64,000 nt of DNA. Origin: Desulfomonile tiedjei DSM 6799. GTDB lineage: Bacteria; Desulfobacterota; Desulfomonilia; Desulfomonilales; Desulfomonilaceae. Below are positions 1 through 64,000 of the stretch, piece after piece. Each line of letters begins with the position of its first letter. Position 1 is the first letter of the stretch. A program made the position numbers and the translations under genes. Where the stretch lies: contig NC_018025.1 of NCBI RefSeq assembly GCF_000266945.1, positions 3,476,001 to 3,540,000 of the forward strand. Reading direction: 5' to 3'. Below the pieces are notes generated by a model that saw only the letters and a program-made list of their open reading frames with translations, did no database searches and had not been told where the DNA came from.

Positions 1-1
1 G

Positions 2-190
2 GAACATGAACTGGAACAGATCATGGCGGAAATTGAAACGTCGTCGGATGAGGAATTGAAACGTCAGGTTTACGAAGACGATGTATTTATTTTGTGTCTA
101 TCCTGCAAAGAGGCATTCCTTGATGACATCTACTCACATCACCAGCCGACGGCAACCCCCGAGAGCGGCAGACTGCACCTGATACATTGA
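2..190 (+). CDS. C-terminal end of an unrecognised protein (partial)
   Basis: An open frame enters from the left edge and ends at TGA 188-190. It encodes about 62 residues, acidic at first, with a CLSCK motif about 35 residues in and a His-rich tail. I do not recognise the family; the lone CxxC could bind a metal or be redox active. The stop overlaps the TTG proposed as start of the next gene, which suggests translational coupling. No start or function can be assigned from this fragment. Confidence 0.4.
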   Translation, partial: EHELEQIMAEIETSSDEELKRQVYEDDVFILCLSCKEAFLDDIYSHHQPTATPESGRLHLIH

Positions 191-1056
191 TACGAACTCT
201 TCTTTTCATTATTCTTTTGTGCACAAGCAACACGTTTGCCCATGGGACAGGAGTAGCAATGAGCAACATGAATACTCCTATGGAGTTGAATGCGTCAAAG
301 ACGTATCTATTCACATTTGCGCATCCGGATGATGACGTGGGAATCGCAGGCACAATGAGAATGCTCGTACGCAAAGGGGCAAATGTCCATTGTGTATGGG
401 CCACTTCAGGAGATTACTTCGGTCAAGGCAAAAAAAGAGAAGCAGAGGTCCACCACGCCATGGATATCCTTGGCCTGGACCAATCCCACGTGCACTTCTT
501 GCATTTTTCCGATCTCTCCCTGGTTTCCAAATTGTCTGAAGCAACCGCAGCTATGACTGAACTCATGCGAACAATCAAGCCGGATGTGGTGTTTTCGATT
601 GCCTACGAAGGAGGGCATCCGGATCACGATTCAGTGAATTTTCTGGCTGTCGAAGGTGCAGCTCGCGCAGGTCTTAAACCGGACTTATTTGAATATCCTT
701 TATATAACAGCTCTGGTTTCTTCTATACCTTCGGATGGCGGATCAATGCGTTTCCCGATAGCAATATTCCCGTGCTCCACATGAAACTGGACAAGGATGC
801 AGCGGACCGGAAACATCGTATGATGATGGTAGCGTATTCCAGTCAATGGATGTACATGGTCCCGGCACGACTGGCTACACCGAAGCATTTCCTTTTTACT
901 ACGGGTGAGCCGTACAGACGTATCCCAAAGGATCGCGATCATACTATCCCGCCTCATTCCGGGACAATCGGTTACGAGCGATTCTTTAACTCTTTTATGC
1001 GAACCTCATTCGCTGATTTTCGAGCCGCAGTTCTCAAAGCCCGGACGAATAGATAA
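187..1056 (+). CDS. PIG-L (LmbE-like) family deacetylase, exported
   Basis: 289 residues. Residues 1-18 form a typical signal peptide (short basic start, hydrophobic stretch, cleavage near FAHG), which supports the TTG start at 187 overlapping the upstream TGA. The PIG-L family signatures are present: AHPDDD at residues 45-50 and HPDHD at 144-148, which in the family supply the zinc ligands and the catalytic aspartate. PIG-L enzymes remove N-acetyl groups from GlcNAc-type sugars or related amides. Export suggests an envelope or scavenged substrate. An internal ATG at 259 would remove the signal peptide and is less likely. The substrate is unknown. Confidence 0.85.
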   Translation: MIRTLLFIILLCTSNTFAHGTGVAMSNMNTPMELNASKTYLFTFAHPDDDVGIAGTMRMLVRKGANVHCVWATSGDYFGQGKKREAEVHHAMDILGLDQSHVHFLHFSDLSLVSKLSEATAAMTELMRTIKPDVVFSIAYEGGHPDHDSVNFLAVEGAARAGLKPDLFEYPLYNSSGFFYTFGWRINAFPDSNIPVLHMKLDKDAADRKHRMMMVAYSSQWMYMVPARLATPKHFLFTTGEPYRRIPKDRDHTIPPHSGTIGYERFFNSFMRTSFADFRAAVLKARTNR

Positions 1057-1087
1057 TTGACAGTGTTTTTCAGAGGTCAAACGACGA

Positions 1088-1122
1088 AACTGGGGGCGGA
1101 GCCTGTGGCAATCTCCTGATCC
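1088..1122. repeat. Family D palindromic repeat, partial copy D1
   Basis: Partial copy of the GTGGCAATCTCCTGA half of repeat family D, lying just before the GIY-YIG gene. More complete copies follow that gene. Confidence 0.55.
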
Positions 1123-1166
1123 ATGGCTACGAATCGATGATTTCCGCACATTCATTCTAATACGTC

Positions 1167-1454
1167 ATGCAAAGACAATATTGCATCTACATCTTAACTA
1201 ACCGATACAACACTGTTTTGTATACAGGAATAACGCGTGACCTGAAAAAGCGCGTCCACCAACACCGTGAGAAGCTATCAAAAGGATTCACGAAACTGTA
1301 CAACATCGAAAAACTAGTCTTCTACGAATTCACTGATGACGTCCGGGCGGCAATTGCACGAGAGAAACAAATTAAGGCAGGTCCTCGGCAGAAAAAGATT
1401 GATCTCATAGAAGACATGAATCCTGACTGGCTGGATTTGTATGAGGAGCTCTAA
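1167..1454 (+). CDS. GIY-YIG family nuclease domain protein
   Basis: 95 residues, a single GIY-YIG domain. The IYI core lies near residues 7-9, YTGIT at 19-23, and the basic RDLKKRVHQH segment follows, with a conserved-looking RAAIAREKQIK helix near residues 61-71. This is the usual size of the free-standing UPF0213/YhbQ-like group, whose members are predicted nucleases of unclear role. The gene is isolated and is bracketed by family D palindromes (one partial copy upstream, three downstream), a setting that hints at a repeat-associated or selfish element. No clear ribosome binding site is visible; the ATG is the only good start. Confidence 0.85.
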   Translation: MQRQYCIYILTNRYNTVLYTGITRDLKKRVHQHREKLSKGFTKLYNIEKLVFYEFTDDVRAAIAREKQIKAGPRQKKIDLIEDMNPDWLDLYEEL

Positions 1455-2070
1455 CAGGCAGTCCCACTTGAGCCTTGCAGCCGAGCTATCTCTTCGTTCT
1501 GGTCAGGAGATTGCCACGTCGCTCCGCTCCTCGCAATGACAATCGTTAGTTTGTTCAATGAAATTAGATTCCGTTGAGGGAGCGAAGTGACGAAACGTCT
1601 GGAAAACTTCTTTCTTGTATCGGTTCTCGCCCGGGCTGATTCTTAGGTCAGCGAACAAGACTTGATGGCTGTCATTGCGAGGGCGAAGCTCGTGGCAATC
1701 TCCTGACGTTTGGCTGTAAGTCAAATGCTGGCCACAAATCCTTGAAGAAGATCCCACCAGGTCCATCCGATGGATGGTCAAACTCTGAAGTCGGTACAAA
1801 GGAGCCCGACAACCGAGCGATCTCGACTATGATGGTCAGGAGATTGCTTCGTTGCTCCGCTCCTCGCAATGACAATCGTTATGTTTTGTTCACTGGGATG
1901 AGATGCGATTCAGCAGAGAGGCGTCGCAGTGCGTCATACCTGTACCGATCACGTATCCGTGACTCAGGCCAGTAAATTCCCTTACATAACCGGATAATTA
2001 CCTCAAACATTATGAAATTGGTTGACTTCCCCGGCAGCGGGTGATAGCTTTACCGATCATTTTCTTATTT
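1455..2070. repeat. Repeat-filled intergenic region with family D copies D2, D3, D4
   Basis: No convincing gene. It contains D2 (about 1496-1570, minus orientation), D3 (about 1665-1710, plus) and D4 (about 1830-1915, minus). The consensus core is GTCATTGCGAGGAGC, then GAAGCGACGTGGCAATCTCC, a GC-rich palindrome. D2 and D4 share similarity well beyond the core, including CGAGC-ATCTC before it and CAATCGTTA-GTT after it, so the repeated unit is roughly 110 bp. Confidence 0.75.
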
Positions 2071-2086
2071 ATTGAGGAGTATGGAT

Positions 2087-3025
2087 TTGCGAGTTCCCGC
2101 CAGATTTCTGTCTGTGCTTTTTGTCGTGGTGATTACAGCCATTTTGTGGCCGACAATCGGGCTTAGTCAAACATTCAGGATCGGCATTCCTCTGAAGGAC
2201 GGAAAAGTTCTTCCGGCTTTTCTCTTCCTCCCCAGCTACGGAGTAAAGGGACGCATTCCCGGAATTATCTGTGGTGTGGGAGTGGGATCGCAGCATATTC
2301 TTCAGTACCAGGATCATTGCCGGCATCTTGCCGAGCGCAATTTTGCCGTTATTCTCATGGACCCGTCCAATTATCCTGAGAACCTGGTTCCTGATGCGTA
2401 TTCATGGGATCGCGGCGCAGGATACCTCAAGGGAAGCATAAATCAGGGCGTAGTTGCCGCACGGTTAGCTGTCAGCCACGAATGGTATCTGAATTCGATC
2501 AAAGCCGCAGTGGATTACCTGTGCTATTCGCCTTTTACAGACCCGACCAGGATCGTGATTTCAGGTTTTTCCCAGCCGGCAAATGCAGCGCTCACGTACG
2601 CCTGTAGAGACCCCCGCATCAAAGCCATCGTGTGGAACTACGGAGGATCTCCGTGGGTCATGCCGTACGATGTGCTCAAGTTACCGCCCGTGCTGATTTT
2701 TCACGGGGAAGACGACGACGTGTATGAAGTGAAATACGCGAAAAAGCTGGCCGCGGAGTTGCACACGAATGCCAAATACTACGAGGCATACATATACCCC
2801 GGCCAGAAGCACATGTTCAATGTGTATTACGATTTACGTACAGAAAACAGATATATGAGACCCATCATCCAGGAGAGTTTCGAACGTCTCATTTCGTTTC
2901 TGTACAGAGTCCTGGAGCTTCGACCGGACAAGAAGAAGCACGCGCCGAACTATGCCGTGCAACAGCATTTTCTGAATCCCAATTTCGCTTACTATCCTTT
3001 CGAGGCGCCCAAGATAACACACTAA
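2087..3025 (+). CDS. Exported dienelactone-hydrolase-type alpha/beta hydrolase
   Basis: 312 residues from TTG 2087, which sits 7 bases after GAGGAG (2074-2079). ATG 2081 is only one base from that site, so TTG is preferred although ATG 2081 is possible. An N-terminal hydrophobic segment ending near SQTF is a signal peptide. The hydrolase fold shows a nucleophile elbow GFSQP (the last position is Pro rather than the usual Gly), an aspartate in HGEDDD and a histidine in PGQKHMF. Substrate unknown. It converges on the next gene: the two stop codons overlap. Confidence 0.75.
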   Translation: MRVPARFLSVLFVVVITAILWPTIGLSQTFRIGIPLKDGKVLPAFLFLPSYGVKGRIPGIICGVGVGSQHILQYQDHCRHLAERNFAVILMDPSNYPENLVPDAYSWDRGAGYLKGSINQGVVAARLAVSHEWYLNSIKAAVDYLCYSPFTDPTRIVISGFSQPANAALTYACRDPRIKAIVWNYGGSPWVMPYDVLKLPPVLIFHGEDDDVYEVKYAKKLAAELHTNAKYYEAYIYPGQKHMFNVYYDLRTENRYMRPIIQESFERLISFLYRVLELRPDKKKHAPNYAVQQHFLNPNFAYYPFEAPKITH

Positions 3026-3822
3026 TTGCCCGTCAATTCGCCGACCATCAGACGCCACCGGAAAAGGAACCGGCAACGGGGCATGTGTTGGAATAGGCTT
3101 TCGATACTTCTTACCCGCTCGGAATAGTCTTTTCCCGGAAACAGACCTGCGGACATGGCGGGTACGGAGAAAAACTCCTTCAGCACCGCCTCGGATAGTT
3201 GAAAATCTTCATTCCACAATCGGTACGCTGGAAACATTCCGGCAAAAAACTGCTCGAACTTGCCCTGATCCACAGGCTTGCGGAGACTCACACCCTGTTT
3301 TGCCGTTTTCTCTGCAAGTTCGAAAAGATTGCGCTGCTTCGGATCGTATACACCGTCCATGAACGTGAGCCCGAGACTGCCTCCGGGTTTGAGAAGCTTT
3401 GCTGCACATTTGAGACTTCGTTCGTAGTCCGGGATCAGAAAAATAGAAGCGCTGTAAATCACTGCATCAAAAGTAAAATCGAAATATTCGTCGAGTCTTC
3501 CTGCATCCCCCTCTACGTAAATAATCCTGGAATTCCCTCCGGAAAGTTCCCTCGCTGTTTCAAGCATTGCCGGAGAATTGTCCAGGCCCCACACTCGCCC
3601 CTGGGGCAGATAATCGGCGATTTGCCTGCAACTGGCGCCGGTTCCGCATCCGACGTCAAGGACATCGGCAACCGCCGATAGGCTCATACGGCTTATGAGC
3701 GTGCGATTGAGCGATCTGAAGAAACCGTGCTTCTGCTCGAAAGATTCGTAAAAGGACGGACTCTTGTCGAAATTACTCCGCACGGCCGACTTGATTTTTG
3801 CGACTTTTGCGTTCTCGATCAT
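3022..3822 (-). CDS. Class I SAM-dependent methyltransferase
   Basis: 266 residues. The SAM-binding motif I is DVLDVGCGTG at residues 53-62, followed by an acidic strand end (WGLDNSPAM), a DAVIYSASIF motif IV region and a LLKPGGSLGL post-motif loop. These are hallmarks of the Methyltransf_11/25 type. The acceptor substrate cannot be read from the sequence. The stop codon overlaps that of the convergent hydrolase by a few bases, so the two genes share their 3' ends without an intervening terminator. Confidence 0.85.
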   Translation of the reverse strand: MIENAKVAKIKSAVRSNFDKSPSFYESFEQKHGFFRSLNRTLISRMSLSAVADVLDVGCGTGASCRQIADYLPQGRVWGLDNSPAMLETARELSGGNSRIIYVEGDAGRLDEYFDFTFDAVIYSASIFLIPDYERSLKCAAKLLKPGGSLGLTFMDGVYDPKQRNLFELAEKTAKQGVSLRKPVDQGKFEQFFAGMFPAYRLWNEDFQLSEAVLKEFFSVPAMSAGLFPGKDYSERVRSIESLFQHMPRCRFLFRWRLMVGELTGN

Positions 3823-3869
3823 GTTGTCCTACGATTCTTCAGTAAAAATAATCGTGTCACAAGTTGGGT

Positions 3870-4532
3870 TTACTTTTCTTTCTCACTTTTGGTGGACAGC
3901 GGCAGCCCTTCAGGGACAATCACGAGTCTTTCCAGTTTACGCTTGTAACTTGATTCACTGTGATCGTCACCATGTTTCCACTGACGAAGCAGGGCCTTGG
4001 CCTGAGCCTTGTCCAAACCGAGTATCTGACGAAGTTGGCCCATAGTTATGCATTCACGATCATATGCGTAACGGGCAAGGATATCCAACGGATATTCGAA
4101 CATTTCTTCGAGAGTTGCCTTTATTCCTGCACCCCTCAAGAATCCGTACAATTTCCTGTACGGTTCTTTTTCGTCATGCTCGGGCTGTACAAAATAAGTG
4201 GCAGCGCCTTCAATGAAATCCTGGCGAATGGGCGAGAACAGATCGATCACCCTGCATCCCTCAGGGCCCACTACCACACCATGAGGCTTGAACCCGGGTA
4301 TGACCAGCATGTCACCTGCCTGTAACGTGATCTCTTCGTCCGGAAAAATCAGGGTAACCGAGCCCTCCTGAACCATGGTTATCTGTTCGGATTCGTGTTC
4401 GTGGGTTGGAAGCGCAGTTCCAGGATCGAGAGAAAAATGAGTAACCATGAGCTTTTCACCCCAAAACATCTGTCGGGTGATGCTGGGATTCAACTGTATC
4501 TTCTCTATTTTTTTCCAGTTCAGGATTTCCAT
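3870..4532 (-). CDS. Cupin-domain protein with C-terminal helical extension
   Basis: 220 residues from the ATG at 4532, chosen because GAAGGAG precedes it by about 8 bases; a longer frame upstream has no such site. Residues about 30-105 form a single cupin barrel with metal-ligand-like HEHESEQ and a later GFKPHGV histidine. The C-terminal part (about 125-185) is predicted helical, with ITMGQLRQILGL resembling a helix-turn-helix or UPF0175-like segment, and it ends in a basic tail. It may be a small-molecule-sensing regulator or a metal-dependent enzyme. It lies just upstream of the methyltransferase on the same strand (47-base gap). Confidence 0.7.
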   Translation of the reverse strand: MEILNWKKIEKIQLNPSITRQMFWGEKLMVTHFSLDPGTALPTHEHESEQITMVQEGSVTLIFPDEEITLQAGDMLVIPGFKPHGVVVGPEGCRVIDLFSPIRQDFIEGAATYFVQPEHDEKEPYRKLYGFLRGAGIKATLEEMFEYPLDILARYAYDRECITMGQLRQILGLDKAQAKALLRQWKHGDDHSESSYKRKLERLVIVPEGLPLSTKSEKEK

Positions 4533-4960
4533 GTAAAGTGCTCCTTCGGAACGGTTTCTGACACCCACAAGAACAACAGACGATTCGCACACATCAACGT
4601 GAGATGTGTGCTTCCTGGATGCGGTACATTACATCAACCTCGCAGGTACGTGCATGCAACTTTCTCAGCAAATAATGCGGGGCTCAGAGTTAAGAACTTG
4701 TTTAGAATAGCCGTTGTTTTATCTATTTTCAACAGTTACGTCTGGAGTGGCCAAAATTTCGGACGCGCACGGGACAGTACGAAATGTTCTGTTTTGTCCC
4801 GGCCCATTCTGTAAATCATGTTTCAAGACTGGCAAAGCGCACTTGACGAACTCGCATCAATACACATTTGTTTATCACCGGGAATATACGGAGGGAGGAT
4901 ATCTCTCCGTCGTTTCAGGCATGTATGATTGCAGGGAGCCAGTTGCGAAAAAAGGCATTA
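4533..4960. other. Intergenic, nothing recognised
   Basis: Open frames here lack start sites, ribosome binding sites and recognisable protein character. I see no RNA gene or clear regulatory element, although the promoter of the cupin gene must lie here. Confidence 0.4.
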
Positions 4961-5051
4961 TGCCAATTTGCATTCAAAATCCCCCTATTCCCCCCTTTAA
5001 TAAAGGGGAGTTAGAGGGGATTTGCCCCAACTTTGAAAGCAAATTGGTATT
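4961..5051. repeat. Family C repeat, copy C1
   Basis: Ends are inverted repeats CCAATTTGC and GCAAATTGG. The interior has CCCCCCTTTAATAAAGGGG followed by GGGATTTG. The same design recurs at about 8185, 43473 and 56265, which makes this a dispersed MITE- or REP-like element. Confidence 0.75.
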
Positions 5052-5224
5052 ATGCATGCTGGTTGATTCGAGATGCCACCCGGAGCAGTGACCTGGAAAG
5101 AATCGCCTCTCTCTTTTGTGTTACTCCCCTTCAGTAGTATTCGGGTCAACTGTAAAAGCTCCACAGGGACTGCAATCATCATCGAGCTGAAGAGCTGAAG
5201 TATTTAAAATGTAAGGAGAATACC

Positions 5225-7816
5225 ATGCGAGCAGACAAATTCACGCTCAAATCCCAGGAAGCCCTGGAGCTTGCACAGAATACAGCAGCGAATAGGGGCA
5301 ATCCGCAAGTGGAGGTCGAACACCTGTTGCTCGCTCTTTTATCCGATGAGGAAGGGTTACCGGTCGAAATAGTAAAAAAGCTCGGAACCGATCTGGACAG
5401 GATTCGAAACGAAACCCTGAAGGCTGTGGAACGGCTGCCTACCCAAAGCGGGACCACGACCGCGGATCGGTATTTCTCGAATCAGCTTCGGGAGGTCCTT
5501 GAAAAAGCGTTCAAGGAAATGGAACAACTCAAGGACGAGTATCTCTCCGTGGAACATATGTTGATCGCGATTGCCGAGTCTTCCGGAACGCAAGCGGGCA
5601 AGATATTGACATCCCGTGGAGTGACCAAAGACAAAATATACGTTGTTCTGACGGATATTCGAGGGACGCAGCGGGTTACCGATCAATCACCCGAAGAAAA
5701 GTATCAGGCACTGAAACGATTTACCAAAGATTTGACCGAGCTCGCCCGCAAAGGAAAGCTCGATCCGGTGATAGGACGTGATGAAGAAATCAGGCGCATT
5801 ATTCAGGTGCTCTCCCGCAGGACAAAGAATAATCCGGTGTTGATCGGCGATCCTGGAGTGGGAAAGACTGCCATTGTTGAGGGACTCGCTTCACGCATAA
5901 TTTCGGGTGATATTCCGGAAAGCCTCAAGGGAAAACGGGTACTCGCACTCGATCTCGGTCAGTTGATAGCCGGAGCCAAATATCGAGGTGAATTTGAAGA
6001 CAGGCTGAAAGCCGTTTTGAAAGAGATCACCGGAGCATCCGGTGAGATAATCCTGTTCATCGATGAAATGCACACGCTGGTAGGAGCTGGAGCGGCAGAA
6101 GGTGCAGTGGACGCCTCCAATATGTTGAAGCCGCCTCTTGCACGGGGAGAGCTCAGGGCAATCGGTGCAACCACAGTCGAAGAATATCGGAAATACATTG
6201 AGAAGGATAAGGCTCTCGAGCGCAGATTTCAGCCTATTTACGTTGCCGAGCCTTCTGTCGAGGATACCATTTCCATATTGCGCGGCCTCAAGGAGCGCTA
6301 TGAACTTCATCACGGTGTGAGGATTCAGGACGCGGCGATTATTGCGGCAGCCACCCTTTCCCATCGATACATTACGGATCGGTTTCTCCCGGACAAGGCT
6401 GTGGACCTGATTGACGAGGCTTCTTCCCGGCTCAGAATCGAAATCGATTCCATGCCGACGGAGATCGATACAATCGAGAGAAGGATCATTCAGCTCCAGA
6501 TCGAAGAACAGGCGCTCACTAAAGAATCCGATCCGGCCAGCAAAGAACGGCTGCAAAAGGTAAAATTCGAGATCGAGCGTCTCGCCGACGAATCCAATGC
6601 TCTGAAAGAAGAATGGCAGAAAGAGAAGAAGATCATCTCCGGAATTCGTGAACTGAAAGAGCGACTGGAGCGAGCAAAAGTCGATGCTGTGAAGGCGGAG
6701 CGAGAAGGGAATCTGTCCAAAGCTGCGGAACTGAAGTACGGGATGATCATCTCGCTCGAAAAGGATATTGCTGCCAAGAACGAGGAATTGGAAAATCTTC
6801 AAAAAGGCGGAGGCCTCCTCAAAGAAGAAGTCGGCCCCGAAGATGTCGCGGAGGTCGTGGCCAAGTGGACGGGGATTCCTGTCTCCAAGATGCTGGAAGG
6901 CGAATTGGACAAGCTGCTCAAAATGGAGGAGCGGCTTTCCCAGCGTGTCGTGGGACAGCCTGAAGCTATCGTAGCTGTATCGGATGCGGTTCGCCGTGCA
7001 CGATCCGGTTTGCACGACCCGAATCGTCCCATCGGATCGTTCATTTTTCTCGGTCCGACCGGCGTGGGCAAGACAGAGCTGGCCCGGGCGCTCGCGGAAT
7101 TCCTCTTTGACGACGAGCAGGCCATTGTCCGGGTGGACATGTCCGAGTACATGGAGCGGCATTCAGTCGCGCGGCTCATAGGAGCGCCTCCCGGGTATGT
7201 CGGGTACGAGGAAGGAGGGTACCTCACGGAAGCAGTACGGAGACGCCCCTATTCAGTCGTGTTGTTCGACGAAATCGAAAAAGCGCATCCGGAGGTGTTC
7301 AATGCGTTGCTCCAGATTCTCGATGACGGCAGGCTCACCGATGGCAAGGGCCGAACGGTTGATTTCAAGAACACCATCATCATCATGACGTCCAATATCG
7401 GTTCCAGCGAAATCCGGGAGCTTGCGGGAGTAAGCGAAGAGCGGATGCGTCAACGGGTGATGGATGCTCTGAGAGCGCACTTTAAGCCTGAGTTCCTCAA
7501 TCGGCTCGACGACATTATCATCTTCCATGCGCTCACGAAGGACCAGATCAAGAAGATCGTGGATATCCAGATGAATCGCCTCAACAAAAGACTTGCAGAA
7601 AGCAAGCTTCACCTGGTGTTGGACGACGGAGCACGGGAACTGCTGTCTTCCGAGGGATTCGACCCTGCATACGGGGCTCGGCCATTGAAACGTGCCATTC
7701 AGCGGTTAATCGAGAACAGGCTGTCACTGGATCTCCTGAAAGGACGATTCCAACCCGGCGACACCATTGTTGCTAAAGTGGATGGAAATCAACTCGCATT
7801 CGATAAAGCTGCGTAG
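5225..7816 (+). CDS. clpB: ATP-dependent chaperone ClpB
   Basis: 863 residues, full length for ClpB. The Clp N-domain (about 1-145) starts [18 protein letters not shown]. The first AAA+ domain has Walker A GDPGVGKT at 208-215, a coiled middle domain lies near 410-540, and the second AAA+ domain has GPTGVGKT at 610-617 and the GYVGYEEGG pore loop. TAAGGAGA before the ATG sets the start. ClpB disaggregates heat-denatured proteins in the cytosol together with DnaK. No ClpP-binding IGF loop would be expected in ClpB. No CIRCE element is visible upstream, so HrcA control is not supported. A two-hairpin module follows the stop. Confidence 0.97.
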
Positions 7817-7837
7817 GAGTGCGTAGGAGTAAGAATT

Positions 7838-7937
7838 GGGGAACCTTTTTGAAAAAAGGTTCCCCAAACCCTTCCAAAAACTTTTAACACTGAGACAAAG
7901 CACTCGTTTTTCTGCGAAAAACGAGTGCTTTGTCTCA
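7838..7937 (+). repeat. Family F double-hairpin module F1 after clpB
   Basis: Hairpin 1 (7838-7865) has 13-bp arms starting GGGGAACC with a 2-base loop. A 25-base spacer containing CCCTTCCAAAAACTTTT follows. Hairpin 2 (7891-7912 against 7916-7937) is a perfect 22-bp palindrome with a 3-base TGC loop. It could act as a terminator or 3'-end stabiliser. Related modules occur at 34059-34159 (plus), 34290-34345 (minus) and 43600-43710 (minus). Confidence 0.85.
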
Positions 7938-8016
7938 TGTCACAATTCTTGCAAAGGGCTCGGCGAATCACTCTCAAAAAGATGCTTTTCCTCCTACTCC
8001 GATTCTCGAAAGTAAT

Positions 8017-8148
8017 CACGGATTGTGAAGAACAACTCCCAGCAATTGGTAGCACCGGCCTCCGTGCCGGTGAACAATTCACCAAACAAATCAATCAGTT
8101 CTCGCCGGCAGGGACGCCGGCGCTACTGATTCTTCCCATTGCAGGCAT
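8017..8148 (+). repeat. Family A repeat, copy A1
   Basis: Left hairpin CACCGGCCTCCGTGCCGGTG, about 40 bases of AT-rich spacer, then right hairpin GCCGGCAGGGACGCCGGC. It matches the architecture of copies near 9900, 17340, 26800, 34190, 56425 and 59051. Confidence 0.75.
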
Positions 8149-8184
8149 TGGATTCCGTCAAGACTCTCAATAACTGCTACAACA

Positions 8185-8240
8185 AATTTAGAAGTCCCCC
8201 TTTTCTAAAGGGGGATTCAGGGGGATTTTTGTGGTTTGAT
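8185..8240. repeat. Family C repeat, copy C2 (short)
   Basis: CCCCCTTTTCTAAAGGGGG hairpin followed by a GGGGGATTTTTG tract, the core of family C without the long terminal repeats. Confidence 0.6.
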
Positions 8241-8367
8241 AAAAATCTGGCCTCACTGGGGGATTTCCGGCCGACTTTCCTGATGGTGCCGACGTCCTTG
8301 CTTGCACAATTTTGGGGCACACGCACTAAAGCATACGAATCAACCATTCAGTGGAACAATCAACATT

Positions 8368-8408
8368 TGTCATTGCGAGGAGCACAGCGACGTGGCAATC
8401 TTCGCGTG
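8368..8408 (+). repeat. Family D repeat, copy D5
   Basis: GTCATTGCGAGGAGC core followed by GACGTGGCAATCTTC. It overlaps any longer upstream frame of the following gene, which argues against using those upstream starts. Confidence 0.65.
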
Positions 8409-8464
8409 GAGAATGTGCTTTGTATTCACCATTCCACGCCCTTCATGCCCATCAGGATACAAAG

Positions 8465-8998
8465 GTGGAACAACCCAAGAAAGAATACGGTTTTACCAGA
8501 TTCGAGTGGCTGGGGTTTATCGTCATGGTATTCGCCACTTTTTGCTTCATTGGTTTTCCGCCTGCAAACCTGGTGGATTGGTTCAGTTGGCTGCTGGATA
8601 CATCACACGAGCAAATCCGTATTCCCTTAAGAGCATTAAGCACGTTCTTGATCTTTATCTACTTTATGACTGTCTTGAAGTATAGACGGCAAGCATTCCA
8701 CGACTTGGACCTATATCCGGCGTTGGTGAAAAGCAAAGGAGTCTCGATTCTGTCATTTGCTTCGGAATCCAGCGCCAGAGATGCCGGCATGCAAAGGGGT
8801 GACGTGATCGTCGAGTACGGTTCAGAGACGGATATTACAATCGAAAAGCTTTCGGCTATTACGGTAAAGAAGACGGCTGAAATAGGTCAGGTATCTGTGG
8901 TCTTCATGAGAGACGGCCAACGACTTTCAAAGATGTTGCCATCCGGATCTCTTGGAATTTCGGCGATGGATACTACCGTCAGCGTTCCTGTCAGATGA
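8465..8998 (+). CDS. Membrane-anchored PDZ-domain protein
   Basis: 177 residues from GTG 8465. The frame is open further upstream but runs through a family D repeat, so this GTG with an AGGATA site before it is preferred. Two hydrophobic segments (about residues 16-32 and 54-71) suggest a membrane hairpin. A C-terminal PDZ domain (about 85-165) contains SSARDAGMQRGDVIVEYG, the typical carboxylate-loop and beta-strand pattern. No protease domain is attached. It may tether or regulate an envelope protease or secretion component. Function unknown. Confidence 0.65.
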   Translation: MEQPKKEYGFTRFEWLGFIVMVFATFCFIGFPPANLVDWFSWLLDTSHEQIRIPLRALSTFLIFIYFMTVLKYRRQAFHDLDLYPALVKSKGVSILSFASESSARDAGMQRGDVIVEYGSETDITIEKLSAITVKKTAEIGQVSVVFMRDGQRLSKMLPSGSLGISAMDTTVSVPVR

Positions 8999-9115
8999 AA
9001 GTTGTGAGTCTCTAGAAAATTGACCGACACGATTGCACGAATGTGTAGTCATTCCTTGCTCTACGCCAACCCCATAATTACTCTTTCAACAAATGCTTTA
9101 GAAAGGATCATGCTC

Positions 9116-9376
9116 ATGAATATACTAATCCCTCTGATAGCGATAACCCTCATTGCGATACCGGTTGGAGGCGCCACAGTCCTCGCGGCAGATACACCGG
9201 GTATACCAGGCGTTTCTAATTTCGATATTAACGCGTGCTATGCATCCTGCGGCTGTCATTACGGATTGTTTGGAACGTGTTTCGAATGCAAACAGAATTG
9301 CGAACGTCAGTACTGGCGCGAGTTTGACAGGGCTACTTCCGGGAAGAAATCACGGGGGTACAGCAGTAGTTTCTAG
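9116..9376 (+). CDS. Small exported cysteine-rich protein
   Basis: 86 residues from ATG 9116, 8-9 bases after GAAAGGA; an ATG two codons earlier is too close to that site. Residues 1-25 are a signal peptide with an ALAA-type cleavage (TVLAADTP). The mature part holds six cysteines at 41, 45, 47, 55, 58 and 62 (CYASCGC, then CFECKQNC), suggesting disulfides or a metal site. Family not recognised. It is convergent with another small exported protein. Confidence 0.6.
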   Translation: MNILIPLIAITLIAIPVGGATVLAADTPGIPGVSNFDINACYASCGCHYGLFGTCFECKQNCERQYWREFDRATSGKKSRGYSSSF

Positions 9377-9397
9377 CCATGGCACTCAAATCAAATG

Positions 9398-9435
9398 AAA
9401 ACCGGCCGGAGAGTCATGTTGCTCCGACCGGTCTC
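9398..9435 (-). terminator. Hairpin terminator between two convergent small genes
   Basis: Arms 9401-9411 and 9422-9432 (ACCGGCCGGAG against CTCCGACCGGT, one mismatch). Read on the minus strand it is followed by TTTTC, so it best serves the minus-strand gene ending at 9454. Confidence 0.65.
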
Positions 9436-9453
9436 CCCCCCGGAAGTTGAAAG

Positions 9454-9750
9454 CTATCGTTCCAGAATATTTGCACTGTATCCTTCGAGTCTGTTGGGAT
9501 CGACGGGGGACCGCCTCACTTCCAACGTAAACGGGTCCACCTCGACAAGGTGGCTTCGTCCCGCGGCATCGTACATGTATCGGGTCACGGGCCCGCCCAT
9601 TGCCGGCCAGGAATAGCCTTTTCCCGGAGTGAACACGAGACCGCTGGCATTTCCAAGATCGTTCGCATTAGCGCCTGAAGAAACTGCAAACATTCCGAGT
9701 ACCACTCCAAGCACCATGAATCGCATTATTAAACTGTATCTCATAGCCAT
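9454..9750 (-). CDS. Small exported protein of unknown function
   Basis: 98 residues; AAAGGTGA precedes the ATG. A signal peptide spans roughly residues 1-30 (cleavage near ANAND). The mature part is about 68 residues with a central GYSWPAMGGPVTRYMYDAAGR and a C-terminal VDPFTLEVRRSPVDP stretch. I do not recognise the family. A terminator lies just downstream. Confidence 0.55.
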   Translation of the reverse strand: MAMRYSLIMRFMVLGVVLGMFAVSSGANANDLGNASGLVFTPGKGYSWPAMGGPVTRYMYDAAGRSHLVEVDPFTLEVRRSPVDPNRLEGYSANILER

Positions 9751-9894
9751 TCACCTTTATCTGCATTTTGTAACCTCTGTTAGCTAGATGCATGCGCAAC
9801 TGAAAGGATTCACAGGTGTTCTCGATGAGATAAACGATGGCTGACGGGTGTTTTGAGAAGTTTCGGAGAATTGTTCGAGATTGAAAGACTGCAT

Positions 9895-10285
9895 ATTAGG
9901 GCAGTTGCCAAAATTGGCGTCCGATCAAAAATAGGAAAATTGGTAGGTGCCGTGCCTCCGTGCCGGCACATCCTAAATATATTAGATGATATCACTAGAA
10001 TGGACCGACAGAGAGAGACTGTCTCAAATTCTCGAATCCACAAAGAATCGTGCCACGATTCACCATCCCGGTAGGGGCAGACCAATGCGTCTGCCCTCTT
10101 TGGGCGGACACACAGGTCCGCCCCTACAATCAGTCCGGGAAGATGAAGATAAATTCGTGGCACGATCTGGGGATAAATTCTGACTTTTAAGACAGCCTCG
10201 AGACGCCGGTCCCCCTAACATCTTGTATTGGAGCATGGGATGAACGTCAGAATTTTGGTGATAATCGCTATAAAGGACCGAAAAT
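9895..10285 (+). repeat. Family A repeat copy A2, split by a family B element
   Basis: The left part has TTGCCAAAATTGGCGTCCGATC then GTGCCGTGCCTCCGTGCCGGCAC. The right hairpin is split: GGACCGACAGAG lies before about 10012 and GAGACGCCGGTCC after about 10199. The outer right end GTCAGAATTTTGG lies near 10246. The interruption is the family B element annotated separately. Confidence 0.7.
10012..10199. mobile_element. Family B MITE-like element, copy B1
   Basis: Ends resemble GAGACTGTCTCAAA and its inverted counterpart TTTAAGACAGCCTC. Inside, ATCGTGCCACGATT and CGTGGCACGAT are inverted, flanking a GC-rich GTAGGGGCAGAC...CCGCCCCTAC palindrome. It carries no gene. It lies in the loop of a family A hairpin with a possible GAGA duplication. 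Confidence 0.7.
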
Positions 10286-10355
10286 TCTTAATTCAAACCT
10301 ACAAGTGAGATACGTCCAAAATTAACCGATTTAGAGGAGATGGTCCGGCAGGATT

Positions 10356-11507
10356 TTATCGTTCTATCTGAGAAGCTGCGTCCTTGAAGGATCTTGCCTC
10401 GTATCTGTCACGTTCGTGGACAGCTTCATCTATCGTGGCGTTTACGAATTGGAATAAACCTTTAACGGCATTCGTGCAGGTAGGAGTATCTTTATTCAAC
10501 AAACTGAGTCTTTCCAGAAACGCCTCTCCTTGCAGCCACTTTTCAGACCGGCTTGGCAGGTTTGCCGGTTTAAGCGATTCGTCCTGAGATTCTCCCGTTG
10601 CTGTGGCCAATGAGGAAGACTTCTGCAGTGCCAACCTGTGCTTCACAACGTCATTCACTATGTGCCGTACGGTTTCCATGTCTTCTATAGGGATGCCGCA
10701 TCCATACTCCTCATAGAGGAAATTCTTGAGGGCCAATCGTATATTGGGAGAAGAGGACCTGAGGAAATATTCCGTGGTCGTGCAATAGTCGCTCGGCTTT
10801 GCATCCTCCAGGAGTACTTCCAACTTTATCATGGTCTCGAGAATCTCTTTGGCCGTAGCATCCTTTCTGACGCGCTGTACGGGATAATCCAGAGGCTCCT
10901 CCCTTTCGGGCTCCGAAATATCCTGCGTTTTCATTGTTGGAGAAGATTCAAGGAAAGGGTGAGATCGAATAGACTGATACAGGTCGTTCAGCCAACTGCC
11001 AGAGGAAACATTTGCTCCATCGTTCTTCGCATTCGATCCGCTCATTGCCCCCACAAGGGAAAACACGATCGCTATCACCGCCACTCTCTTCGCGAGCCCC
11101 ATGAACCTGCGAGCGAAGGATTCCCGCTGACCGGGATGCTGAATGGATTGCAGGGTCTCGTGGTCCAGGTTCTCCTGTTCTTCCGGTTTGCTTTGGTGTG
11201 CGGCGGGTTCGACACTATGAGATGCATTTACCGGATCGGATATCTCTGGCGTTACGGGGTGCTCCGGGTCAGGATTCCCATCCTGATGCAATTCCGCATG
11301 AGTCAACAGGATCGGAGTTTCCACTCCGCCACTTTTTCTTTCATCCAATACCTGTTGAGAAATCCGCCCCAAGTCAAACAGTTTGTCGAATACTTTTTTC
11401 AGCTCACGTTCGGACAATTGGTATTTCTGCATCAATTCAGCATTGGAAATGCCGATTTGAATGTCATGTACCACAAGAGAAGCTGAAACAGTTTTCTTTT
11501 TCTTCAC
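10356..11507 (-). CDS. Membrane protein with N-terminal helix-turn-helix-like motif
   Basis: 383 residues from GTG 11507, about 9 bases after AGGGGCG. Residues 14-48 (ISNAELMQKYQLSERELKKVF) match a motif common in deltaproteobacterial proteins and resembling a helix-turn-helix. A Pro/Glu-rich linker follows, then one transmembrane helix near 140-157, then a long mostly helical C-terminal domain with no recognised family. It may be a signalling or scaffold protein. It stands alone between repeats and a gene-free stretch. Confidence 0.55.
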   Translation of the reverse strand: MKKKKTVSASLVVHDIQIGISNAELMQKYQLSERELKKVFDKLFDLGRISQQVLDERKSGGVETPILLTHAELHQDGNPDPEHPVTPEISDPVNASHSVEPAAHQSKPEEQENLDHETLQSIQHPGQRESFARRFMGLAKRVAVIAIVFSLVGAMSGSNAKNDGANVSSGSWLNDLYQSIRSHPFLESSPTMKTQDISEPEREEPLDYPVQRVRKDATAKEILETMIKLEVLLEDAKPSDYCTTTEYFLRSSSPNIRLALKNFLYEEYGCGIPIEDMETVRHIVNDVVKHRLALQKSSSLATATGESQDESLKPANLPSRSEKWLQGEAFLERLSLLNKDTPTCTNAVKGLFQFVNATIDEAVHERDRYEARSFKDAASQIER

Positions 11508-11963
11508 GACATGTCGCCCCTAGTTGTATCATATACCATTTGGCCACTTTTTGACAACTATCCGTCATCATTAACGTACATCGGATTAATTATGCGTAAC
11601 CAAAGGAAAGAGTTGCTCTCCAAGCAGACGATTCGCAGCAATGTATCGTTCCTCATGCTACCACAATGAGAAAAAACCTCATATCCGTCGGGACAATTTT
11701 TGCATTCCGGTGAATGTACCCTCTTGAGGTAGCCGAGCCTTTCATTTAAGAGACCCGGCGCGCTCACAACACATGAGATGCGCTATTCCCTTCCCTTCGC
11801 CTGAACCTCGAAACTATTGTCTTCTCGGGAACACGGGAACATGAACGAAGTCATATGAACGTAGACAGTCAAGGTTTTGTTTCGATGCTTTGCATTTGTC
11901 TTATTGACACTGCGCTCTTCACGTGCTACTAATATACTCTTCACAACTGCTCGAGAGGTGTTA
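11508..11963. other. Intergenic, nothing recognised
   Basis: 456 bases without a supportable gene, repeat or RNA. It should contain divergent promoters for the membrane protein and the small-peptide operon. Confidence 0.4.
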
Positions 11964-12053
11964 ATGGGGAGCATAATCAAGAAAAGACGGAAGAAAATGC
12001 GGAAGCATAAACATAAGAAGCTGCGAGCCCGACAACGTCACAAAAACAAATAG
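11964..12053 (+). CDS. bL38-like (AURKAIP1/COX24 domain) small ribosome-associated peptide
   Basis: 29 residues, highly basic, with core IIKKRRKKMRKHKHKKLRA. This matches the COX24/AURKAIP1 C-terminal motif (K-R-x-K-M-x-K-H-K-x-K-K) of mitochondrial mS38 and of the small bacterial homologues reported on some ribosomes. GAGAGGTG precedes the ATG. It begins an operon-like row: the next gene starts 10 bases after its stop. Recognition rests on motif memory, but composition and size fit closely. Such short genes are often missed in annotation. Confidence 0.75.
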   Translation: MGSIIKKRRKKMRKHKHKKLRARQRHKNK

Positions 12054-12062
12054 ATCGCGCAT

Positions 12063-12593
12063 ATGAAAGCAGCGGGTTTCTTCACAAGGTCCGATCTTAC
12101 GACTCTCAGTAGAGCGGCCTCCTTGGCCGAGAAACTGACAGTGCGGTACTTCGGCCTGACCGAGGACGAGTGGAAACTGCATCCTTACGGGATTTTTACC
12201 CGCAGGGAAGTGGATTGCTCGCTGCATGAGACTGATGCTTTTGCAAATGTAATCCGATACCGTACCCCGGTTATCAAGCCGACGGTTCCAAGAATCGAAA
12301 AATACGGGATAGTTCTTCAGGACCCCAACATTCTTCTCGCTCTGTTGAGATCGTGTCAACACGACCTCTGGACTCTGGGGCTCTTCATCCTGACCCATGA
12401 ACTGACCCATATTGTTCGTTTCAGAAGATTCGACGTCGATTTTTTTGCGTCCCAAGACAGCGCACACCGGGAAGAGACAACTGTTCATGGAATCACGTCC
12501 GAAATACTTGCCGGCGTGACCAATACGGATTATATTATTGCATTATATGAATCAAACATCGATGCAAAGACAATCAACATATCCAAAGCATAG
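12063..12593 (+). CDS. Conserved protein with HExxH metal-binding motif
   Basis: 176 residues. HELTH at 112-116 follows a hydrophobic helix, as in zincin-type metalloproteins, with further acidic and His residues downstream (HREETTVHGIT) that could supply a third ligand. No signal peptide is seen, so it is probably cytosolic. The gene lies tightly between the bL38-like peptide and an FmdB zinc ribbon, which suggests a housekeeping or translation-linked role. Family and substrate are not recognised, and protease activity is only a possibility. Confidence 0.6.
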   Translation: MKAAGFFTRSDLTTLSRAASLAEKLTVRYFGLTEDEWKLHPYGIFTRREVDCSLHETDAFANVIRYRTPVIKPTVPRIEKYGIVLQDPNILLALLRSCQHDLWTLGLFILTHELTHIVRFRRFDVDFFASQDSAHREETTVHGITSEILAGVTNTDYIIALYESNIDAKTINISKA

Positions 12594-12604
12594 GGAGGAC
12601 CTAA

Positions 12605-12859
12605 ATGCCTATCTACGAGTACAAATGCGACAAATGCGGTAAGGAATTCGAACGATGGCAAAGCATTTCCGAACCTGCCGTTGACAAGTGCTCCGATTGC
12701 GGAGGCAAAGCTTGTCGTTTAATTTCGCATTCTTCATTTGTGCTCAAAGGAAGCGGCTGGTACGTTACCGATTACGCTCGGAAGGGTTCAAGCTGTCCCG
12801 CTCCCCCGACGAGTTCCTCTTCCAGCGATTCATCGTCCGGCGATTCATCGTCAGACTGA
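12605..12859 (+). CDS. FmdB/CxxC_CxxC_SSSS family zinc-ribbon protein
   Basis: 84 residues starting [12 protein letters not shown], with zinc ligands C8, C11, C29 and C32, then the family's SGWYVTDY element and a Ser-rich tail ([15 protein letters not shown]). GGGAGG precedes the ATG. FmdB-type proteins are small predicted regulators or nucleic-acid binding factors without a firm general function. The gene is 11 bases downstream of the HExxH gene and 28 upstream of the epimerase, so co-transcription is likely. Confidence 0.9.
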
Positions 12860-12887
12860 CGCAACTCACGCTAAACAAGGGCGCGTT

Positions 12888-13298
12888 ATGAAAATTAAGC
12901 GAATTGCACACCTTGGGATCGCGGTGAACGACTTGGATTCCGCAGTGAAGTTTTTCACCCAGGGTCTCCCGCTGGAGATTACCCATACTGAGGACTTCCA
13001 GGGGATGAAAATTGGGTTTCTTCCCGTGGGAGATAGTTCTATCGAACTGTTGCAGGACACGTCAGGGACCTCTGCCATAAAGAAATATTTGGACAAGAAT
13101 GGCGAAGGCATACATCATATCGCGTTCGAAGTTGAAGATATCCATGCTGCTGTGGAAGAACTGAAATCCAAGGGTGTGAAACTCATTGACGAGACCCCTC
13201 GTCAGGGCGCTCACGGGATGAGTATTGCTTTCATGCATCCCAAGGGAACTCACGGCATCCTAATGGAATTGTGCCAACCGACCGGCGAATCTCACTGA
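12888..13298 (+). CDS. mce: Methylmalonyl-CoA epimerase
   Basis: 136 residues from ATG 12888, a typical length for the enzyme. The glyoxalase/VOC fold shows IAHLGIAV near residues 6-13, DSSIELLQ, GIHHIAFEVEDI and a terminal GILMELCQ; the His and Glu residues in these segments are the family's cobalt/zinc ligands. It interconverts (S)- and (R)-methylmalonyl-CoA for propionate metabolism. The nearby biotin carrier protein and mutase subunit support this role. Confidence 0.93.
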   Translation: MKIKRIAHLGIAVNDLDSAVKFFTQGLPLEITHTEDFQGMKIGFLPVGDSSIELLQDTSGTSAIKKYLDKNGEGIHHIAFEVEDIHAAVEELKSKGVKLIDETPRQGAHGMSIAFMHPKGTHGILMELCQPTGESH

Positions 13299-13476
13299 TC
13301 CTGATTCGGCTTTTTGTTCGAGAAGAACCGGTAGTCACGCAGCACACTCGGGTTCGGTTCCGACTAGCATTTCGTTAGAGAAACTAAAGCGCGACCATTG
13401 CGATTTGGCCGTGCAGATGGTTTTTTTTTGTTTTGTGTGCCATAAGAAATGGACTCAAATGCTTCAGGAGGTATGT

Positions 13477-13689
13477 ATGGCTGATATCACCATGCCGATG
13501 AACGGCAAAGTAATCGATCTCAAAGTTGCAGTGGGCGATTCGGTATCGGAAGACGACGAACTGGTCATTATTGAAGCAATGAAAATGGAACTGCCGGTGG
13601 TGGCGACTGAAGGCGGCACAGTTAAGGAAATCAAGGCCAAAGTGGGCGACTCTTATCAAGTTGGAGACGTTCTGGTTGTCTTGGGCTAA
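13477..13689 (+). CDS. Biotin carboxyl carrier protein (biotin/lipoyl attachment domain)
   Basis: 70 residues from ATG 13477, 5 bases after AGGAGG. The whole protein is one biotinyl domain with the EAMKME motif (acceptor K36) and the paired Gly/Asp hairpins of the fold. Size and setting fit the small carrier subunit of methylmalonyl-CoA (or propionyl-CoA/oxaloacetate) decarboxylase or carboxylase. The partner carboxyltransferase is not in the window. A strong hairpin follows the stop. Confidence 0.9.
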   Translation: MADITMPMNGKVIDLKVAVGDSVSEDDELVIIEAMKMELPVVATEGGTVKEIKAKVGDSYQVGDVLVVLG

Positions 13690-13696
13690 TATTCGC

Positions 13697-13722
13697 CCAG
13701 GCTCCGTTCATTCGGAGCCTGG
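13697..13722 (+). terminator. Hairpin after the biotin-carrier gene
   Basis: Perfect 10-bp stem (CCAGGCTCCG against CGGAGCCTGG) with a TTCATT loop, 7 bases after the stop. There is no U-run, so it may stabilise the 3' end rather than terminate alone. Confidence 0.6.
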
Positions 13723-13833
13723 CCCCTCACCGCTCGATACTCCCGGAACGGGGAGACTCTCTGCCCCGCTCCAGGAATCTCTTTCTCTTCCTATTCTGCA
13801 TAGCGATTTCTGTTATGCCTCCGGTGGATTTCT

Positions 13834-14964
13834 ATGTCGGTTTTCTTTGAGAATACGTGGATAAAGTCACTCGAACTTCCAAACCGTTCAGTACGATCCG
13901 CTACATGGACCGGTTTGGGAGATGAAAAAGGATACGTTACAGATAGGGCCGTCCAACGTTACCGTGAGCTGGGTGCAGGACGAATCGGGCTGATAATAAG
14001 CGGGTACATGTACGTCATGACCAACGGCTCGCAGCTTCCTTTCATGATCGGTAACTACGAGGACGGTCAAATCGAAGGACTCACCCGAATCGCCGAAGCC
14101 GTGCACGCTGAGGGCGGGAGAATAATACCTCAAATAGTTCATACCGGTGTTCGGGCAAATCCGAAAGCATTTCGGAACGGTGAAGAAATCTGGGGACCGT
14201 CTGCCGTTCCCGATCCAGTTACCGGCAACATTCCCAAGGAAGTAGGGAAGTCGGAAATCCTATCCTTGTTGGAAGCATATGCCGCTGCGGCGCTCAGAGC
14301 CAAAAAGGCCGGATTCGACGGCGTCCAATTACACGGTGCCCACGGTTATCAGATAAATCAATTTCTGTCACCGATATGGAACAAACGAACCGATGCGTAC
14401 GGCGGAAGCATAAAGAACCGTTACCGATTCCTGGCTGAGGTTCTTGAGGCGGTCCGGGGTGCTGTCGGGGATGATTTTCCGGTTCTGATAAAGCTGGGTG
14501 TCCACGACTTTGCAGAAAACGGGCTGCTGCCCGAAGAAAGCGTTCAAGTGGCGAGACGCCTTGCTGAAGACGGAATCGATGCAATTGAAGTCAGTGCAGG
14601 AAGCGCTGCATCTCCAAAGGATCTGGCACCTATTCGTAAAGTAAAGAGGATTCCTGAAGATGAGGCGTATTTGGCAGATCTCGCCCTGTATATTAAACAA
14701 TCCGTTCCTGTGCCTGTGATTGCAGTCGGGGGGATACGTTCCTTGAGCACGGCAACCAAAATTGTAGAAGATCGAAAAGCGGATTACGTTGCTCTGTCGA
14801 GACCATTCATTCGTGAACCTCACCTTATCAGACGATGGATGGACGGAGACACAGAGCCTGCTTTATGTATTTCGTGCGGGGGGTGCTTTGAAACCGGTCT
14901 CGAAGGAAAAGGTATTTCCTGCAAAGTCGAACGGAAACTCCGGGAAAAACAAGAAAAAGAATAA
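13834..14964 (+). CDS. NADH:flavin oxidoreductase, old yellow enzyme family
   Basis: 376 residues, one FMN-binding TIM barrel. Seen are GFDGVQLHGAHGYQINQFLSP (substrate and FMN site, with the family's His pair replaced by HGAH), a YGGSIKNRYRF segment and a late phosphate-binding GGI plus ALSRPFI. The C-terminus has a cysteine cluster, CISCGGC followed by C near 365, smaller than that of the large Fe-S members (2,4-dienoyl-CoA reductase). Likely an ene-reductase of unknown substrate. It sits between the biotin carrier and mutase genes. Confidence 0.85.
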   Translation: MSVFFENTWIKSLELPNRSVRSATWTGLGDEKGYVTDRAVQRYRELGAGRIGLIISGYMYVMTNGSQLPFMIGNYEDGQIEGLTRIAEAVHAEGGRIIPQIVHTGVRANPKAFRNGEEIWGPSAVPDPVTGNIPKEVGKSEILSLLEAYAAAALRAKKAGFDGVQLHGAHGYQINQFLSPIWNKRTDAYGGSIKNRYRFLAEVLEAVRGAVGDDFPVLIKLGVHDFAENGLLPEESVQVARRLAEDGIDAIEVSAGSAASPKDLAPIRKVKRIPEDEAYLADLALYIKQSVPVPVIAVGGIRSLSTATKIVEDRKADYVALSRPFIREPHLIRRWMDGDTEPALCISCGGCFETGLEGKGISCKVERKLREKQEKE

Positions 14965-14988
14965 CGAATTTACTCGAATCCTTGATCT

Positions 14989-15212
14989 TGCCAGTTACCG
15001 CCATGGGCGCTAATTTTTCTGCGATTCTTGGTCCCGCAGGGACTGAAGAAAATAGCCCGGTAATTCATTGCCGGGAATTTCAGCCGTCCCTCCGGGACTT
15101 GAAAATCATCAGATTTTTCCTTATCCGGCGATGAATCGCTGGCCTATTGTCAGTTGTTCCTTCGGAACAAACGACCAAAGAAGCGCTAAGTTAGCGCCTA
15201 TGCCAGTTACCG
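14989..15212. mobile_element. Family E MITE-like element E1 with flanking direct repeats
   Basis: A direct repeat TGCCAGTTACCG lies at both ends (14989-15000 and 15201-15212). Just inside are near-identical inverted ends CATGGGCGCTAATTT and CATAGGCGCTAACTT. The interior holds GTCCCGCAGGGAC, CCCGGTAATTCATTGCCGGG and GTCCCTCCGGGAC hairpins. No gene is present. A degraded copy lies at 30004-30112. Confidence 0.7.
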
Positions 15213-15438
15213 GTTGGAAATGCCGACCATCTTTCAAGATGCTGTATTCAGGGCTTGTCTACAGGCGAGAGTCAGCGTAAGCATAGGATGTGGTGAGTTA
15301 AGCGAACTACCGACGAGAAGAGGCGCTCGAATGGTGCGATTGCCCTTGATCACAGTGTTCTGCTGCACACTTCTTTTGATACCAAAATCTAATAGAATCC
15401 TTTCCAGGGTTTGATTCTCAGCGTTTTGGAGGTGCATC

Positions 15439-17100
15439 GTGTCCGAAGAATTTAAGCAAAAAGTGCTGAACTGGGAGGCAAAATTCGGCGAGACTCTCAA
15501 GAAACGCCCGGAACGCCGAGAAGAATTTCGTACCGTTTCGGAATTGCCTGTAAAGCGTGCGTACTGGCCTTGGGATGCGGACGAATTCGATCCGGAATCC
15601 AACCTGGGGGTGCCGGGAAGCTATCCGTTCACCCGCGGGGTTCAACCCAATATGTATCGCGGACGCTTCTGGACCATGAGACAATATGCCGGATTCGGAA
15701 GTGCTGAAGAGACCAACGAACGCTTCAAGTACCTGATTTCCCAGGGTCAGACAGGCCTGTCCGTTGCCTTCGATCTCCCGACTCAAATCGGCTATGATTC
15801 AGACATGGAAATTTCAGCCGGTGAAGTGGGCAAAGTCGGCGTTGCGATCGATACTATCGAAGACATGAAACGGCTTTTCGACGGAATAGACCTGGCCGCT
15901 GTAAGCACCTCGATGACGATCAATTCCCCTGCTGCTATTCTGCTCGCGATGTACATCGGAACAGCGGAAGAGCAAGGCGCAGATCCAGCCAAACTGCGCG
16001 GGACGATCCAGAACGATATTCTGAAAGAATACCCCGCCAGAGGTACGTACATTTTTCCTCCGAAACCGTCCATGCGCATCATCACCGATATATTCGGATA
16101 CTGTAATCAACACGTACCGCAGTGGAATACCATCAGCATCAGCGGCTATCACATTCGTGAGGCAGGCTCCACTGCAGTCCAGGAAGTCGCGTTTACGTTG
16201 GCAAACGGGATCGCGTACGTTCAAGCTGCGATAGATGCAGGCCTTGACGTGAACAGCTTCGGCGAACGATTGAGCTTCTTTTTCAACGCGCACCAGGATT
16301 TTCTTGAGGAAATCGCGAAATTTCGGGCAGCTCGACGGCTATGGGCAAGAATCATGAAGGAACGTTTCAACGCAACGAATCCCCGTGCAATGATGCTCAG
16401 ATTCCACACCCAGACCGCCGGATGCACCTTGACTGCTCAGCAGCCTGAAAACAACGTGGTACGGGTTGCGTACCAGGCGCTCTCCGCGGTACTGGGGGGA
16501 ACGCAATCTTTGCACACAAATTCAAGAGACGAAGCGTTCGCGTTACCAAGCCAGGAGTCCGTACAGATTGCCCTGAGAACCCAGCAGATCATTGGGTACG
16601 AAACCGGCGCTGCAGATTCTGTGGACCCGCTTGCAGGTTCCTACTACATTGAAGCACTGACTGATGAAATAGAACGACTCTCGGTGGAATACATTAAGAA
16701 GATCGATGAGATGGGTGGAGCGGTTCGCGCAGTCGAATGCGGATTCATAGAAGATGAAATCCATGAATCTGCGTATAAATTCCAGAAAGCGATAGAATCC
16801 GAGGACCGCATCATTGTGGGGGTAAATCGGTTCCAGACTGAAACCGTCCAGCCGTCGGGTCTCCTCAAGGTCGATCCTACGGTACGGGAGAGACAGATAG
16901 AGCGCCTGCAGCAGATTCGGCAACAACGCAATAACGCGGCAGTTGCATCCGCGTTGTCCGAGTTGGAAAAGGCGGCACGTTCCACTGAGAACGTCATGCC
17001 ACCCATTTTCAAAGCCGTAAAGGAACGAGCTACCCTCGGGGAAATCTGCAATGTCCTGAGAAACGTGTTCGGAGAATACACCCACGCGTCTCAATGCTGA
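15439..17100 (+). CDS. Methylmalonyl-CoA mutase, large (catalytic barrel) subunit
   Basis: 553 residues from GTG 15439 (TTGGAGGTG before it). The TIM-barrel domain is complete: RQYAGFG (the Tyr that marks methylmalonyl-CoA rather than isobutyryl-CoA mutases), [41 protein letters not shown] and [14 protein letters not shown]. The cobalamin-binding domain is absent, as in two-subunit mutases where a separate 130-140 residue protein binds B12; that partner is not adjacent. It converts (R)-methylmalonyl-CoA to succinyl-CoA. It could serve propionate oxidation or formation. Confidence 0.93.
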
Positions 17101-17205
17101 TTCCGAGACGCTTTGTACGGACTTGCAGTCAGGAGGTAACACGGACCTACAGAGCAGGTCTGTGGCTACTCGATATTGACATTGGGGCGCCCGATACAGG
17201 GGTGC

Positions 17206-17231
17206 CACTGACCTTCGGAGTTAGGTCAGTG
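17206..17231 (+). terminator. Hairpin downstream of the mutase gene
   Basis: Stem CACTGACCT against AGGTCAGTG with an 8-base loop, about 105 bases after the stop. Only a short T-run (GTTTGC) follows. Confidence 0.45.
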
Positions 17232-17328
17232 CAGTTTGCATCGCGAATGTAAAATGCTATTCATAGCCAGGAGACCCGGAAATCTTCTTAGAGAGATGCC
17301 AAAGATTCTGATGTTTACTCCACGCTCC

Positions 17329-17467
17329 AATACAAGATATTAGTGGGGGCCGGCGTCCCTGCCGGTCCATTCTATCGATATCATTGATCATATTGAAGAT
17401 GTGCCGGCACGGAGGCCGGCACCCACCAATATACTTCTATCCTCAATCGGACATTAATTCTGGCAAT
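17329..17467 (-). repeat. Family A repeat, copy A3 (minus orientation)
   Basis: GCCGGCGTCCCTGCCGG, an AT-rich spacer, then GTGCCGGCACGGAGGCCGGCAC, the reverse orientation of the family A layout, ending in CGGACATTAATTCTGGCAA. Confidence 0.75.
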
Positions 17468-17705
17468 TGCTCATAATTACCACATGGCTTTTATAAACCA
17501 ATGTGAGCGGCACAGAGACCCCACTCCTGATTCACAGTGCAGCCCGTCGTTCCGCCTGGGGACGGTCGTTTTCAGGCAATGGCCAAATAATGCATGGGAA
17601 TTATTGCTCCGTTTCTGCTTATTATCTGAAAATCGGTGAGAGAACCGGCGCAAGAGCCTTGACATTCGGAGCGTGAGTCAATAATCTGGGGAGATCGACC
17701 TCAGC

Positions 17706-17798
17706 GGAGAGATGACCGAGAGGCCGAAGGTGCTCGCCTGCTAAGCGAGTGTAGGGTGTAGAGCCTTACCGAGGGTTCGAATCCCTCTCTCTCCGCCA
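17706..17798 (+). tRNA. tRNA-Ser (anticodon GCT)
   Basis: The acceptor arm pairs GGAGAGA (17706-17712) with TCTCTCC (17788-17794), then G and an encoded CCA. The anticodon arm is CTCGC-CTGCTAA-GCGAG, giving anticodon GCT (reads AGC/AGU). The long variable arm (GTAGGGTGTAGAGCCTTAC) and the GAGGGTTCGAATCCCTC T arm are typical of class II tRNA-Ser. Confidence 0.95.
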
Positions 17799-17816
17799 CT
17801 CCTTCCAACTTGTAAT

Positions 17817-18359
17817 TCAACGAAAAAACAACCAGCATACCACGACCCCTGCCAACATACCTGCTGCATCCGCCAGCAGTCCGGCCTGGACCGCGTAGCG
17901 CGTGCGGGTGACCGATACTGCCCCGAAATATACTGCCACGACATACAATGTGGTCTCAGTGCACCCCGTGATGACCGCGGCAAGCTGTGCCTCGTACGAG
18001 TCAGCACCCCTGTGAGCAATAATCTCTCCCAGCATTCCCAGGGAAGCTCCGCCCGAAAGAGGTCTCATGAGACACAGGCTGATCACGTCCGGAGTGAGCC
18101 CGAGAGAAATCGCATACTCCGGCAGTGCCCGTGAGATGATGTCGATTGCACCGGAAGCCCTGAACATTCCCACAACGACCAGGATGGCCACCAGATAGGG
18201 AATGATTCGCACTGCAACGTCAAAGCCATCCCGCGCTCCGGTGACAAAGACTTCATAGACTTTTACACCCTTGCAGAACCCGTATACCGGTATGCCTACC
18301 AGGAACGCGAGGAACACAAAATTCGATGCCAAAGTCACAAAATCCGGAAGATCATGCAT
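17817..18359 (-). CDS. spmB: Spore maturation protein B-like (nucleoside-recognition domain) membrane protein
   Basis: 180 residues from ATG 18359, preceded by GAGGTG; this start overlaps the spmA stop (ATGCATGA). It is multi-helical, with RIIPYLVAILVVVGMFRASGAID and LMRPLSGGASLGMLGEII typical of SpmB and the Gate/nucleoside-recognition fold. SpmA/SpmB pairs occur in many non-sporulating bacteria, where the role is unknown, so sporulation is not implied. Confidence 0.88.
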   Translation of the reverse strand: MHDLPDFVTLASNFVFLAFLVGIPVYGFCKGVKVYEVFVTGARDGFDVAVRIIPYLVAILVVVGMFRASGAIDIISRALPEYAISLGLTPDVISLCLMRPLSGGASLGMLGEIIAHRGADSYEAQLAAVITGCTETTLYVVAVYFGAVSVTRTRYAVQAGLLADAAGMLAGVVVCWLFFR

Positions 18360-18966
18360 CCGTCGCACCTCGTTCCTGACCGTTCCTGTCACGACTCAGG
18401 CGAGCAAGCACTTTGGCTGCGGTAATCCCCACAATTGTAGAGATTGTGGTCGCCAAGATTGCGGGGAACACGATAGCCGTGGGATTCGAAGCCCCTCCCG
18501 CGGCCAGCAAGGCTATGGCACCGGCTGGAATTATCTGGAGACTCGAGGTATTTATCGCGAGAAACATGCACATGGCATCTGTTGCAGTCCCCTTCTCTTC
18601 ATTCAGTGAATCCAGATCCTGCATCGCTTTTATTCCGAGCGGTGTGGCCGCATTATTGAGTCCGAGCATGTTAGCCACCATGTTGGCGGCCATGCTTCCC
18701 ATAGCTGGGTGATTCCGGGGCACATCAGGGAAGAGATACCGAAGGGCAGGAGCTATTGCCCGGGTAAACAGTTGCACTAATCCGCTTTCATCGGCTATCC
18801 GCATGATTCCGAGCCAGAGCGCCATCATTCCCGTGAAACCGAGAGCAAGTTTAAATGCCTGTTCTGCACTCTCAGGAACCGAAGCGACAACTTCTCTGAT
18901 GTTTCCGGTAAAAAGAGCTACCAGTACAGAGCCCACCAAAAGAAAAAGCCAGATGACGTTTAGCAT
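18352..18966 (-). CDS. spmA: Spore maturation protein A-like (nucleoside-recognition domain) membrane protein
   Basis: 204 residues; GAGGT precedes the ATG. Membrane helices lie at residues 1-20, 40-60 and in the C-terminal third. Diagnostic stretches are MMALWLGIMRIADESGL, NHPAMGSMAANMVANMLGLNNAATPLG and LNEEKGTATDAMCMFLAINTSSLQ (each written only in part here: key residues G, N, A, T). It pairs with the overlapping spmB. The two genes lie 55 bases downstream of the primase-like gene on the same strand. Confidence 0.88.
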   Translation of the reverse strand: MLNVIWLFLLVGSVLVALFTGNIREVVASVPESAEQAFKLALGFTGMMALWLGIMRIADESGLVQLFTRAIAPALRYLFPDVPRNHPAMGSMAANMVANMLGLNNAATPLGIKAMQDLDSLNEEKGTATDAMCMFLAINTSSLQIIPAGAIALLAAGGASNPTAIVFPAILATTISTIVGITAAKVLARLSRDRNGQERGATDA

Positions 18967-19021
18967 GGTACCTCACTGCAGATTTGGTTGTAAAAAGGGG
19001 AACTGACGGTCGATACGGAAG

Positions 19022-20173
19022 CTATGCCTTACTTCGTATAAAGGAAATACTGGAAAGAGGAATAGTATAATGATCGTTGCCTGATTCAACACCGATAAGC
19101 CCGTTCTCATTCCATAGGAGAATGCCGTTGATTACCATGTCGGATCCAACGAGAAAAATCTCGACGTCTGTCCTGGAAGAAGAAAGCTTTTCGAGGATAC
19201 TGCTTGTCGTGGTTGTGCTTAAAGGATGTGCCGCAGGTTTTCGGGAAATTACCGTGGTGACGATCTCGGATTCCGGTTCGGCAGATATGATATCTGAATC
19301 GACTTCGGCTTCGTATTCTTCTTCTTCTCCCGGTGGTTCAGGGCTTTCGGCTACTCCTGTTGCGGCCATGGAGATATCGTCAATGAGTTCGTCAATGATG
19401 GTCTCGTCCAACACGAGAGAATCTTCGAGCGATGCACCTGCCATTGACCCGGAGAGTCTGTGCTCGATCGGACTTTCTTCCGCAAAGGATGATGCGGATA
19501 CCTGCTGGGGCGGTTTCGGCGCAGGCTTGGGCTGCGGAGGTGCAACTATCCTCTGTCCGAGATTTTCAAAATCCTGAATCGTGTACCGGAAATTGGGATT
19601 GATGAATTTGACATCGCAATTGACGGGTTTCCCTGGGACCTTGGTATTGACCGTTTCCGGAAGCCTCAGCACCGTATCCAGGTTGACATCCGTATCGCAC
19701 TGAAGGTGTTCGCTTATGGTGCGGAGCACCTTTTCAATTTTCTCTATGTCAGTGACTTCAAGAACCTGCTTCAGGAGCCAATAAAGATGCGCTCCTCTCC
19801 CCGATTCAACAATAATGGAAGGCGCTCTCGGAAAACTTCGAATCGCTTTCGCAGCTTGCTGGGGACCTTCATAGAAGATTCTCTTGTCTTCATGCCCTTC
19901 GGCACCTATGTCTAAGTCTGCCCAGAGTGCAACCAGATAATGGATGTGTTCCTTTTCGGCTTTCATCCGTTCTCTGGGGCATATGCCGAAGTAGACGTCC
20001 CTTTCTTCCCCATAATGTTCTTTTGCAAGAATTTCTATATTCGGGAAGTAGCGAGTACTCATCTTGGGATCGCCGCGCTTGACGCTCTTAACCAGGATGA
20101 ACCCCCTGTGTTCCTTATAGTATTGGGCAAAAAGAGCCTCAAGAAAATCTTTGCGGGTGAATTTGGCAATCAT
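19022..20173 (-). CDS. RepB-type archaeo-eukaryotic primase domain protein with Sm/Hfq-like C-terminus
   Basis: 383 residues. The N-terminal 200 carry the three catalytic motifs of the archaeo-eukaryotic primase (AEP) superfamily, RepB-like branch: WADLDIG at 84-90 (D86, D88), SGRGAHLYW at 124-132 and DTVLRLPETVNTK at 166-178. A Pro/Glu-rich acidic linker spans about 211-320. Residues about 323-383 look like an Sm fold: FLVGSDMVINGILLWNENG resembles Hfq Sm1 and HYTIPLSSISFIRS resembles Sm2. No helicase domain is attached and there are no plasmid or phage genes nearby. A good sigma-70 promoter lies upstream. The AEP call is firm; the Sm domain is inference. Confidence 0.75.
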   Translation of the reverse strand: MIAKFTRKDFLEALFAQYYKEHRGFILVKSVKRGDPKMSTRYFPNIEILAKEHYGEERDVYFGICPRERMKAEKEHIHYLVALWADLDIGAEGHEDKRIFYEGPQQAAKAIRSFPRAPSIIVESGRGAHLYWLLKQVLEVTDIEKIEKVLRTISEHLQCDTDVNLDTVLRLPETVNTKVPGKPVNCDVKFINPNFRYTIQDFENLGQRIVAPPQPKPAPKPPQQVSASSFAEESPIEHRLSGSMAGASLEDSLVLDETIIDELIDDISMAATGVAESPEPPGEEEEYEAEVDSDIISAEPESEIVTTVISRKPAAHPLSTTTTSSILEKLSSSRTDVEIFLVGSDMVINGILLWNENGLIGVESGNDHYTIPLSSISFIRSKA

Positions 20174-20214
20174 AAAAAACCCGGCGTCCGTGGTATGAGA
20201 GGATTTGCGGGCTA

Positions 20215-20243
20215 ATTGTATTAGCTGAGGGAAAAAAAGTCAA
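20215..20243 (-). promoter_or_regulatory. Sigma-70-type promoter for the primase-like gene
   Basis: On the minus strand, TTGACT (20238-20243) and TACAAT (20215-20220) are separated by exactly 17 bases, about 42 bases before the start codon. It lies in the gap after the TPR gene. Confidence 0.6.
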
Positions 20244-20278
20244 TGTCTCTTGCGATCGCACTTTTCCCTGAAACGCCG

Positions 20279-21694
20279 CTATCCCTGTTTTTCCTTCTTT
20301 TTTTGTGAAGCTGATTCTTTTTTATCATCAGTAGCGGAAGTCTTTTGTTTAGCTTTTGCAAGATTATCCTGAATTACTTTATTCGTCGGCACGAGCTTGG
20401 CTGCTTTTGTCAATAACACCGCTTCCTGTTTGTGGTCGCCTTTCTTACCTAAAATAACTGCGTAATCATTGTACGCTAACGCAAGATCGTTTTTTATTTC
20501 AGCGCTTGAGGGCAATACATGCATGGCTTTCTGCAGCATACGTATTTCTTCATCATGCTTGCCCATTTCACCCAATCTAAGGCCTTCGTTATGATACACA
20601 GCGGCCAGGTTAGACTGAACCGTCTTATCGTTTGGGTCTACTTTTATGGCTTTTTCCAGCAATTCCAAAGCCTTTCCAGAGAATCCGAGTTTTGCTTCAG
20701 AAACAGCTTTTTCTACCAGCAGGTTACATAGATTCGATTTCGTAGACTGATTACCTGCATCGAGGCGCAAAGACGATTCCAAAAGCGCAATGCGGTCTGC
20801 CGGCTTCAGACTGGAGCTTTCGGATACTGCATAATTGTTGTACGCCGCTGCAAGATTCGATTTTGTAACCGCATCGTTTGGAAGCAGATCCAAAGATTCC
20901 TTGAGTAGAGCGATTTGGGCTGTAACGTCGCCCTCCTTCCCCTTGAAGACGGCGAGATTCGATAAAGCCCTCGCCAGACTTTCAATGATTGGAGGATCCT
21001 TAGGAGAAAGTTTCAGAGCTGACTTGAGCAAATCCACCTCTTCCTGATGTGCACCTTTTTGCCCCTTTTCCAAAGCAAGGTTGTAATATGCAACAGCGAG
21101 ATTCTTCTTGATCTTCGGGTTTGTCGGATCCAGTGAACTGGCTCGCTCCAACTGGTCGACTTCTTGCTGATGACTGCCGCTTTTCCCTTTAACTACACCG
21201 GAATTGTTGACCAGAGTAGCCAATATCTTCTTGGCCGCAGTATTTTCGGGTTCCAATTGGGAAACCTTCTTCAGAGCCTCTATTCTATCATCAACCTCGA
21301 TTTTTCCCGGTGGAGCCGATGCAGCCTGCAACGCAATTTGCACGAAATTCGCCTTCATATCTTTATCTTCCGGAGCCAGGTCCACCGCGCGGGAAAGCGC
21401 TGCAAGAGAGTCTTTCAGATTTGTCTCGCGATATAACTTGAGCCCGAGATTATTGTACGCCACTGCCAACACACCGCGATATTTCGTGTTCTGCGGGTCT
21501 AGTTGGACAGCCTTTTCGAGTGACTCTATCGATTCGGGTATGCTGTCTCTGGAAAGCAAATGGCTGCCGTGGAAAAATGCATTTTCCGCCTGTATCTGGT
21601 CAAAACGCTCGTCTCCCCATGTGATACCGGGGAGAGAAAGCGCGATCGCTGCAAAAAGGGCTGCAATAACTCTGGTTGTATGCTGCGGGATCAT
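20279..21694 (-). CDS. Exported tetratricopeptide-repeat protein
   Basis: 471 residues with a signal peptide (about 1-27, cleavage near TWGDE). The rest is about ten TPR-like units of 34-45 residues, each with an AAAYNN-type helix A and a LDPxN-type turn (for example YRGVLAVAYNNLGLKLY). The C-terminus is Lys-rich (KKESASQKKKEKQG). TPR arrays bind partner proteins; this one is probably periplasmic or surface-exposed. The partner is unknown. The primase gene follows on the same strand after 105 bases. Confidence 0.85.
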   Translation of the reverse strand: MIPQHTTRVIAALFAAIALSLPGITWGDERFDQIQAENAFFHGSHLLSRDSIPESIESLEKAVQLDPQNTKYRGVLAVAYNNLGLKLYRETNLKDSLAALSRAVDLAPEDKDMKANFVQIALQAASAPPGKIEVDDRIEALKKVSQLEPENTAAKKILATLVNNSGVVKGKSGSHQQEVDQLERASSLDPTNPKIKKNLAVAYYNLALEKGQKGAHQEEVDLLKSALKLSPKDPPIIESLARALSNLAVFKGKEGDVTAQIALLKESLDLLPNDAVTKSNLAAAYNNYAVSESSSLKPADRIALLESSLRLDAGNQSTKSNLCNLLVEKAVSEAKLGFSGKALELLEKAIKVDPNDKTVQSNLAAVYHNEGLRLGEMGKHDEEIRMLQKAMHVLPSSAEIKNDLALAYNDYAVILGKKGDHKQEAVLLTKAAKLVPTNKVIQDNLAKAKQKTSATDDKKESASQKKKEKQG

Positions 21695-21932
21695 CCACGC
21701 CCTCTCTCACGTTTGTTCGAGAATTTCGTCAAAAATCACCATATCATGCTAGGACATGCTGGTCAATTGTTAACGTATTTCCTGCGTATGAGAGCTAACT
21801 TATTGATCGAATAATTGAATATGAATTATTGAATGCGATTCGGTAAGAGCGGAACATACCATCCGGACTCTTGACAAATACTCTTATCCGAGTAAAAGAA
21901 AGCTCTTGACAGTAAGCTGAGGAGGATAGCCA

Positions 21933-22916
21933 ATGATTGAAGTGGAAGGCCTCACGAAATATTATGGAAGTTTTACAGCCATAAAGGACGTGAATTTTCG
22001 CGTAGAATCCGGTGAGATTGTAGGTTTTCTCGGACCGAATGGTGCCGGCAAAACCACAACTATGAGGATTCTCACCTGTTTTTCACCTGCTTCGGCAGGA
22101 GTAGCGCGTATTCTAGGGATGGACACGCGAGACGAATCGTTAAAAATTCGTGAGAAAATCGGTTATCTCCCGGAGAATGTTCCGCTTTATGAATGGATGC
22201 GCGTTAAGAACTATCTCCGGTTTGTTGCACAGGCGAAGCATATTCCCAGTGGGGAAAGATCCAAGGAAATCAGTCGAGTTGCAGAGTCTGTGGGCCTGGA
22301 ACAGGTCATGGGCAAGCTGATCAGATCGCTTTCCAAAGGTTACAAACAGCGAGTCGGATTAGCCCAGGCATTGATGGGCAATCCGCCGATACTGATACTC
22401 GATGAGCCGACAATCGGGCTCGACCCAAAGCAGATTCGAGAGATCCGGCAGCTCATCAAGGGTTTTTCGCAAAATCGTACGGTGATTCTCTCCACGCACA
22501 TACTGCCGGAAGTGAGTCAGGTTTGCGACCGTGTCGTGATCATTAACAAGGGATCTATTGTTGCCGAGGACACTCCTGCGAATCTCATGCGAACTCACGG
22601 CAAATACTCACGTGCCCAGGTAACTGTTAGAGCCGGTGAAGCGGAAGCAATTTCAGTGCTCTCGCGAGTTTCCGGAGTTCGTTCGGTTTCGGCTTCGACG
22701 TCCCTCAATGGTGAGTCCAGCCTGCTGGTCGAAGCTGCTCCGGAGATGGATGTCAGACCGGCCTTGGCCAGAGCCGTTTTCGAGAGCGGGTGGGACCTGC
22801 TGGAACTGAAGAGCCTTCAGGTCAGCTTGGAGGACGTGTTTATCGATCTTATTACCGAGGAGACGGAAGACCAGGACTCTTCAGACGATAACGACCGCAA
22901 GGAGGCTGCTGTATGA
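21933..22916 (+). CDS. ABC transporter ATP-binding protein (GldA/CcmA-type)
   Basis: 327 residues; GAGGAGG precedes the ATG. It has Walker A GPNGAGKTT at 34-42, signature LSKGYKQRVGLAQAL, Walker B ILILDEPTIGLDP and switch His in STHILPE. The C-terminal 90 residues form the extra domain seen in GldA-type subunits. It powers the permease encoded immediately downstream (ATGA overlap). The four-gene order ATPase, permease, GldG-like, DUF4340 is a conserved exporter operon whose substrate is not established outside gliding bacteria. Confidence 0.93.
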   Translation: MIEVEGLTKYYGSFTAIKDVNFRVESGEIVGFLGPNGAGKTTTMRILTCFSPASAGVARILGMDTRDESLKIREKIGYLPENVPLYEWMRVKNYLRFVAQAKHIPSGERSKEISRVAESVGLEQVMGKLIRSLSKGYKQRVGLAQALMGNPPILILDEPTIGLDPKQIREIRQLIKGFSQNRTVILSTHILPEVSQVCDRVVIINKGSIVAEDTPANLMRTHGKYSRAQVTVRAGEAEAISVLSRVSGVRSVSASTSLNGESSLLVEAAPEMDVRPALARAVFESGWDLLELKSLQVSLEDVFIDLITEETEDQDSSDDNDRKEAAV

Positions 22917-23683
22917 CCGGTTTAGCTGCAGTTTTCCGAAAAGAAATGGCGGGTTACTTCACTTCACCCGTTGCTTACTGGGTAATTGCCTGTTTCCTTG
23001 TTATCTGCGGCTTCTTCTTCTGGGCCAATATATCGTTTATGAGCCTGGTGAGTCTTCAGGCTATGAATAATCCCATGATTGCGGAGCGCATCAATCTCAC
23101 CGACGTGGTCGTGCGGCCTTTGCTGCAGAATATGGGCATTGTGTTGCTTTTTGTAATTCCGCTGCTGACGATGCGGGTGTTCTCGGAGGAGAAGAAGTCC
23201 GGTTCGATAGAATTACTGCTCACCTACCCTATTTCCGATCCTGCAGTCGTTCTCGGGAAATACTTCGCCAGCACTCTCTTGTTGCTGATCATGCTCGCAG
23301 CGACATGGCCTTCAATGCTTCTCCTGTTCGGAATCGGCGAACCGGATCCGGGGTCCATGTTTGCCGGGTATTTGGGCCTTTTTTTCATGGGAGCTGCTTT
23401 CATCGCCCTCGGGGTCTTCGTGTCCTCACTCACGGAAAATCAGATCATCTCCGCATCACTGACGTTCGGATCTGCACTGCTCTTCTGGATACTCAGTTGG
23501 ACTTCGACGATTCTCGGCGAACCCTGGGGGGCATTGACGAAACAATTATCGATCCTGGAGCATTTGGATTCATTCTATAAAGGGTTAATCTCGCTTCCGG
23601 ATGTGACCTTCTTTGCTCTCTTCACGGCGTTCTTTCTCTTTCTCACCCTGCGATCTTTAGAAACATATAGGTGGAGGGGATAA
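22913..23683 (+). CDS. ABC-2 family transporter permease (GldF-like)
   Basis: 256 residues with six predicted membrane helices. The RKEMAGYFTSPVAYWV start and the PLLTMRVFSEEKKSGSIELLLTYP motif after helix 2 are typical of ABC-2/GldF permeases. The start overlaps the ATPase stop by four bases, and the GldG-like gene begins three bases after its stop. It forms the channel of the exporter. Confidence 0.92.
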   Translation: MTGLAAVFRKEMAGYFTSPVAYWVIACFLVICGFFFWANISFMSLVSLQAMNNPMIAERINLTDVVVRPLLQNMGIVLLFVIPLLTMRVFSEEKKSGSIELLLTYPISDPAVVLGKYFASTLLLLIMLAATWPSMLLLFGIGEPDPGSMFAGYLGLFFMGAAFIALGVFVSSLTENQIISASLTFGSALLFWILSWTSTILGEPWGALTKQLSILEHLDSFYKGLISLPDVTFFALFTAFFLFLTLRSLETYRWRG

Positions 23684-23686
23684 AGT

Positions 23687-25162
23687 ATGGCGATCAACTC
23701 TCGAAGCAAACTACTCCTGGGCGGCGGGACCGTTGCGGGTGTTTTCATTTTTTTGGCAATTGTCGCGGCCATACAATATATCGCTATTCAGAATCCGAAA
23801 CGATGGGATCTGACCAAAACAGGAAAACATACGCTTGCACCCCAAAGCAAGCAGCTCATGGATACACTCAAAGAAAAAAAGATCCCGGTGGACGTTTTGG
23901 TTTTCTATGAATCCAAAGATAGTGGAACAAGAGAAGCAACCAAAGATCTGCTCGATCAGTACAAGGATGTGTATTCCGAATTTCATTACAGCTTTCACGA
24001 TCCGGACAGAGACAGGACTCTCGCTCTGCAAAACAGCATAGACACCTACCCTACCATGGTGCTCAAGATCGGAGGGAAAGACGAGCGAGTCAACTCAATG
24101 AATGAGGAAAGCATCACGAACGCCATTTCCCGACTCCTGAGAACAGAGACGAAAAAGATTTATCTCCTGAAGGGGCATGGCGAGCTTTCCCCTGAATCCG
24201 ATGAAGTCGATGGATTCAAGGCGGCAAAAACGCAAATAGAAAAACAAAACTACAAGGTTGAAGATCTGGTTTTGCTCCAGGCTCCCGGCGTACCGGAGGA
24301 TGCAGCAGCAGTAATCGTTGCAGGTCCCAAGACCGACCCCATGGACTCGGAATTCCAGGCGCTTCGTCAGTACCTTGAGCGCGGCGGTCATTTGCTGGTT
24401 CTTCTTACGCCCTTCAAGACGCCAAAATTAGCCAATTTCTTGAAGAACTATGGATTTGTCACCGAAGAGGACATTGTGGTGGATCGTATGAGCCGAGCCC
24501 TCGGTGGCGATTATCTTATGCCGGTCATAACCACGTATATAAAGCATCAGATCACAAAGAACTTTACGCTTGCGTCGTTTTTCCCGGAAGTGCGGTCCGT
24601 GGTTGCCTCACGCGATTTCAAACAGGGAGTGGAGGTGCAGGAGCTGGCTCTCACAAGTGACGTGTCCTGGACGATAAATGAAGAACAGCTCAAGTCCGGC
24701 AATGCAAACTTTGATGAAAAGACCGGTAAGAAAGGCCCCATATCCGTTATGGCCGTGTCGACATACACTCCCCCTCAAGGAAAACCCGATCAGACCAAAG
24801 CCGCAGATATAGAAAAGGAAAAAGAATTTTCGGACGAGCCCCCGGACAAGAAAACTGAAGAAGAAACCGCAAAGAAACCGGTCAAGTCGAGGATCGTGGT
24901 GTTCGGCAGTTCTCTGGTGGCAGCCAACAAGTTTTTCAAACTCCAGGGTAACCCGGATCTCTTCATGAATTCGGTCTCATGGCTGGCAGAGGATGAAAAC
25001 CTGATCGCGATACGACCGAAATCGACCAAAGCAACCCCCATAGTTCTCACATCGAGCGAGTCCTGGGCGGTATTTGCGATTCCGCTGTTATTCGTGCCGC
25101 TCATCTGGATCGTAATCGGGGTGGTGGTGTTCGTTTATCGGAAGAGAGCGGTTCCGGCATAA
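23687..25162 (+). CDS. GldG-family ABC-type auxiliary protein
   Basis: 491 residues. One membrane helix lies near 10-35 and another near the C-terminus (about 463-485), with a large extracytoplasmic part between. The WDLTKTGKHTLAPQSKQLMDTLKE start and the GHGELSP segment match the GldG/ABC_transp_aux family. A charged Lys/Glu-rich linker lies near residues 370-400. It works with the ATPase and permease as an accessory subunit; in this family it probably binds the exported substrate or envelope partners. Confidence 0.9.
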   Translation: MAINSRSKLLLGGGTVAGVFIFLAIVAAIQYIAIQNPKRWDLTKTGKHTLAPQSKQLMDTLKEKKIPVDVLVFYESKDSGTREATKDLLDQYKDVYSEFHYSFHDPDRDRTLALQNSIDTYPTMVLKIGGKDERVNSMNEESITNAISRLLRTETKKIYLLKGHGELSPESDEVDGFKAAKTQIEKQNYKVEDLVLLQAPGVPEDAAAVIVAGPKTDPMDSEFQALRQYLERGGHLLVLLTPFKTPKLANFLKNYGFVTEEDIVVDRMSRALGGDYLMPVITTYIKHQITKNFTLASFFPEVRSVVASRDFKQGVEVQELALTSDVSWTINEEQLKSGNANFDEKTGKKGPISVMAVSTYTPPQGKPDQTKAADIEKEKEFSDEPPDKKTEEETAKKPVKSRIVVFGSSLVAANKFFKLQGNPDLFMNSVSWLAEDENLIAIRPKSTKATPIVLTSSESWAVFAIPLLFVPLIWIVIGVVVFVYRKRAVPA

Positions 25163-25301
25163 ACTGTAACCACCGATCCGGCAGCCTGAGGAGACCTGTA
25201 TTCCTCCTATGCATGTTGGTGCTGCTTTCACGATTCGAAGAGGTCTTTTCGGGTCCTGAGATCAAGACTTTACTCTGAAACTCCCTGAATGAGGAATTCT
25301 G

Positions 25302-26756
25302 ATGAAGTTACGGAATCTTGCGATATATGCTGTAATTTTGGCCGCATTGGCTGCTTACGTGTATTTCGTGGAAATCAAGTATAAGACGGAAAAACAACAA
25401 CAGGAAGATCAAGCGGCAAAGCTGATCCATCTCGATAAAGACAAGATAGTCCGCATTGAACTTAAATCTCCGGACCAGGTCATCGAGCTGAAGAAACCCG
25501 GAGATTCCTGGGTGCTTTCGGCTCCTGTCAAAACAGCGGGGGATCAGTTCGCAATCGGCGCGCTCGTGCAATCGGCGCTCGATGCCAAACCCGAAAGAGT
25601 GATTTCGGAAAAAGATGTGAAATGGGAGGAATACGGTCTGGAAAAGCCGGAATTCATCCTGACACTCGAAACGCCCGAAAAGAAAGCGCAAATAGATTTC
25701 GGAGCCGGTAATCCGTCCAAGAGCTCGTTTTACGCCCGAGTGGAAGGCCAGCCGAAATTGTTGCTGGTAGCCGACACTCTTAAGAACAGCCTCAACAAGA
25801 AAGTCTTCGACCTGAGGGAAAAATCGATCTTTTCCATTGCTCCAAACGATGTCGACCGCGTCGTGATATCCAAGGAAGGACAGACAATTGAACTGGAGCG
25901 GGAATCGCCCGACAAGTGGAATTTGACGAAGCCTGAGAAATTCAAAGCAAAGCTGTCGGTAATGGAATCAGGATTGAACAGCATCACTGCACTGAAAGCA
26001 AAGGACATTATCGACGAACCGAACACAGATGGAGACACGTACGGATTTGAAAATCCCCAGGAGACGATTCATCTCTCCGGGGCCAAATTGGCTCAAACCC
26101 TCATTGTAGGCAAGCCCAAGCAAGATCCGAAGGAGTCTCAGGCTCCCGGGTCAACCTCCGTGTACGCCAAATTGAAAGATCAGCCTATGATCTATGTGAT
26201 CGAAGAGCGAGCACTGAAGAGCCTGAAAACCGATCCGAAAGATCTCAGGGATCGCTCTGTGATGGCGTTGAATCCATCGGACATCGAGAAGATAGAAGTC
26301 GCTGTGGACGGCAAGACATGGCTGCTGGTGCAAAAGGATAAGAAATGGTCCATGGAGCAACCGGAAAAGAAAGAAAACCTGGACTCCTGGGTTGTAAGCG
26401 GACTCTTGTGGGCTTTGAAAGACCTTGAGTGGAAGTCCACGCTACCCTCGACAGATCCCGCGGCAACTCTCCTGGAGAAACCGCAGCTTGTCGCATCCTT
26501 CTACCGGAAGAACGAAAAAGATCCCATCGTATTCAAAGCGGCCTGGGAAGAGTCAAAAAGCACGCCAGAGAATAAGCCCGATGAGAAAAAGGGCGAAGCC
26601 GCAGCAGCACAACCGGATACCGGTGACATTAAGACTCCCGAAACCGTAAACGTTTCCGTATCGCCTTCTCCGGAACAGAACACCATATTCAAAATAGACG
26701 GCGGTTTTATCGATCGTATGAGGGGCGACCTGCTGCGTATAAGTGAGAAGAAATAA
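25302..26756 (+). CDS. DUF4340-domain protein of the ABC exporter operon
   Basis: 484 residues with one N-terminal membrane helix (about 5-22) and a long extracytoplasmic region. Repeated DUF4340-type units begin with DKIVRIELKSPDQVIELKK and recur near residues 180 and 320 (DVDRVVISKEGQTIELER and DIEKIEVAVDGKTWLLVQ). DUF4340 genes regularly follow GldG-like genes. The 139-base gap before it holds only a likely translation leader. Function unknown; probably an envelope partner of the exporter. Confidence 0.85.
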   Translation: MKLRNLAIYAVILAALAAYVYFVEIKYKTEKQQQEDQAAKLIHLDKDKIVRIELKSPDQVIELKKPGDSWVLSAPVKTAGDQFAIGALVQSALDAKPERVISEKDVKWEEYGLEKPEFILTLETPEKKAQIDFGAGNPSKSSFYARVEGQPKLLLVADTLKNSLNKKVFDLREKSIFSIAPNDVDRVVISKEGQTIELERESPDKWNLTKPEKFKAKLSVMESGLNSITALKAKDIIDEPNTDGDTYGFENPQETIHLSGAKLAQTLIVGKPKQDPKESQAPGSTSVYAKLKDQPMIYVIEERALKSLKTDPKDLRDRSVMALNPSDIEKIEVAVDGKTWLLVQKDKKWSMEQPEKKENLDSWVVSGLLWALKDLEWKSTLPSTDPAATLLEKPQLVASFYRKNEKDPIVFKAAWEESKSTPENKPDEKKGEAAAAQPDTGDIKTPETVNVSVSPSPEQNTIFKIDGGFIDRMRGDLLRISEKK

Positions 26757-26795
26757 TTCGGGCAAGCAAGACTATACTTTTCTGCGCCTTCTTTA

Positions 26796-26978
26796 CAGTA
26801 ATTTCCAAAATTAATGTCCGATTCAGAAAAAAAAGTATTGGTGGGTGCCGGCCTCCGTGCCGGCACATCTCCAATATAATCAATGATATTACCATAATGG
26901 ACCGGCAGAGACGCCGGTCCCTACCAATATCCTATAATTCACCAGCGGGATAAACGACAGAATTTTTTGGCAATGACT
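26796..26978 (+). repeat. Family A repeat, copy A4 (best preserved)
   Basis: Ends TTTCCAAAATTAATGTCCGA and CAGAATTTTTTGGCAAT are imperfect inverted repeats. Inside are GGTGCCGGCCTCCGTGCCGGCAC and GGACCGGCAGAGACGCCGGTCC hairpins separated by an AT-rich spacer. It is the clearest model for the family. An IS starts 10 bases after its end. Confidence 0.8.
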
Positions 26979-27106
26979 ATATAAGGATCTATAGTTTCGC
27001 CCTTTTTGTATTCTGGACGGTTAGATGGTGAGATAATCCTTGAAAAAATAAGGCGTTCCGCACATACCCGGTTTTGTGTAAAGATTCTGGGAAGGAGGAA
27101 CGCCAG

Positions 27107-28040
27107 TTGAAGAGATCTATACCAGATCCGTTCGGGATTGACGAGATTCATTTCAGAGCGTGTTTCAGCGCACCGAGTTTCCGTATCTTCGTTGCGCTGG
27201 TGGTCGGTTGGGTGCTCACTATGGGCAAGCACACTATCAGCCAGGTGATTCTGACCATGAGACTCCATGAATCCAAGCACTTCGCCAGCATCTACCGATT
27301 CCTCGGCAAGGGACGATGGGAGACTGACTTTGTCTCCTATTTCGTCTTCAGAATGTTGGTAGAAACGCTGATTGCAGAAGGGATCGAGATCCTTGTGGTG
27401 ATTGACGACACCTTGAACAAGCACACTGGCAAGAAGATCTGTGGCGCGGGCTGGCAGCATGATGGTTCACTCCCAAAGCATACTAAGCAAAAGGGGTATG
27501 GAGTGTGCTTTGTCATCATAGGACTGGCGATTCGCCTTCCCGGCATCAGCGATCGCATGTTTTGTCTGCCATACGCTGCCCGCCTTTGGTGGCCGCCAAA
27601 GGCCAAGTTTAATCCCAAGAGCCTGCCCTACAAGACAAAACCCGAACTTGGATTGGATCTTATAAATCTGACTCATTCATGGCTCCAAGAGGGAGAAAGA
27701 CTGAGAATTGTGTTCGACCTGGGATACTGCTGCGATACCATCCTCAAAGCACGACCCAAGAATGTGCACATTACAGGGAGGCTGAGAAAGGATGCAGCTT
27801 TGTTCGCTGTGCTGGAACCTGCTCCATTTACAGTGATGGGCAGACCTCGCAAGAGAGGCGCTCGACTGCCCTCCCTGGAAACGATGTTCCAGGACCCCAA
27901 TCTGGGGTGGAATGAGATTAGGGTCTTCTGCTATGGAAAACAAACTAAGCTCCTGATACATCAGTTCACGGCGCTATGGTATCATAGCGCAGGGCAACAG
28001 CCTCTTTCGATCGTGTTGTGCCATGACCCGGCCGGCCACC
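27107..28040 (+). pseudogene. Transposase of the outer IS, N-terminal part
   Basis: From TTG 27107, which follows GGAAGGAGG by about 8 bases. The protein has VVIDDTLNKHTGKK (first catalytic Asp), a WPPKAKFN segment and IVFDLGYCC (second Asp). The frame is cut at CHDPAGH by the IS4-family insertion and then runs into a stop inside that element at 28057. Removing the insertion and one copy of its 11-bp target duplication restores the frame exactly (CHDPAGHHANMVFFDTDP). Confidence 0.88.
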
Positions 28041-29556
28041 CAATGCTGTTGAATTAAGGAAAGGGTTCTTGATTTTTCACGTTTAACCTCCGAGAATTCA
28101 GAAGGAATTGTGTTGACATGCGGGTAGTTACGCGCGATAAATTCTTTCAAAACAAGCTGCTGAAAGGATTTTATTATGGCACGCATTATGCTTTGAAGAA
28201 CCATGCCAACTTAGCGCGTACGCTGAAAAATTTCTTCACATTATTCCCGGACAAATCGACCCTTCCAAGAAACGCTCGCCTCAGGACTTTACTCGAAACA
28301 GAAAACTCGCCTTTGGAAAGCTTATCACCTTCATCTTGTCCATTGCCGCCAGTGGAAAGGGTAAAGGAGTGGACATGAAATCCGGTGAATTCTTTCGACA
28401 TGCCAGAATTCTTGGCCTTTGGCCTGACGCCGAGGCGATCCATCGAAGCGCGCTCACCAAGGCGCGCAAAAAGGTGGATTGGAGGATCTTTCGGCAAATA
28501 CTCGATGATGCGGTTGGTCTGGCTTATGAGTGTTGGCCTAAGAGCCCGAAGGACGAGTGGCATGGTATGTCCACTCATGCGATAGATGGCTCCGACTATA
28601 CGCTTCCAGCCGCCGATGAGCTCAGGGCCGAGTTTGATCCTGAGAGCGGACTTGGGCAAGGCGGGCAAAGGACATTATCCTCAGTGCCTTGTATGCACGC
28701 TCTATGGCGTTCTTCAGACGTCTGCCCATCGCAAGAACTGTGGTCCCGGTGAATTCTTCGGAGCGGGACCAAGCCAAACATCTCCTGCCCCTCGTGCCTG
28801 AGGGAAGTGTCTTGCTCCTGGATCGAGGTTACCCAGGATATGAATTTCTCAGCTACCTTTTGGACAAGTTCAAAGGCTATTTCGTGATACGTTGCCCCGC
28901 AACGTCCACCTTCGCCACAGTAAAGGAATTCATTCGGAGCGGGAAGAGCGAAGCCGAAATCGTGATTCCTCCGACATCGAACTATCTCAGCCAGGTGACG
29001 GCTGAACAACGAAAGGCCGCCAAGCCCATCAGAGTGAGAGTCATCAGACTGTCCAATCCTGACGGAACCCTCTCGGTTCTCCTGACGAATCTTTACGACA
29101 AGGTGGAGTTTCCGAGACAGGAGATCACTGACCTCTATTTCAGGCGATGGGAAATCGAGAGCTATTTCCGGGATGAAAAGATTGGGCTCGAAATCGAAAA
29201 ATTTCATGGCAAAACCTGCAACAGCGTCCTGCAAGAACTCTTTGCAGCTGCGATCATGGCTGTGATCTCAAGAACTCTCATGGCCATTTCCACCCAGTTA
29301 CTCGGTGGAGAGCTCGGAGAACCTCAGTTCAAGAATGCGGTCATGACGCTCGCGTCTGAAGCCGCCGTGCTCGCCGCAGACGATCCTGAAAGAGCCATCG
29401 AAATCTTTCAGGATATTCTCAAAGAAATCTATCGTGTCAAATACTATCGACCAAACAGTCAGCGACCACCCCAACCAAGGGTGAACAAGCAAAGCAAAAA
29501 CAAATGGCTTTACCGCAGGTACAAAAATGTCCCCGCAGCTTAAGTCAACAGCATTG
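28041..29556 (+). mobile_element. Inner IS4-family insertion sequence (1516 bp)
   Basis: Terminal inverted repeats are CAATGCTGTTGAATTAAG at the left and CTTAAGTCAACAGCATTG at the right, one mismatch. The 11-bp target duplication GGCCGGCCACC lies at 28030-28040 and 29557-29567, a size normal for IS4. The transposase has the IS4 Y-(2)-R-(3)-E-(6)-K signature but is frameshifted, so the copy is probably immobile by itself. Confidence 0.92.
28118..29543 (+). pseudogene. IS4-family transposase, frameshifted
   Basis: Coding similarity moves through three frames. The segment with SPQDFTRNRKLAFGKL and AIDGSDYTLPAADE (first Asp) is in one frame. GKAGKGHYPQCLVCTLYG is in a second, and FRRLPIARTVVPVNSSERD through the end, with LLLDRGYPGYE (second Asp) and YFRRWEIESYFRDEK (catalytic Glu), is in a third. 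At least two frameshifts fall between about 28650 and 28715. The region before SPQDFTR may hold another. The N-terminal start cannot be fixed. Confidence 0.85.
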
Positions 29557-29567
29557 GGCCGGCCACC

Positions 29568-29995
29568 ATGCCAATATGGTGTTTTTCGATACGGACCCTC
29601 AGGCTGCACCACAGCAGATTATCGAGCGCTACGCTGCACGCTTTAGCATTGAGATGACCAATCGAGAGACCAAGAACCTCCTGGGTGCGGCTGAACCTCA
29701 GTGTCGGAAAGAGACCTCGGTAACCCGTGCCCCTATGTTTGCTTACTGGGCCTACTGCTTTGTAGTGCTTTGGTTCGTTGGGCAATTCGTCACTGCAAAG
29801 AACCTCGTTGCCGACCCGGCTCCCTGGTACTGCCGGAAAAAGTCGTTCACCTTTTCAGACATGCTGGCAGCAGCTCGAAGGAGTCATTTCTCGCTGAGAA
29901 TTTATTCGAAAGCCAGCCGAATCAATAAGTTCGAAAAACTCAACGGCCCGCGCTCCACGCGCGGACTCGACCATGCAAGAATCGCGAAACTATAG
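29568..29995 (+). pseudogene. Transposase of the outer IS, C-terminal part
   Basis: Continues the outer transposase after the second target copy: residues resume at HANMVFFDTDPQ, with IIERYAARFSIEMTNRETKNLLG carrying the third acidic residue (key E in SIEMTNRE). The stop TAG (29993-29995) is the last three bases of the element. It has no start of its own and should not be translated. Confidence 0.88.
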
Positions 29996-30003
29996 ATATA
30001 AGG

Positions 30004-30112
30004 ATTCTTGAGTCCCAGAGGGACGGCTGATTCATAAGATTCCCGGCAATGAATTACCGCGCTATTTCCTTTTGTCCCTCCGGGACAAAGAATTGGGACA
30101 AAGTGAGCGCAT
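30004..30112 (-). repeat. Family E repeat E2, degraded
   Basis: GTCCCAGAGGGAC, CCCGGCAATGAATTACCGCG and GTCCCTCCGGGAC hairpins in the order of E1 read on the other strand. The outer IS inserted at its left border, next to the end of repeat A4. Confidence 0.7.
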
Positions 30113-30121
30113 ATAGAGTTT

Positions 30122-30155
30122 CGGGGAGGAACTTCCTATAAGAAGTTCCTCCCCG
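30122..30155 (-). terminator. Strong hairpin after nifS
   Basis: Perfect 14-bp stem (CGGGGAGGAACTTC against GAAGTTCCTCCCCG) with a CTATAA loop, 10 bases after the nifS stop. T-rich sequence follows only in the plus direction, so it may work on both strands. It resembles hairpin 1 of family F. Confidence 0.6.
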
Positions 30156-30164
30156 ATTTTGCTT

Positions 30165-31355
30165 TTACTGAACGGTGCAGATGGCGTTCAGCGCTTCCTG
30201 GCCGAATGGAGAAATCGACCTCAGGAATTCTATAATCGGGGGTAATTCGGTAAGAACGAAATCGATTTCCTCGTCGGTATTGTACCTGGACAGCGAAAAG
30301 CGAATCGATCCATGAACCGACGTGAACGGCACTCCCATTGCACGCAGCACATGGGACGGCTCCAAAGATCCCGAAGTACAGGCCGAACCGGAAGAAGCAC
30401 AGATTCCTTTTTCATCCATTCTCATGAGAATGGCTTCACCTTCCACGTATTCAAAACCGATATTAAGCGTATTGGGAAGCCTTTCTTCAATATGGCCGTT
30501 TATACGGCATGAGGGGACCTTTTCCAGGAGTGCCTGTTGAAGCCGATCTCTCATGGCCATCACACGGGTGTTTTCATCCTCGAAGTTGTTGGCAGCCAGC
30601 GCGGCAGCCGCCCCAAGACCTATAATGCTTGGAACGTTTTCCGTTCCCCCGCGGCGGTCCGATTCCTGGTGCCCGCCAACCACGAAAGGCGAGAACCTGG
30701 TGCCTTTCTTGATGTACAAAGCCCCTATACCTTTTGGGGCATGAAGCTTGTGACCGGACAACGACAGAAAATCGATATTCAGTTCTGAGAGGTTTATCGG
30801 AATCTTGCCAACTGCCTGGACGGCGTCGGTATGCATGAGCGCCCCATGTTCTTGAGCTATCTCGCCAATCTCGTTGACCGGGAATAGTACCCCTGTTTCG
30901 TTATTGGCCCACATAACCGATACTATTGCCGTATTGTCGGTGATCCTGTCACGGACTTCGTTCATATCCAACCGGCCGTCCTTGTCCACAGCCAGCCATC
31001 GGACGGTAAAACCTTGGGTTCGTGCGAGATGTTTGCACAGATTCAAGACAGCAGGATGTTCAACTCGAGTGGTGACAATTTCCCGTCGTCCGGGATTGGT
31101 CGCAAGTGCGCTCAAAATTGCGGTCGAATCGGACTCCGTTCCACCGGAAGTAAAGACAATCTCCTGAGGAGTCGCGCCGAGAAGCGTCGCCAGAGCTGCT
31201 CGAGCTGCCCTGATCTCACGTGCTACACCACCTCCGAAGGAATGCATACTGGACGGATTCCCATATCGCTCCACGAAAAAAGGCTTTATGGCCTCAAAAA
31301 CCTCCGGAGCCACCATTGTTGTGGCATTGTTGTCCAGGTAGACCGCTTGCTTCAT
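30165..31355 (-). CDS. nifS: Cysteine desulfurase NifS
   Basis: 396 residues, fold-type I PLP enzyme. It starts YLDNNATT, has [13 protein letters not shown] with the PLP lysine, and [16 protein letters not shown] with the catalytic Cys in the long-loop (NifS/IscS) arrangement. It releases sulfur from cysteine for cluster assembly on NifU. The start overlaps the nifU stop by four bases (ATGA). There are no nitrogenase genes in the window, so the pair probably serves as the general Fe-S system, as in other anaerobes. Confidence 0.95.
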
Positions 31356-32197
31356 TCTGCGACCTCCTCTACGAAGAGATCCGGATGGACCAACTCCTTC
31401 AGTTTGGATTCAATACCGCCTTTTGTCAGTGCCGAACTGGGGCAGGATCTGCATAATCCTCTGAGTGCCACGAATACCTTGTTCCCATCGAGGTCTACCA
31501 ACTCCACATCTCCGCCATCCTGCTGCAGCATGGGCCGGATTTCTTTTTCGATAACTTCCTGGATCTTGGCAATTTTCTGCAGGTTCGTCATCCTGGGAGC
31601 TGCTTTTTCCGTTTTTGCCGCCTGCTTTCGCTCTCCCCGTACTTGTTGGATAATGGCTTCAATTTTGTCATGGCACAGTCCGCATCCGCCACCGGCTTTC
31701 GTATAGTTTGTCACTTGCTCTATGGTGGTAAGGTTGTTATCTCGAACTTCACGCATGATCTGCTCGTCAGTAACGCCGAAGCATTCACATACGAGTTGGC
31801 CTTCTTCGTGTTCCCGAGGCGCCGGTTCGCCTCTGTAACAGGCTACAGCCGCATGAAAAGCGTCTTTGCCCATTACGGAGCAGTGCATTTTTTCTACGGG
31901 AAGCCCGCCAAGGTAATCTGCTATATCCTGATTCGTTATATCAAGCGCTTCATCGACAGTCTTACCTTTGACCATTTCCGTAAGCGCGCTGCTGGATGCT
32001 ATGGCGCTTCCACAGCCGAATGTTTGAAATCGTGCGTCAACTATCTTGTCCGTGTCAGGATCGATTTTCAAATACAGTTTCAGCATGTCTCCACACGCGA
32101 GAGACCCTACTTCACCAACTGCATTTGCATCCTGGAGTTCTCCGATGTTTCTCGGATTAAAAAAGTGATCTTTAACTTTATCGCTGTATTCCCACAT
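31352..32197 (-). CDS. nifU: Fe-S cluster assembly scaffold NifU
   Basis: 281 residues from ATG 32197, preceded by GAGAGGTG; a longer frame upstream has no site and the conserved domain begins [17 protein letters not shown]. Three domains: an IscU-like scaffold (C35, C62, C106), a central [2Fe-2S] Fer2_BFD-like domain (CECFG and GGGCGLC), and a C-terminal NifU/Nfu domain with CRSCPSS. This is the full three-domain NifU. It is translated together with nifS. Confidence 0.95.
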
Positions 32198-32519
32198 GGA
32201 AACACCTCTCATTTCTGGCTTTACACGCAACTCGAAAATATCAGACACCCGTAAGTACTTCAAGGGTTCCTATGGAATATAATCCTCAAGTAACACTCTC
32301 GAAAGTCCCGTATGGAAGTAAATGTGCAAGACATTGGTCCGAAGTCTTCTACCTTGAGAGCGAATGTTCTACCGATGTTCGAAGAGGCACTGTCAGTCGG
32401 ACTCAATCTAGTATATTTTGTCAGTGGCAGCTCACAATTCATGGAGATCCGAAAACTAATTGGAGCCTAACAGCTCTTAACTTTCTAGGGTGAATTTTGC
32501 GTATCAGAAGAGGGTGAAT
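32198..32519. other. Divergent promoter region of nifUS and the M32 peptidase gene
   Basis: 322 bases without a supportable gene or repeat. No IscR- or Fur-like palindrome stands out by eye. Confidence 0.35.
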
Positions 32520-34028
32520 ATGAATGCACAAGAAGCATATGAAAAACTTGCCGCCCGGAGCAAAGAACTAACGCATCTCGGGTCTGCAGTGGCTGTTCTG
32601 GGCTGGGATCAAAGGACTCAAATCCCATACAAAGGGCACCACACTCGGGCGCAGGTTCTTGCCACCATGGCGGGAATTGCCCACTCCAAGGCTACAGACC
32701 CGGCTATCGGCGAATGGCTTTCCGCATTGGACGGATCTGAGTTCACGAAGGATTCTGTCTCCATTGAAGCAGTCAATTACCGTGAATGGAAGCGCTCGTT
32801 CAAACGTGCGGTCAAGATTCCACACGAGCTTGCGGTGGAACTGGCTCGGGCTACCGCTGAAGGCCAAAGCGTCTGGGAACGAGCCCGGCCGGGGAATGAC
32901 TGGAGCACGTTCGCTCCATACCTGGAGCATATCGTATCACTCAAACGTGAAGAAGCAGAGGCACTTGGATACGAGAATGAGCCCTACGACACGCTTCTGG
33001 ATGCATATGAAAGGGCCGAGACGGCAAGCAACCTGGAACCGATCTTTCGCAAGCTGAATGAAGCCCTCGTCAAGCTGCTGGACCGCGTTGCTGGAAGCTC
33101 CAGAAAACCCGATCCTTCCCTCAAACGGGGGAACTTTCCCGTCCAATTGCAGGAACGGTTTGCGCTCGACGTGGCCCGGCAACTCGGATACGACCTGGAA
33201 GCAGGACGCTTGGATATTTCCGCGCATCCCTTTACCACTGGAATCGGTCCGGGAGATGTCAGGATTACCACCCGATATGACGAGAATTATTTCAATGAAT
33301 CGTTTTTCGCGGTAATTCACGAAACCGGACACGCCCTGTATCACCAGGGTCTACCTCTGGAACATTGGGGCACCCCGTTTTGCCGCCCGATTTCATTGGG
33401 CGTCAATGAATCCCAATCAAGAATGTGGGAAAACCTTGTGGCTCGATCGAAAGAGTTCTGGTCTCACTTTTATCCTGAAGCGCAAAACCGCTTTCAGGCA
33501 CTTTCCAATGTCTCTCTCGATGATTTCTACTTTTCCGTAAACGAGGTCGAGCCGAGCCTTATACGGGTGGAAGCAGACGAAGTAACATACAACCTGCACA
33601 TCCTGCTCAGGTTTGAGCTGGAAGTACTGCTCCTTCGTAAAGACCTGGAGGTTCTCGATCTCCCCGATGCCTGGAACACCAAGACAAAAGCGTATCTGAA
33701 ACTGATGCCCCCGGACTACGCTTCCGGAGTAATGCAGGACGTGCACTGGTCATCCGGGTCCATCGGCTACTTTCCCACATATACTCTCGGTAATCTCTAT
33801 GCGTCCCAATTCTTCGCCCAAGCCAATAAAGACCTCGGAAACGTGACAGAACAAATACGCCACGGAGAATTTGCCCCCCTGCTGGGGTGGCTCCGCGAGA
33901 AAATCCATTCCCAAGGAACAAGATACCTCCCCCGCGATCTCGTAAGAACCGTGACGGGCAACGACCTCGACCCAACCTATTTCATCAACTACCTCGAACA
34001 AAAATACTCGGAATTATACAAGATCTAA
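32520..34028 (+). CDS. M32-family metallocarboxypeptidase
   Basis: 502 residues from ATG 32520, with AGAGGGTGA 5 bases before it. The zinc motif HETGH is at 267-271, and the third ligand Glu lies in GVNESQSRMWEN about 28 residues later. The all-helical body and the late GYFPTYTLGNLYASQ and TGNDLDPTYFINYLEQK stretches (only key residues G, Y, P, T) are typical of thermostable carboxypeptidase Taq. It trims C-terminal residues from peptides in the cytosol. Length is normal for the family. Confidence 0.93.
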   Translation: MNAQEAYEKLAARSKELTHLGSAVAVLGWDQRTQIPYKGHHTRAQVLATMAGIAHSKATDPAIGEWLSALDGSEFTKDSVSIEAVNYREWKRSFKRAVKIPHELAVELARATAEGQSVWERARPGNDWSTFAPYLEHIVSLKREEAEALGYENEPYDTLLDAYERAETASNLEPIFRKLNEALVKLLDRVAGSSRKPDPSLKRGNFPVQLQERFALDVARQLGYDLEAGRLDISAHPFTTGIGPGDVRITTRYDENYFNESFFAVIHETGHALYHQGLPLEHWGTPFCRPISLGVNESQSRMWENLVARSKEFWSHFYPEAQNRFQALSNVSLDDFYFSVNEVEPSLIRVEADEVTYNLHILLRFELEVLLLRKDLEVLDLPDAWNTKTKAYLKLMPPDYASGVMQDVHWSSGSIGYFPTYTLGNLYASQFFAQANKDLGNVTEQIRHGEFAPLLGWLREKIHSQGTRYLPRDLVRTVTGNDLDPTYFINYLEQKYSELYKI

Positions 34029-34058
34029 CTCCAATCGATATTAAAACCAGTAAGATAT

Positions 34059-34159
34059 GGGGAACCTTCTTTGTAAAGAAGGTTCCCCAAGCCCCTCCAA
34101 GAAACTTTCAATATTTGGTCTAAGTATTCATTTCCCTGAGGGAAATGAATACTTAGACC
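34059..34159 (+). repeat. Family F double-hairpin module F2 after the peptidase gene
   Basis: Hairpin 1 (34059-34088) has perfect 14-bp arms beginning GGGGAACCTTCTTT. The spacer contains CCCCTCCAAGAAACTTTC. Hairpin 2 is a perfect 20-bp palindrome (34117-34136 against 34140-34159) with a TGA loop. Compared with F1, hairpin 2 differs at 6 of 17 aligned positions, and each change is matched on the other arm. Confidence 0.85.
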
Positions 34160-34184
34160 TATTCGCTTTTATGAACATTAATAT

Positions 34185-34248
34185 GGCCGGCAGGGACGCC
34201 GGCCGCTACCGGCTCTGGTAGGGTCCGGCGTCCCTGCCGGACCTCTCT
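34185..34248. repeat. Family A-type repeat, copy A5 (compact)
   Basis: GGCCGGCAGGGACGCCGGCC followed by GGTCCGGCGTCCCTGCCGGACC. Two hairpins of the same composition as family A, but with a short spacer and without the usual outer ends. Confidence 0.6.
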
Positions 34249-34275
34249 GTTTTGTTCTTTTATTGGCGAAACGGT

Positions 34276-34345
34276 ATTAGACCCCAATATTGGAAGTTCT
34301 TGGGATGGGGTTCGGGGAAACACTTCTTACAAGAAGGGTTTCCCC
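34276..34345 (-). repeat. Family F module F3 (minus strand) after the methyltransferase gene
   Basis: On the minus strand, an imperfect hairpin starting GGGGAAACCCTTCTTG (34314-34345) is followed by GAACCCCATCCCAAGAACTTCC, the conserved spacer (key CCCC, CCAAGAACTT). The second palindrome is weak or decayed (TATTGG against CCAATA). Confidence 0.65.
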
Positions 34346-34373
34346 GATCTTATTGCTTTAATGCGGATTGGAG

Positions 34374-35297
34374 TTAGATCTTGTATCCGAGGAAATCCAT
34401 TTGGTGGGCGATGTAGACGAGAGTGCCCCGGTCGATTTGGTCGTGTCTTTGTGAGAGCCATGAGTTGAACCGTTTTTGGTCCAGTTCGGGGTTGTCGTGG
34501 AGAGCGAGGCCGATGGTATGCACGATGAAGTGGAGGAAATACGCTTCGTCTTCGGGGTATTTCCCTTGTCTTGCGAATACCACCCAATCGGAAGCACCTG
34601 ATTCCAGTATCTGCGCCCCTGCATGCGATGCATGTTGAAAGAAGTGTCTGCCCGTCTGGCTGTCGCCGGAAGCTTTGCCTCCGATAATTCGCTCATCCAT
34701 TGTTCTGTGGTAAAGGTTTTCGATCAGAGTATCCAGATCGGGATCTATTTCAGGTTGGATGATGGTCGCTCCATCAAAGTTGATTGTGAAATAGAATATT
34801 CCCCCGGGTTTAAGCATCGCCAGCAGATCCGGCAAGATCAATGGAACGTCCACAAGATCCAGGAAAGCGTTGGCGATGAGAAGATCCCATGAGCCAGCAT
34901 TTTCAGGCAGGTGCATGAAATCCAGGACATCGGCTGTGATCGGCGAAATATCTGTCTGCTTGTCTTTTCGGGTCAGCCGAATCGTATCTTTCGTAGTGGA
35001 GACCTGAAAACCCCGTTCGGAGGCCCACTCGGGTATGCGCGAAAACACTTCTTTCGTATTGTCCGGCTGAGAATCCACCGCAAAGTAATCCGCTTGATCG
35101 ATTAGCCCCCAGTCAATCACCCTTTCTACCATAGTCCCGATACCGGAACCCAGTTCCAGAATGCGAGGACGGTCGACGTTACGTGACCTGAGAGCTTCCT
35201 GCAAGGCCTGCCAGACATTCTTGTTCAGGCCGCGGTCATCGACACTTTTCTTGGATGATAAATAGCGAGCAAAGGTATATTCCTGAGGGGCTGTCAT
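34374..35297 (-). CDS. Class I SAM-dependent methyltransferase (last gene of the pterin-like operon)
   Basis: 307 residues. SAM motif I is ILELGSGIGTMVERV (residues about 46-60); an acidic YFAVDSQPDN strand and LLAMLKPGGIFYFTINFDGA follow. The ATG comes directly after the glycosyltransferase stop, so the two are translationally coupled. The substrate is probably the product of the upstream enzymes. It could also be a glucosyl-modification methyltransferase; only the operon suggests the link. Confidence 0.85.
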   Translation of the reverse strand: MTAPQEYTFARYLSSKKSVDDRGLNKNVWQALQEALRSRNVDRPRILELGSGIGTMVERVIDWGLIDQADYFAVDSQPDNTKEVFSRIPEWASERGFQVSTTKDTIRLTRKDKQTDISPITADVLDFMHLPENAGSWDLLIANAFLDLVDVPLILPDLLAMLKPGGIFYFTINFDGATIIQPEIDPDLDTLIENLYHRTMDERIIGGKASGDSQTGRHFFQHASHAGAQILESGASDWVVFARQGKYPEDEAYFLHFIVHTIGLALHDNPELDQKRFNSWLSQRHDQIDRGTLVYIAHQMDFLGYKI

Positions 35298-36377
35298 CTA
35301 CTTCACCAATGTCAGAAGAAAATTCCTTACGTTATCAGCCGTTTCCGGCCATGTGACATGCCGGTTGTACCGGTCCAGAGCGGCCATGCTCATGGTTTCC
35401 AGTCTTTCTCGGTCATCGATCAACGTTTGAACATGAGATGCAACTGCTGCCGCATTTCCCGGAGGAACCAGAAATCCGTCTATCTCGTGAGACACTATCT
35501 CGTGTGCGGCCCCGACGTTCCCTGCAATGCTCGGTAAACCGAATTCCATTGCCTCGAGGTACACTATCCCGAATCCTTCGTACGAAGAAGGAACAGCCAG
35601 GAGCTGACTTTGCTCGTACAGCCGAATCAGATTCTCCCGAACCACAACCCCATGCAAACGGACATTCTCGGCCAGCCGGTTCGTTTCGATCATTTTGTGA
35701 ATGTGTTCGCTGTACGCGGGGTCGATATCCGGGCTCCCCACGACATCGAGTTGCCAAGAATCGCGGGACAGTTGCCCAAGAGCAGAAAGCAAGGTATGAA
35801 GCTCTTTTCTGGGGATGAGATTTCCAACAAAGAGTATCCGCAAAGGTCCTTTTTCCCGTGCCCGACGAGCCACCCGGTTCCTCTCCAACTGCGAAGCCTG
35901 CGGGTCGCGGCCGGGATACGCCACTACAGACGGATCGCACACCCCTGCGAGCGCTTGCACAACCGATCGAGTGGTAAAGCTGTTGTAGATGTAGGCGTGT
36001 ACCCCCGAGAGATAGTCCTTTTCCACAAGCCCGTACAATCTATTCTGATAATTCGGCCTCAGTTCGCTGCACCTGAGATGATGCACCATGGAGACAAGCG
36101 GATACTTCGTACGCTGCTTCAGCAATCGGTTCAGGAGAAAGAGCGATGGATGATTCAGCTCATCCTGGATGAGGATATCCAGCCGCGCGGTGCTCAGTTT
36201 CTTGAGGAATCCGAATCGAAAATTGTCGAGAAGATGAACGCCGTACGTTCTCCAGGGAAGCGAGAACACCTCGACGGAATCGCCGCATGCACGGAAATGC
36301 TCTACGAGCATGCGGTCGTAGAGAAAGCCTCCGGTAACGATTCCAAGGTGACCGTATATTACCAGTCCTATTCTCAA
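35298..36377 (-). CDS. Glycosyltransferase family 4
   Basis: 359 residues, GT-B fold. The N-domain has GHLGIVTGGFLYDRMLVEH and the C-domain has RILFVGNLIPRKELHTLLSAL and the nucleotide-sugar site VPSSYEGFGIVYLEAMEFGLP (key residues S, E, G, E). Retaining GT4 enzymes use NDP-sugars. The gene overlaps the upstream PTPS-like gene by four bases. In this setting it may glycosylate a pterin-type product, as pterin glycosyltransferases of cyanobacteria do, but that is inference. Confidence 0.88.
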   Translation of the reverse strand: MRIGLVIYGHLGIVTGGFLYDRMLVEHFRACGDSVEVFSLPWRTYGVHLLDNFRFGFLKKLSTARLDILIQDELNHPSLFLLNRLLKQRTKYPLVSMVHHLRCSELRPNYQNRLYGLVEKDYLSGVHAYIYNSFTTRSVVQALAGVCDPSVVAYPGRDPQASQLERNRVARRAREKGPLRILFVGNLIPRKELHTLLSALGQLSRDSWQLDVVGSPDIDPAYSEHIHKMIETNRLAENVRLHGVVVRENLIRLYEQSQLLAVPSSYEGFGIVYLEAMEFGLPSIAGNVGAAHEIVSHEIDGFLVPPGNAAAVASHVQTLIDDRERLETMSMAALDRYNRHVTWPETADNVRNFLLTLVK

Positions 36378-36781
36378 GAGCGCTCTTTCCGAAAGGATGC
36401 CCAGGCGATCTCGTTTTCCCAGATCTTCACTGTTATCACAGTAATATTCTTTGCGCTGATTCTGGACGAGAAGGTATCACAAAAGATCCTGGACAGATGC
36501 TCTATGCTCGGGTTCAATCCCTGGAATTCAGGGAGTTCATTCAGAGTCTTGTCCCGATAGTACGAAACGAGTGCTTCCAACTGAGTCTCGATATCTACGA
36601 TGTCCACGAGGTACCCGTGTTGGTCCAACTCGGCCCCTTCCAGTTGTACCTCTATGCGATAATGGTGTGAATGTCGCTGATTCTCAGCTCCCCAGTCCCC
36701 TCCAAAAAGGAAATGCTGTGCCACAAAGTCCCTCTGGACTGCTACCGAATACCCGGAACTGCTATGCATAATTTCCCCCAT
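36374..36781 (-). CDS. 6-pyruvoyltetrahydropterin synthase / QueD-family enzyme
   Basis: 135 residues, the T-fold of PTPS/QueD. Zinc ligands are the His in FVAQHFL and the two His of HSHHYR (the usual HGH). The catalytic Cys found four residues before that motif in QueD is absent; Glu takes that place (AENQRHSH), as in PTPS-III-like enzymes that yield 6-hydroxymethylpterin or other products. SIEHLSRIF supplies the late Glu/His. It probably acts on dihydroneopterin triphosphate. It overlaps the dehydrogenase gene by 20 bases. Confidence 0.82.
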   Translation of the reverse strand: MGEIMHSSSGYSVAVQRDFVAQHFLFGGDWGAENQRHSHHYRIEVQLEGAELDQHGYLVDIVDIETQLEALVSYYRDKTLNELPEFQGLNPSIEHLSRIFCDTFSSRISAKNITVITVKIWENEIAWASFRKERS

Positions 36782-37799
36782 ATTCCAAAATCACCTGGAC
36801 TGCCTGCTCAGGATGCTTGTCCAGAATTTCATATGCTTCCGCTGCACGGTCGATCTTGAACCTGTGAGTAATAAGTTCAGCCGGCCGGACTGTGCTCAAA
36901 GCTGCTATCGCGGTTGTGAGTCTTCGTGCCTTCGTCCAGAGCCCCGTAAATTCAGGAGCCATGGTGCTAACCTGGCTGCTGATCAGCTTTATCCGCGCTC
37001 TGTGAAAACGACCTCCCAGATCCAGTTCTGCCTTCTTTTCTCCGTACCAGGAACCGACAACAATGCGGCCCCCTAATCCTGTGAGCGCTATGGCAGTGTC
37101 AAGGGCCTTTGGATTGCCCGAAAGCTCGTACACCAGGTCGGCCCCACCTTGCAGGCCATTCAAGCCGAGTAAATCCTGAATCTCAGGGAGAGTATGCCCG
37201 TCAGCCGGATCCAAAGACCGTGCACCCATCCCCCGGGATTTTTCTCGTCTTAACGGAAAATTGTCAAGACTCAGAAGCAGTCCAAGCGGCAGTTTCGCCA
37301 ATAATCCCGCGGTGAGCAGCCCGACGACGCCTTGCCCTATGACTACGACCCTCTCGCCGATGAGCGGCTTACCGTCCATCAGGAAGCTTACAGCAGTTTC
37401 CATGTTCGGGATGAATGCGGCCTCTTCGGGATTCAGTGATTCGGGAAGAGAAATCAGATGCTCCGGTTTTGCGGTAAAATAACTCTCGTGAGGATTGAAT
37501 GAGAATACCGATTTTCCTAGCCATTCCCGAGAAACCGACGCTCCGGTTTCAACAATTTCACCGACACATGCGTATCCGTATTTGAGCGGATAGGAGAAGG
37601 TGCCGCCAAGCGCGGGAATGGACTCGTCAATGGCCAGGTTTGCCGGCCATTGTCCTCGATAGACCAGCATTTCGGTCCCAGGGCTGATGGCCGAACATAT
37701 GGTTTTGACAAGGACCTGATCGGACGCCATAATCGGAACAGGCTCTTCTCTCGGTTCTACCCGATACGGTTCCACAAAATGCACTGAAAGATTCTTCAT
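36762..37799 (-). CDS. MDR-superfamily dehydrogenase
   Basis: 345 residues. GroES-like N-domain with CSAISPGTEMLVYRG, then a Rossmann domain with VVIGQGVVGLLTAGLLAKL. The classical zinc-site signature GHE is replaced by YGYACVG, so it resembles the BchC-like branch and may not bind catalytic zinc. It is an NAD(P)-dependent reductase or dehydrogenase. It follows the RibD-like gene by 22 bases and overlaps the PTPS gene. The alcohol or ketone substrate would be the side chain of the pathway product. Confidence 0.85.
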   Translation of the reverse strand: MKNLSVHFVEPYRVEPREEPVPIMASDQVLVKTICSAISPGTEMLVYRGQWPANLAIDESIPALGGTFSYPLKYGYACVGEIVETGASVSREWLGKSVFSFNPHESYFTAKPEHLISLPESLNPEEAAFIPNMETAVSFLMDGKPLIGERVVVIGQGVVGLLTAGLLAKLPLGLLLSLDNFPLRREKSRGMGARSLDPADGHTLPEIQDLLGLNGLQGGADLVYELSGNPKALDTAIALTGLGGRIVVGSWYGEKKAELDLGGRFHRARIKLISSQVSTMAPEFTGLWTKARRLTTAIAALSTVRPAELITHRFKIDRAAEAYEILDKHPEQAVQVILEYGGNYA

Positions 37800-37821
37800 A
37801 CGGTCTCTGTTGAATTTGGGA

Positions 37822-38523
37822 CTAGACCAGATCTCCCCATAAAATGAGATCTTCTCCCAACCACCGGTGTTGCGGATTCGAGACGCGCGGAAAATTCTCC
37901 GGTCCCGGCAATCCCAAGTCTTTGACAGCCCGCAAACCTCCGACCATTACCGGAGCGACGGTCAGGACAATGTAGTCGGCAAGTTTTTCGAGAAGAAAAT
38001 TCGTTATGATACGTGAACCGCCTTCCACCATGAGACTCTTGAAACCCAGATTACCGAGATTGTTCAGCATCGCATGGAGGTCCACGAGATTCCTCGAGTT
38101 TCGCGGTACAGTGATCACCTCGGCTCCAGTGGCTTCGATAGCCTCGCGACGGACCTCGTCGTGTCCGGGCGCAGCGATAACGAGGGGGCGTCGGGAATCC
38201 TGGTTGAGCAAATTGCACTCCAGCGGAAGCCTGAGACGGCTGTCCACCACAATCGGTCTCGGACTGCTACCGTGAACCAGCCTCACATTCAGCCGAGGAT
38301 TGTCCGAAAGCACCGTTCCGATGCCCACGAGAATAGCCTCATGAGCCGCTCTGAGTTGATGAGTGAGAGTAAGCGATTGTTGTCCGCTGAGAGGTAGTGC
38401 TTCGCCCGGCTTTGCGGATATGCATCCATCCAGACTCTGAGCATAACTGAGAGTGACAAACGGACGCCGAGTTCTTCTAAAATGATGCTCTGACAGAGCA
38501 GTAAGAGATTTTAAAAACTCCAT
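37822..38523 (-). CDS. RibD C-terminal (DHFR-fold) pyrimidine/pterin reductase
   Basis: 233 residues from ATG 38523, chosen because homologues begin near this point; a frame 8 codons longer exists and neither start has a good binding site. The RibD_C fold shows VTLSYAQSLDGCISA, LRAAHEAILVGIGTVLSDNP and a late MVEGGSRIITNFL NADPH segment. There is no deaminase domain. It is the first gene of the five-gene operon with MDR, PTPS, GT4 and methyltransferase. It may reduce a pterin or deazapurine intermediate rather than act in riboflavin synthesis. Confidence 0.83.
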   Translation of the reverse strand: MEFLKSLTALSEHHFRRTRRPFVTLSYAQSLDGCISAKPGEALPLSGQQSLTLTHQLRAAHEAILVGIGTVLSDNPRLNVRLVHGSSPRPIVVDSRLRLPLECNLLNQDSRRPLVIAAPGHDEVRREAIEATGAEVITVPRNSRNLVDLHAMLNNLGNLGFKSLMVEGGSRIITNFLLEKLADYIVLTVAPVMVGGLRAVKDLGLPGPENFPRVSNPQHRWLGEDLILWGDLV

Positions 38524-39033
38524 GCAACAGTGAAGAAGAACTCCCATGGGATATGTGTAACCCGATCGACTGCAGATGCAGTTGCGATCTTCTGGAGCGG
38601 AACACTAGCATGATGTCGCACAACATACAAGATTGAACTGTCGACTGTTTTAATATGATCTCTGCTGAAATACGCAGAAGATGGTTGTGCGATGCCAAAC
38701 TACGGCTCGTCTTTCATGCCGCTTTGCGAAATCCCGACAGAAATATCTGCTCTTCATTTCTCAGATACGCAGTCACGAAATTCAGGCGATCCATGTGGAA
38801 TTAATGCCAATAAAACATTGACTTAGCTACAAATGGCATTACATCCTCAAAAACTTGAAAAAATGGGAAGCATAGCGTATTCTTGCGCGTTGACGTTTGA
38901 CTGTCGGCACACAGATCGATGGCTAATAAAGGAGAACGTCCGTTGCTTCAGGGTACTGCGTTGCGTCTGCGACCGTGATCAAGTTGAAAAGGTTTTCTTA
39001 TCCTGATGCAATGAAAAAGAAGGCATTTTGACA
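38524..39033. other. Divergent intergenic region, nothing recognised
   Basis: About 510 bases between the divergent RibD-like gene and tsaE. I see no gene, repeat family member, or riboswitch-like conserved core. Confidence 0.4.
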
Positions 39034-39549
39034 ATGCTCAGGTCCGTCAGTCTTATTACCCGGTCGGAAGAAGAAACCATGGAAGTAGGAGCGGCTCTGG
39101 GCAGATTTTTGAGACCTGGCGATATGGTGTTCTTGATCGGCGAACTAGGATCGGGAAAAACAAGATTGGCGAAAGGTTTGATTGCCCAAGCCACCGGAGC
39201 CCCCCGGGAAGATGTGGTGAGTCCCACCTTCACGTTAATGAACCGGTTTGAGGGCGATTTCGACGTATACCACGCGGATCTCTATCGACTTGCTCCCGAA
39301 CACGTTGAAAGCATAGGACTTGAAGATGCTTTGGATCAGGGTGGAGCCCTTCTTGTAGAATGGGCCGAAAGAATTTCCTGGACCGAAGACGATGCTCTGG
39401 TGGTCCGGTTCCAGGCGCCGGATCGAACCGATACTCGGATAATCGTTTTGGAATGGCAAGATCGAAGCCCCTGGCGAGAGAGAATGCCGTTGATTCTGAA
39501 AGAAATTCCTGAGGGCATGAAGCTGGATCATGAGAGCCTTTCAGTCTGA
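39034..39549 (+). CDS. tsaE: tRNA threonylcarbamoyladenosine synthesis ATPase TsaE
   Basis: 171 residues from ATG 39034; a TTG two codons earlier is nearer to AGAAGG and is possible. P-loop GELGSGKT at 36-43; SPTFTLMNRF and the YHADLYRL segment with its conserved His/Asp are typical of TsaE. With TsaB and TsaD it makes the t6A37 modification of ANN-decoding tRNAs. Length is slightly above the usual 150-160. The aspartate kinase gene follows after 61 bases. Confidence 0.93.
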   Translation: MLRSVSLITRSEEETMEVGAALGRFLRPGDMVFLIGELGSGKTRLAKGLIAQATGAPREDVVSPTFTLMNRFEGDFDVYHADLYRLAPEHVESIGLEDALDQGGALLVEWAERISWTEDDALVVRFQAPDRTDTRIIVLEWQDRSPWRERMPLILKEIPEGMKLDHESLSV

Positions 39550-39610
39550 AGCTCGTCTCGAAAGGCTCTTGCTGATATCGGGTAATTAAGAAACCGTACG
39601 GAGTATCATT

Positions 39611-40834
39611 ATGGCGTTGATCGTTCAAAAGTACGGAGGAACCTCTGTCGGCGATCTCGATAGAATCGCAAATGTTGCGCGGAAAGTCGCTGCAACGAAA
39701 GACAAAGGTAACGATGTCGTAGTTGTTGTTTCCGCAATGTCGGGCGAAACGGACAGGCTTCTCGGGTTGGCAAAAAAGATATCTCCTTTGCCGAATGAAA
39801 GAGAAGTGGACGTACTCATATCCACGGGAGAACAGGTAACCATAGCGCTCCTGGCAATCACCTTGGAATCTATGGGCTACAAGGCTCGTTCCTATTGCGG
39901 GTGGCAAATACCGCTCGTCACCGACGCAGCTTACGGATCGGCACGAGTCACGGATATCAAGAAAGAGGCTCTCTTGAAGGATCTGCAAGCTGGCCATATC
40001 ATTGTGGTTGCGGGATTCCAGGGAGTGGACGATGCCGGGAATGTCACCACTCTGGGTAGAGGCGGTTCAGATACTTCTGCTGTAGCAGTCGCGGCTGCTT
40101 TGAATGCAGATCTGTGCGAAATATTCACCGATGTTGACGGTGTATACACGACAGACCCCAACATTACGGCCAAAGCCCGCAAGATACCCAAAATAGCCTA
40201 CGAAGAAATGCTCGAAATGGCCTCGCTCGGGGCCAAGGTGCTTTACATTCGGGCAGTTGAATTCGCTATGCGCTACAAAGTTCCTGTGGTGGTTCGATCC
40301 AGTTTTACAGATAATGAGGGTACTCTGGTAACCGAGGAGAATTCAGATATGGAGAAAGAATCAGTAAGATCCGTCACCTGCAACACCAAAGAAGCAAAAA
40401 TAACGATTTCCGGAGTAGAGGACAAACCGGGGATTGCTTCAACTATCTTCTCGCTGCTTGCCGATTCTAACGTTGTTGTGGATATGATCATTCAGAATTC
40501 CAGTGAAGCAGGTAAGACGGACATTTCGTTCACGCTTCCGGAAGCAGATCTGAAGAAGGGGTTGGAGATTTGCCAGCGACTCAAGCAGGATTTGCACGCA
40601 GAAGAGATTTCAGGCAGCTCCGATATTGCCAAAGTATCCATAATCGGACTGGGAATGCGCTCTCATTCGGGGGTTGCGGCAAAAATGTTTACCGCACTGG
40701 CCAAAGAAGGAATTAATATAGAAATGATCTCCACGTCAGAGATTAAAATATCCTGCGTTATCAGCCAAAAGTACGCCGAGTTGGCAGTCCGCACTCTTCA
40801 TGATGTGTTCGAGCTGGATAAGGCATCGGCGTGA
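39611..40834 (+). CDS. lysC: Aspartate kinase
   Basis: 407 residues, the monofunctional class with a kinase domain and two ACT domains. KYGGTSVG at 7-14 is the ATP-site signature, GFQGVDDAGNVTTLGRGGSDT the catalytic core (key residues G, R, G, S, D), and two ACT units start at about 267 (ITISGVEDKPGIA) and 345 (VSIIGLGMRSHSGVA). It phosphorylates aspartate for lysine, threonine and methionine synthesis, with feedback control through the ACT domains. cimA follows on the same strand. Confidence 0.96.
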   Translation: MALIVQKYGGTSVGDLDRIANVARKVAATKDKGNDVVVVVSAMSGETDRLLGLAKKISPLPNEREVDVLISTGEQVTIALLAITLESMGYKARSYCGWQIPLVTDAAYGSARVTDIKKEALLKDLQAGHIIVVAGFQGVDDAGNVTTLGRGGSDTSAVAVAAALNADLCEIFTDVDGVYTTDPNITAKARKIPKIAYEEMLEMASLGAKVLYIRAVEFAMRYKVPVVVRSSFTDNEGTLVTEENSDMEKESVRSVTCNTKEAKITISGVEDKPGIASTIFSLLADSNVVVDMIIQNSSEAGKTDISFTLPEADLKKGLEICQRLKQDLHAEEISGSSDIAKVSIIGLGMRSHSGVAAKMFTALAKEGINIEMISTSEIKISCVISQKYAELAVRTLHDVFELDKASA

Positions 40835-40902
40835 ATCTTTGCACATAAGGGATTTCCTGTAAGCGTTGAGAAGACACGCTGCATTGGGATGGAGGCAAGT
40901 GA

Positions 40903-42483
40903 TTGACTCGAATTGAGCTGTACGACACCACACTCAGGGATGGTGCTCAGACTTGGGGAATAACGTTCTCTCTGGACGATAAGATAAGGATTGCTCAGAA
41001 GCTCGATGAAATGGGTATCGATCTTATCGAAGGCGGATACCCGGGATCTAATCCGAAGGATCGCAAGTTCTTCAAAGCGGCCAAGGATATCCCCTTCAAG
41101 CATTCACGTATCGTAGCTTTCGGAAGTACCTGCAGATCGGATTTAACTCCGGAAAAGGATTCCCAGGTAGCAAGTCTTATTGAGACGGGTACTGAATACG
41201 TGACGATTGTGGGCAAGAGCTGGGATCTTCATGTTCGTGAGATTCTGGCAATTCCCCTGGAAAAGAATTTGTCCATGATCGAGGACACCATAGCATTTCT
41301 GCTGCCTCACTTTTCCAGGGTCATTTTCGATGCGGAACACTTTTTCGACGGTTTTAAACGGAACAAGGAATACGCAATTCAGACATTGCGTGCCGCTGAA
41401 GAAAAAGGAGCAACGGTCCTGGTTCTCTGCGATACGAACGGCGGGTGTCTTCCCTCCGAAATCTCGTCAATCATCACAGAAACGAAGAAACACGTATCCG
41501 CGGCCATCGGCATTCACAGCCACAACGATTCGGAAACCGCTGTTGCTAATACTCTAGCTGCTGTGCAAGCCGGGGCTGTTCACGTTCAAGGGACTATCAA
41601 CGGCATCGGAGAGCGCTGTGGCAATGCCAACCTGATTTCCATCATCCCGGCGTTGGCTGTGAAGATGCAATTACTGGATTTCCCACCGGAAAAGTTGCGG
41701 CTCCTGAAACATGTTTCCGAATTCGTGGATGAGATGGCGAATCGGACGCCGCTGAAGTCTCAGCCGTACGTAGGAGCGTCCGCTTTCGCGCATAAAGGCG
41801 GGCTGCACACGAGTGCGGTCATGAAGAGCACCATTGCGTACGAGCACATAGACCCCACTCTCGTGGGAAACAACCGCATCTTTCCCATGTCCGAGCAGGC
41901 CGGACGAGCCGCATTGGTCCAAAAAGCCGCTCAGTACGGGATACCTCTCAAGCCCGAAGATCCCAGGGTGAACGAGATCCTCAAGACCATAAAGGATCTT
42001 GAAGCGAGGGGCGCACATTATGAAGTGGCGGACGGCTCCTTCGAGTTGCTCATGAAAAGAATGCTCGGTCTGCACAAGAAGTTTTTTACGCTCCACGGAT
42101 TCCATGTCAGCAATATGAAACGCCAGGGCGATACCAAGACGTATTCCGATGCAGTCGTCAGAATCGTGGTTGGCGACAAAATGGAGTTTTCCGCAGCCGA
42201 AGGGAACGGTCCGGTGAATGCGCTCGACCTGGCATTTCGCAAAGCACTTCAACTCTTCTATCCATGTGTTACCGAAGTGATGCTGACAGATTTTAAAGTC
42301 CGCGTGCTGGAAGGAACGTCCGGAACCGGTGCCACGGTGCGAGTCTTAATAGAATCCACAGACGGCGACCAGGTGTGGTGGACGGCGGGATTCAGTCAGA
42401 ATGTTATTCAAGCATCTTGGGACGCCCTTGTTGACAGTATCGATTACAAGCTCCAGAAGGATTTGGCGAATCGAGGCTCATGA
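40903..42483 (+). CDS. cimA: (R)-citramalate synthase
   Basis: 526 residues from TTG 40903, 7 bases after GGAGGC. The HMGL-like barrel starts YDTTLRDGAQTWGITFSL. FDAEHFFDGF and the metal site IHSHNDSETA are seen. The C-terminal LeuA-type regulatory domain runs from about 395 to the end. The YDTTLRDG and HNDSE motifs with the DUF-type 520-residue length place it with citramalate rather than isopropylmalate synthases. It condenses pyruvate and acetyl-CoA in the threonine-independent isoleucine route. Its stop overlaps the next start (ATGA). Confidence 0.93.
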   Translation: MTRIELYDTTLRDGAQTWGITFSLDDKIRIAQKLDEMGIDLIEGGYPGSNPKDRKFFKAAKDIPFKHSRIVAFGSTCRSDLTPEKDSQVASLIETGTEYVTIVGKSWDLHVREILAIPLEKNLSMIEDTIAFLLPHFSRVIFDAEHFFDGFKRNKEYAIQTLRAAEEKGATVLVLCDTNGGCLPSEISSIITETKKHVSAAIGIHSHNDSETAVANTLAAVQAGAVHVQGTINGIGERCGNANLISIIPALAVKMQLLDFPPEKLRLLKHVSEFVDEMANRTPLKSQPYVGASAFAHKGGLHTSAVMKSTIAYEHIDPTLVGNNRIFPMSEQAGRAALVQKAAQYGIPLKPEDPRVNEILKTIKDLEARGAHYEVADGSFELLMKRMLGLHKKFFTLHGFHVSNMKRQGDTKTYSDAVVRIVVGDKMEFSAAEGNGPVNALDLAFRKALQLFYPCVTEVMLTDFKVRVLEGTSGTGATVRVLIESTDGDQVWWTAGFSQNVIQASWDALVDSIDYKLQKDLANRGS

Positions 42484-42941
42484 AGTACTCGCGCATACCC
42501 CGAGTGAACAGGCAAGTGCAGGGGCTGATACTTGTGGGAATAATTGCGCTCGTAGTTCATTGTGTTGGGATTCTCGTTCCTTGGGTGCCATGTGACAGGT
42601 CCATTCGTCTGACCGGCAATGCGTCGGAAATCGACATTGGCAACATATCCGGCACTCACAAAGTAAACACTCGGAAGAAACTCGATTTGAATGTTGCCGA
42701 TGAATCGGATCTTCGGGCCGTTCCCGGAATCGGGCCGGTGCTTGCGGGCAGGATAGTGTCTCACAGGGATTTGATTGGGGGATTCACGAGCCTGGAAGAA
42801 TTGAAGAATATCGCTGGAATTCGCGCCAAGAAGTTTTCACAGTTTTCCCGGTTTCTGGAGATCTCCGACAGCTTCCATGGGCAGAAGCACGTCCAATCCT
42901 CGTTGAGTTTCTCGAATCCACCGACTGGGCCCGACGAGTAA
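42480..42941 (+). CDS. ComEA-like helix-hairpin-helix protein, membrane-anchored
   Basis: 153 residues. One membrane helix lies near 15-35; the C-terminal half is a double HhH unit, LDLNVADESDLRAVPGIGPVLAGRIVSHR and FTSLEELKNIAGIRAKKF (key motif PGIGPVLAGRI). This is the ComEA DNA-binding arrangement. It may bind incoming DNA at the membrane, but no other competence genes are near. The start overlaps the cimA stop. Its last 105 bases overlap the minus-strand membrane protein gene. Confidence 0.88.
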   Translation: MKYSRIPRVNRQVQGLILVGIIALVVHCVGILVPWVPCDRSIRLTGNASEIDIGNISGTHKVNTRKKLDLNVADESDLRAVPGIGPVLAGRIVSHRDLIGGFTSLEELKNIAGIRAKKFSQFSRFLEISDSFHGQKHVQSSLSFSNPPTGPDE

Positions 42942-43421
42942 CACATGCCCGGCTGCTATGAGATCTCTCAAAGAGATAGCCGTCCCAACTGCAATGACTA
43001 TCCACATCTTCGGTCCAAAAGCCACACCCAATTCGTAGAGCGCAAGGCACATCAGGGGAATGCTGGTCACAGGAAGAACGGTAACGAGGAGAAAGGCATT
43101 TCGGGGAAGTTCGTTACCTCGGACCACCATGCCTTTAGGGTTCTTGGGATAAGCCTTTCTTGCTCTGCCCAGTGCTACTTGGAACGTGAGAGCACGTATT
43201 CCCATATACATTCCTGCACTACCCGAAGCCATTGCAATGAGTGTTATCAGCGAAGGAACAGGTCTTACTGTCAGGGAGAACAACAGCTTCATTGCTATCA
43301 GGACGAGCATTCCTGAAAGTACAGACCACAGGCCCATTTTGGGGATGCCGATCTCCATCTCCAAAAAGAATGCCGGGGAAGAGGACCGGCGCAGACCGGA
43401 GGAAGGTTTCTTGGTTTGCAT
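42837..43421 (-). CDS. Integral membrane protein, possibly DUF3267-like
   Basis: 194 residues from ATG 43421; the frame continues 22 codons upstream but those run into a family C repeat. Four or five hydrophobic segments are seen (near residues 30-50, 60-80, 110-135, 145-165). The GNELPRNAFLLVTVLPV stretch recalls DUF3267 putative peptidases, but the HExxH expected at the start of that domain is absent, so the relation is doubtful or the protein is a catalytically dead form. It overlaps the comEA-like gene tail to tail by 105 bases. Confidence 0.55.
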   Translation of the reverse strand: MQTKKPSSGLRRSSSPAFFLEMEIGIPKMGLWSVLSGMLVLIAMKLLFSLTVRPVPSLITLIAMASGSAGMYMGIRALTFQVALGRARKAYPKNPKGMVVRGNELPRNAFLLVTVLPVTSIPLMCLALYELGVAFGPKMWIVIAVGTAISLRDLIAAGHVLLVGPSRWIRETQRGLDVLLPMEAVGDLQKPGKL

Positions 43422-43472
43422 GGGAGACCGGACCGATTCGGACAATTGTGTCACGGGTCGGAACTTCTTATA

Positions 43473-43557
43473 ACAATTTGCATTCAAAGTTGGACGAAAA
43501 TCCCTCCATTCCCCCTTTATAAAGGGGGAATGGAGGGATTTTGAATGCAGATTGGTA
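43473..43557. repeat. Family C repeat, copy C3
   Basis: Ends CAATTTGCATTCAAA and TTTGAATGCAGATTG are inverted. The interior CCCTCCATTCCCCCTTTATA is matched by AAAGGGGGAATGGAGGG. It is nearly a perfect palindrome overall. Confidence 0.8.
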
Positions 43558-43569
43558 TTCTAACAAATC

Positions 43570-43712
43570 CTTCCCCGAACACTACCTCAAGAACCTTTGA
43601 TATTCGCCGAAATTCGAATTTCTTCCGGGAATTTCGGGTTCCGACGGATGATAAAAGTTGCTTGGAGTGGTTTACAGGCGGGGAAAACTCTAATATAAGA
43701 CGTCTCCCCATT
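43570..43712 (-). repeat. Family F module F5 (minus strand) after the VWA gene
   Basis: On the minus strand, an imperfect GGGGAGACGTC...TTTTCCCC hairpin (about 43680-43709) is followed by CCACTCCAAGCAACTTTTA (the spacer). A palindrome CCGAAATTC/GAATTTCGG (43607-43615 and 43629-43637) comes next. A reversed partial module TTCCCCGAAC...CCTCAAGAACCTTTG lies at 43571-43598. Confidence 0.6.
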
Positions 43713-43733
43713 ATTCTCTAAATACAAGTAATT

Positions 43734-45290
43734 TCAATTCAGTTTCCGAATAGACCGGGATGTTGTCAGCTTTCCTTTTTTCACCTTGATGTCAAGCACC
43801 ACAGCTTCTCCGGAACTGATCTTCACGCTTTGAATGGTTCGCTTCGATGATTGGATTCCCGCAACCACAGGGAGTTCCACGGAATATTCTCCAGGAACCA
43901 AAGTGACTTCCTCTCCGGGAACCGCGGTGAACACGGACTTCTCACCTTTGATGGTGATTTTTTCCATAATCGGAGCCTTGAGCGCTTTGCCGTACCTGGA
44001 GAGCACTTGATCCGTATCGCCGGGGTTATTCATGGTAAAGAAGACGCCATTCGTTTTCTTTGCCAAACTGGAATAGCCAAAGTCCTTGTTTTTTGCCATG
44101 CCGAGCCCGAGAACATCGACACGCGCAGATTCTTTTCCGAAAAGCTGTTCCACGATAGCAGCCGCATCCGCTTTTAGACATTTGCCGGAACCGTCCGTAA
44201 CAATGAGCACTCGCGGGGAAAGCTTGCTTGCTTTGATAGCTTCAAAATCCTTCTTCAAGGAGAAAGCCGCTGCCGCACAAGGATTGGTGACGCCACCAGG
44301 AGAAAGCTCGGCAAACTTGTCATTGAGTCCCGGAAACGGAGCTTCGGACCAGTCGTATAGCATACGGCTGAGACAGGGAGCAGGTTTTTTCTTTCGATCC
44401 TTGTCCGGTTTACTGCATTGGAAATCCCGCACTGCCAGTTTCGATCCGGGGGGCATGCCTTCGGGAATTTTCTCGATGAGATTCGTGGCAGATTTCAGTC
44501 GATTCCCGGCCCAAAGGCGGTTCTTTCTCGCCATATGAGCAGAATCGTCAAGGATAACCATCAATCCCCACTTCGCAACCGCACCGGAGTAATTATGAAT
44601 CTTGACTGTCATCGATCCCGGTAACTGGAATTGCTCAGCCTTGCTCTTATCGTTAATTTCCGGCGCACTCGGCGGAGTGGTGGCGACAACCTCCTTCTTC
44701 GGTGAAGTTTTTTGTTTTGTCGGGCCACCCTTGTCCTGCGGAGTAGTCTCTAGAATCGTGCCGGTTTTCACTGCAGGATCGCTTGCACCGTCTGTCGCTT
44801 CAGCAACGGCAACTGTCGGTTCCGGAACGCGAGCCTCCACTGATGGACCTTCTTCTGTTTTGAGAGTCGGTTCCCGGTCGCTCGGCAGAATAGGAGCTTC
44901 GGCCGTCCTATCATCTGCATGTTGTGTTTCCGAAACGGTTGATGCGCCTGCCGAAACTCCGGGCGGACACGTCTTCGCTTTCGTGGGTCCGTTCGGATCC
45001 AAAGTTTTTTCCATAGAAGGGAAAAGGACTTTGGAGGGATCTACGGGACTCTGTCCGACTCCCTTCAGGAGTTTACCGGAAGAAAAAAGGTTGTCAGATT
45101 GACTCCGACCGAAGGAAGGCTCCGTTTTCGGGGAGACCGAAGAAGGCGCCCTCATATCTGAACCGATTTTGTAGGCGACGACCACGGCCGCAACAGCGAA
45201 TCCGACGGTCAGCAGCAGTTTCAGGAGTGAGCGTTTCCTGGAACCGCCTGCCTGGTCCTTTTGGCTCTGCAGATCAGATTTCTCTTGCAT
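43734..45290 (-). CDS. Membrane-anchored VWA-domain protein
   Basis: 518 residues: a cytoplasmic N-terminus, one membrane helix (about 21-41), a long low-complexity Pro/Ser/Thr/Glu linker to about 230, then a von Willebrand factor A domain. The MIDAS first motif is DDSAHMA rather than the canonical DxSxS. A later VTDGSG supplies the third MIDAS aspartate. The C-terminus (from about 420) is beta-rich. It is probably a periplasmic adhesion or sensor protein. The RNase P RNA gene is immediately upstream on the same strand. Confidence 0.75.
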   Translation of the reverse strand: MQEKSDLQSQKDQAGGSRKRSLLKLLLTVGFAVAAVVVAYKIGSDMRAPSSVSPKTEPSFGRSQSDNLFSSGKLLKGVGQSPVDPSKVLFPSMEKTLDPNGPTKAKTCPPGVSAGASTVSETQHADDRTAEAPILPSDREPTLKTEEGPSVEARVPEPTVAVAEATDGASDPAVKTGTILETTPQDKGGPTKQKTSPKKEVVATTPPSAPEINDKSKAEQFQLPGSMTVKIHNYSGAVAKWGLMVILDDSAHMARKNRLWAGNRLKSATNLIEKIPEGMPPGSKLAVRDFQCSKPDKDRKKKPAPCLSRMLYDWSEAPFPGLNDKFAELSPGGVTNPCAAAAFSLKKDFEAIKASKLSPRVLIVTDGSGKCLKADAAAIVEQLFGKESARVDVLGLGMAKNKDFGYSSLAKKTNGVFFTMNNPGDTDQVLSRYGKALKAPIMEKITIKGEKSVFTAVPGEEVTLVPGEYSVELPVVAGIQSSKRTIQSVKISSGEAVVLDIKVKKGKLTTSRSIRKLN

Positions 45291-45311
45291 GGCGGGCCTC
45301 GTGTTGAGTCC

Positions 45312-45661
45312 GGGGGGACAATAAGCCGAATTCTGTTCCCGAAGAACGGGCGGCGATCATTCCTCTGGGACGACGGTCACCCGTCGCCTCAAGCGACCTA
45401 CCCGGAAGCATCGGACGGGCCATCCTCAAGCGCTTCCCTATTTGGTCTTGCTCCGAATGGGGTTTTCCAGGCTCTCGTGTTACCACGAAAACCGGTGAGC
45501 TCTTACCTCGCCTTTTCACCCTTACCTCCCGTTCGAGAGGCGGTATCTTTTCTGTGGCACTTTCCTTGGGGTTACCCCCACCGGGCGTTACCCGGCATTC
45601 TGCCCTATGGAGTTCGGACTTTCCTCCAACATTTTCATGTCAGCGATCGCCTCGTCCCCCC
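45312..45661 (-). ncRNA. rnpB: RNase P RNA (bacterial type A)
   Basis: Read on the minus strand, it opens GGGGGGACGAGGCGATCG, contains GAGGAAAGTCCGAACTCC (the universal CR I/P4 motif), GGTAAGGGTGAAAAGG and AAGACCAAATAGG, and ends ACAGAATTCGGCTTATTG followed by CCCCCC that pairs with the 5' GGGGGG. About 350 nt, normal for type A. It is the catalytic RNA that matures tRNA 5' ends. Confidence 0.96.
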
Positions 45662-45672
45662 AGACACTGCCG

Positions 45673-45701
45673 TATATATGATAACGAAGAAGAAAATGCA
45701 A
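45673..45701 (-). promoter_or_regulatory. Sigma-70-type promoter of rnpB
   Basis: On the minus strand, TTGCAT (45696-45701) and TATATA (45673-45678) are 17 bases apart, placing the start a few bases before the GGGGGG of the RNA. Confidence 0.6.
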
Positions 45702-45797
45702 GAGATTCGACGTGTTCTATAAAATCCTTGAAATCCGTATCATTATGTTATAGCATCGAAAATCAATTTCGCAGGCTTCTCATCAAGGAAGCGTCTC

Positions 45798-47213
45798 ATG
45801 TTTCATCGAAAGCTCTTTATATTCTGTATGATCCTGTCCTTAGGCACGGTCACAGGTACAGCTATCGGATCACGCGGTCCGGATCGGATTTCCAACATTC
45901 ACATATTTTCCAGACCTGACCCTGCCAGAGAAATGCAGTTGCAGGATATACACGGCAAGTCCGTTGCGCTATCAAGACTCCGAGGAAAAATCGTTATCCT
46001 CAATTTTTGGAAAATTGATTGTCCTCCTTGTTCCATGGAAAAACCGGTTCTCGAACGGATTTATCGAAAATATGCATCTCGTGGCCTCGAAATCGTTGCA
46101 GTGAACCTTTTCGATCATAAGGACGATCTTCGAGCGTATGGGCAAAGGGGCCGCTTCAGCTTTACTCTGGCATACGATCCTGCTCAACAATTCACGACCA
46201 AGAGATTTGCCGTCGGATCCGGGACGCAGACAACGTTTATTGTGAATCAGCATTCACAGGCTATTTATGAAGTGTCCGGAGTGCCGACCACTTATGTAAT
46301 TGACCGAAACGGAAAAGTTGTAGCCAATGCCGTAGGAATGGTGAACTGGGAAGATCCCGAGGAGAGCGCTTTTCTGGAATCATTGTTACAACCGGGAGCC
46401 ACAACTGTTGCCGCTGAATCTGTTCAGTCTCCGGAGCTCCCGGGCAGGCATCTTTCCGGAGATGAAGTCACGTACCCGGAGCGACTTGCGCAAATGGAGT
46501 CGGATAATGCCGACGTGTTCCAGCAAACGCAGTATCGTGATTCGGAACCCTTTCCACCGGTTATGGCCCAACAGGGTCCGGTGCAGAATCCCACGATGCC
46601 ATCCGTTACCGGCATACAGCCGCCCCAATCTCCACCCCCTGTCAGAGTTGCTCCTCCTCAGCAAGATACTGAAAAAGCGCAGGGAACGAAGCGCAGGTTG
46701 AGCACAAAACAGGCAAAAACTCCTGCTCCGGTGCCGTCCGGATCGAGGAAACCCGTGCCTTATCAGCCGGGAACTGCTCAGAATCAGCCTCCGGTGCAGA
46801 CAGGGGTTCAGAGCGGATCGTTACCACCGCTGCCAGCCGCAATACCGTACACACCTCCACGAGGCCAAAGACCTCCAGCCCCTCCCCTTGTCCCGGATGC
46901 TAATGGAACAGTAACGGCACGAATTCCCGGTGGTTCCGGAACTCCGGAATATGGATCTTCTCTGCCTCCCGCTCAGCCATTAGGCGGAAATCCCATAGGG
47001 AACTTCATTCTGGACTCGTTCGGCCATCCCTCCCAGACGTCTCAATCAGCTTCTCCAAGACCTATAGGCGTTGCGCAGCCACCAGCTCAAGAACGTACTC
47101 AGCAGCCTGCCAGTCAGCAGCCTGCTGGAGTTATTCAACAGATAGGACAGGATTTTCAGAACCTTGGCGCAGGCATCAGAGATACGTTTTCACGCATATG
47201 GCCGGGTCGTTGA
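45798..47213 (+). CDS. TlpA/ResA-like thioredoxin-fold protein with Pro/Gln-rich tail
   Basis: 471 residues. Signal peptide about 1-24, then a redoxin domain to about 195 with LRGKIVILNFWKIDCPPC (active site C75-P-P-C78) and VPTTYVIDRNGKVV (cis-Pro region). From about 200 to the end the protein is a Pro/Gln/Ser-rich disordered tail, unusual for TlpA proteins of 150-180 residues. It is probably a periplasmic thiol reductase with a cell-wall or surface anchor. The central insertion before VPTT holds an extra QTTFIVNQHSQ segment. Confidence 0.82.
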   Translation: MFHRKLFIFCMILSLGTVTGTAIGSRGPDRISNIHIFSRPDPAREMQLQDIHGKSVALSRLRGKIVILNFWKIDCPPCSMEKPVLERIYRKYASRGLEIVAVNLFDHKDDLRAYGQRGRFSFTLAYDPAQQFTTKRFAVGSGTQTTFIVNQHSQAIYEVSGVPTTYVIDRNGKVVANAVGMVNWEDPEESAFLESLLQPGATTVAAESVQSPELPGRHLSGDEVTYPERLAQMESDNADVFQQTQYRDSEPFPPVMAQQGPVQNPTMPSVTGIQPPQSPPPVRVAPPQQDTEKAQGTKRRLSTKQAKTPAPVPSGSRKPVPYQPGTAQNQPPVQTGVQSGSLPPLPAAIPYTPPRGQRPPAPPLVPDANGTVTARIPGGSGTPEYGSSLPPAQPLGGNPIGNFILDSFGHPSQTSQSASPRPIGVAQPPAQERTQQPASQQPAGVIQQIGQDFQNLGAGIRDTFSRIWPGR

Positions 47214-47249
47214 TTCTGCAATTGCTGTACTGAAAAAAGTAGGCTGACA

Positions 47250-47512
47250 AATGTGTCTACCCTCATTTGGGCGGACACGCAGGTCCGTCCCCTACAGTTA
47301 GGCCGGAAAGCTGATGAGAAAATCGTGCCACGATTCACCATCCGAGTAGGGGCAGGTCTCGTGCCTGCCCTCCCGCGAATGACCGGCACGGAAGCCGGTC
47401 ACTACCGGGCACCCACGAGGGGCGCCCCTACAATCAGGATGTCAGGATCGACAAGAATTCGTGTCACGATCTGGATGAATTTCGACTTTTGAGACAGTTT
47501 CTCTGTGCCGGT
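47250..47512. mobile_element. Family B MITE-like element B2 (composite)
   Basis: The left part is a truncated copy (GTAGGCTGAC to CGTGCCACGATT). A full interior follows, with GAGTAGGGGCAGG, CCGGCACGGAAGCCGG and GGGGCGCCCCTAC, and the right end TTTTGAGACAGTTTC. It lies next to the right half of a family A repeat. Confidence 0.65.
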
Positions 47513-47610
47513 ACATTTTTAACATGATCCATGATATCAGTATGACGCTACCGATACCCTGTATCGGAGCGTGGGACAAACCTCAGAATTCTCGGCAATC
47601 GCTCCAAAAA
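47513..47610 (+). repeat. Right half of a family A repeat (A8)
   Basis: TGTGCCGGTACATTTTTAAC, a spacer, a decayed right hairpin (TACCGATACCCTGTATCGG) and the end CAGAATTCTCGGCAATCGC. The left half is missing where element B2 sits. Confidence 0.55.
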
Positions 47611-47623
47611 AAGTGCAATTCAT

Positions 47624-48172
47624 CTAAATCAGCTCCAATTGAGTAGAGCTATCAAGCGTCACAATCACGCTCTGATTGAACATTTGCACTGACAGAGCAA
47701 ACTGTCGCTCAGTTCGCCCTCTCTTGATCACCCCTTCAATCCCCTCGAGAGGACCTGATAAAATACGGACCCTCTTCCCGGGAACCAACCCCGGTTTCAC
47801 AATGAGTTCCTCTCCTGAGGCTATTGCCTTGGCCACAGCATCCAGTTCTCCCACAAAGGCCGACTGATCTTCCACTTTGATAATTCTTACGAATTTTTGC
47901 GTATCGTACAGCAATACGTGTTTTTCTCGATCCAGAGCGAAACAGATGTAACCGCTGAACAGCGGGACCTCTACTTCTCTGATGCGTTTCAGGCCGCCAA
48001 CTCTTGTCCTGCGTTTGTAGAGAGGGAGATAATAACTAATGTTTCTGCTCAGAAAATACGATGCGATTTTTTTCTCACAATTCGGTTTGATGTGCATCAC
48101 CCACCAGGAGCCAAGATCTTCATCAAGGGGTCTCTCCTCCGGGTAACGTGACAGCAGAACGTCTCGAGTCAT
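47624..48172 (-). CDS. NusG-family transcription antiterminator paralogue
   Basis: 182 residues from ATG 48172 (GGGG about 6 bases before); a TTG-started longer frame is less likely. The N-terminal NGN domain (WWVMHIKPNCEKKIASYFL) and a C-terminal KOW domain (GKRVRILSGPLEGIEGVIKRG) are complete. The divergence from housekeeping NusG and the RfaH/UpxY-like look point to a specialised factor for long operons. It is downstream of the giant surface protein gene, not at the head of a polysaccharide cluster. Confidence 0.88.
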   Translation of the reverse strand: MTRDVLLSRYPEERPLDEDLGSWWVMHIKPNCEKKIASYFLSRNISYYLPLYKRRTRVGGLKRIREVEVPLFSGYICFALDREKHVLLYDTQKFVRIIKVEDQSAFVGELDAVAKAIASGEELIVKPGLVPGKRVRILSGPLEGIEGVIKRGRTERQFALSVQMFNQSVIVTLDSSTQLELI

Positions 48173-48338
48173 GCCATTCCCCGATTCGTCGACAATTTTC
48201 GTTACATTCAATTTCGTACATAGACTAACAACATGGAAAGCTCGCTGTCAATGTACTGAAAGACGGCCGGCTTTGCACCGACTCCTCCTTTCAGTCTTCG
48301 ATAGTTTCCAATATTGTATCGATCAGTGAGTTCAGTCC

Positions 48339-48429
48339 GGAAAAAATTCGAGGGGAGACGGGAAGGTCGCTCCCCTCGTATGATGAGAAATGGGGGACTG
48401 GAAGGTCACCGGTGCCCATCAGCACCGGT
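48339..48429 (-). terminator. Rho-independent terminator after the surface-protein gene
   Basis: On the minus strand, CGAGGGGAGCGACC pairs across TTCCC with GTCTCCCCTCG (48349-48378) and is followed by AATTTTTTCC. A second hairpin, ACCGGTGC/GCACCGGT, lies just before it at 48408-48429. Confidence 0.8.
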
Positions 48430-48443
48430 CGGGGGTTGCTGGT

Positions 48444-51400
48444 TTAAACAGCGGGGTCATATTTCCAAAGCTCATATCCGTGTCCTGCCCCTGTGCTACC
48501 ATCGGTAGCCAAGAAGTAGAGATCGCCATTATATGCATAGAAATTCGGGGCAAGGCTGAGGCCATTGTTCGGATTGGCTCCCGGCCAAATATCCTGGAGC
48601 AGGGAAGCGGTTCCGGTTGTGTCATCGTATTTCCAAAGCTCATATCCTTGAGCCGCTGAATAGCCCTGGAAATAAAGATCGTTGTTGAAGGCATAGAGGT
48701 ACTTCACTGCACCCGACGCAGTCCCAGCCCAGGCAAGAGATGAGAATGTTTCGTCAGGTGTCATCATCCAAATTTTCACGCCAGTACCATCATTACCCGC
48801 AAAATACAGGTTGCCGTTGAGTACTGTAAGATAACTCGTATCACCGTTGCCTCCCACCCAGAGATCCTTCGCAAGACTTACTGTGCCATTGATGTCTACT
48901 TTCCAGAGCTCCGAGTTGGCTGGAGATATGATACTGGAAGCGCTATTGGCCCTAAAATAAAGCGAATCATTGAATACAGTCAAAAACATAGGAGAGCTAC
49001 TCGCGGTTCCGGCAGCGATATTTGAGATTCTGGTGCCTGTTCCGACAATCTGACCCGGATCCGCATGATATCGCCAGAGCTCATTTCCATTATTGCTGGC
49101 AGTATCATAAGCAGCAAAGTACAGATCGCCGTTAAACACAGTCAGGTTTGAGGGATAACCGCTACTCGAACCGACCCAACAGTCGGCAGCGAGTTGTGCC
49201 GTGCCGATTCCGCTGACCGGGTCAATGTGATACACCCAGAGTTCAGTGTTAGGGTTAGGAAAAGCCGCGGTATTCGCAGCGAAATACAGATCGTTATTGT
49301 ACACTACAAGGGAAGACGGATAACTGCTGCCGGTGCCACCATAGATGTCCGTGCACCTGGTGAATGCGCCGCTAGCGCCGTCCATCTTCCAAAGCTCGGT
49401 GCCGTACGTGGCGTCGTTTCCAGCAAAGTACAAGTCACCGTCAAATATGACTAGCCCACCCCCGGCTGTGGGACTCCCTGGGACAACGGACGCCAGACCG
49501 ATGGCCGGGTCAATTTTAAAGAGGTGACCGCCAGTGGCATCTGATGCGGTAAAGTAGAGTTCACCCTGAAATTCAAGGAAATTGCCCGGATTGCTGGCAG
49601 CGGTTCCCGGGTTAATATCCTGGAGGAGTGCGGCGCCTGACACTGAGATGCTGAAGGTTCCGTCTACCGGGCTATTACCCTGAGCATCAATTATGTGAGT
49701 GGTGACGGTAACATAACCTGCTGTGCTTGGTGTGAAGACCAAGGCATTCAGAGCGCCTTGCACATTCGCCACTGTATCTGTCATGGTCCAGGTGCCGGCT
49801 GCAAAGGCTCCCCCAAGACTGGATGCCAGTGTACCCGAGCTCACCTGAACATTCACCGTCACGTTTTCCAGGTCAGCGTCTGTTATGATGATGCCAGTGA
49901 ACGCAAGAGTCTCGGTGGGACTCCCTAAACTGTAGCTGGAGAGAAATCCCGTCAGGCTCGGGATGTCGTTCACTACGATCTGGAATGCCCCGTCTACGGG
50001 ACTATTTCCGGAAGCATCCACGATGTGAGTCGTCGCATTCACGGTTCCACCAGGGCCCACTTGACTGTACGTCAAATTGTCCAAGACGGTTTGCACGTTT
50101 GCCACGGTATCGGTAATGCTCCAGGTACCGGCGGCGAACGTGCCTGCCGTCGACGCCAAGGTGCCGCTATCGACGAAGATGCTCACCGTCACCCATGGGC
50201 TATCCATGTCGCTGACTACAAGATTCTGAATCAAGCTGAATTGCAGGATATCAGTTGGATGGTTGAGATTATACGTATCGGCAAAGCCTGTCAGACTCGG
50301 GACGTCAGCTACATCGATCTGGATTGACTGAGTGCTGATGAGTTGCCCGCCCGTGCCGGTGTTTCCGAGATCGTTGATGGTGACATCGAGGTTGTCTGTA
50401 CCTGCAAAGGCCGGATCACCGGTATACGTCAGATTGGCGAGTGCAGCGTTTATTGCGTCCTGGCTACCGGTGAACACCATAGTTGTATCGTGATTTCCCG
50501 TGCCGGTTGTAAACGTCAATCCCGTGACACTGCCAAAAGTGAGTGTGCCATGAGCGACTGAAAGAGTCGCCTCAACATCGTTCAAACCGGCATCAATATC
50601 GAGTACTGCAATACCGGAAATGAGCGTGTCAGTATTTTCGGTTGCTGTCTGAGTTCCGGAAACTCCGATTTGAGGAGCATCATTCTCCCCTGCCACCAAA
50701 TGGTTCTGAACGTACGTATACAATCCATTTCCATAAGTGTAAGTCGTTGTATCCCAGGTGTTGTACTGAAGGATTCCATTCGGGTCGGTAAACGATGTTT
50801 GGTACGGTTCCCACGTTTGACTCTCTACCCAGTCAAACCATGTCCATGTGGTGGTAGCGTGGTCTTGCTGCAAATAAAAATGAGTGCCTCCGCTGGGATC
50901 GTAGAAACTTGCATTCAAGTCGTTGTACACCTGACCGCCCAGACCATCGGCGAACCATGTCTGGTAAAGTTCCCAGACATTGTCAGTTACGGCATCAAAC
51001 CACCACATCTGGCCGCCATTGTGATCCTGGTACATGTTATGAAGATCGTCAGTGTAGTAGAAACTTCCATTCCAGTCGTTATAGACCCATGCCCATTCTG
51101 TGTTGACCTGATCGGCAAACCATGTGAATGCCGGCTCCCAAATCTGATCCGTCACATCATCCCACCAGAACCAGGCGCCTGTGGAGATTTCGTTGGCCCA
51201 ATACTGATGGTCGCCATGATACCAGTAGGAAAAATCCCCTGAATTGAGCACCCACCAGCCAGTGTTCTCGTTCCAATACCACCCGGTTGCTTCTTCCCAC
51301 CACCAGCCGCTGCCGTTGTCTTCATACCACCAACCATTTCCGGTGGAGATCCAGCCGAGGCTATCAACCTGACCTCCGTCGGCTTGTTGAGCAACGACAT

Positions 51401-51509
51401 CCTGAGTGTCGGCGACTGCACCGTCGAGTACAATCCTCTCCTCAAGTTGCTCCAGTACCAGCTCGCGATTGGGAACTCCCAAATCTGTACAGACGTATCG
51501 CGTACCCAT
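48444..51509 (-). CDS. Large surface protein: LEPR-type head, Trp-rich repeats, cadherin/VCBS-like units, ELWxxDGT-type repeats
   Basis: 1021 residues from ATG 51509 (GGAGG 8 bases before). Residues 22-30 LEERIVLDG match the LEPR-XLL motif at the start of large exported proteins. Residues about 48-255 contain about 29 Trp in repeats such as TWFADQ-YNDWNGSFYY. Three VCBS/cadherin-like units of about 100 residues follow (STLTYTGDP-, NLTYSQVGPGG-type turns). From about 640 to the end, tandem units of GDLYFAGNDGT-ELWKYD form a predicted beta-propeller like the ELWxxDGT repeats. It is probably an adhesin or matrix protein. No classical signal peptide is seen. Confidence 0.78.
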   Translation of the reverse strand: MGTRYVCTDLGVPNRELVLEQLEERIVLDGAVADTQDVVAQQADGGQVDSLGWISTGNGWWYEDNGSGWWWEEATGWYWNENTGWWVLNSGDFSYWYHGDHQYWANEISTGAWFWWDDVTDQIWEPAFTWFADQVNTEWAWVYNDWNGSFYYTDDLHNMYQDHNGGQMWWFDAVTDNVWELYQTWFADGLGGQVYNDLNASFYDPSGGTHFYLQQDHATTTWTWFDWVESQTWEPYQTSFTDPNGILQYNTWDTTTYTYGNGLYTYVQNHLVAGENDAPQIGVSGTQTATENTDTLISGIAVLDIDAGLNDVEATLSVAHGTLTFGSVTGLTFTTGTGNHDTTMVFTGSQDAINAALANLTYTGDPAFAGTDNLDVTINDLGNTGTGGQLISTQSIQIDVADVPSLTGFADTYNLNHPTDILQFSLIQNLVVSDMDSPWVTVSIFVDSGTLASTAGTFAAGTWSITDTVANVQTVLDNLTYSQVGPGGTVNATTHIVDASGNSPVDGAFQIVVNDIPSLTGFLSSYSLGSPTETLAFTGIIITDADLENVTVNVQVSSGTLASSLGGAFAAGTWTMTDTVANVQGALNALVFTPSTAGYVTVTTHIIDAQGNSPVDGTFSISVSGAALLQDINPGTAASNPGNFLEFQGELYFTASDATGGHLFKIDPAIGLASVVPGSPTAGGGLVIFDGDLYFAGNDATYGTELWKMDGASGAFTRCTDIYGGTGSSYPSSLVVYNNDLYFAANTAAFPNPNTELWVYHIDPVSGIGTAQLAADCWVGSSSGYPSNLTVFNGDLYFAAYDTASNNGNELWRYHADPGQIVGTGTRISNIAAGTASSSPMFLTVFNDSLYFRANSASSIISPANSELWKVDINGTVSLAKDLWVGGNGDTSYLTVLNGNLYFAGNDGTGVKIWMMTPDETFSSLAWAGTASGAVKYLYAFNNDLYFQGYSAAQGYELWKYDDTTGTASLLQDIWPGANPNNGLSLAPNFYAYNGDLYFLATDGSTGAGHGYELWKYDPAV

Positions 51510-51524
51510 CTTTGCTGCCTCCAA

Positions 51525-52195
51525 AAACTGTGATTTATGGTCTGGTAGATTCCGCTATTTGTAGTTAGTTATTAAATAATCCAATACATATTGTTGTTTA
51601 ATATTATAGCAACCTGAAATATCAGGATAATATTTGGGTTAATGACAGCCTCTCCTGAAGGGGACATCGCAAACATTGTCCAACACAGCGTGATAAAATT
51701 GCAGGTCCATATCCGCTCACAACCAAAGATTCAATCGACAGAATCTACACAAGAGGCTGCTTCTAAAGTTTGCAGGACCAGCCGTTTGCCCATTCTTTTG
51801 GTCGAGAATTGACCCTTCCAACATCGGATCGATGTCGTTAGCAAGAAAAGGGCCAACCCATTCATACTCTTCCAACACGGCGCTATCACAACCTAATTTA
51901 GTTTTTTGCCGACAAGTCGAATCATGATGAATTCAATCAGCTATCTGTCGATCTCTCGGACACTCCAGGTAAATTACTTTTATATTGAGATGTTACCGCG
52001 TGTCGTAATATCGGACAGACCACAACAAAAGTGCATAATCTACCCGTTCAACCAGTTTCGACAGAGATATACCCCTGCCTTGCGCGCCAAAAGACACAGT
52101 AAAATCCTTCGTCCCACCTTTTTCATTTTGACTTCATCACAGAAGCTGTCATAAGTAAGACTTAGTCGAAATAAGTCCGCTTCGGTAGGGTTATA
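51525..52195. other. Divergent intergenic region, nothing recognised
   Basis: About 670 AT-rich bases upstream of both the surface-protein gene and the sigma-54 activator. No repeat family member, RNA or supportable small gene is seen. Confidence 0.4.
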
Positions 52196-55100
52196 GTGAC
52201 TCTCGAACATTATCCAAGACACATGGACATGGGTGAAGAGGAGCAGCAAAGATCTTTATGGTTAAATGCCGTCTTTGCTGTCTCACTCTTCGTGGCTCTA
52301 TACCTGACGAGCGTTTACAATTATCTCCTGTTCCACAGTCTAGCCGAACTATTTAGTATCGTGGTCGCTTTCGGCATTTTCGTCGTAGCGTGGAACTCCC
52401 GTACATTCATCAACAACAATTATCTACTTTTCCTCGGCATTGCATACCTTTTCGTCGGCGGCCTGGATTTGCTCCACATGCTTGACTACAAGGGAATGGA
52501 CCTTTTCACAACAAATGACGCGGAATCGCCGACCCAACTCTGGATAGCCGCCAGATACCTCCAGAGCATCTGTCTTCTCTCGGCTCCGATGCTTTTCGGC
52601 CGCAGACTGCGAATTGACACGACCATAGGACTGTTTACTCTCGTTTTCGCTCTATTGCTTGCCTCTATCTACACCTGGGAGGTTTTCCCGACATGCTGGG
52701 AACAGGGTATCGGTCTTACCGTTTTCAAAAAAGCCAGCGAATACATCATCTGTTTCATATTGCTCGGTGCCATAGCAGCTCTTTACACGCAGCGGAGCCA
52801 ATTCGATAGTGGCGTATTTCGGTTGATCGTGTCCTCTATTGCCGTTACCATTATTTCGGAATTCACCTTTACCCTCTATACGAGCGTTGAGGGGCTCACC
52901 AATCTCCTTGGCCACTGTTTCAAAATAATGGCTTTTTACTTGATGTACCGGGCCATTGTTGAGACTGGTTTCAGAAAACCTTATGAGCTTTTGTTTCTTG
53001 AGATTAAACGGGAACAAGAAGCATTGAGACGGAGTGCTCGACGATATCGTTCCCTGTACAGCAAGACCCCGGCAATGCTGCACTCCATAGATCATAATGC
53101 CCGCATTGTGAGTGTGAGCGATTACTGGCTCGAAAAGCTCGGGTACACAACGAGCGAGGTTCTCGGCAAGAGTGCCGCAGACTTTTTATCCGAGGAATCC
53201 CGTCGAGAGGCATTGGAAGTCCACCTGCCCAATTTCTTTGAGCAAGGCTTACTCAAAGATATTCCTTACCAGTATGTGAAGAAGAACGGCCAACTCATCG
53301 ATGTGCTTTTCTCAGCAATCAAGGTCGATGACTTTGGTGAAAATCCCGAGCGATCTCTAGCCGTCGCAGTGGACGTGACGGAACGAAACAAAGCTGTGGC
53401 GGCTCTCGCAAAAGCCCATGCAGAGTTGGAGATGAGAGTCGAGGCTCGTACGTCGGATTTGAAAAAGGCCAATGACATGCTCCTCGAGGAAATCGCCGAG
53501 CGCCAACGCACTGAAGAAAACCTGATTCGTCTCTCTCGCAGGCTCGAAGCGTTGCGCCAATTCGATCAAGTCCTGGCCCGCACTAAAGACGAGACCGTTC
53601 TTCTTGATGAAGCTTGTAGAATCATTGTGGAGACAGGCCAATATTCCATGGCGTGGATCGCATTCATGAAACATGATGCCCCCAGCACAATCAACTTGGC
53701 AGCACATGCCGGTTTGCACGAGAAGAGCGTTCCCGATTTCGGTGAACTCCTGCATGGTACGGATGCAACTCACGATCCTGTCATCAATGCAATGCGCTCA
53801 GGCACCACACTTATCTTGAAGGATATCGGCAATGACGCGTCCCTCAAGCATTGGAGTGGATCCATCCTGGAGGAAGACTTTCTGTCGCTGATTATTCTTC
53901 CGCTCACGATCGAGCACCGGACTATAGGCGGATTAGCAATCTACTCAAGCCATCCCGATGCTTATAGCAATGAGGAAGTGGATCATTTATGTCACTTGGC
54001 AGGAGACCTAGTATTCGGCCTGACGTCGATACGAGCTCGAATGCTCCACGAGATCGCGGAACGGGAGTTAATTGCCAGTGAAGCACGATATCGTGCTGTT
54101 GTGGAAGACCAGACGGAGTTAATCTGCCGTTACGCTCCGAATTACGTTATTACTTTTGTAAATGAGTCCTTTTGCAGACAATTTTCGAAAGATCGCCAGG
54201 ACCTGATCGGGACAAAAGTGTTTGAACTCGTTGCAGAGATTGACCGGGATCAACTCAGGAGTCATCTGGAATCTTTAAACATTGACTCTCTTATCCGTAC
54301 TCAGGAGCATCGAGTCATGTTGCCGGACGGAGAGATCCGCTGGCACCGGTGGACCAACCGGGCGATACTGGATGAAGAAGGAACTGTTGTCGAGTATCAG
54401 TCAGTAGGATTTGATATTACCGATCGAAAGCTGGCGGAAGAAGGATTGGCTCAGCGAACGCGCGAACTCGGAGAGAAGGTGAGACAACTGAATTGTCTCT
54501 ACGGCTTGACCAAGCTTCTTGAGACTCCCGGGATTTCCGAGGAAATCTTTTTTCAAGTGATTGTCCAGATGATTCCAACAGCCTTAAGGGACCCGCAAAA
54601 TAGCTGGGCTCGCGTCGTTCTCAACGGTCGTGAATTCCAGAGTCACCACTTCGGAACAGACGGTCACAGGCTTGCCAGAGACATCCTGGTCTCCGGTGCC
54701 AAGGCCGGTTCTCTGGAACTTTATTGTATTTCAGATGAAAACCAGAACGATGGGGAAAGGTTCCTTGCGGGGGAGCATGTACTCGCCGACGAGCTGGCAC
54801 ATAGGCTGGGCCGGATTCTGGAACGTTCCGAGGCTGAGGAAGCTCTCAGAGCGAGTGAGGAGCGCTTTAGAACCATATTCGAAGGCGCTGTAGATTTTGT
54901 ATTCTGTAAAGATGCCAGTCTGAGGTACACGCATGTGAACCCTGCCGTGGAACGATTGTTCGGAATCCCGGCTTCAGAATTTATCGGAAAGAAAATCGAG
55001 GATATCTTTGAGCCTCAGGACGCGGCTCACATTCAGGATGCGGATGCTCGAGTTCTTCAGGGGGAATCGGTTGAGGGAGAATACGCCATTAAAGTGAACG

Positions 55101-56200
55101 ACGAGCTTATGATTTTTCACGAAATACGCGCTCCCATGCGAAACCGCTCGGGAGACGTTGTCGGCCTTTGCGGCATATCCCGCGATGTCACCGATTGGAG
55201 AGTGAGCGAGTCTACCTCCGTACCCCTCGCCCGGCAATATCCGTCCGAAGCAATGAAAGCGACACTTATGAACGCTCGTGTCGCTGCTGCAAAAGATGCA
55301 ACCATAGTTCTCCTGGGCGAAAGCGGGAGTGGCAAGGATTATCTTGCTCGTTACATTCACGACCACTCGAAACGAGCCGGGGGTCCGTTCTTTGGCGTTA
55401 ACTGCGCTGCGGTTGCCCATGAACTTGCGGAATCGGAATTGTTCGGATATGAGCGAGGAGCATTCACAGGGGCTCACGGTCGAAAACGCGGACTTCTGGA
55501 GCTTGCTGAAGGTGGAACACTTCTGCTCAACGAAATTGGAGAGCTTTCTATGGCGCTACAAGCTAAGCTCCTCACCTTTCTTGACACGAGGCAATTCACT
55601 CGGGTGGGAGGAGAAAAGAGTATCACCGTGAATGCTCGCATTATTGCCGCTACGAACAGAGATTTGGCCAAAGAAGTCTCTGCAGGACGTTTTCGAAAGG
55701 ATCTCTATTACCGACTCAGCGTGATATCAATAGTCGTTCCGCCTCTGAGGGAGAGACGTGATGACATTCCCATACTTGCTGGGGAGATTCTTTCCCAACT
55801 GGCTGTAGAAATGCAACTTGCTCAAATTCCGATGCTGCGCTCATCGCTTGTTGCTTCCCTCGCCGAATACGATTGGCCCGGTAATGTAAGAGAATTGCGG
55901 AATGTTTTGGAACGGGCATTAATACTATGGGACGGAAGGCGCTTTGATATCGATATTCCGGCTGAAAACTCACAGAGTCAGGATCTGGCGCTAAAATTGA
56001 ACTATCACGGGCGAACTCTTCACGATGTCACCGAGGAAATCACTCGCATCATGTGCATACACGCTTTGAAGCAATCCCGTGGAAATAAAAAGGATGCGGC
56101 AAAACTCCTTGGGATTGCGCGCGACTCACTGTATCGATATCTCAAGCAGTTTGGAATCCGGTCCGATGTCGAAGAAGGGAAGAGTCATGACTGGAATTGA
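52196..56200 (+). CDS. Membrane-bound PAS/GAF sigma-54-dependent transcriptional activator
   Basis: 1334 residues from GTG 52196 (ATG 52223 or 52229 are alternatives). Order: MASE3-like membrane sensor with about seven helices (20-260), PAS (about 285-400), coiled coil, GAF (about 455-615), PAS (about 620-750), GAF-like (760-870), PAS (880-995), AAA+ sigma-54 interaction domain and Fis-type HTH (about 1285-1325). Walker A is GESGSGKD at 1041-1048, and GAFTGA is intact at 1088-1093. Walker B reads LLLNEIGEL with N1112 where activators have Asp. It has no kinase or receiver, so it should sense and activate directly. Confidence 0.9.
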   Translation: MTLEHYPRHMDMGEEEQQRSLWLNAVFAVSLFVALYLTSVYNYLLFHSLAELFSIVVAFGIFVVAWNSRTFINNNYLLFLGIAYLFVGGLDLLHMLDYKGMDLFTTNDAESPTQLWIAARYLQSICLLSAPMLFGRRLRIDTTIGLFTLVFALLLASIYTWEVFPTCWEQGIGLTVFKKASEYIICFILLGAIAALYTQRSQFDSGVFRLIVSSIAVTIISEFTFTLYTSVEGLTNLLGHCFKIMAFYLMYRAIVETGFRKPYELLFLEIKREQEALRRSARRYRSLYSKTPAMLHSIDHNARIVSVSDYWLEKLGYTTSEVLGKSAADFLSEESRREALEVHLPNFFEQGLLKDIPYQYVKKNGQLIDVLFSAIKVDDFGENPERSLAVAVDVTERNKAVAALAKAHAELEMRVEARTSDLKKANDMLLEEIAERQRTEENLIRLSRRLEALRQFDQVLARTKDETVLLDEACRIIVETGQYSMAWIAFMKHDAPSTINLAAHAGLHEKSVPDFGELLHGTDATHDPVINAMRSGTTLILKDIGNDASLKHWSGSILEEDFLSLIILPLTIEHRTIGGLAIYSSHPDAYSNEEVDHLCHLAGDLVFGLTSIRARMLHEIAERELIASEARYRAVVEDQTELICRYAPNYVITFVNESFCRQFSKDRQDLIGTKVFELVAEIDRDQLRSHLESLNIDSLIRTQEHRVMLPDGEIRWHRWTNRAILDEEGTVVEYQSVGFDITDRKLAEEGLAQRTRELGEKVRQLNCLYGLTKLLETPGISEEIFFQVIVQMIPTALRDPQNSWARVVLNGREFQSHHFGTDGHRLARDILVSGAKAGSLELYCISDENQNDGERFLAGEHVLADELAHRLGRILERSEAEEALRASEERFRTIFEGAVDFVFCKDASLRYTHVNPAVERLFGIPASEFIGKKIEDIFEPQDAAHIQDADARVLQGESVEGEYAIKVNDELMIFHEIRAPMRNRSGDVVGLCGISRDVTDWRVSESTSVPLARQYPSEAMKATLMNARVAAAKDATIVLLGESGSGKDYLARYIHDHSKRAGGPFFGVNCAAVAHELAESELFGYERGAFTGAHGRKRGLLELAEGGTLLLNEIGELSMALQAKLLTFLDTRQFTRVGGEKSITVNARIIAATNRDLAKEVSAGRFRKDLYYRLSVISIVVPPLRERRDDIPILAGEILSQLAVEMQLAQIPMLRSSLVASLAEYDWPGNVRELRNVLERALILWDGRRFDIDIPAENSQSQDLALKLNYHGRTLHDVTEEITRIMCIHALKQSRGNKKDAAKLLGIARDSLYRYLKQFGIRSDVEEGKSHDWN

Positions 56201-56261
56201 GAAGTAATCGTTCAGTTACGCGGGGTAGAGAAGATCTTCTCCTGTGATCGCGATACCACTG

Positions 56262-56358
56262 ACTTTCTAAATCCCCCCTAAACCCCCCTTTATTAAGGGG
56301 GGAATTGCACGTGCCTTCTTTACCCCCCTTTTCTAAAGGGGGGACGGGGGGATTTTTC
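56262..56358. repeat. Family C repeat, copy C4 (double)
   Basis: Two CCCCCCTTTATTAAGGGGGG / CCCCCCTTTTCTAAAGGGGGG hairpins in tandem, flanked by AAATCCCCCCTAAA and GGGGGGATTTTTC. Confidence 0.7.
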
Positions 56359-56424
56359 CCCCGATATGACTGAATGCTTACATTGAGAAGCAATTAAGAA
56401 TTCCCTGAGTTACAGCAAGTGTAT

Positions 56425-56592
56425 AAAATAGCGTCCGATTGTGAAAAGCACTGCTCGACAATTGGTGGGTGCCGTGCCCCCGTGCCGGCACGCTTTTCAA
56501 GTACAAATCAGCCAGTTCGGGGCGGCAGGGACGCCGGCCCCTACCGTCCTTTCAAGGAACAATGTTGGTCAAAAGGTCAGAAATTATGTCAA
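56425..56592 (+). repeat. Family A repeat, copy A6
   Basis: GCGTCCGATTGTGAAAA, then GTGCCGTGCCCCCGTGCCGGCAC, spacer, GGGCGGCAGGGACGCCGGCCCC and an outer AAAAGGTCAGAAATTATGTC end. The same outer end occurs in copy A7 at about 59200. Confidence 0.75.
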
Positions 56593-56638
56593 CGGCTATA
56601 TATAGTCTGCCGAATCCGTCTTCGGGGGAAACTATTCT

Positions 56639-58105
56639 TCAATCTATTTTCATTCCGGCCAAGCGCTTGACGATATTCTTCCTGGAAGTGATATCGAATT
56701 GTGAAGTAATGGCTATCTGTTCCATAATCGGTGAACCTCCTCCATGAACGCCGGCATAATTGAAAACCGCTCCGGCTGCAGAGCAAGCAAAATCTGTAAA
56801 GAATAGCCAGAACTTGATTTGCTCCTCTACGGGAATGTTCGGGTTGCGCCTTATGTACTTATCCAGAAGAGGTTTGAGATCTTCATTGAACAGATCCTGC
56901 TCGAAGGGAAATGTCGCGGGCATTCCTCCTGCAAGTTTGCACAGGATTTCCTGCTCATGGTAGACAGAATCTCCTGTCAGGCATCGCCCCACGTTTGCAT
57001 ATATGGAATTGGGGATGTACGAACCTGGACCGTACCGACGCACACCGACGCCCGGAATGAACAGCTCGGGTTTTCCCAACGAGGAAGCGGTGTACCCGGC
57101 AGCATATCCTAATTCGGCAATCGTTATGAGTTCCGCGAGATGTTCCCGGACATGGTCGGCTTTTTCAATGCCATTGACTTCGGAAACAAGAGAGGCGAGC
57201 CCCAGGAGGATGTCACCGACCGCAGGTTTGCATCCGGAATAGCTGTGGCGATGAAATAAGGCAAACAGCAGCGCACAGATGCCCCCGTGCTGATGCTCTC
57301 CACAGAGAAATACTCGCTCCCAGGGAACAAGGACATCGTCAAAAATCACGTACGAATCGGCAGCCCCCCAGTTGAAACCTCGGGCTAGGCGCTGACGCTT
57401 CCGGAAATTGTGCGGATGGACTACTTGTTTGACGCCCTCGTGATCCCCGGGAACAGCAAACGCTACTGCATAATCCCCTTCTTCCGGAGTGAGCGCCCGC
57501 GTAGGGAGAACAAGAATCTCGTCAGCCACGGCCGCAAAGGTGATGTGCACCTTGCAACCCCTGACCACAATGCCGTCTCTCTTCTTCTCCACAACCCGCA
57601 GGTAAGCATCAGGGTCGATCTGCTTGGAAGGCCGTTTCAAACGCTCGCCTTTGGCATCGGTCTGAGCACAGGATCCGACAAGGTCGTTCTTCTGAAAATA
57701 TTCCAGCCATTTCAGAAAATTCCCGTGATAGCCTGTCTCTCCTTTGTTGCCTCGATCCGCTTCATAGGAAACTGCGTTAATAGCATTCAGAGCATCAACT
57801 CCCATGCATCTGCCCACGCAGTAGCCCGTTCTCTGGCATAAAGCGCGAGTCATATCCTGCTTCTTATGAAGATCGTTTGTGTCTTGATGCACATGGCAGA
57901 AGCGGTTGATCTTGTCGCCTGTGAGGTGAGAGACTGCGGTGCACAGATCTTCGATCTCGGGATTCCGAGCCGCTTCAAATGTGGCCCCGATAACGTCTAC
58001 AGAGGGGATGAGGTCTTCGTGATCGCGACCGATCTTCTCTCCCTTGTAGTACAGGTTCCTCCCCAGTTTGTTCAGCCCTGCTATGTACTGCTCCTTGGTT
58101 CGCAT
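56639..58105 (-). CDS. abfD: 4-hydroxybutyryl-CoA dehydratase / vinylacetyl-CoA isomerase
   Basis: 488 residues, 4-hydroxyphenylacetate 3-hydroxylase superfamily. All four [4Fe-4S] ligands of the Clostridium AbfD enzyme are present: C96 and C100 in CVGRC, H285 and C292 in HRHSYSGC. FAD-site stretches INRFCHVHQDTNDL and NWGAADSYVIFDDVLVPWERVF are typical. It dehydrates 4-hydroxybutyryl-CoA to crotonyl-CoA by a ketyl-radical mechanism. It is grouped with a crotonase, an acyl-CoA ligase and a TetR regulator on the same strand. Confidence 0.9.
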   Translation of the reverse strand: MRTKEQYIAGLNKLGRNLYYKGEKIGRDHEDLIPSVDVIGATFEAARNPEIEDLCTAVSHLTGDKINRFCHVHQDTNDLHKKQDMTRALCQRTGYCVGRCMGVDALNAINAVSYEADRGNKGETGYHGNFLKWLEYFQKNDLVGSCAQTDAKGERLKRPSKQIDPDAYLRVVEKKRDGIVVRGCKVHITFAAVADEILVLPTRALTPEEGDYAVAFAVPGDHEGVKQVVHPHNFRKRQRLARGFNWGAADSYVIFDDVLVPWERVFLCGEHQHGGICALLFALFHRHSYSGCKPAVGDILLGLASLVSEVNGIEKADHVREHLAELITIAELGYAAGYTASSLGKPELFIPGVGVRRYGPGSYIPNSIYANVGRCLTGDSVYHEQEILCKLAGGMPATFPFEQDLFNEDLKPLLDKYIRRNPNIPVEEQIKFWLFFTDFACSAAGAVFNYAGVHGGGSPIMEQIAITSQFDITSRKNIVKRLAGMKID

Positions 58106-58239
58106 ATCATTTCTCCAATCGTTTCGATTCCGCTGGCGCGGTGATGATGAGAAAGAGCATTCGAGATTTTCATTATCATATACGCGATATGGCGCCCGCC
58201 ACTTTCCAATGTCCTTGGATCCAGCAGAATCAGACTGAC

Positions 58240-59010
58240 TCAGAAGAAGCGTTTCGCATCTTCCTGTTTCTGAGAAAACTTCACGGCTCCTTGTTCGCTC
58301 TCTCCACTCTCGATCACCTGTAATCCCAAACGGAATTCAAGATCCATGGCCTGGTCGAATGGTAAATCGAAGCCACGATACGCTGCCTCCCGGTCGCTTC
58401 TGAGGCACCGGTTCGGGTACCGAGCAATCCTGTTGGCAAGATTTTCAGCCTCTTCACGGGATTTCCCCGTTTCCACCACGTAATTAGCCAATCCCATTGA
58501 CAGGGCCTCTTCAGCGCTCACGGATCTGCCTGTGAGAATCATGTCCATAGCCCGACTCAGTCCAATGAGACGAGGAAGTCTTTGAGTGCCCCCATCTATC
58601 AAAGGAACGCCAAACCTGCGACAGTACACTCCCAGAACAGCGTCCTTTTCCAGGACCCTCAGATCGCACCAACACGCAAGCTCCAAACCACCGGCCACGG
58701 CAAAACCGGATACGGCTGCAATGACCGGTTTGGAAAGACGCATACGGGTCGGCCCCATAGGGCCGTCTGCAGTCATATCAGTATTCAGCCGATTCCTATC
58801 GCCACGAGCCAGAGCTTTTAGATCGGCTCCAGCGCAAAAACAGCCTCCTGCTCCCCAGAGAACCGATACCAGTGCATGGCTGTCGGCTTCAAACGACCGA
58901 AAAGCATCTGCAAGCCGATCTGCCATGTTTCTGTCCACAGCATTCTTACGATCCGGACGGTTCATTATAATGGTCCAAACGGACCCGTTCTTTTCGATCA
59001 CAACATCCAT
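58240..59010 (-). CDS. Enoyl-CoA hydratase/isomerase (crotonase) family protein
   Basis: 256 residues. The oxyanion-hole motifs are GAGGCFCAGADLKAL and AVAGGLELACWCDL, which contains the first catalytic Glu. The second Glu of classical hydratases (FGxPE) is replaced: the sequence reads LGVYCRRFGVPLIDGGTQRLP. This variant is common among crotonases of unknown reaction, so plain hydration is uncertain. The operon suggests it acts on the crotonyl-CoA or a related branched or hydroxy-acyl-CoA. Confidence 0.88.
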   Translation of the reverse strand: MDVVIEKNGSVWTIIMNRPDRKNAVDRNMADRLADAFRSFEADSHALVSVLWGAGGCFCAGADLKALARGDRNRLNTDMTADGPMGPTRMRLSKPVIAAVSGFAVAGGLELACWCDLRVLEKDAVLGVYCRRFGVPLIDGGTQRLPRLIGLSRAMDMILTGRSVSAEEALSMGLANYVVETGKSREEAENLANRIARYPNRCLRSDREAAYRGFDLPFDQAMDLEFRLGLQVIESGESEQGAVKFSQKQEDAKRFF

Positions 59011-59050
59011 GAAATCTCCTTATACTCATCCTGCCATCACATATAGCAGA

Positions 59051-59215
59051 TGTCAGAATTATTGTCCGATTGCGAAGAGAGGTTCTCTAAAATCGGTAGG
59101 TGCCGTGCCTCCGTGCCGGCACATTTTTCATAATGAACCGACCAGTTCGGTCCGGCAGAGACGCCGGACTCTACCGTTCCTTGTAAAAGAAAGGGTGTTC
59201 AAAAGGTCAGAAATT
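59051..59215 (+). repeat. Family A repeat, copy A7
   Basis: GTCAGAATTATTGTCCGATTG, GTGCCGTGCCTCCGTGCCGGCAC, spacer, GTCCGGCAGAGACGCCGGAC, and an outer end AAAAGGTCAGAAATTATGTC. It separates the crotonase and ligase genes, which are otherwise in one direction. Confidence 0.8.
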
Positions 59216-59366
59216 ATGTCAACTACTATAAAGGAGAAGACCGTCAGTTTTTCCCAGACATTGGCTTATGTCGATTCAAGGACTTTGCGTGAAGAACGAT
59301 CGAGAAGATTCCTAACGCAATCGGCGTCATACTGTCGGTCTTCTCCTATTCAGTTTTGGCACACCA

Positions 59367-61034
59367 TCATTCATTACGAACCGCTCTTCTATCATACGTA
59401 TCGGGAGTAACGCCTTGTTCTCGCAACCTGAATTTCTCGATGCGACCGGTTGCAGTCGCAGGGAGAGCGTCCATGAACCTGATGTACCTGGGAACCCAGA
59501 AGTGGGGCATGTTTTCTTTTGCATAGGACACGATGGCGTCCGGGCTGACATTCCGGTCAGATGCCGGGACGATCACCGCCATGACCTCTTCGTCTCCAAA
59601 GTCTGACTTGGCCGGAACCACCGCTGCTTGGGCAATATCATGATATTTCAACAGAATTTGCTCAACTTCGTATGAAGATATGTTTTCGCCTTTTCTTCGA
59701 ATGGCATCTTTCAACCGATCCACGAAAAACAAGTATCCTTGTTCGTCAAAATAACCTGCATCACCCGTGTGAAACCAGAGTCCTCTGAAGGCATTTGTCG
59801 TAACCTCCGGCATTCCATAGTACTCCATGAAAATCGCCCAAGGCATCTTGGGTCGAACCACAATTTCTCCAGTACGTCCTGTAGGCAACAGTTCTCCACA
59901 TTCGTTCATGACGCCAACTTCTACATGAGGGCCTACCATTCCACAGGCTCCAGGAGGATTCGCTTTGGTTCTCACGATGTGGTTCGGTGCACTTATCGGG
60001 ATGCCTACTTCCGTACTGCCGTACCCGCCAGTGATGTTAATATTGAACCGTTCACCGGCAATAACCCAGATTTCTTTTGAGGAATATGCCAATGCCGTAA
60101 TTGGCCCGTGGTCTTTCTCGAGGGGTGACGGAGGCATTTTCACCAGCATCTCCAAAATGGGACCGACCGCGGCAAAATGAGTAATACCGTATTTTTTCAC
60201 GTGTTCCCAAAAAACCGCGGGGTCGAATTTCTCCACCAGAACTATCTTGGCGTTAGCGAGCATGGAGAGCAACATTGCCATGTCGAGAGCCATGATATGA
60301 AAAAGAGGCAGATACGAATAGTATACGCTCTCACTCGTCACCCCACCCGCATCGATCAAGAACAATGCAGTCGTGATGAATTGAGCGTTGGTATCATATA
60401 CCACTTTGGACGGGCCTGTGGTGCCTGAAGTAAGAATCATGGCGCTTGGATCGGAAATTTTTCGTGGCACCCTGTGTGCGGGATCGGGCTCAAGGGAGAG
60501 AAGATCGTCCACGAACGTATACGCATGGCTCGGAGCATTCTCTGAAACAAAATTATCTTTTCCTATGATGAAGACATGCTTCAGTTCGGGCAAAGACTCT
60601 TCAACTGCTTTCAACCTGTCCAGGAGCCTGGAATCAACGATCAGGTACTCGGATGCGGAGGCAGTTAAGTTATAAATAAGGGGCTGCTTCATGAATCCGG
60701 TGTTCACCGTCACAGGCACTGCACCAAGCTTCAGAATTCCAAAATAGGAAAAGGCCCACAATGGTGAATTCAGAGCAAACAGGGCCACATGATCGTCCGC
60801 TCGTACTCCCAGTTGATAGAATCCCGTGGCCAGGCGGTTACCTAAGTCGTCTGCATCCTCATAGCTGAACGCTCTTCCATCCTGGAATTCCATCCAGATC
60901 TTCTTCCCGTTCTCCTTCGCTTTCGTCGCGACGAGATCTGCAACGGTAGGGTAACGCGACAGTGCTTCCTCATACACGGACTGTGCAAAAAATCCAGCAT
61001 CTTCGTTGATCGGCGGAAATCTGCGGACACTCAT
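59367..61034 (-). CDS. AMP-dependent acyl-CoA synthetase/ligase
   Basis: 555 residues, ANL superfamily. P-loop ILTSGTTGPSKV at 200-211, A5 motif GGYGSTEVG, A7/A8 stretches GLWFHTGDAGYFDEQGYLFFVDRLKDAIRRKGENISSYEVE (key residues D, R, K, G, E), and a late lysine in ATGRIEKFRLR (A10). It forms acyl-CoA from an acid, CoA and ATP; the neighbours favour a hydroxybutyrate-type or short-chain acid, and similarity to CaiC is possible. A perfect palindrome lies 61 bases before the start and is probably a TetR operator. Confidence 0.92.
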   Translation of the reverse strand: MSVRRFPPINEDAGFFAQSVYEEALSRYPTVADLVATKAKENGKKIWMEFQDGRAFSYEDADDLGNRLATGFYQLGVRADDHVALFALNSPLWAFSYFGILKLGAVPVTVNTGFMKQPLIYNLTASASEYLIVDSRLLDRLKAVEESLPELKHVFIIGKDNFVSENAPSHAYTFVDDLLSLEPDPAHRVPRKISDPSAMILTSGTTGPSKVVYDTNAQFITTALFLIDAGGVTSESVYYSYLPLFHIMALDMAMLLSMLANAKIVLVEKFDPAVFWEHVKKYGITHFAAVGPILEMLVKMPPSPLEKDHGPITALAYSSKEIWVIAGERFNINITGGYGSTEVGIPISAPNHIVRTKANPPGACGMVGPHVEVGVMNECGELLPTGRTGEIVVRPKMPWAIFMEYYGMPEVTTNAFRGLWFHTGDAGYFDEQGYLFFVDRLKDAIRRKGENISSYEVEQILLKYHDIAQAAVVPAKSDFGDEEVMAVIVPASDRNVSPDAIVSYAKENMPHFWVPRYIRFMDALPATATGRIEKFRLREQGVTPDTYDRRAVRNE

Positions 61035-61094
61035 GGGTTCCCTCCTCTTTGAAGTTGTGAATCATTCGTTTAACACGCGCCTCAAACGCCTATT

Positions 61095-61116
61095 TTATAT
61101 TGAACGTTCAATATAA
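61095..61116. promoter_or_regulatory. TetR-type operator before the ligase gene
   Basis: Perfect 22-bp palindrome centred on TTGAAC|GTTCAA with TTATA and TATAA outer parts. A close variant precedes the tetR gene itself. Confidence 0.8.
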
Positions 61117-61155
61117 TTCGATGCAAAAAAAAAAGAGGAGGAGCCTTGAAGAAAC

Positions 61156-61746
61156 TTATTCGACGTGCCTTCGCACGAACTCTTTATAAGATTCACCAAG
61201 AGCTTCGTGGTTAAATGTATCCGGCGCCAACGTGCACATGATGCCCAACCCCATACCTAACGCTATGAGCAGAGTGTGCAGATCCTTGATCTTATTCTCG
61301 GAGAACTGATTGTGAGCAACTCCGTCTTCCAGATATCGGCCCGCATAAGATGTCAAATTGGACAAAAATTTCGTCATGATTCTCTTGATCTCATCGTTAT
61401 AGGGGGCCTGTCCGAGGAAATTCAGCAGAACTGTGTAAAATTCAGGGTTATCAACTACTACCGCATGAATACTCTCCAGGTGTTTGAACAGCTTGTCTCG
61501 TTCAGAGGTTAACGGTTCCACTACCTGCATGACATTTTCGTGGGACCGAGAAAAAGCTTCTTTGATAACATTTAGAAGGAGATCTTCCTTATTCTTGAAA
61601 TAATGATAGATGATACCGGTGCTCACCCCAGCTTCTTCAGCAATTGCCTTCACGGAAAGCTTGGAGAATCCGTTCTTCGCGAGACAGCGCTTCGTGGCGG
61701 ATATCACCTCTTCTCTCCTGATTTGTTCCATTCCGATTTTGGGCAT
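61156..61746 (-). CDS. TetR/AcrR-family transcriptional regulator
   Basis: 196 residues. N-terminal HTH (about 12-58) with FSKLSVKAIAEEAGVSTGIIYHYF. The C-terminal helical ligand domain resembles fatty-acid or acyl-CoA responsive members. Matching palindromes lie before this gene and before the ligase, so it probably represses both and releases on binding an acyl-CoA. It is on the same strand as the ligase and 121 bases upstream of it. Confidence 0.92.
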   Translation of the reverse strand: MPKIGMEQIRREEVISATKRCLAKNGFSKLSVKAIAEEAGVSTGIIYHYFKNKEDLLLNVIKEAFSRSHENVMQVVEPLTSERDKLFKHLESIHAVVVDNPEFYTVLLNFLGQAPYNDEIKRIMTKFLSNLTSYAGRYLEDGVAHNQFSENKIKDLHTLLIALGMGLGIMCTLAPDTFNHEALGESYKEFVRRHVE

Positions 61747-61758
61747 GGTGCACCTTTT

Positions 61759-61780
61759 TTATTATGAACGTTCAGTATAA
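61759..61780. promoter_or_regulatory. TetR-type operator before its own gene
   Basis: Imperfect palindrome TTATTATGAAC|GTTCAGTATAA (9 of 11 pairs), 13 bases before the start codon, sharing the TGAACGTTCA core with the site before the ligase. Confidence 0.75.
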
Positions 61781-61829
61781 TATAACTGACCTTCATTCAC
61801 GTCAAGAAAAACATTGGACCGGTGCAACC

Positions 61830-62180
61830 ATTCAGTAATGAGCGGGCACGCCCTGGAAGGGCGGCCCAATAGTAGCCACGGGTGTCAGAAACTGTCTCAA
61901 AATTCTCGAATGCAGAACAACTCGTGCCACGATTCCCCATCTGAGTAGGGGCAGGTCTCGTGCCTGCCCTCCCGCAATGACCGGCACGGAGGCCGGTCAC
62001 TACCGGGCACCCACGAGGGGCGCCCCTACAATCAGGCCGTGAAGATGATGAGAATTTCGTGCCACGATCTGGGATAAATTTCGAGTTCTGACAGTCTCTT
62101 GCACCCACGGCTACTGTTGCGTAGCCCCTATGGGGCTGTAGAAACCTCTTTCACGCTTAACTGGATGGATACGTAGCGGT
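61830..62180. repeat. Large inverted repeat with a family B element at its centre
   Basis: Left arm CAATAGTAGCCACGGGTG (about 61867-61884) and right arm CACCCACGGCTACTGTTG (about 62102-62119) are inverse, 15 of 18 matching. Element B3 occupies the space between. Confidence 0.65.
61884..62102. mobile_element. Family B MITE-like element, copy B3
   Basis: Left end AGAAACTGTCTCAAAATTCTC, then CGTGCCACGATT, GAGTAGGGGCAGG, CCGGCACGGAGGCCGG and GGGGCGCCCCTAC, CGTGCCACGATC, and right end GAGTTCTGACAGTCTC. It closely matches B2 internally. It carries no gene. Confidence 0.7.
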
Positions 62181-62340
62181 TCCAGGCCCGGATTATTCAT
62201 AGGAACCGGCCATCCGGTCATAAATTGGAACCTGTGTAGCGAAGCGGATCTGATTACCCGTTTCCATAGGTTCTTTTGGCTCCGTGATTCATGGACAAGT
62301 GTTGCAAGATGATGCGCATGATTGTTTTCTATAGAAACAT

Positions 62341-62366
62341 TTCGGGCGGCACGTAAGCCGCCCGCT
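62341..62366 (-). terminator. Hairpin downstream of the Fe-S gene
   Basis: CGGGCGGC against GCCGCCCG (62343-62350, 62357-62364) with a 6-base loop. On the minus strand it is followed by AAATGTTTC. It may end the operon that enters from the right edge. Confidence 0.5.
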
Positions 62367-62467
62367 CCTGGTATACAGCGAATTCCATCGACTCTGCCGG
62401 ACCACTCGGTGGAATCACATTATTGGCGAAGTGTGACTCAAAATACTTTCTTGAATTCACAAGTACA

Positions 62468-63805
62468 TCAGCCCACTCGTCGCATGTTTGCCAGTCCCGA
62501 TTCTGCTCCCAAGGACTCTTGCATTTCCGACTGCTCATCTCTCCCGGATATGATCTTCTTCTGAACCAGAGCATCAGCCACGAGGCCTGAGACAAACTGC
62601 ACCTTCGTATCCAACTTGTAATGATCCATCAAATCCGTGAGTTGTGTGTGGCAATTTTCGCACGCGGTAGCGAGAATGTCCGCGCCGGAGACCTTCACTT
62701 GGTCGGCTTTGACTTTGGCGGATTTCATCCGAAAATCCTTATCACCCATTATCACCAAACCGCCACCGCCGCCACAGCACCAACTAGCACGTCGATTCGG
62801 CTGAAGATCGACAAAGTCGTCGGTCAGCGCATTTAGAATATAACGGGGCTCTTCATAGATGCCGCCCTGGCGAGCTATCTGGCAAGGGTCATGGTACGTT
62901 ATACGACCTTTGATTCTTGACTTGTCAAGTTTGATGCGGCCTTCACGAAGGTACTCGGCGATCAATTCCATGAAGGTGATCACCTTGAAGGGGTGGCTGC
63001 CCGTCATATGTCTCATGACGCGATAAGCCGTTCCGCACTCGCATATGACGACCTGTTCGACATTCAAGCGTTCGGCTTCATCGATAATGCGCCTGGCAAT
63101 CTGTTTGGTCGATTCAGGGTTTCCCACGAAAGCGCCAAAATTGACCGCCTCGAAGTAGCTCAGCGACCAATGCTCCTTGGCAGCGTTCATGATCGCGGCA
63201 GCCGGAATGATCGAATGCTTTCCCGCAAGCGCGACGTAGAGCACCCTCGCGCCTTTCACCTCCAAGGGAATCACCCCTTCGCCGGCTTCGGTTTGCCACT
63301 GTTGGATTACCTCTGACTCCAGACCTCGAACCGCTTCGGCAAAATTTGCCTTGGTGGCTTCAATGTTCTTGCCTTTGGATATAGAGACGTTTGCAAGCAT
63401 TGTGAGCACCTTCGGCTCCATGTCCGCTCCAATCAGCAAGAGCTTTGCAATCCCTTGGATGAGTTGCGTGTCTATACCGAACGGGCAATACGTCATGCAG
63501 CGTCTGCATCCTGTGCACGTGAACGCTGTCTCGTAGATCTTTTCCATCCATGCATCGTCCAGTTCAACGGCTTCGTTCCACCATGAAGCGAATTTGCCCG
63601 ACGCCTTAAAGTACTTCTCGTAAACTCGGCGGACATTTTGGGCCCGAGCAACCGCGGTGTACCTCGTCTCCGGCATGGATGCGTACACGTGACATGCTTC
63701 TATACACACCCCACAGCGAGTGCAGTTGTCCAGGTACAGGCGGGCAGCGCGAGTTAATTTCTCGGAGAACATTTCCAACAGTCTCTTCTTGAGGTTTTCA
63801 TCCAT
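62468..63805 (-). CDS. HdrD/DUF224-type iron-sulfur oxidoreductase with CCG domains
   Basis: 445 residues. Two [4Fe-4S] ferredoxin motifs: C28-C31-C34 with C38, and C97-C100-C103 with C107. The C-terminal CCG domain has HDPC, WCCGGGGG and CENCHTQL, as in HdrD, GlpC and DsrK. The first CCG-like domain lacks its cysteine pair. AGGAG precedes the ATG, which follows the upstream NarI-like stop by 2 bases. Such pairs pass electrons between ETF or ferredoxin and menaquinone during acyl-CoA oxidation; the adjacent catabolic genes support this. Confidence 0.88.
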   Translation of the reverse strand: MDENLKKRLLEMFSEKLTRAARLYLDNCTRCGVCIEACHVYASMPETRYTAVARAQNVRRVYEKYFKASGKFASWWNEAVELDDAWMEKIYETAFTCTGCRRCMTYCPFGIDTQLIQGIAKLLLIGADMEPKVLTMLANVSISKGKNIEATKANFAEAVRGLESEVIQQWQTEAGEGVIPLEVKGARVLYVALAGKHSIIPAAAIMNAAKEHWSLSYFEAVNFGAFVGNPESTKQIARRIIDEAERLNVEQVVICECGTAYRVMRHMTGSHPFKVITFMELIAEYLREGRIKLDKSRIKGRITYHDPCQIARQGGIYEEPRYILNALTDDFVDLQPNRRASWCCGGGGGLVIMGDKDFRMKSAKVKADQVKVSGADILATACENCHTQLTDLMDHYKLDTKVQFVSGLVADALVQKKIISGRDEQSEMQESLGAESGLANMRRVG

Positions 63806-63807
63806 TG

Positions 63808-64000
63808 CTAGATTCTCCTGAGCGCAGTTAAGGGTAGTGCGAAGAAACTGTGCATAATTTTGCTGAACGGCAGAACCATGAGAAACAGGTTGGCCAACAG
63901 TATATGCACTACGACTACGCTGTAGTGGCCGCCGGAGAGAAGATCACGGGGATCCTGGAAGGTAAACCCGACCAATCCGTTCAGATAGGCCCCAAAGTCC
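63808..64000 (-). CDS. NarI/DsrM-like membrane cytochrome b subunit, C-terminal end (partial)
   Basis: About 64 residues enter from the right edge and end at TAG (63808-63810). The sequence HILLANLFLMVLPFSKIMHSFF is typical of the last helix of NarI-type gamma subunits, with His and PFSKIMH near heme or quinone sites. It forms a two-subunit membrane complex with the Fe-S protein encoded next to it. The N-terminal part is outside the window. Confidence 0.78.
   Translation of the reverse strand, partial: DFGAYLNGLVGFTFQDPRDLLSGGHYSVVVVHILLANLFLMVLPFSKIMHSFFALPLTALRRI

Follow-up and report, generated by a model that had tools for sequence, protein, structure and literature searches.

A gene in the chromosome of Desulfomonile tiedjei DSM 6799 joins an AEP primase-polymerase domain of the RepB'/S-2L type, through a low-confidence linker that carries an acidic helix, to a C-terminal domain confidently predicted to adopt an Hfq fold, and this pairing of AEP and Hfq is real, conserved and unusual. 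The gene lies within the 64,000-nucleotide stretch of DNA analysed here (the window), in a genome of 6.53 Mb and two contigs whose close relatives are Desulfomonile and metagenome-assembled genomes of the Desulfomonilaceae. The original prediction had combined a RepB-type primase with an Sm/Hfq-like C-terminus, and homologues with both domains were found in eight of the 18 genomes of the family, which consists of sulfate reducers, the ninth tail-bearing genome holding a tail fragment. The seven other full-length orthologs are 51-80% identical to the window protein. Searches for Hfq together with AEP, primase or PrimPol found no report of such a fusion in those portions of the open literature that they reached. 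We consider it somewhat probable that the protein is a domesticated phage- or plasmid-type AEP primase-polymerase, without a helicase, in which a pocket-less Hfq-fold domain serves as a passive ring.

Table. Positions of the AEP-Hfq gene, its motifs and domains, and neighbouring features in the window, with the paralogs found in the family.
Feature	Position	Strand	Details
AEP-Hfq fusion gene	19022..20173	-	383 aa, ATG start
AEP primase-polymerase domain, residues 1-206	19556..20173	-	Model and PHROG primases
Motif 0, DVYFG (residues 59-63)	19985..19999	-	Y61 and F62 in 8/8 orthologs
Motif I, WADLDIG (residues 84-90), putative catalytic D86 and D88	19904..19924	-	D-x-D in 8/8 orthologs
Motif II, SGRGAHLYW (residues 124-132)	19778..19804	-	S, G, G and H in 20/20 family rows
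Motif III region (residues 159-178), D160 then R170-x-P-x-T-x-N-x-K	19640..19699	-	D160 in 7/8 orthologs
Conserved acidic linker helix (residues 250-270), EDSLVLDETIIDELIDDISM	19364..19426	-	Kept in 7/8 orthologs
Predicted Hfq-fold (Sm) domain, residues 323-383	19025..19207	-	Predicted model, structural matches, residue table
Sigma-70-type promoter, TTGACT-17-TACAAT	20215..20243	-	Conserved in 7/8 orthologs
TPR protein, upstream neighbour	20279..21694	-	Signal-peptide-like N-terminus (by eye)
Gate-domain protein, downstream neighbour	18352..18966	-	Presumably SpmA-like
Gate-domain protein, downstream neighbour	17817..18392	-	Presumably SpmB-like
tRNA-Ser gene	17706..17798		Adjoins Gate-domain gene
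Divergent ABC transporter cluster	21933..26756	+	ATPase, permease, ABC_transp_aux, DUF4340
12 full-length AEP paralogs (L002, L016, L019-L024, L026-L029)			Catalytic acids lost

Residues 52-205 of the window protein were matched by PHROG phage primase/polymerase families (E 2.1e-10 to 2.4e-7). The Pfam model RepB_primase did not match the protein, and it matched two relatives in the class, L017 and L018, weakly and under its cut-off. AlphaFold predictions, all of monomers, came from two runs: one with six sequences gave the tail and linker and had an unusable AEP part (ten-residue means 26-58), and a second with 55 sequences modelled residues 1-212 at pLDDT 91 and pTM 0.89 (m8ecd37a98b5d). The solved structure closest to the AEP model was the AEP domain of the cyanophage S-2L PrimPol, an All3500-like AEP of the PrimPol-PV1 supergroup (6zp9; Z 17.9, rmsd 2.7 over 172 residues, 14% identity). 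The same fold was seen in the RSF1010 primase RepB' (3h20, Z 14.8; 3h25, Z 14.1), and the next row after these structures reached only Z 10.3. Sequence searches of the PDB, performed with the whole protein and with the ortholog profile, returned nothing relevant. Thus the RepB-type AEP core of the original prediction was borne out by model, structural matches and phage families, and the N-terminus of the window protein is, as modelled, an AEP of the RepB'/S-2L type. RepB' serves a plasmid replicon, whereas the window gene is chromosomal and none of the neighbours scanned is a replication gene.

With tblastn, AEP-domain relatives turned up in phage records (97) and plasmid records (12), each at less than 60% identity. 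Scanning viral sequences with a motif II pattern picked out 447 stretches, and in 417 of them an AEP-domain relative is encoded; the best 80 of these 417 relatives formed the viral AEP set, and 49 were left after near-copies had been removed. These 49 sequences and six ortholog sequences make up alignment A7 (55 rows). Several relatives carry labels that are apparently wrong, namely 'integrase' in phage records (H1, H8, H10, H14, H15, H16 and H23) and 'DNA-binding response regulator' in plasmid records (H33, H34, H37, H38, H41 and H42).

AEP primases like this one are commonly joined to helicase domains in phages and plasmids, and DUF3987 is a predicted helicase (both according to excerpts of PMC5862659). 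L017 and L018, which are class relatives of the AEP outside the family (30-32% identity), are AEP-DUF3987 primase-helicases, whereas the window protein lacks DUF3987 and, at E values up to 10, matched no helicase domain of Pfam or NCBIfam. The window protein also differs from S-2L PrimPol, which in the passages of PMC8065100 consulted has PriCT-2 and VirE-like domains after the AEP; neither was found in the window protein, whose C-terminus has a predicted Hfq fold. The Pfam search of the window protein gave no PriCT match, and residues 207-322 are of low confidence in the model. Because the PriCT-2 of S-2L was not found, the protein may be poor at priming, as distinct from polymerisation. On four viral contigs (L100, L101, L107 and L132) the AEP proteins are 294-329 aa long, too short for a complete helicase domain to fit in the same ORF.

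The signatures listed by the original prediction, WADLDIG, SGRGAHLYW and DTVLRLPETVNTK (residues 166-178), occur in the order it gave. In the 55 rows of A7, position 86 is D or E and position 88 is D throughout, position 160 is always D or E, H129 is invariant (the viral rows having been chosen on motif II), and position 61 is aromatic in all rows but one. D166 was considered as the motif III acid and rejected: the phage set has a near-invariant acid ten residues before R170, which identifies D160 as the probable third catalytic acid. Sections of PMC8065100 give E85, D87 and D146 as the metal ligands of S-2L PrimPol, H118 and R157 among its triphosphate contacts, and Y63 as its steric gate. 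Judged by motif and spacing, the window protein shares the motif I acids, the motif II His and the motif III acid with its following Arg, so that E85, D87, D146, H118, R157 and Y63 appear to correspond to D86, D88, D160, H129, R170 and Y61 or F62, respectively. By this likeness H129 is probably a triphosphate contact, and either Y61 or F62 is probably the steric gate. The Asp pair D86/D88, on which the original prediction depended, is kept in all eight orthologs.

The paralogs that have lost catalytic Asp residues, which the original prediction did not foresee, occur in eight of the nine tail-bearing genomes and in none of the nine remaining genomes of the family. Position 86 in the 12 full-length paralogs is Gly (11) or Ala (1), such that the first acid is absent from every one, and position 160 holds an acid in a single case (Glu, L024). 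L030 was kept out of this set as a partial sequence of 95 aa at a contig edge; its first residues are nearly those of L022, and it too has Gly at position 86. By eye, the paralog tails are repetitive and probably helical, in place of the ortholog Sm domain. In the six paralog loci inspected the genes stand alone with few common neighbours; a conserved partner was considered and set aside, the four-gene block common to G016 and G012 being perhaps inherited synteny.

In a tree of 36 rows (20 family sequences and 16 viral ones hand-picked from the 49), the family rows formed a single clade against the viral rows (100/99), and so, within it, did the 12 paralogs (100/99). Because L015 branches with the paralogs (92/59), monophyly is not established for the eight orthologs, and the ortholog status of L015 rests on its tail and locus. 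This is the most diverged ortholog (about 51% identity); position 160 is Gly, and both the promoter and the linker helix are missing, as if the gene were decaying.

The paralogs bear on the possibility of a catalysis-free scaffold, in which the AEP domain would only bind nucleotides or DNA and the protein would be structural or regulatory like its paralogs. Although 11 of the 12 paralogs persist with neither the first nor the third carboxylate, no PriCT or helicase domain was found, and L015 has lost D160, this explanation is unlikely given that seven of the eight orthologs keep all three putative metal-binding carboxylates (D86, D88 and D160) and all eight keep R170. Moreover, the AEP domain shows pN of only 0.025-0.09 in five ortholog pairs whose synonymous change is near saturation (pS 0.65-0.92), a level at which dN/dS ratios (0.0) are meaningless, so that pN alone was used. 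End branches in the tree are also short in the orthologs (0.02-0.25) and longer in the paralogs (0.15-0.83).

To the other side of the linker, the tail was modelled by AlphaFold as a helix followed by five strands (residues 331-380, pLDDT 84-91). Structure prediction and structural search of this region had been named beforehand as the test of the proposed C-terminus, and the outcome was a confident Sm/Hfq fold. Among the 50 Foldseek matches listed all were Hfq, the top one being 6gwk_M (E 2.0e-4, probability 1.00, TM-score by target 0.83), and all of the 50 matches listed by VIA were likewise Hfq (Z 9.8-11.1). By sequence the likeness was weak. The Pfam family of cyanobacterial Hfq, Hfq_1 (PF21979), matched the window tail alone at E 0.01 and 16.4 bits, below its curated cut-off of 27, and did not match the full-length window protein. 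Five of the nine tails were matched by this model (best E 0.0053, 16.4 to 17.3 bits where shown, against the same cut-off) and four were not, nor were two of the four ortholog tails in a separate Pfam test. Genome-wide searches with the Hfq_1 (up to E 10) and Hfq (PF17209) models found the canonical Hfq and not the tail, hhalign of the tails with Hfqs of the class gave a Prob of 2.4% and E 0.02 over 39 columns, and a PDB sequence search with the tail profile brought up no Hfq within E 10. When this profile was scored on seven Hfqs, the two cyanobacterial ones were best (11.0 and 9.0 bits, reached by 0/300 shuffles each) and the other five ranged from 6.7 to -0.2 bits; in the shuffle control three of the seven were reached by 0/300, three by 1-2/300 and Aquifex Hfq by 43/300. 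The sequence link being weak, the Hfq assignment rests on structure, and with that qualification the Sm/Hfq fold of the tail is confidently predicted.

The RNA pocket was assessed by aligning nine tails, including the G010 fragment that is outside the eight orthologs, with six Hfqs. The equivalents of Q8, F42, Y55, K56 and H57 (which we take to be E. coli Hfq pocket numbering) are T/S/V/R, G/N, P, L/V/I and S/T, respectively, and the E. coli residues are kept in none of the nine tails. The equivalents of the rim residues R16 and R17 are Ser, Thr or Ala in all tails but one, and the YKHA signature and proximal RNA pocket of canonical Hfq (PF17209) were found in none. At the C-terminal end the alignment register agrees with structural end points (4jrk_C, VIA), model residue 383 falling on E. 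coli 66. Judged from model and alignment, the tail is Hfq by fold and appears to lack the proximal-face RNA-chaperone feature; distal-face or other nucleic-acid contacts may be made.

The nearest in sequence of the seven Hfqs compared, the two from cyanobacteria (3hfo, Ssr3341; 3hfn, Asl2047), resemble the tail in fold and in having pocket residues largely replaced, and eight of the nine tails share with them a Trp four residues past the Sm1 Gly. In the sections of PMC10989914 consulted, cyanobacterial Hfq lacks key RNA-binding residues, has very low RNA affinity and serves type IV pilus biogenesis with PilB and EbsA as a free-standing small protein, whereas the tail is fused to an AEP. The replaced pocket and this kinship both speak against the RNA binding that the original prediction had attached to the C-terminus. 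A second association of the two folds is described in extracts of PMC3543421: like the window gene, Thermococcus plasmids combine an Hfq-like domain and an AEP prim-pol in the same replicon, which is a precedent for an Hfq/AEP link in mobile replicons, but there the Hfq-like domain is a separate protein, mostly with a zinc finger, encoded just downstream of a helicase gene. These plasmids, the confidently predicted fold and the distal or rim contacts that could still be made would all suit an RNA-guided or RNA-regulated primase, in which the Hfq domain would capture RNA or A-rich nucleic acid and pass it to the active site of the AEP. We regard such an enzyme as rather improbable, however, since the pocket equivalents are replaced in every tail, R16 and R17 in all but one, and a separate canonical Hfq is encoded elsewhere in the genome, as it is in 36 of the 42 class genomes (the window host counted). 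With its pocket residues replaced, the tail more probably serves in assembly of the enzyme than in small-RNA binding. Hfq subunits are joined through strands 4-5, where a 15-residue stretch of the tail holds Y369, I371, P372, S375 and F378, five of its 13 invariant positions.

The interdomain linker comprises about 116 residues of low confidence in the model. Within it the stretch around LVLDETIIDELIDDISM (residues 250-270) is nearly unchanged in seven of the eight orthologs; over five ortholog pairs pN is 0.02-0.11 for the helix against 0.32-0.45 across the whole linker, and 0.13-0.28 for the Sm domain. The AEP domain, linker helix and Sm domain are therefore all under constraint. The acidic helix is probably a partner-binding peptide. 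By eye, paralogs L016 and L023 keep a VLDE patch like this helix.

Outside the family, AEP matches (in 24 class genomes and among 395 phylum genomes) cover the AEP part alone. A tail search of 42 class genomes returned the nine family members and one weak match (E 0.08), and of 395 phylum genomes three family members and one weak partial match (E 0.005). Against the 80 viral AEP proteins (the best 80 of 417 relatives) the tail profile gave nothing under E 0.36, and viral scans confirmed none of 284 stretches with the tail alignment and none of 16 with the whole-family alignment.

Within the family, the AEP-Hfq gene sits at one stable locus. The TPR gene is upstream in all seven other full-length ortholog loci, the Gate-domain pair is downstream in five of the seven and also adjoins the G010 tail fragment, and all four genes of the ABC cluster are present in the six ortholog loci compared. 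Of the nine family genomes without the tail, four have an empty site, where no gene separates the TPR gene from the Gate-domain pair; two others have contigs ending inside the TPR gene and three (G003, G004 and G007) were outside this comparison. Since the tail is absent from nine of the 18 family genomes, the four with an empty site, at least, can do without the gene. In G012 the TPR and AEP-Hfq genes are about 1.5 kb apart, with three extra ORFs of at least 70 aa in between (L091:9876-11356). In G010 the linker and Hfq tail, with no recognisable AEP core, stand beside the Gate-domain genes (L008:128-691), and the contig ends at this fragment, reflecting either a disruption or an assembly error.

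The promoter proposed in the original prediction recurs in seven of the eight orthologs as TTGAC-17 nt-TAnAAT or TATAGT, with 41-48 nt from the end of the -10 box to the ATG. Only 0-3 of 300 shuffles equalled each of these seven matches; L015 is the exception (63/300). Promoter matches counted in the window alone are not above chance (7 vs 4.4, sd 2.2), so it is conservation that constitutes the evidence. The description of an orphan chromosomal gene also held, as no helicase, plasmid or phage gene was present among the seven window neighbours scanned. None of these seven was an integrase, and in the genes scanned no partner of matching function travels with the AEP-Hfq gene.

The locus also speaks to a role in defence, an idea already voiced with the original prediction, or in other stress signalling, where the AEP core would make a product other than a primer. 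CRISPR-associated Prim-Pol structures were among the AEP fold matches, the tail is patchily present (nine of 18 family genomes), and the TPR neighbour has one weak PADLOC match, to an oligonucleotide cyclase model (E 0.0056, 14.1 bits), which covers the stretch where Pfam finds TPRs. Nevertheless, neither the protein nor the paralog L002 had a PADLOC match at E 0.01, and the gene holds a fixed position in a conserved stretch of chromosome rather than in an island, its inherited neighbours being of unrelated kinds, which makes this role improbable. Finally, the gene might be suspected to be what is left of an integrated, decaying phage or plasmid, given the phage and plasmid replicases among the AEP kin, the coreless G010 copy at a contig edge and the D160 loss in L015, but the constraint and the conserved promoter and position of the other orthologs make this hardly credible.

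For a domesticated primase-polymerase carried on a passive ring, the following mechanism can be envisaged. The Hfq domains would assemble into a ring, probably of six subunits, from which several AEP domains would hang on flexible linkers, where those of relatives in mobile elements would hang from a helicase ring. Excerpted accounts describe related layouts: in poxvirus D5 the primase is flexibly attached to a hexameric ring, and NrS-1 polymerase has a ring-shaped architecture. The acidic linker helix would recruit a partner, and the enzyme would make short primers or fill gaps on chromosomal single-stranded DNA. We infer a task in repriming, gap filling or other nucleotidyl transfer, of which repriming or gap filling would be the most economical for a live chromosomal AEP. 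The paralogs may be pseudoenzymes belonging to this system, or they may be left over from its expansion. A bolder proposal, which we put forward tentatively, is that the protein represents a new class of cellular primase-polymerase, in which an ATP-independent Hfq-type ring replaces the hexameric helicase ring of a phage replicase for six-armed, motorless repriming and the dead paralogs serve as regulatory subunits.

Taken together, the data describe an AEP primase that at least seven genera have retained as a chromosomal gene, with a predicted Hfq fold in place of a helicase. The apparently live and dead primases in the same genomes offer a natural comparison, and the system would show how a phage replication enzyme turns cellular. 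If the tail does serve protein assembly and not RNA handling, it would be a further case, beside cyanobacterial Hfq, of the Hfq fold being used for this purpose.
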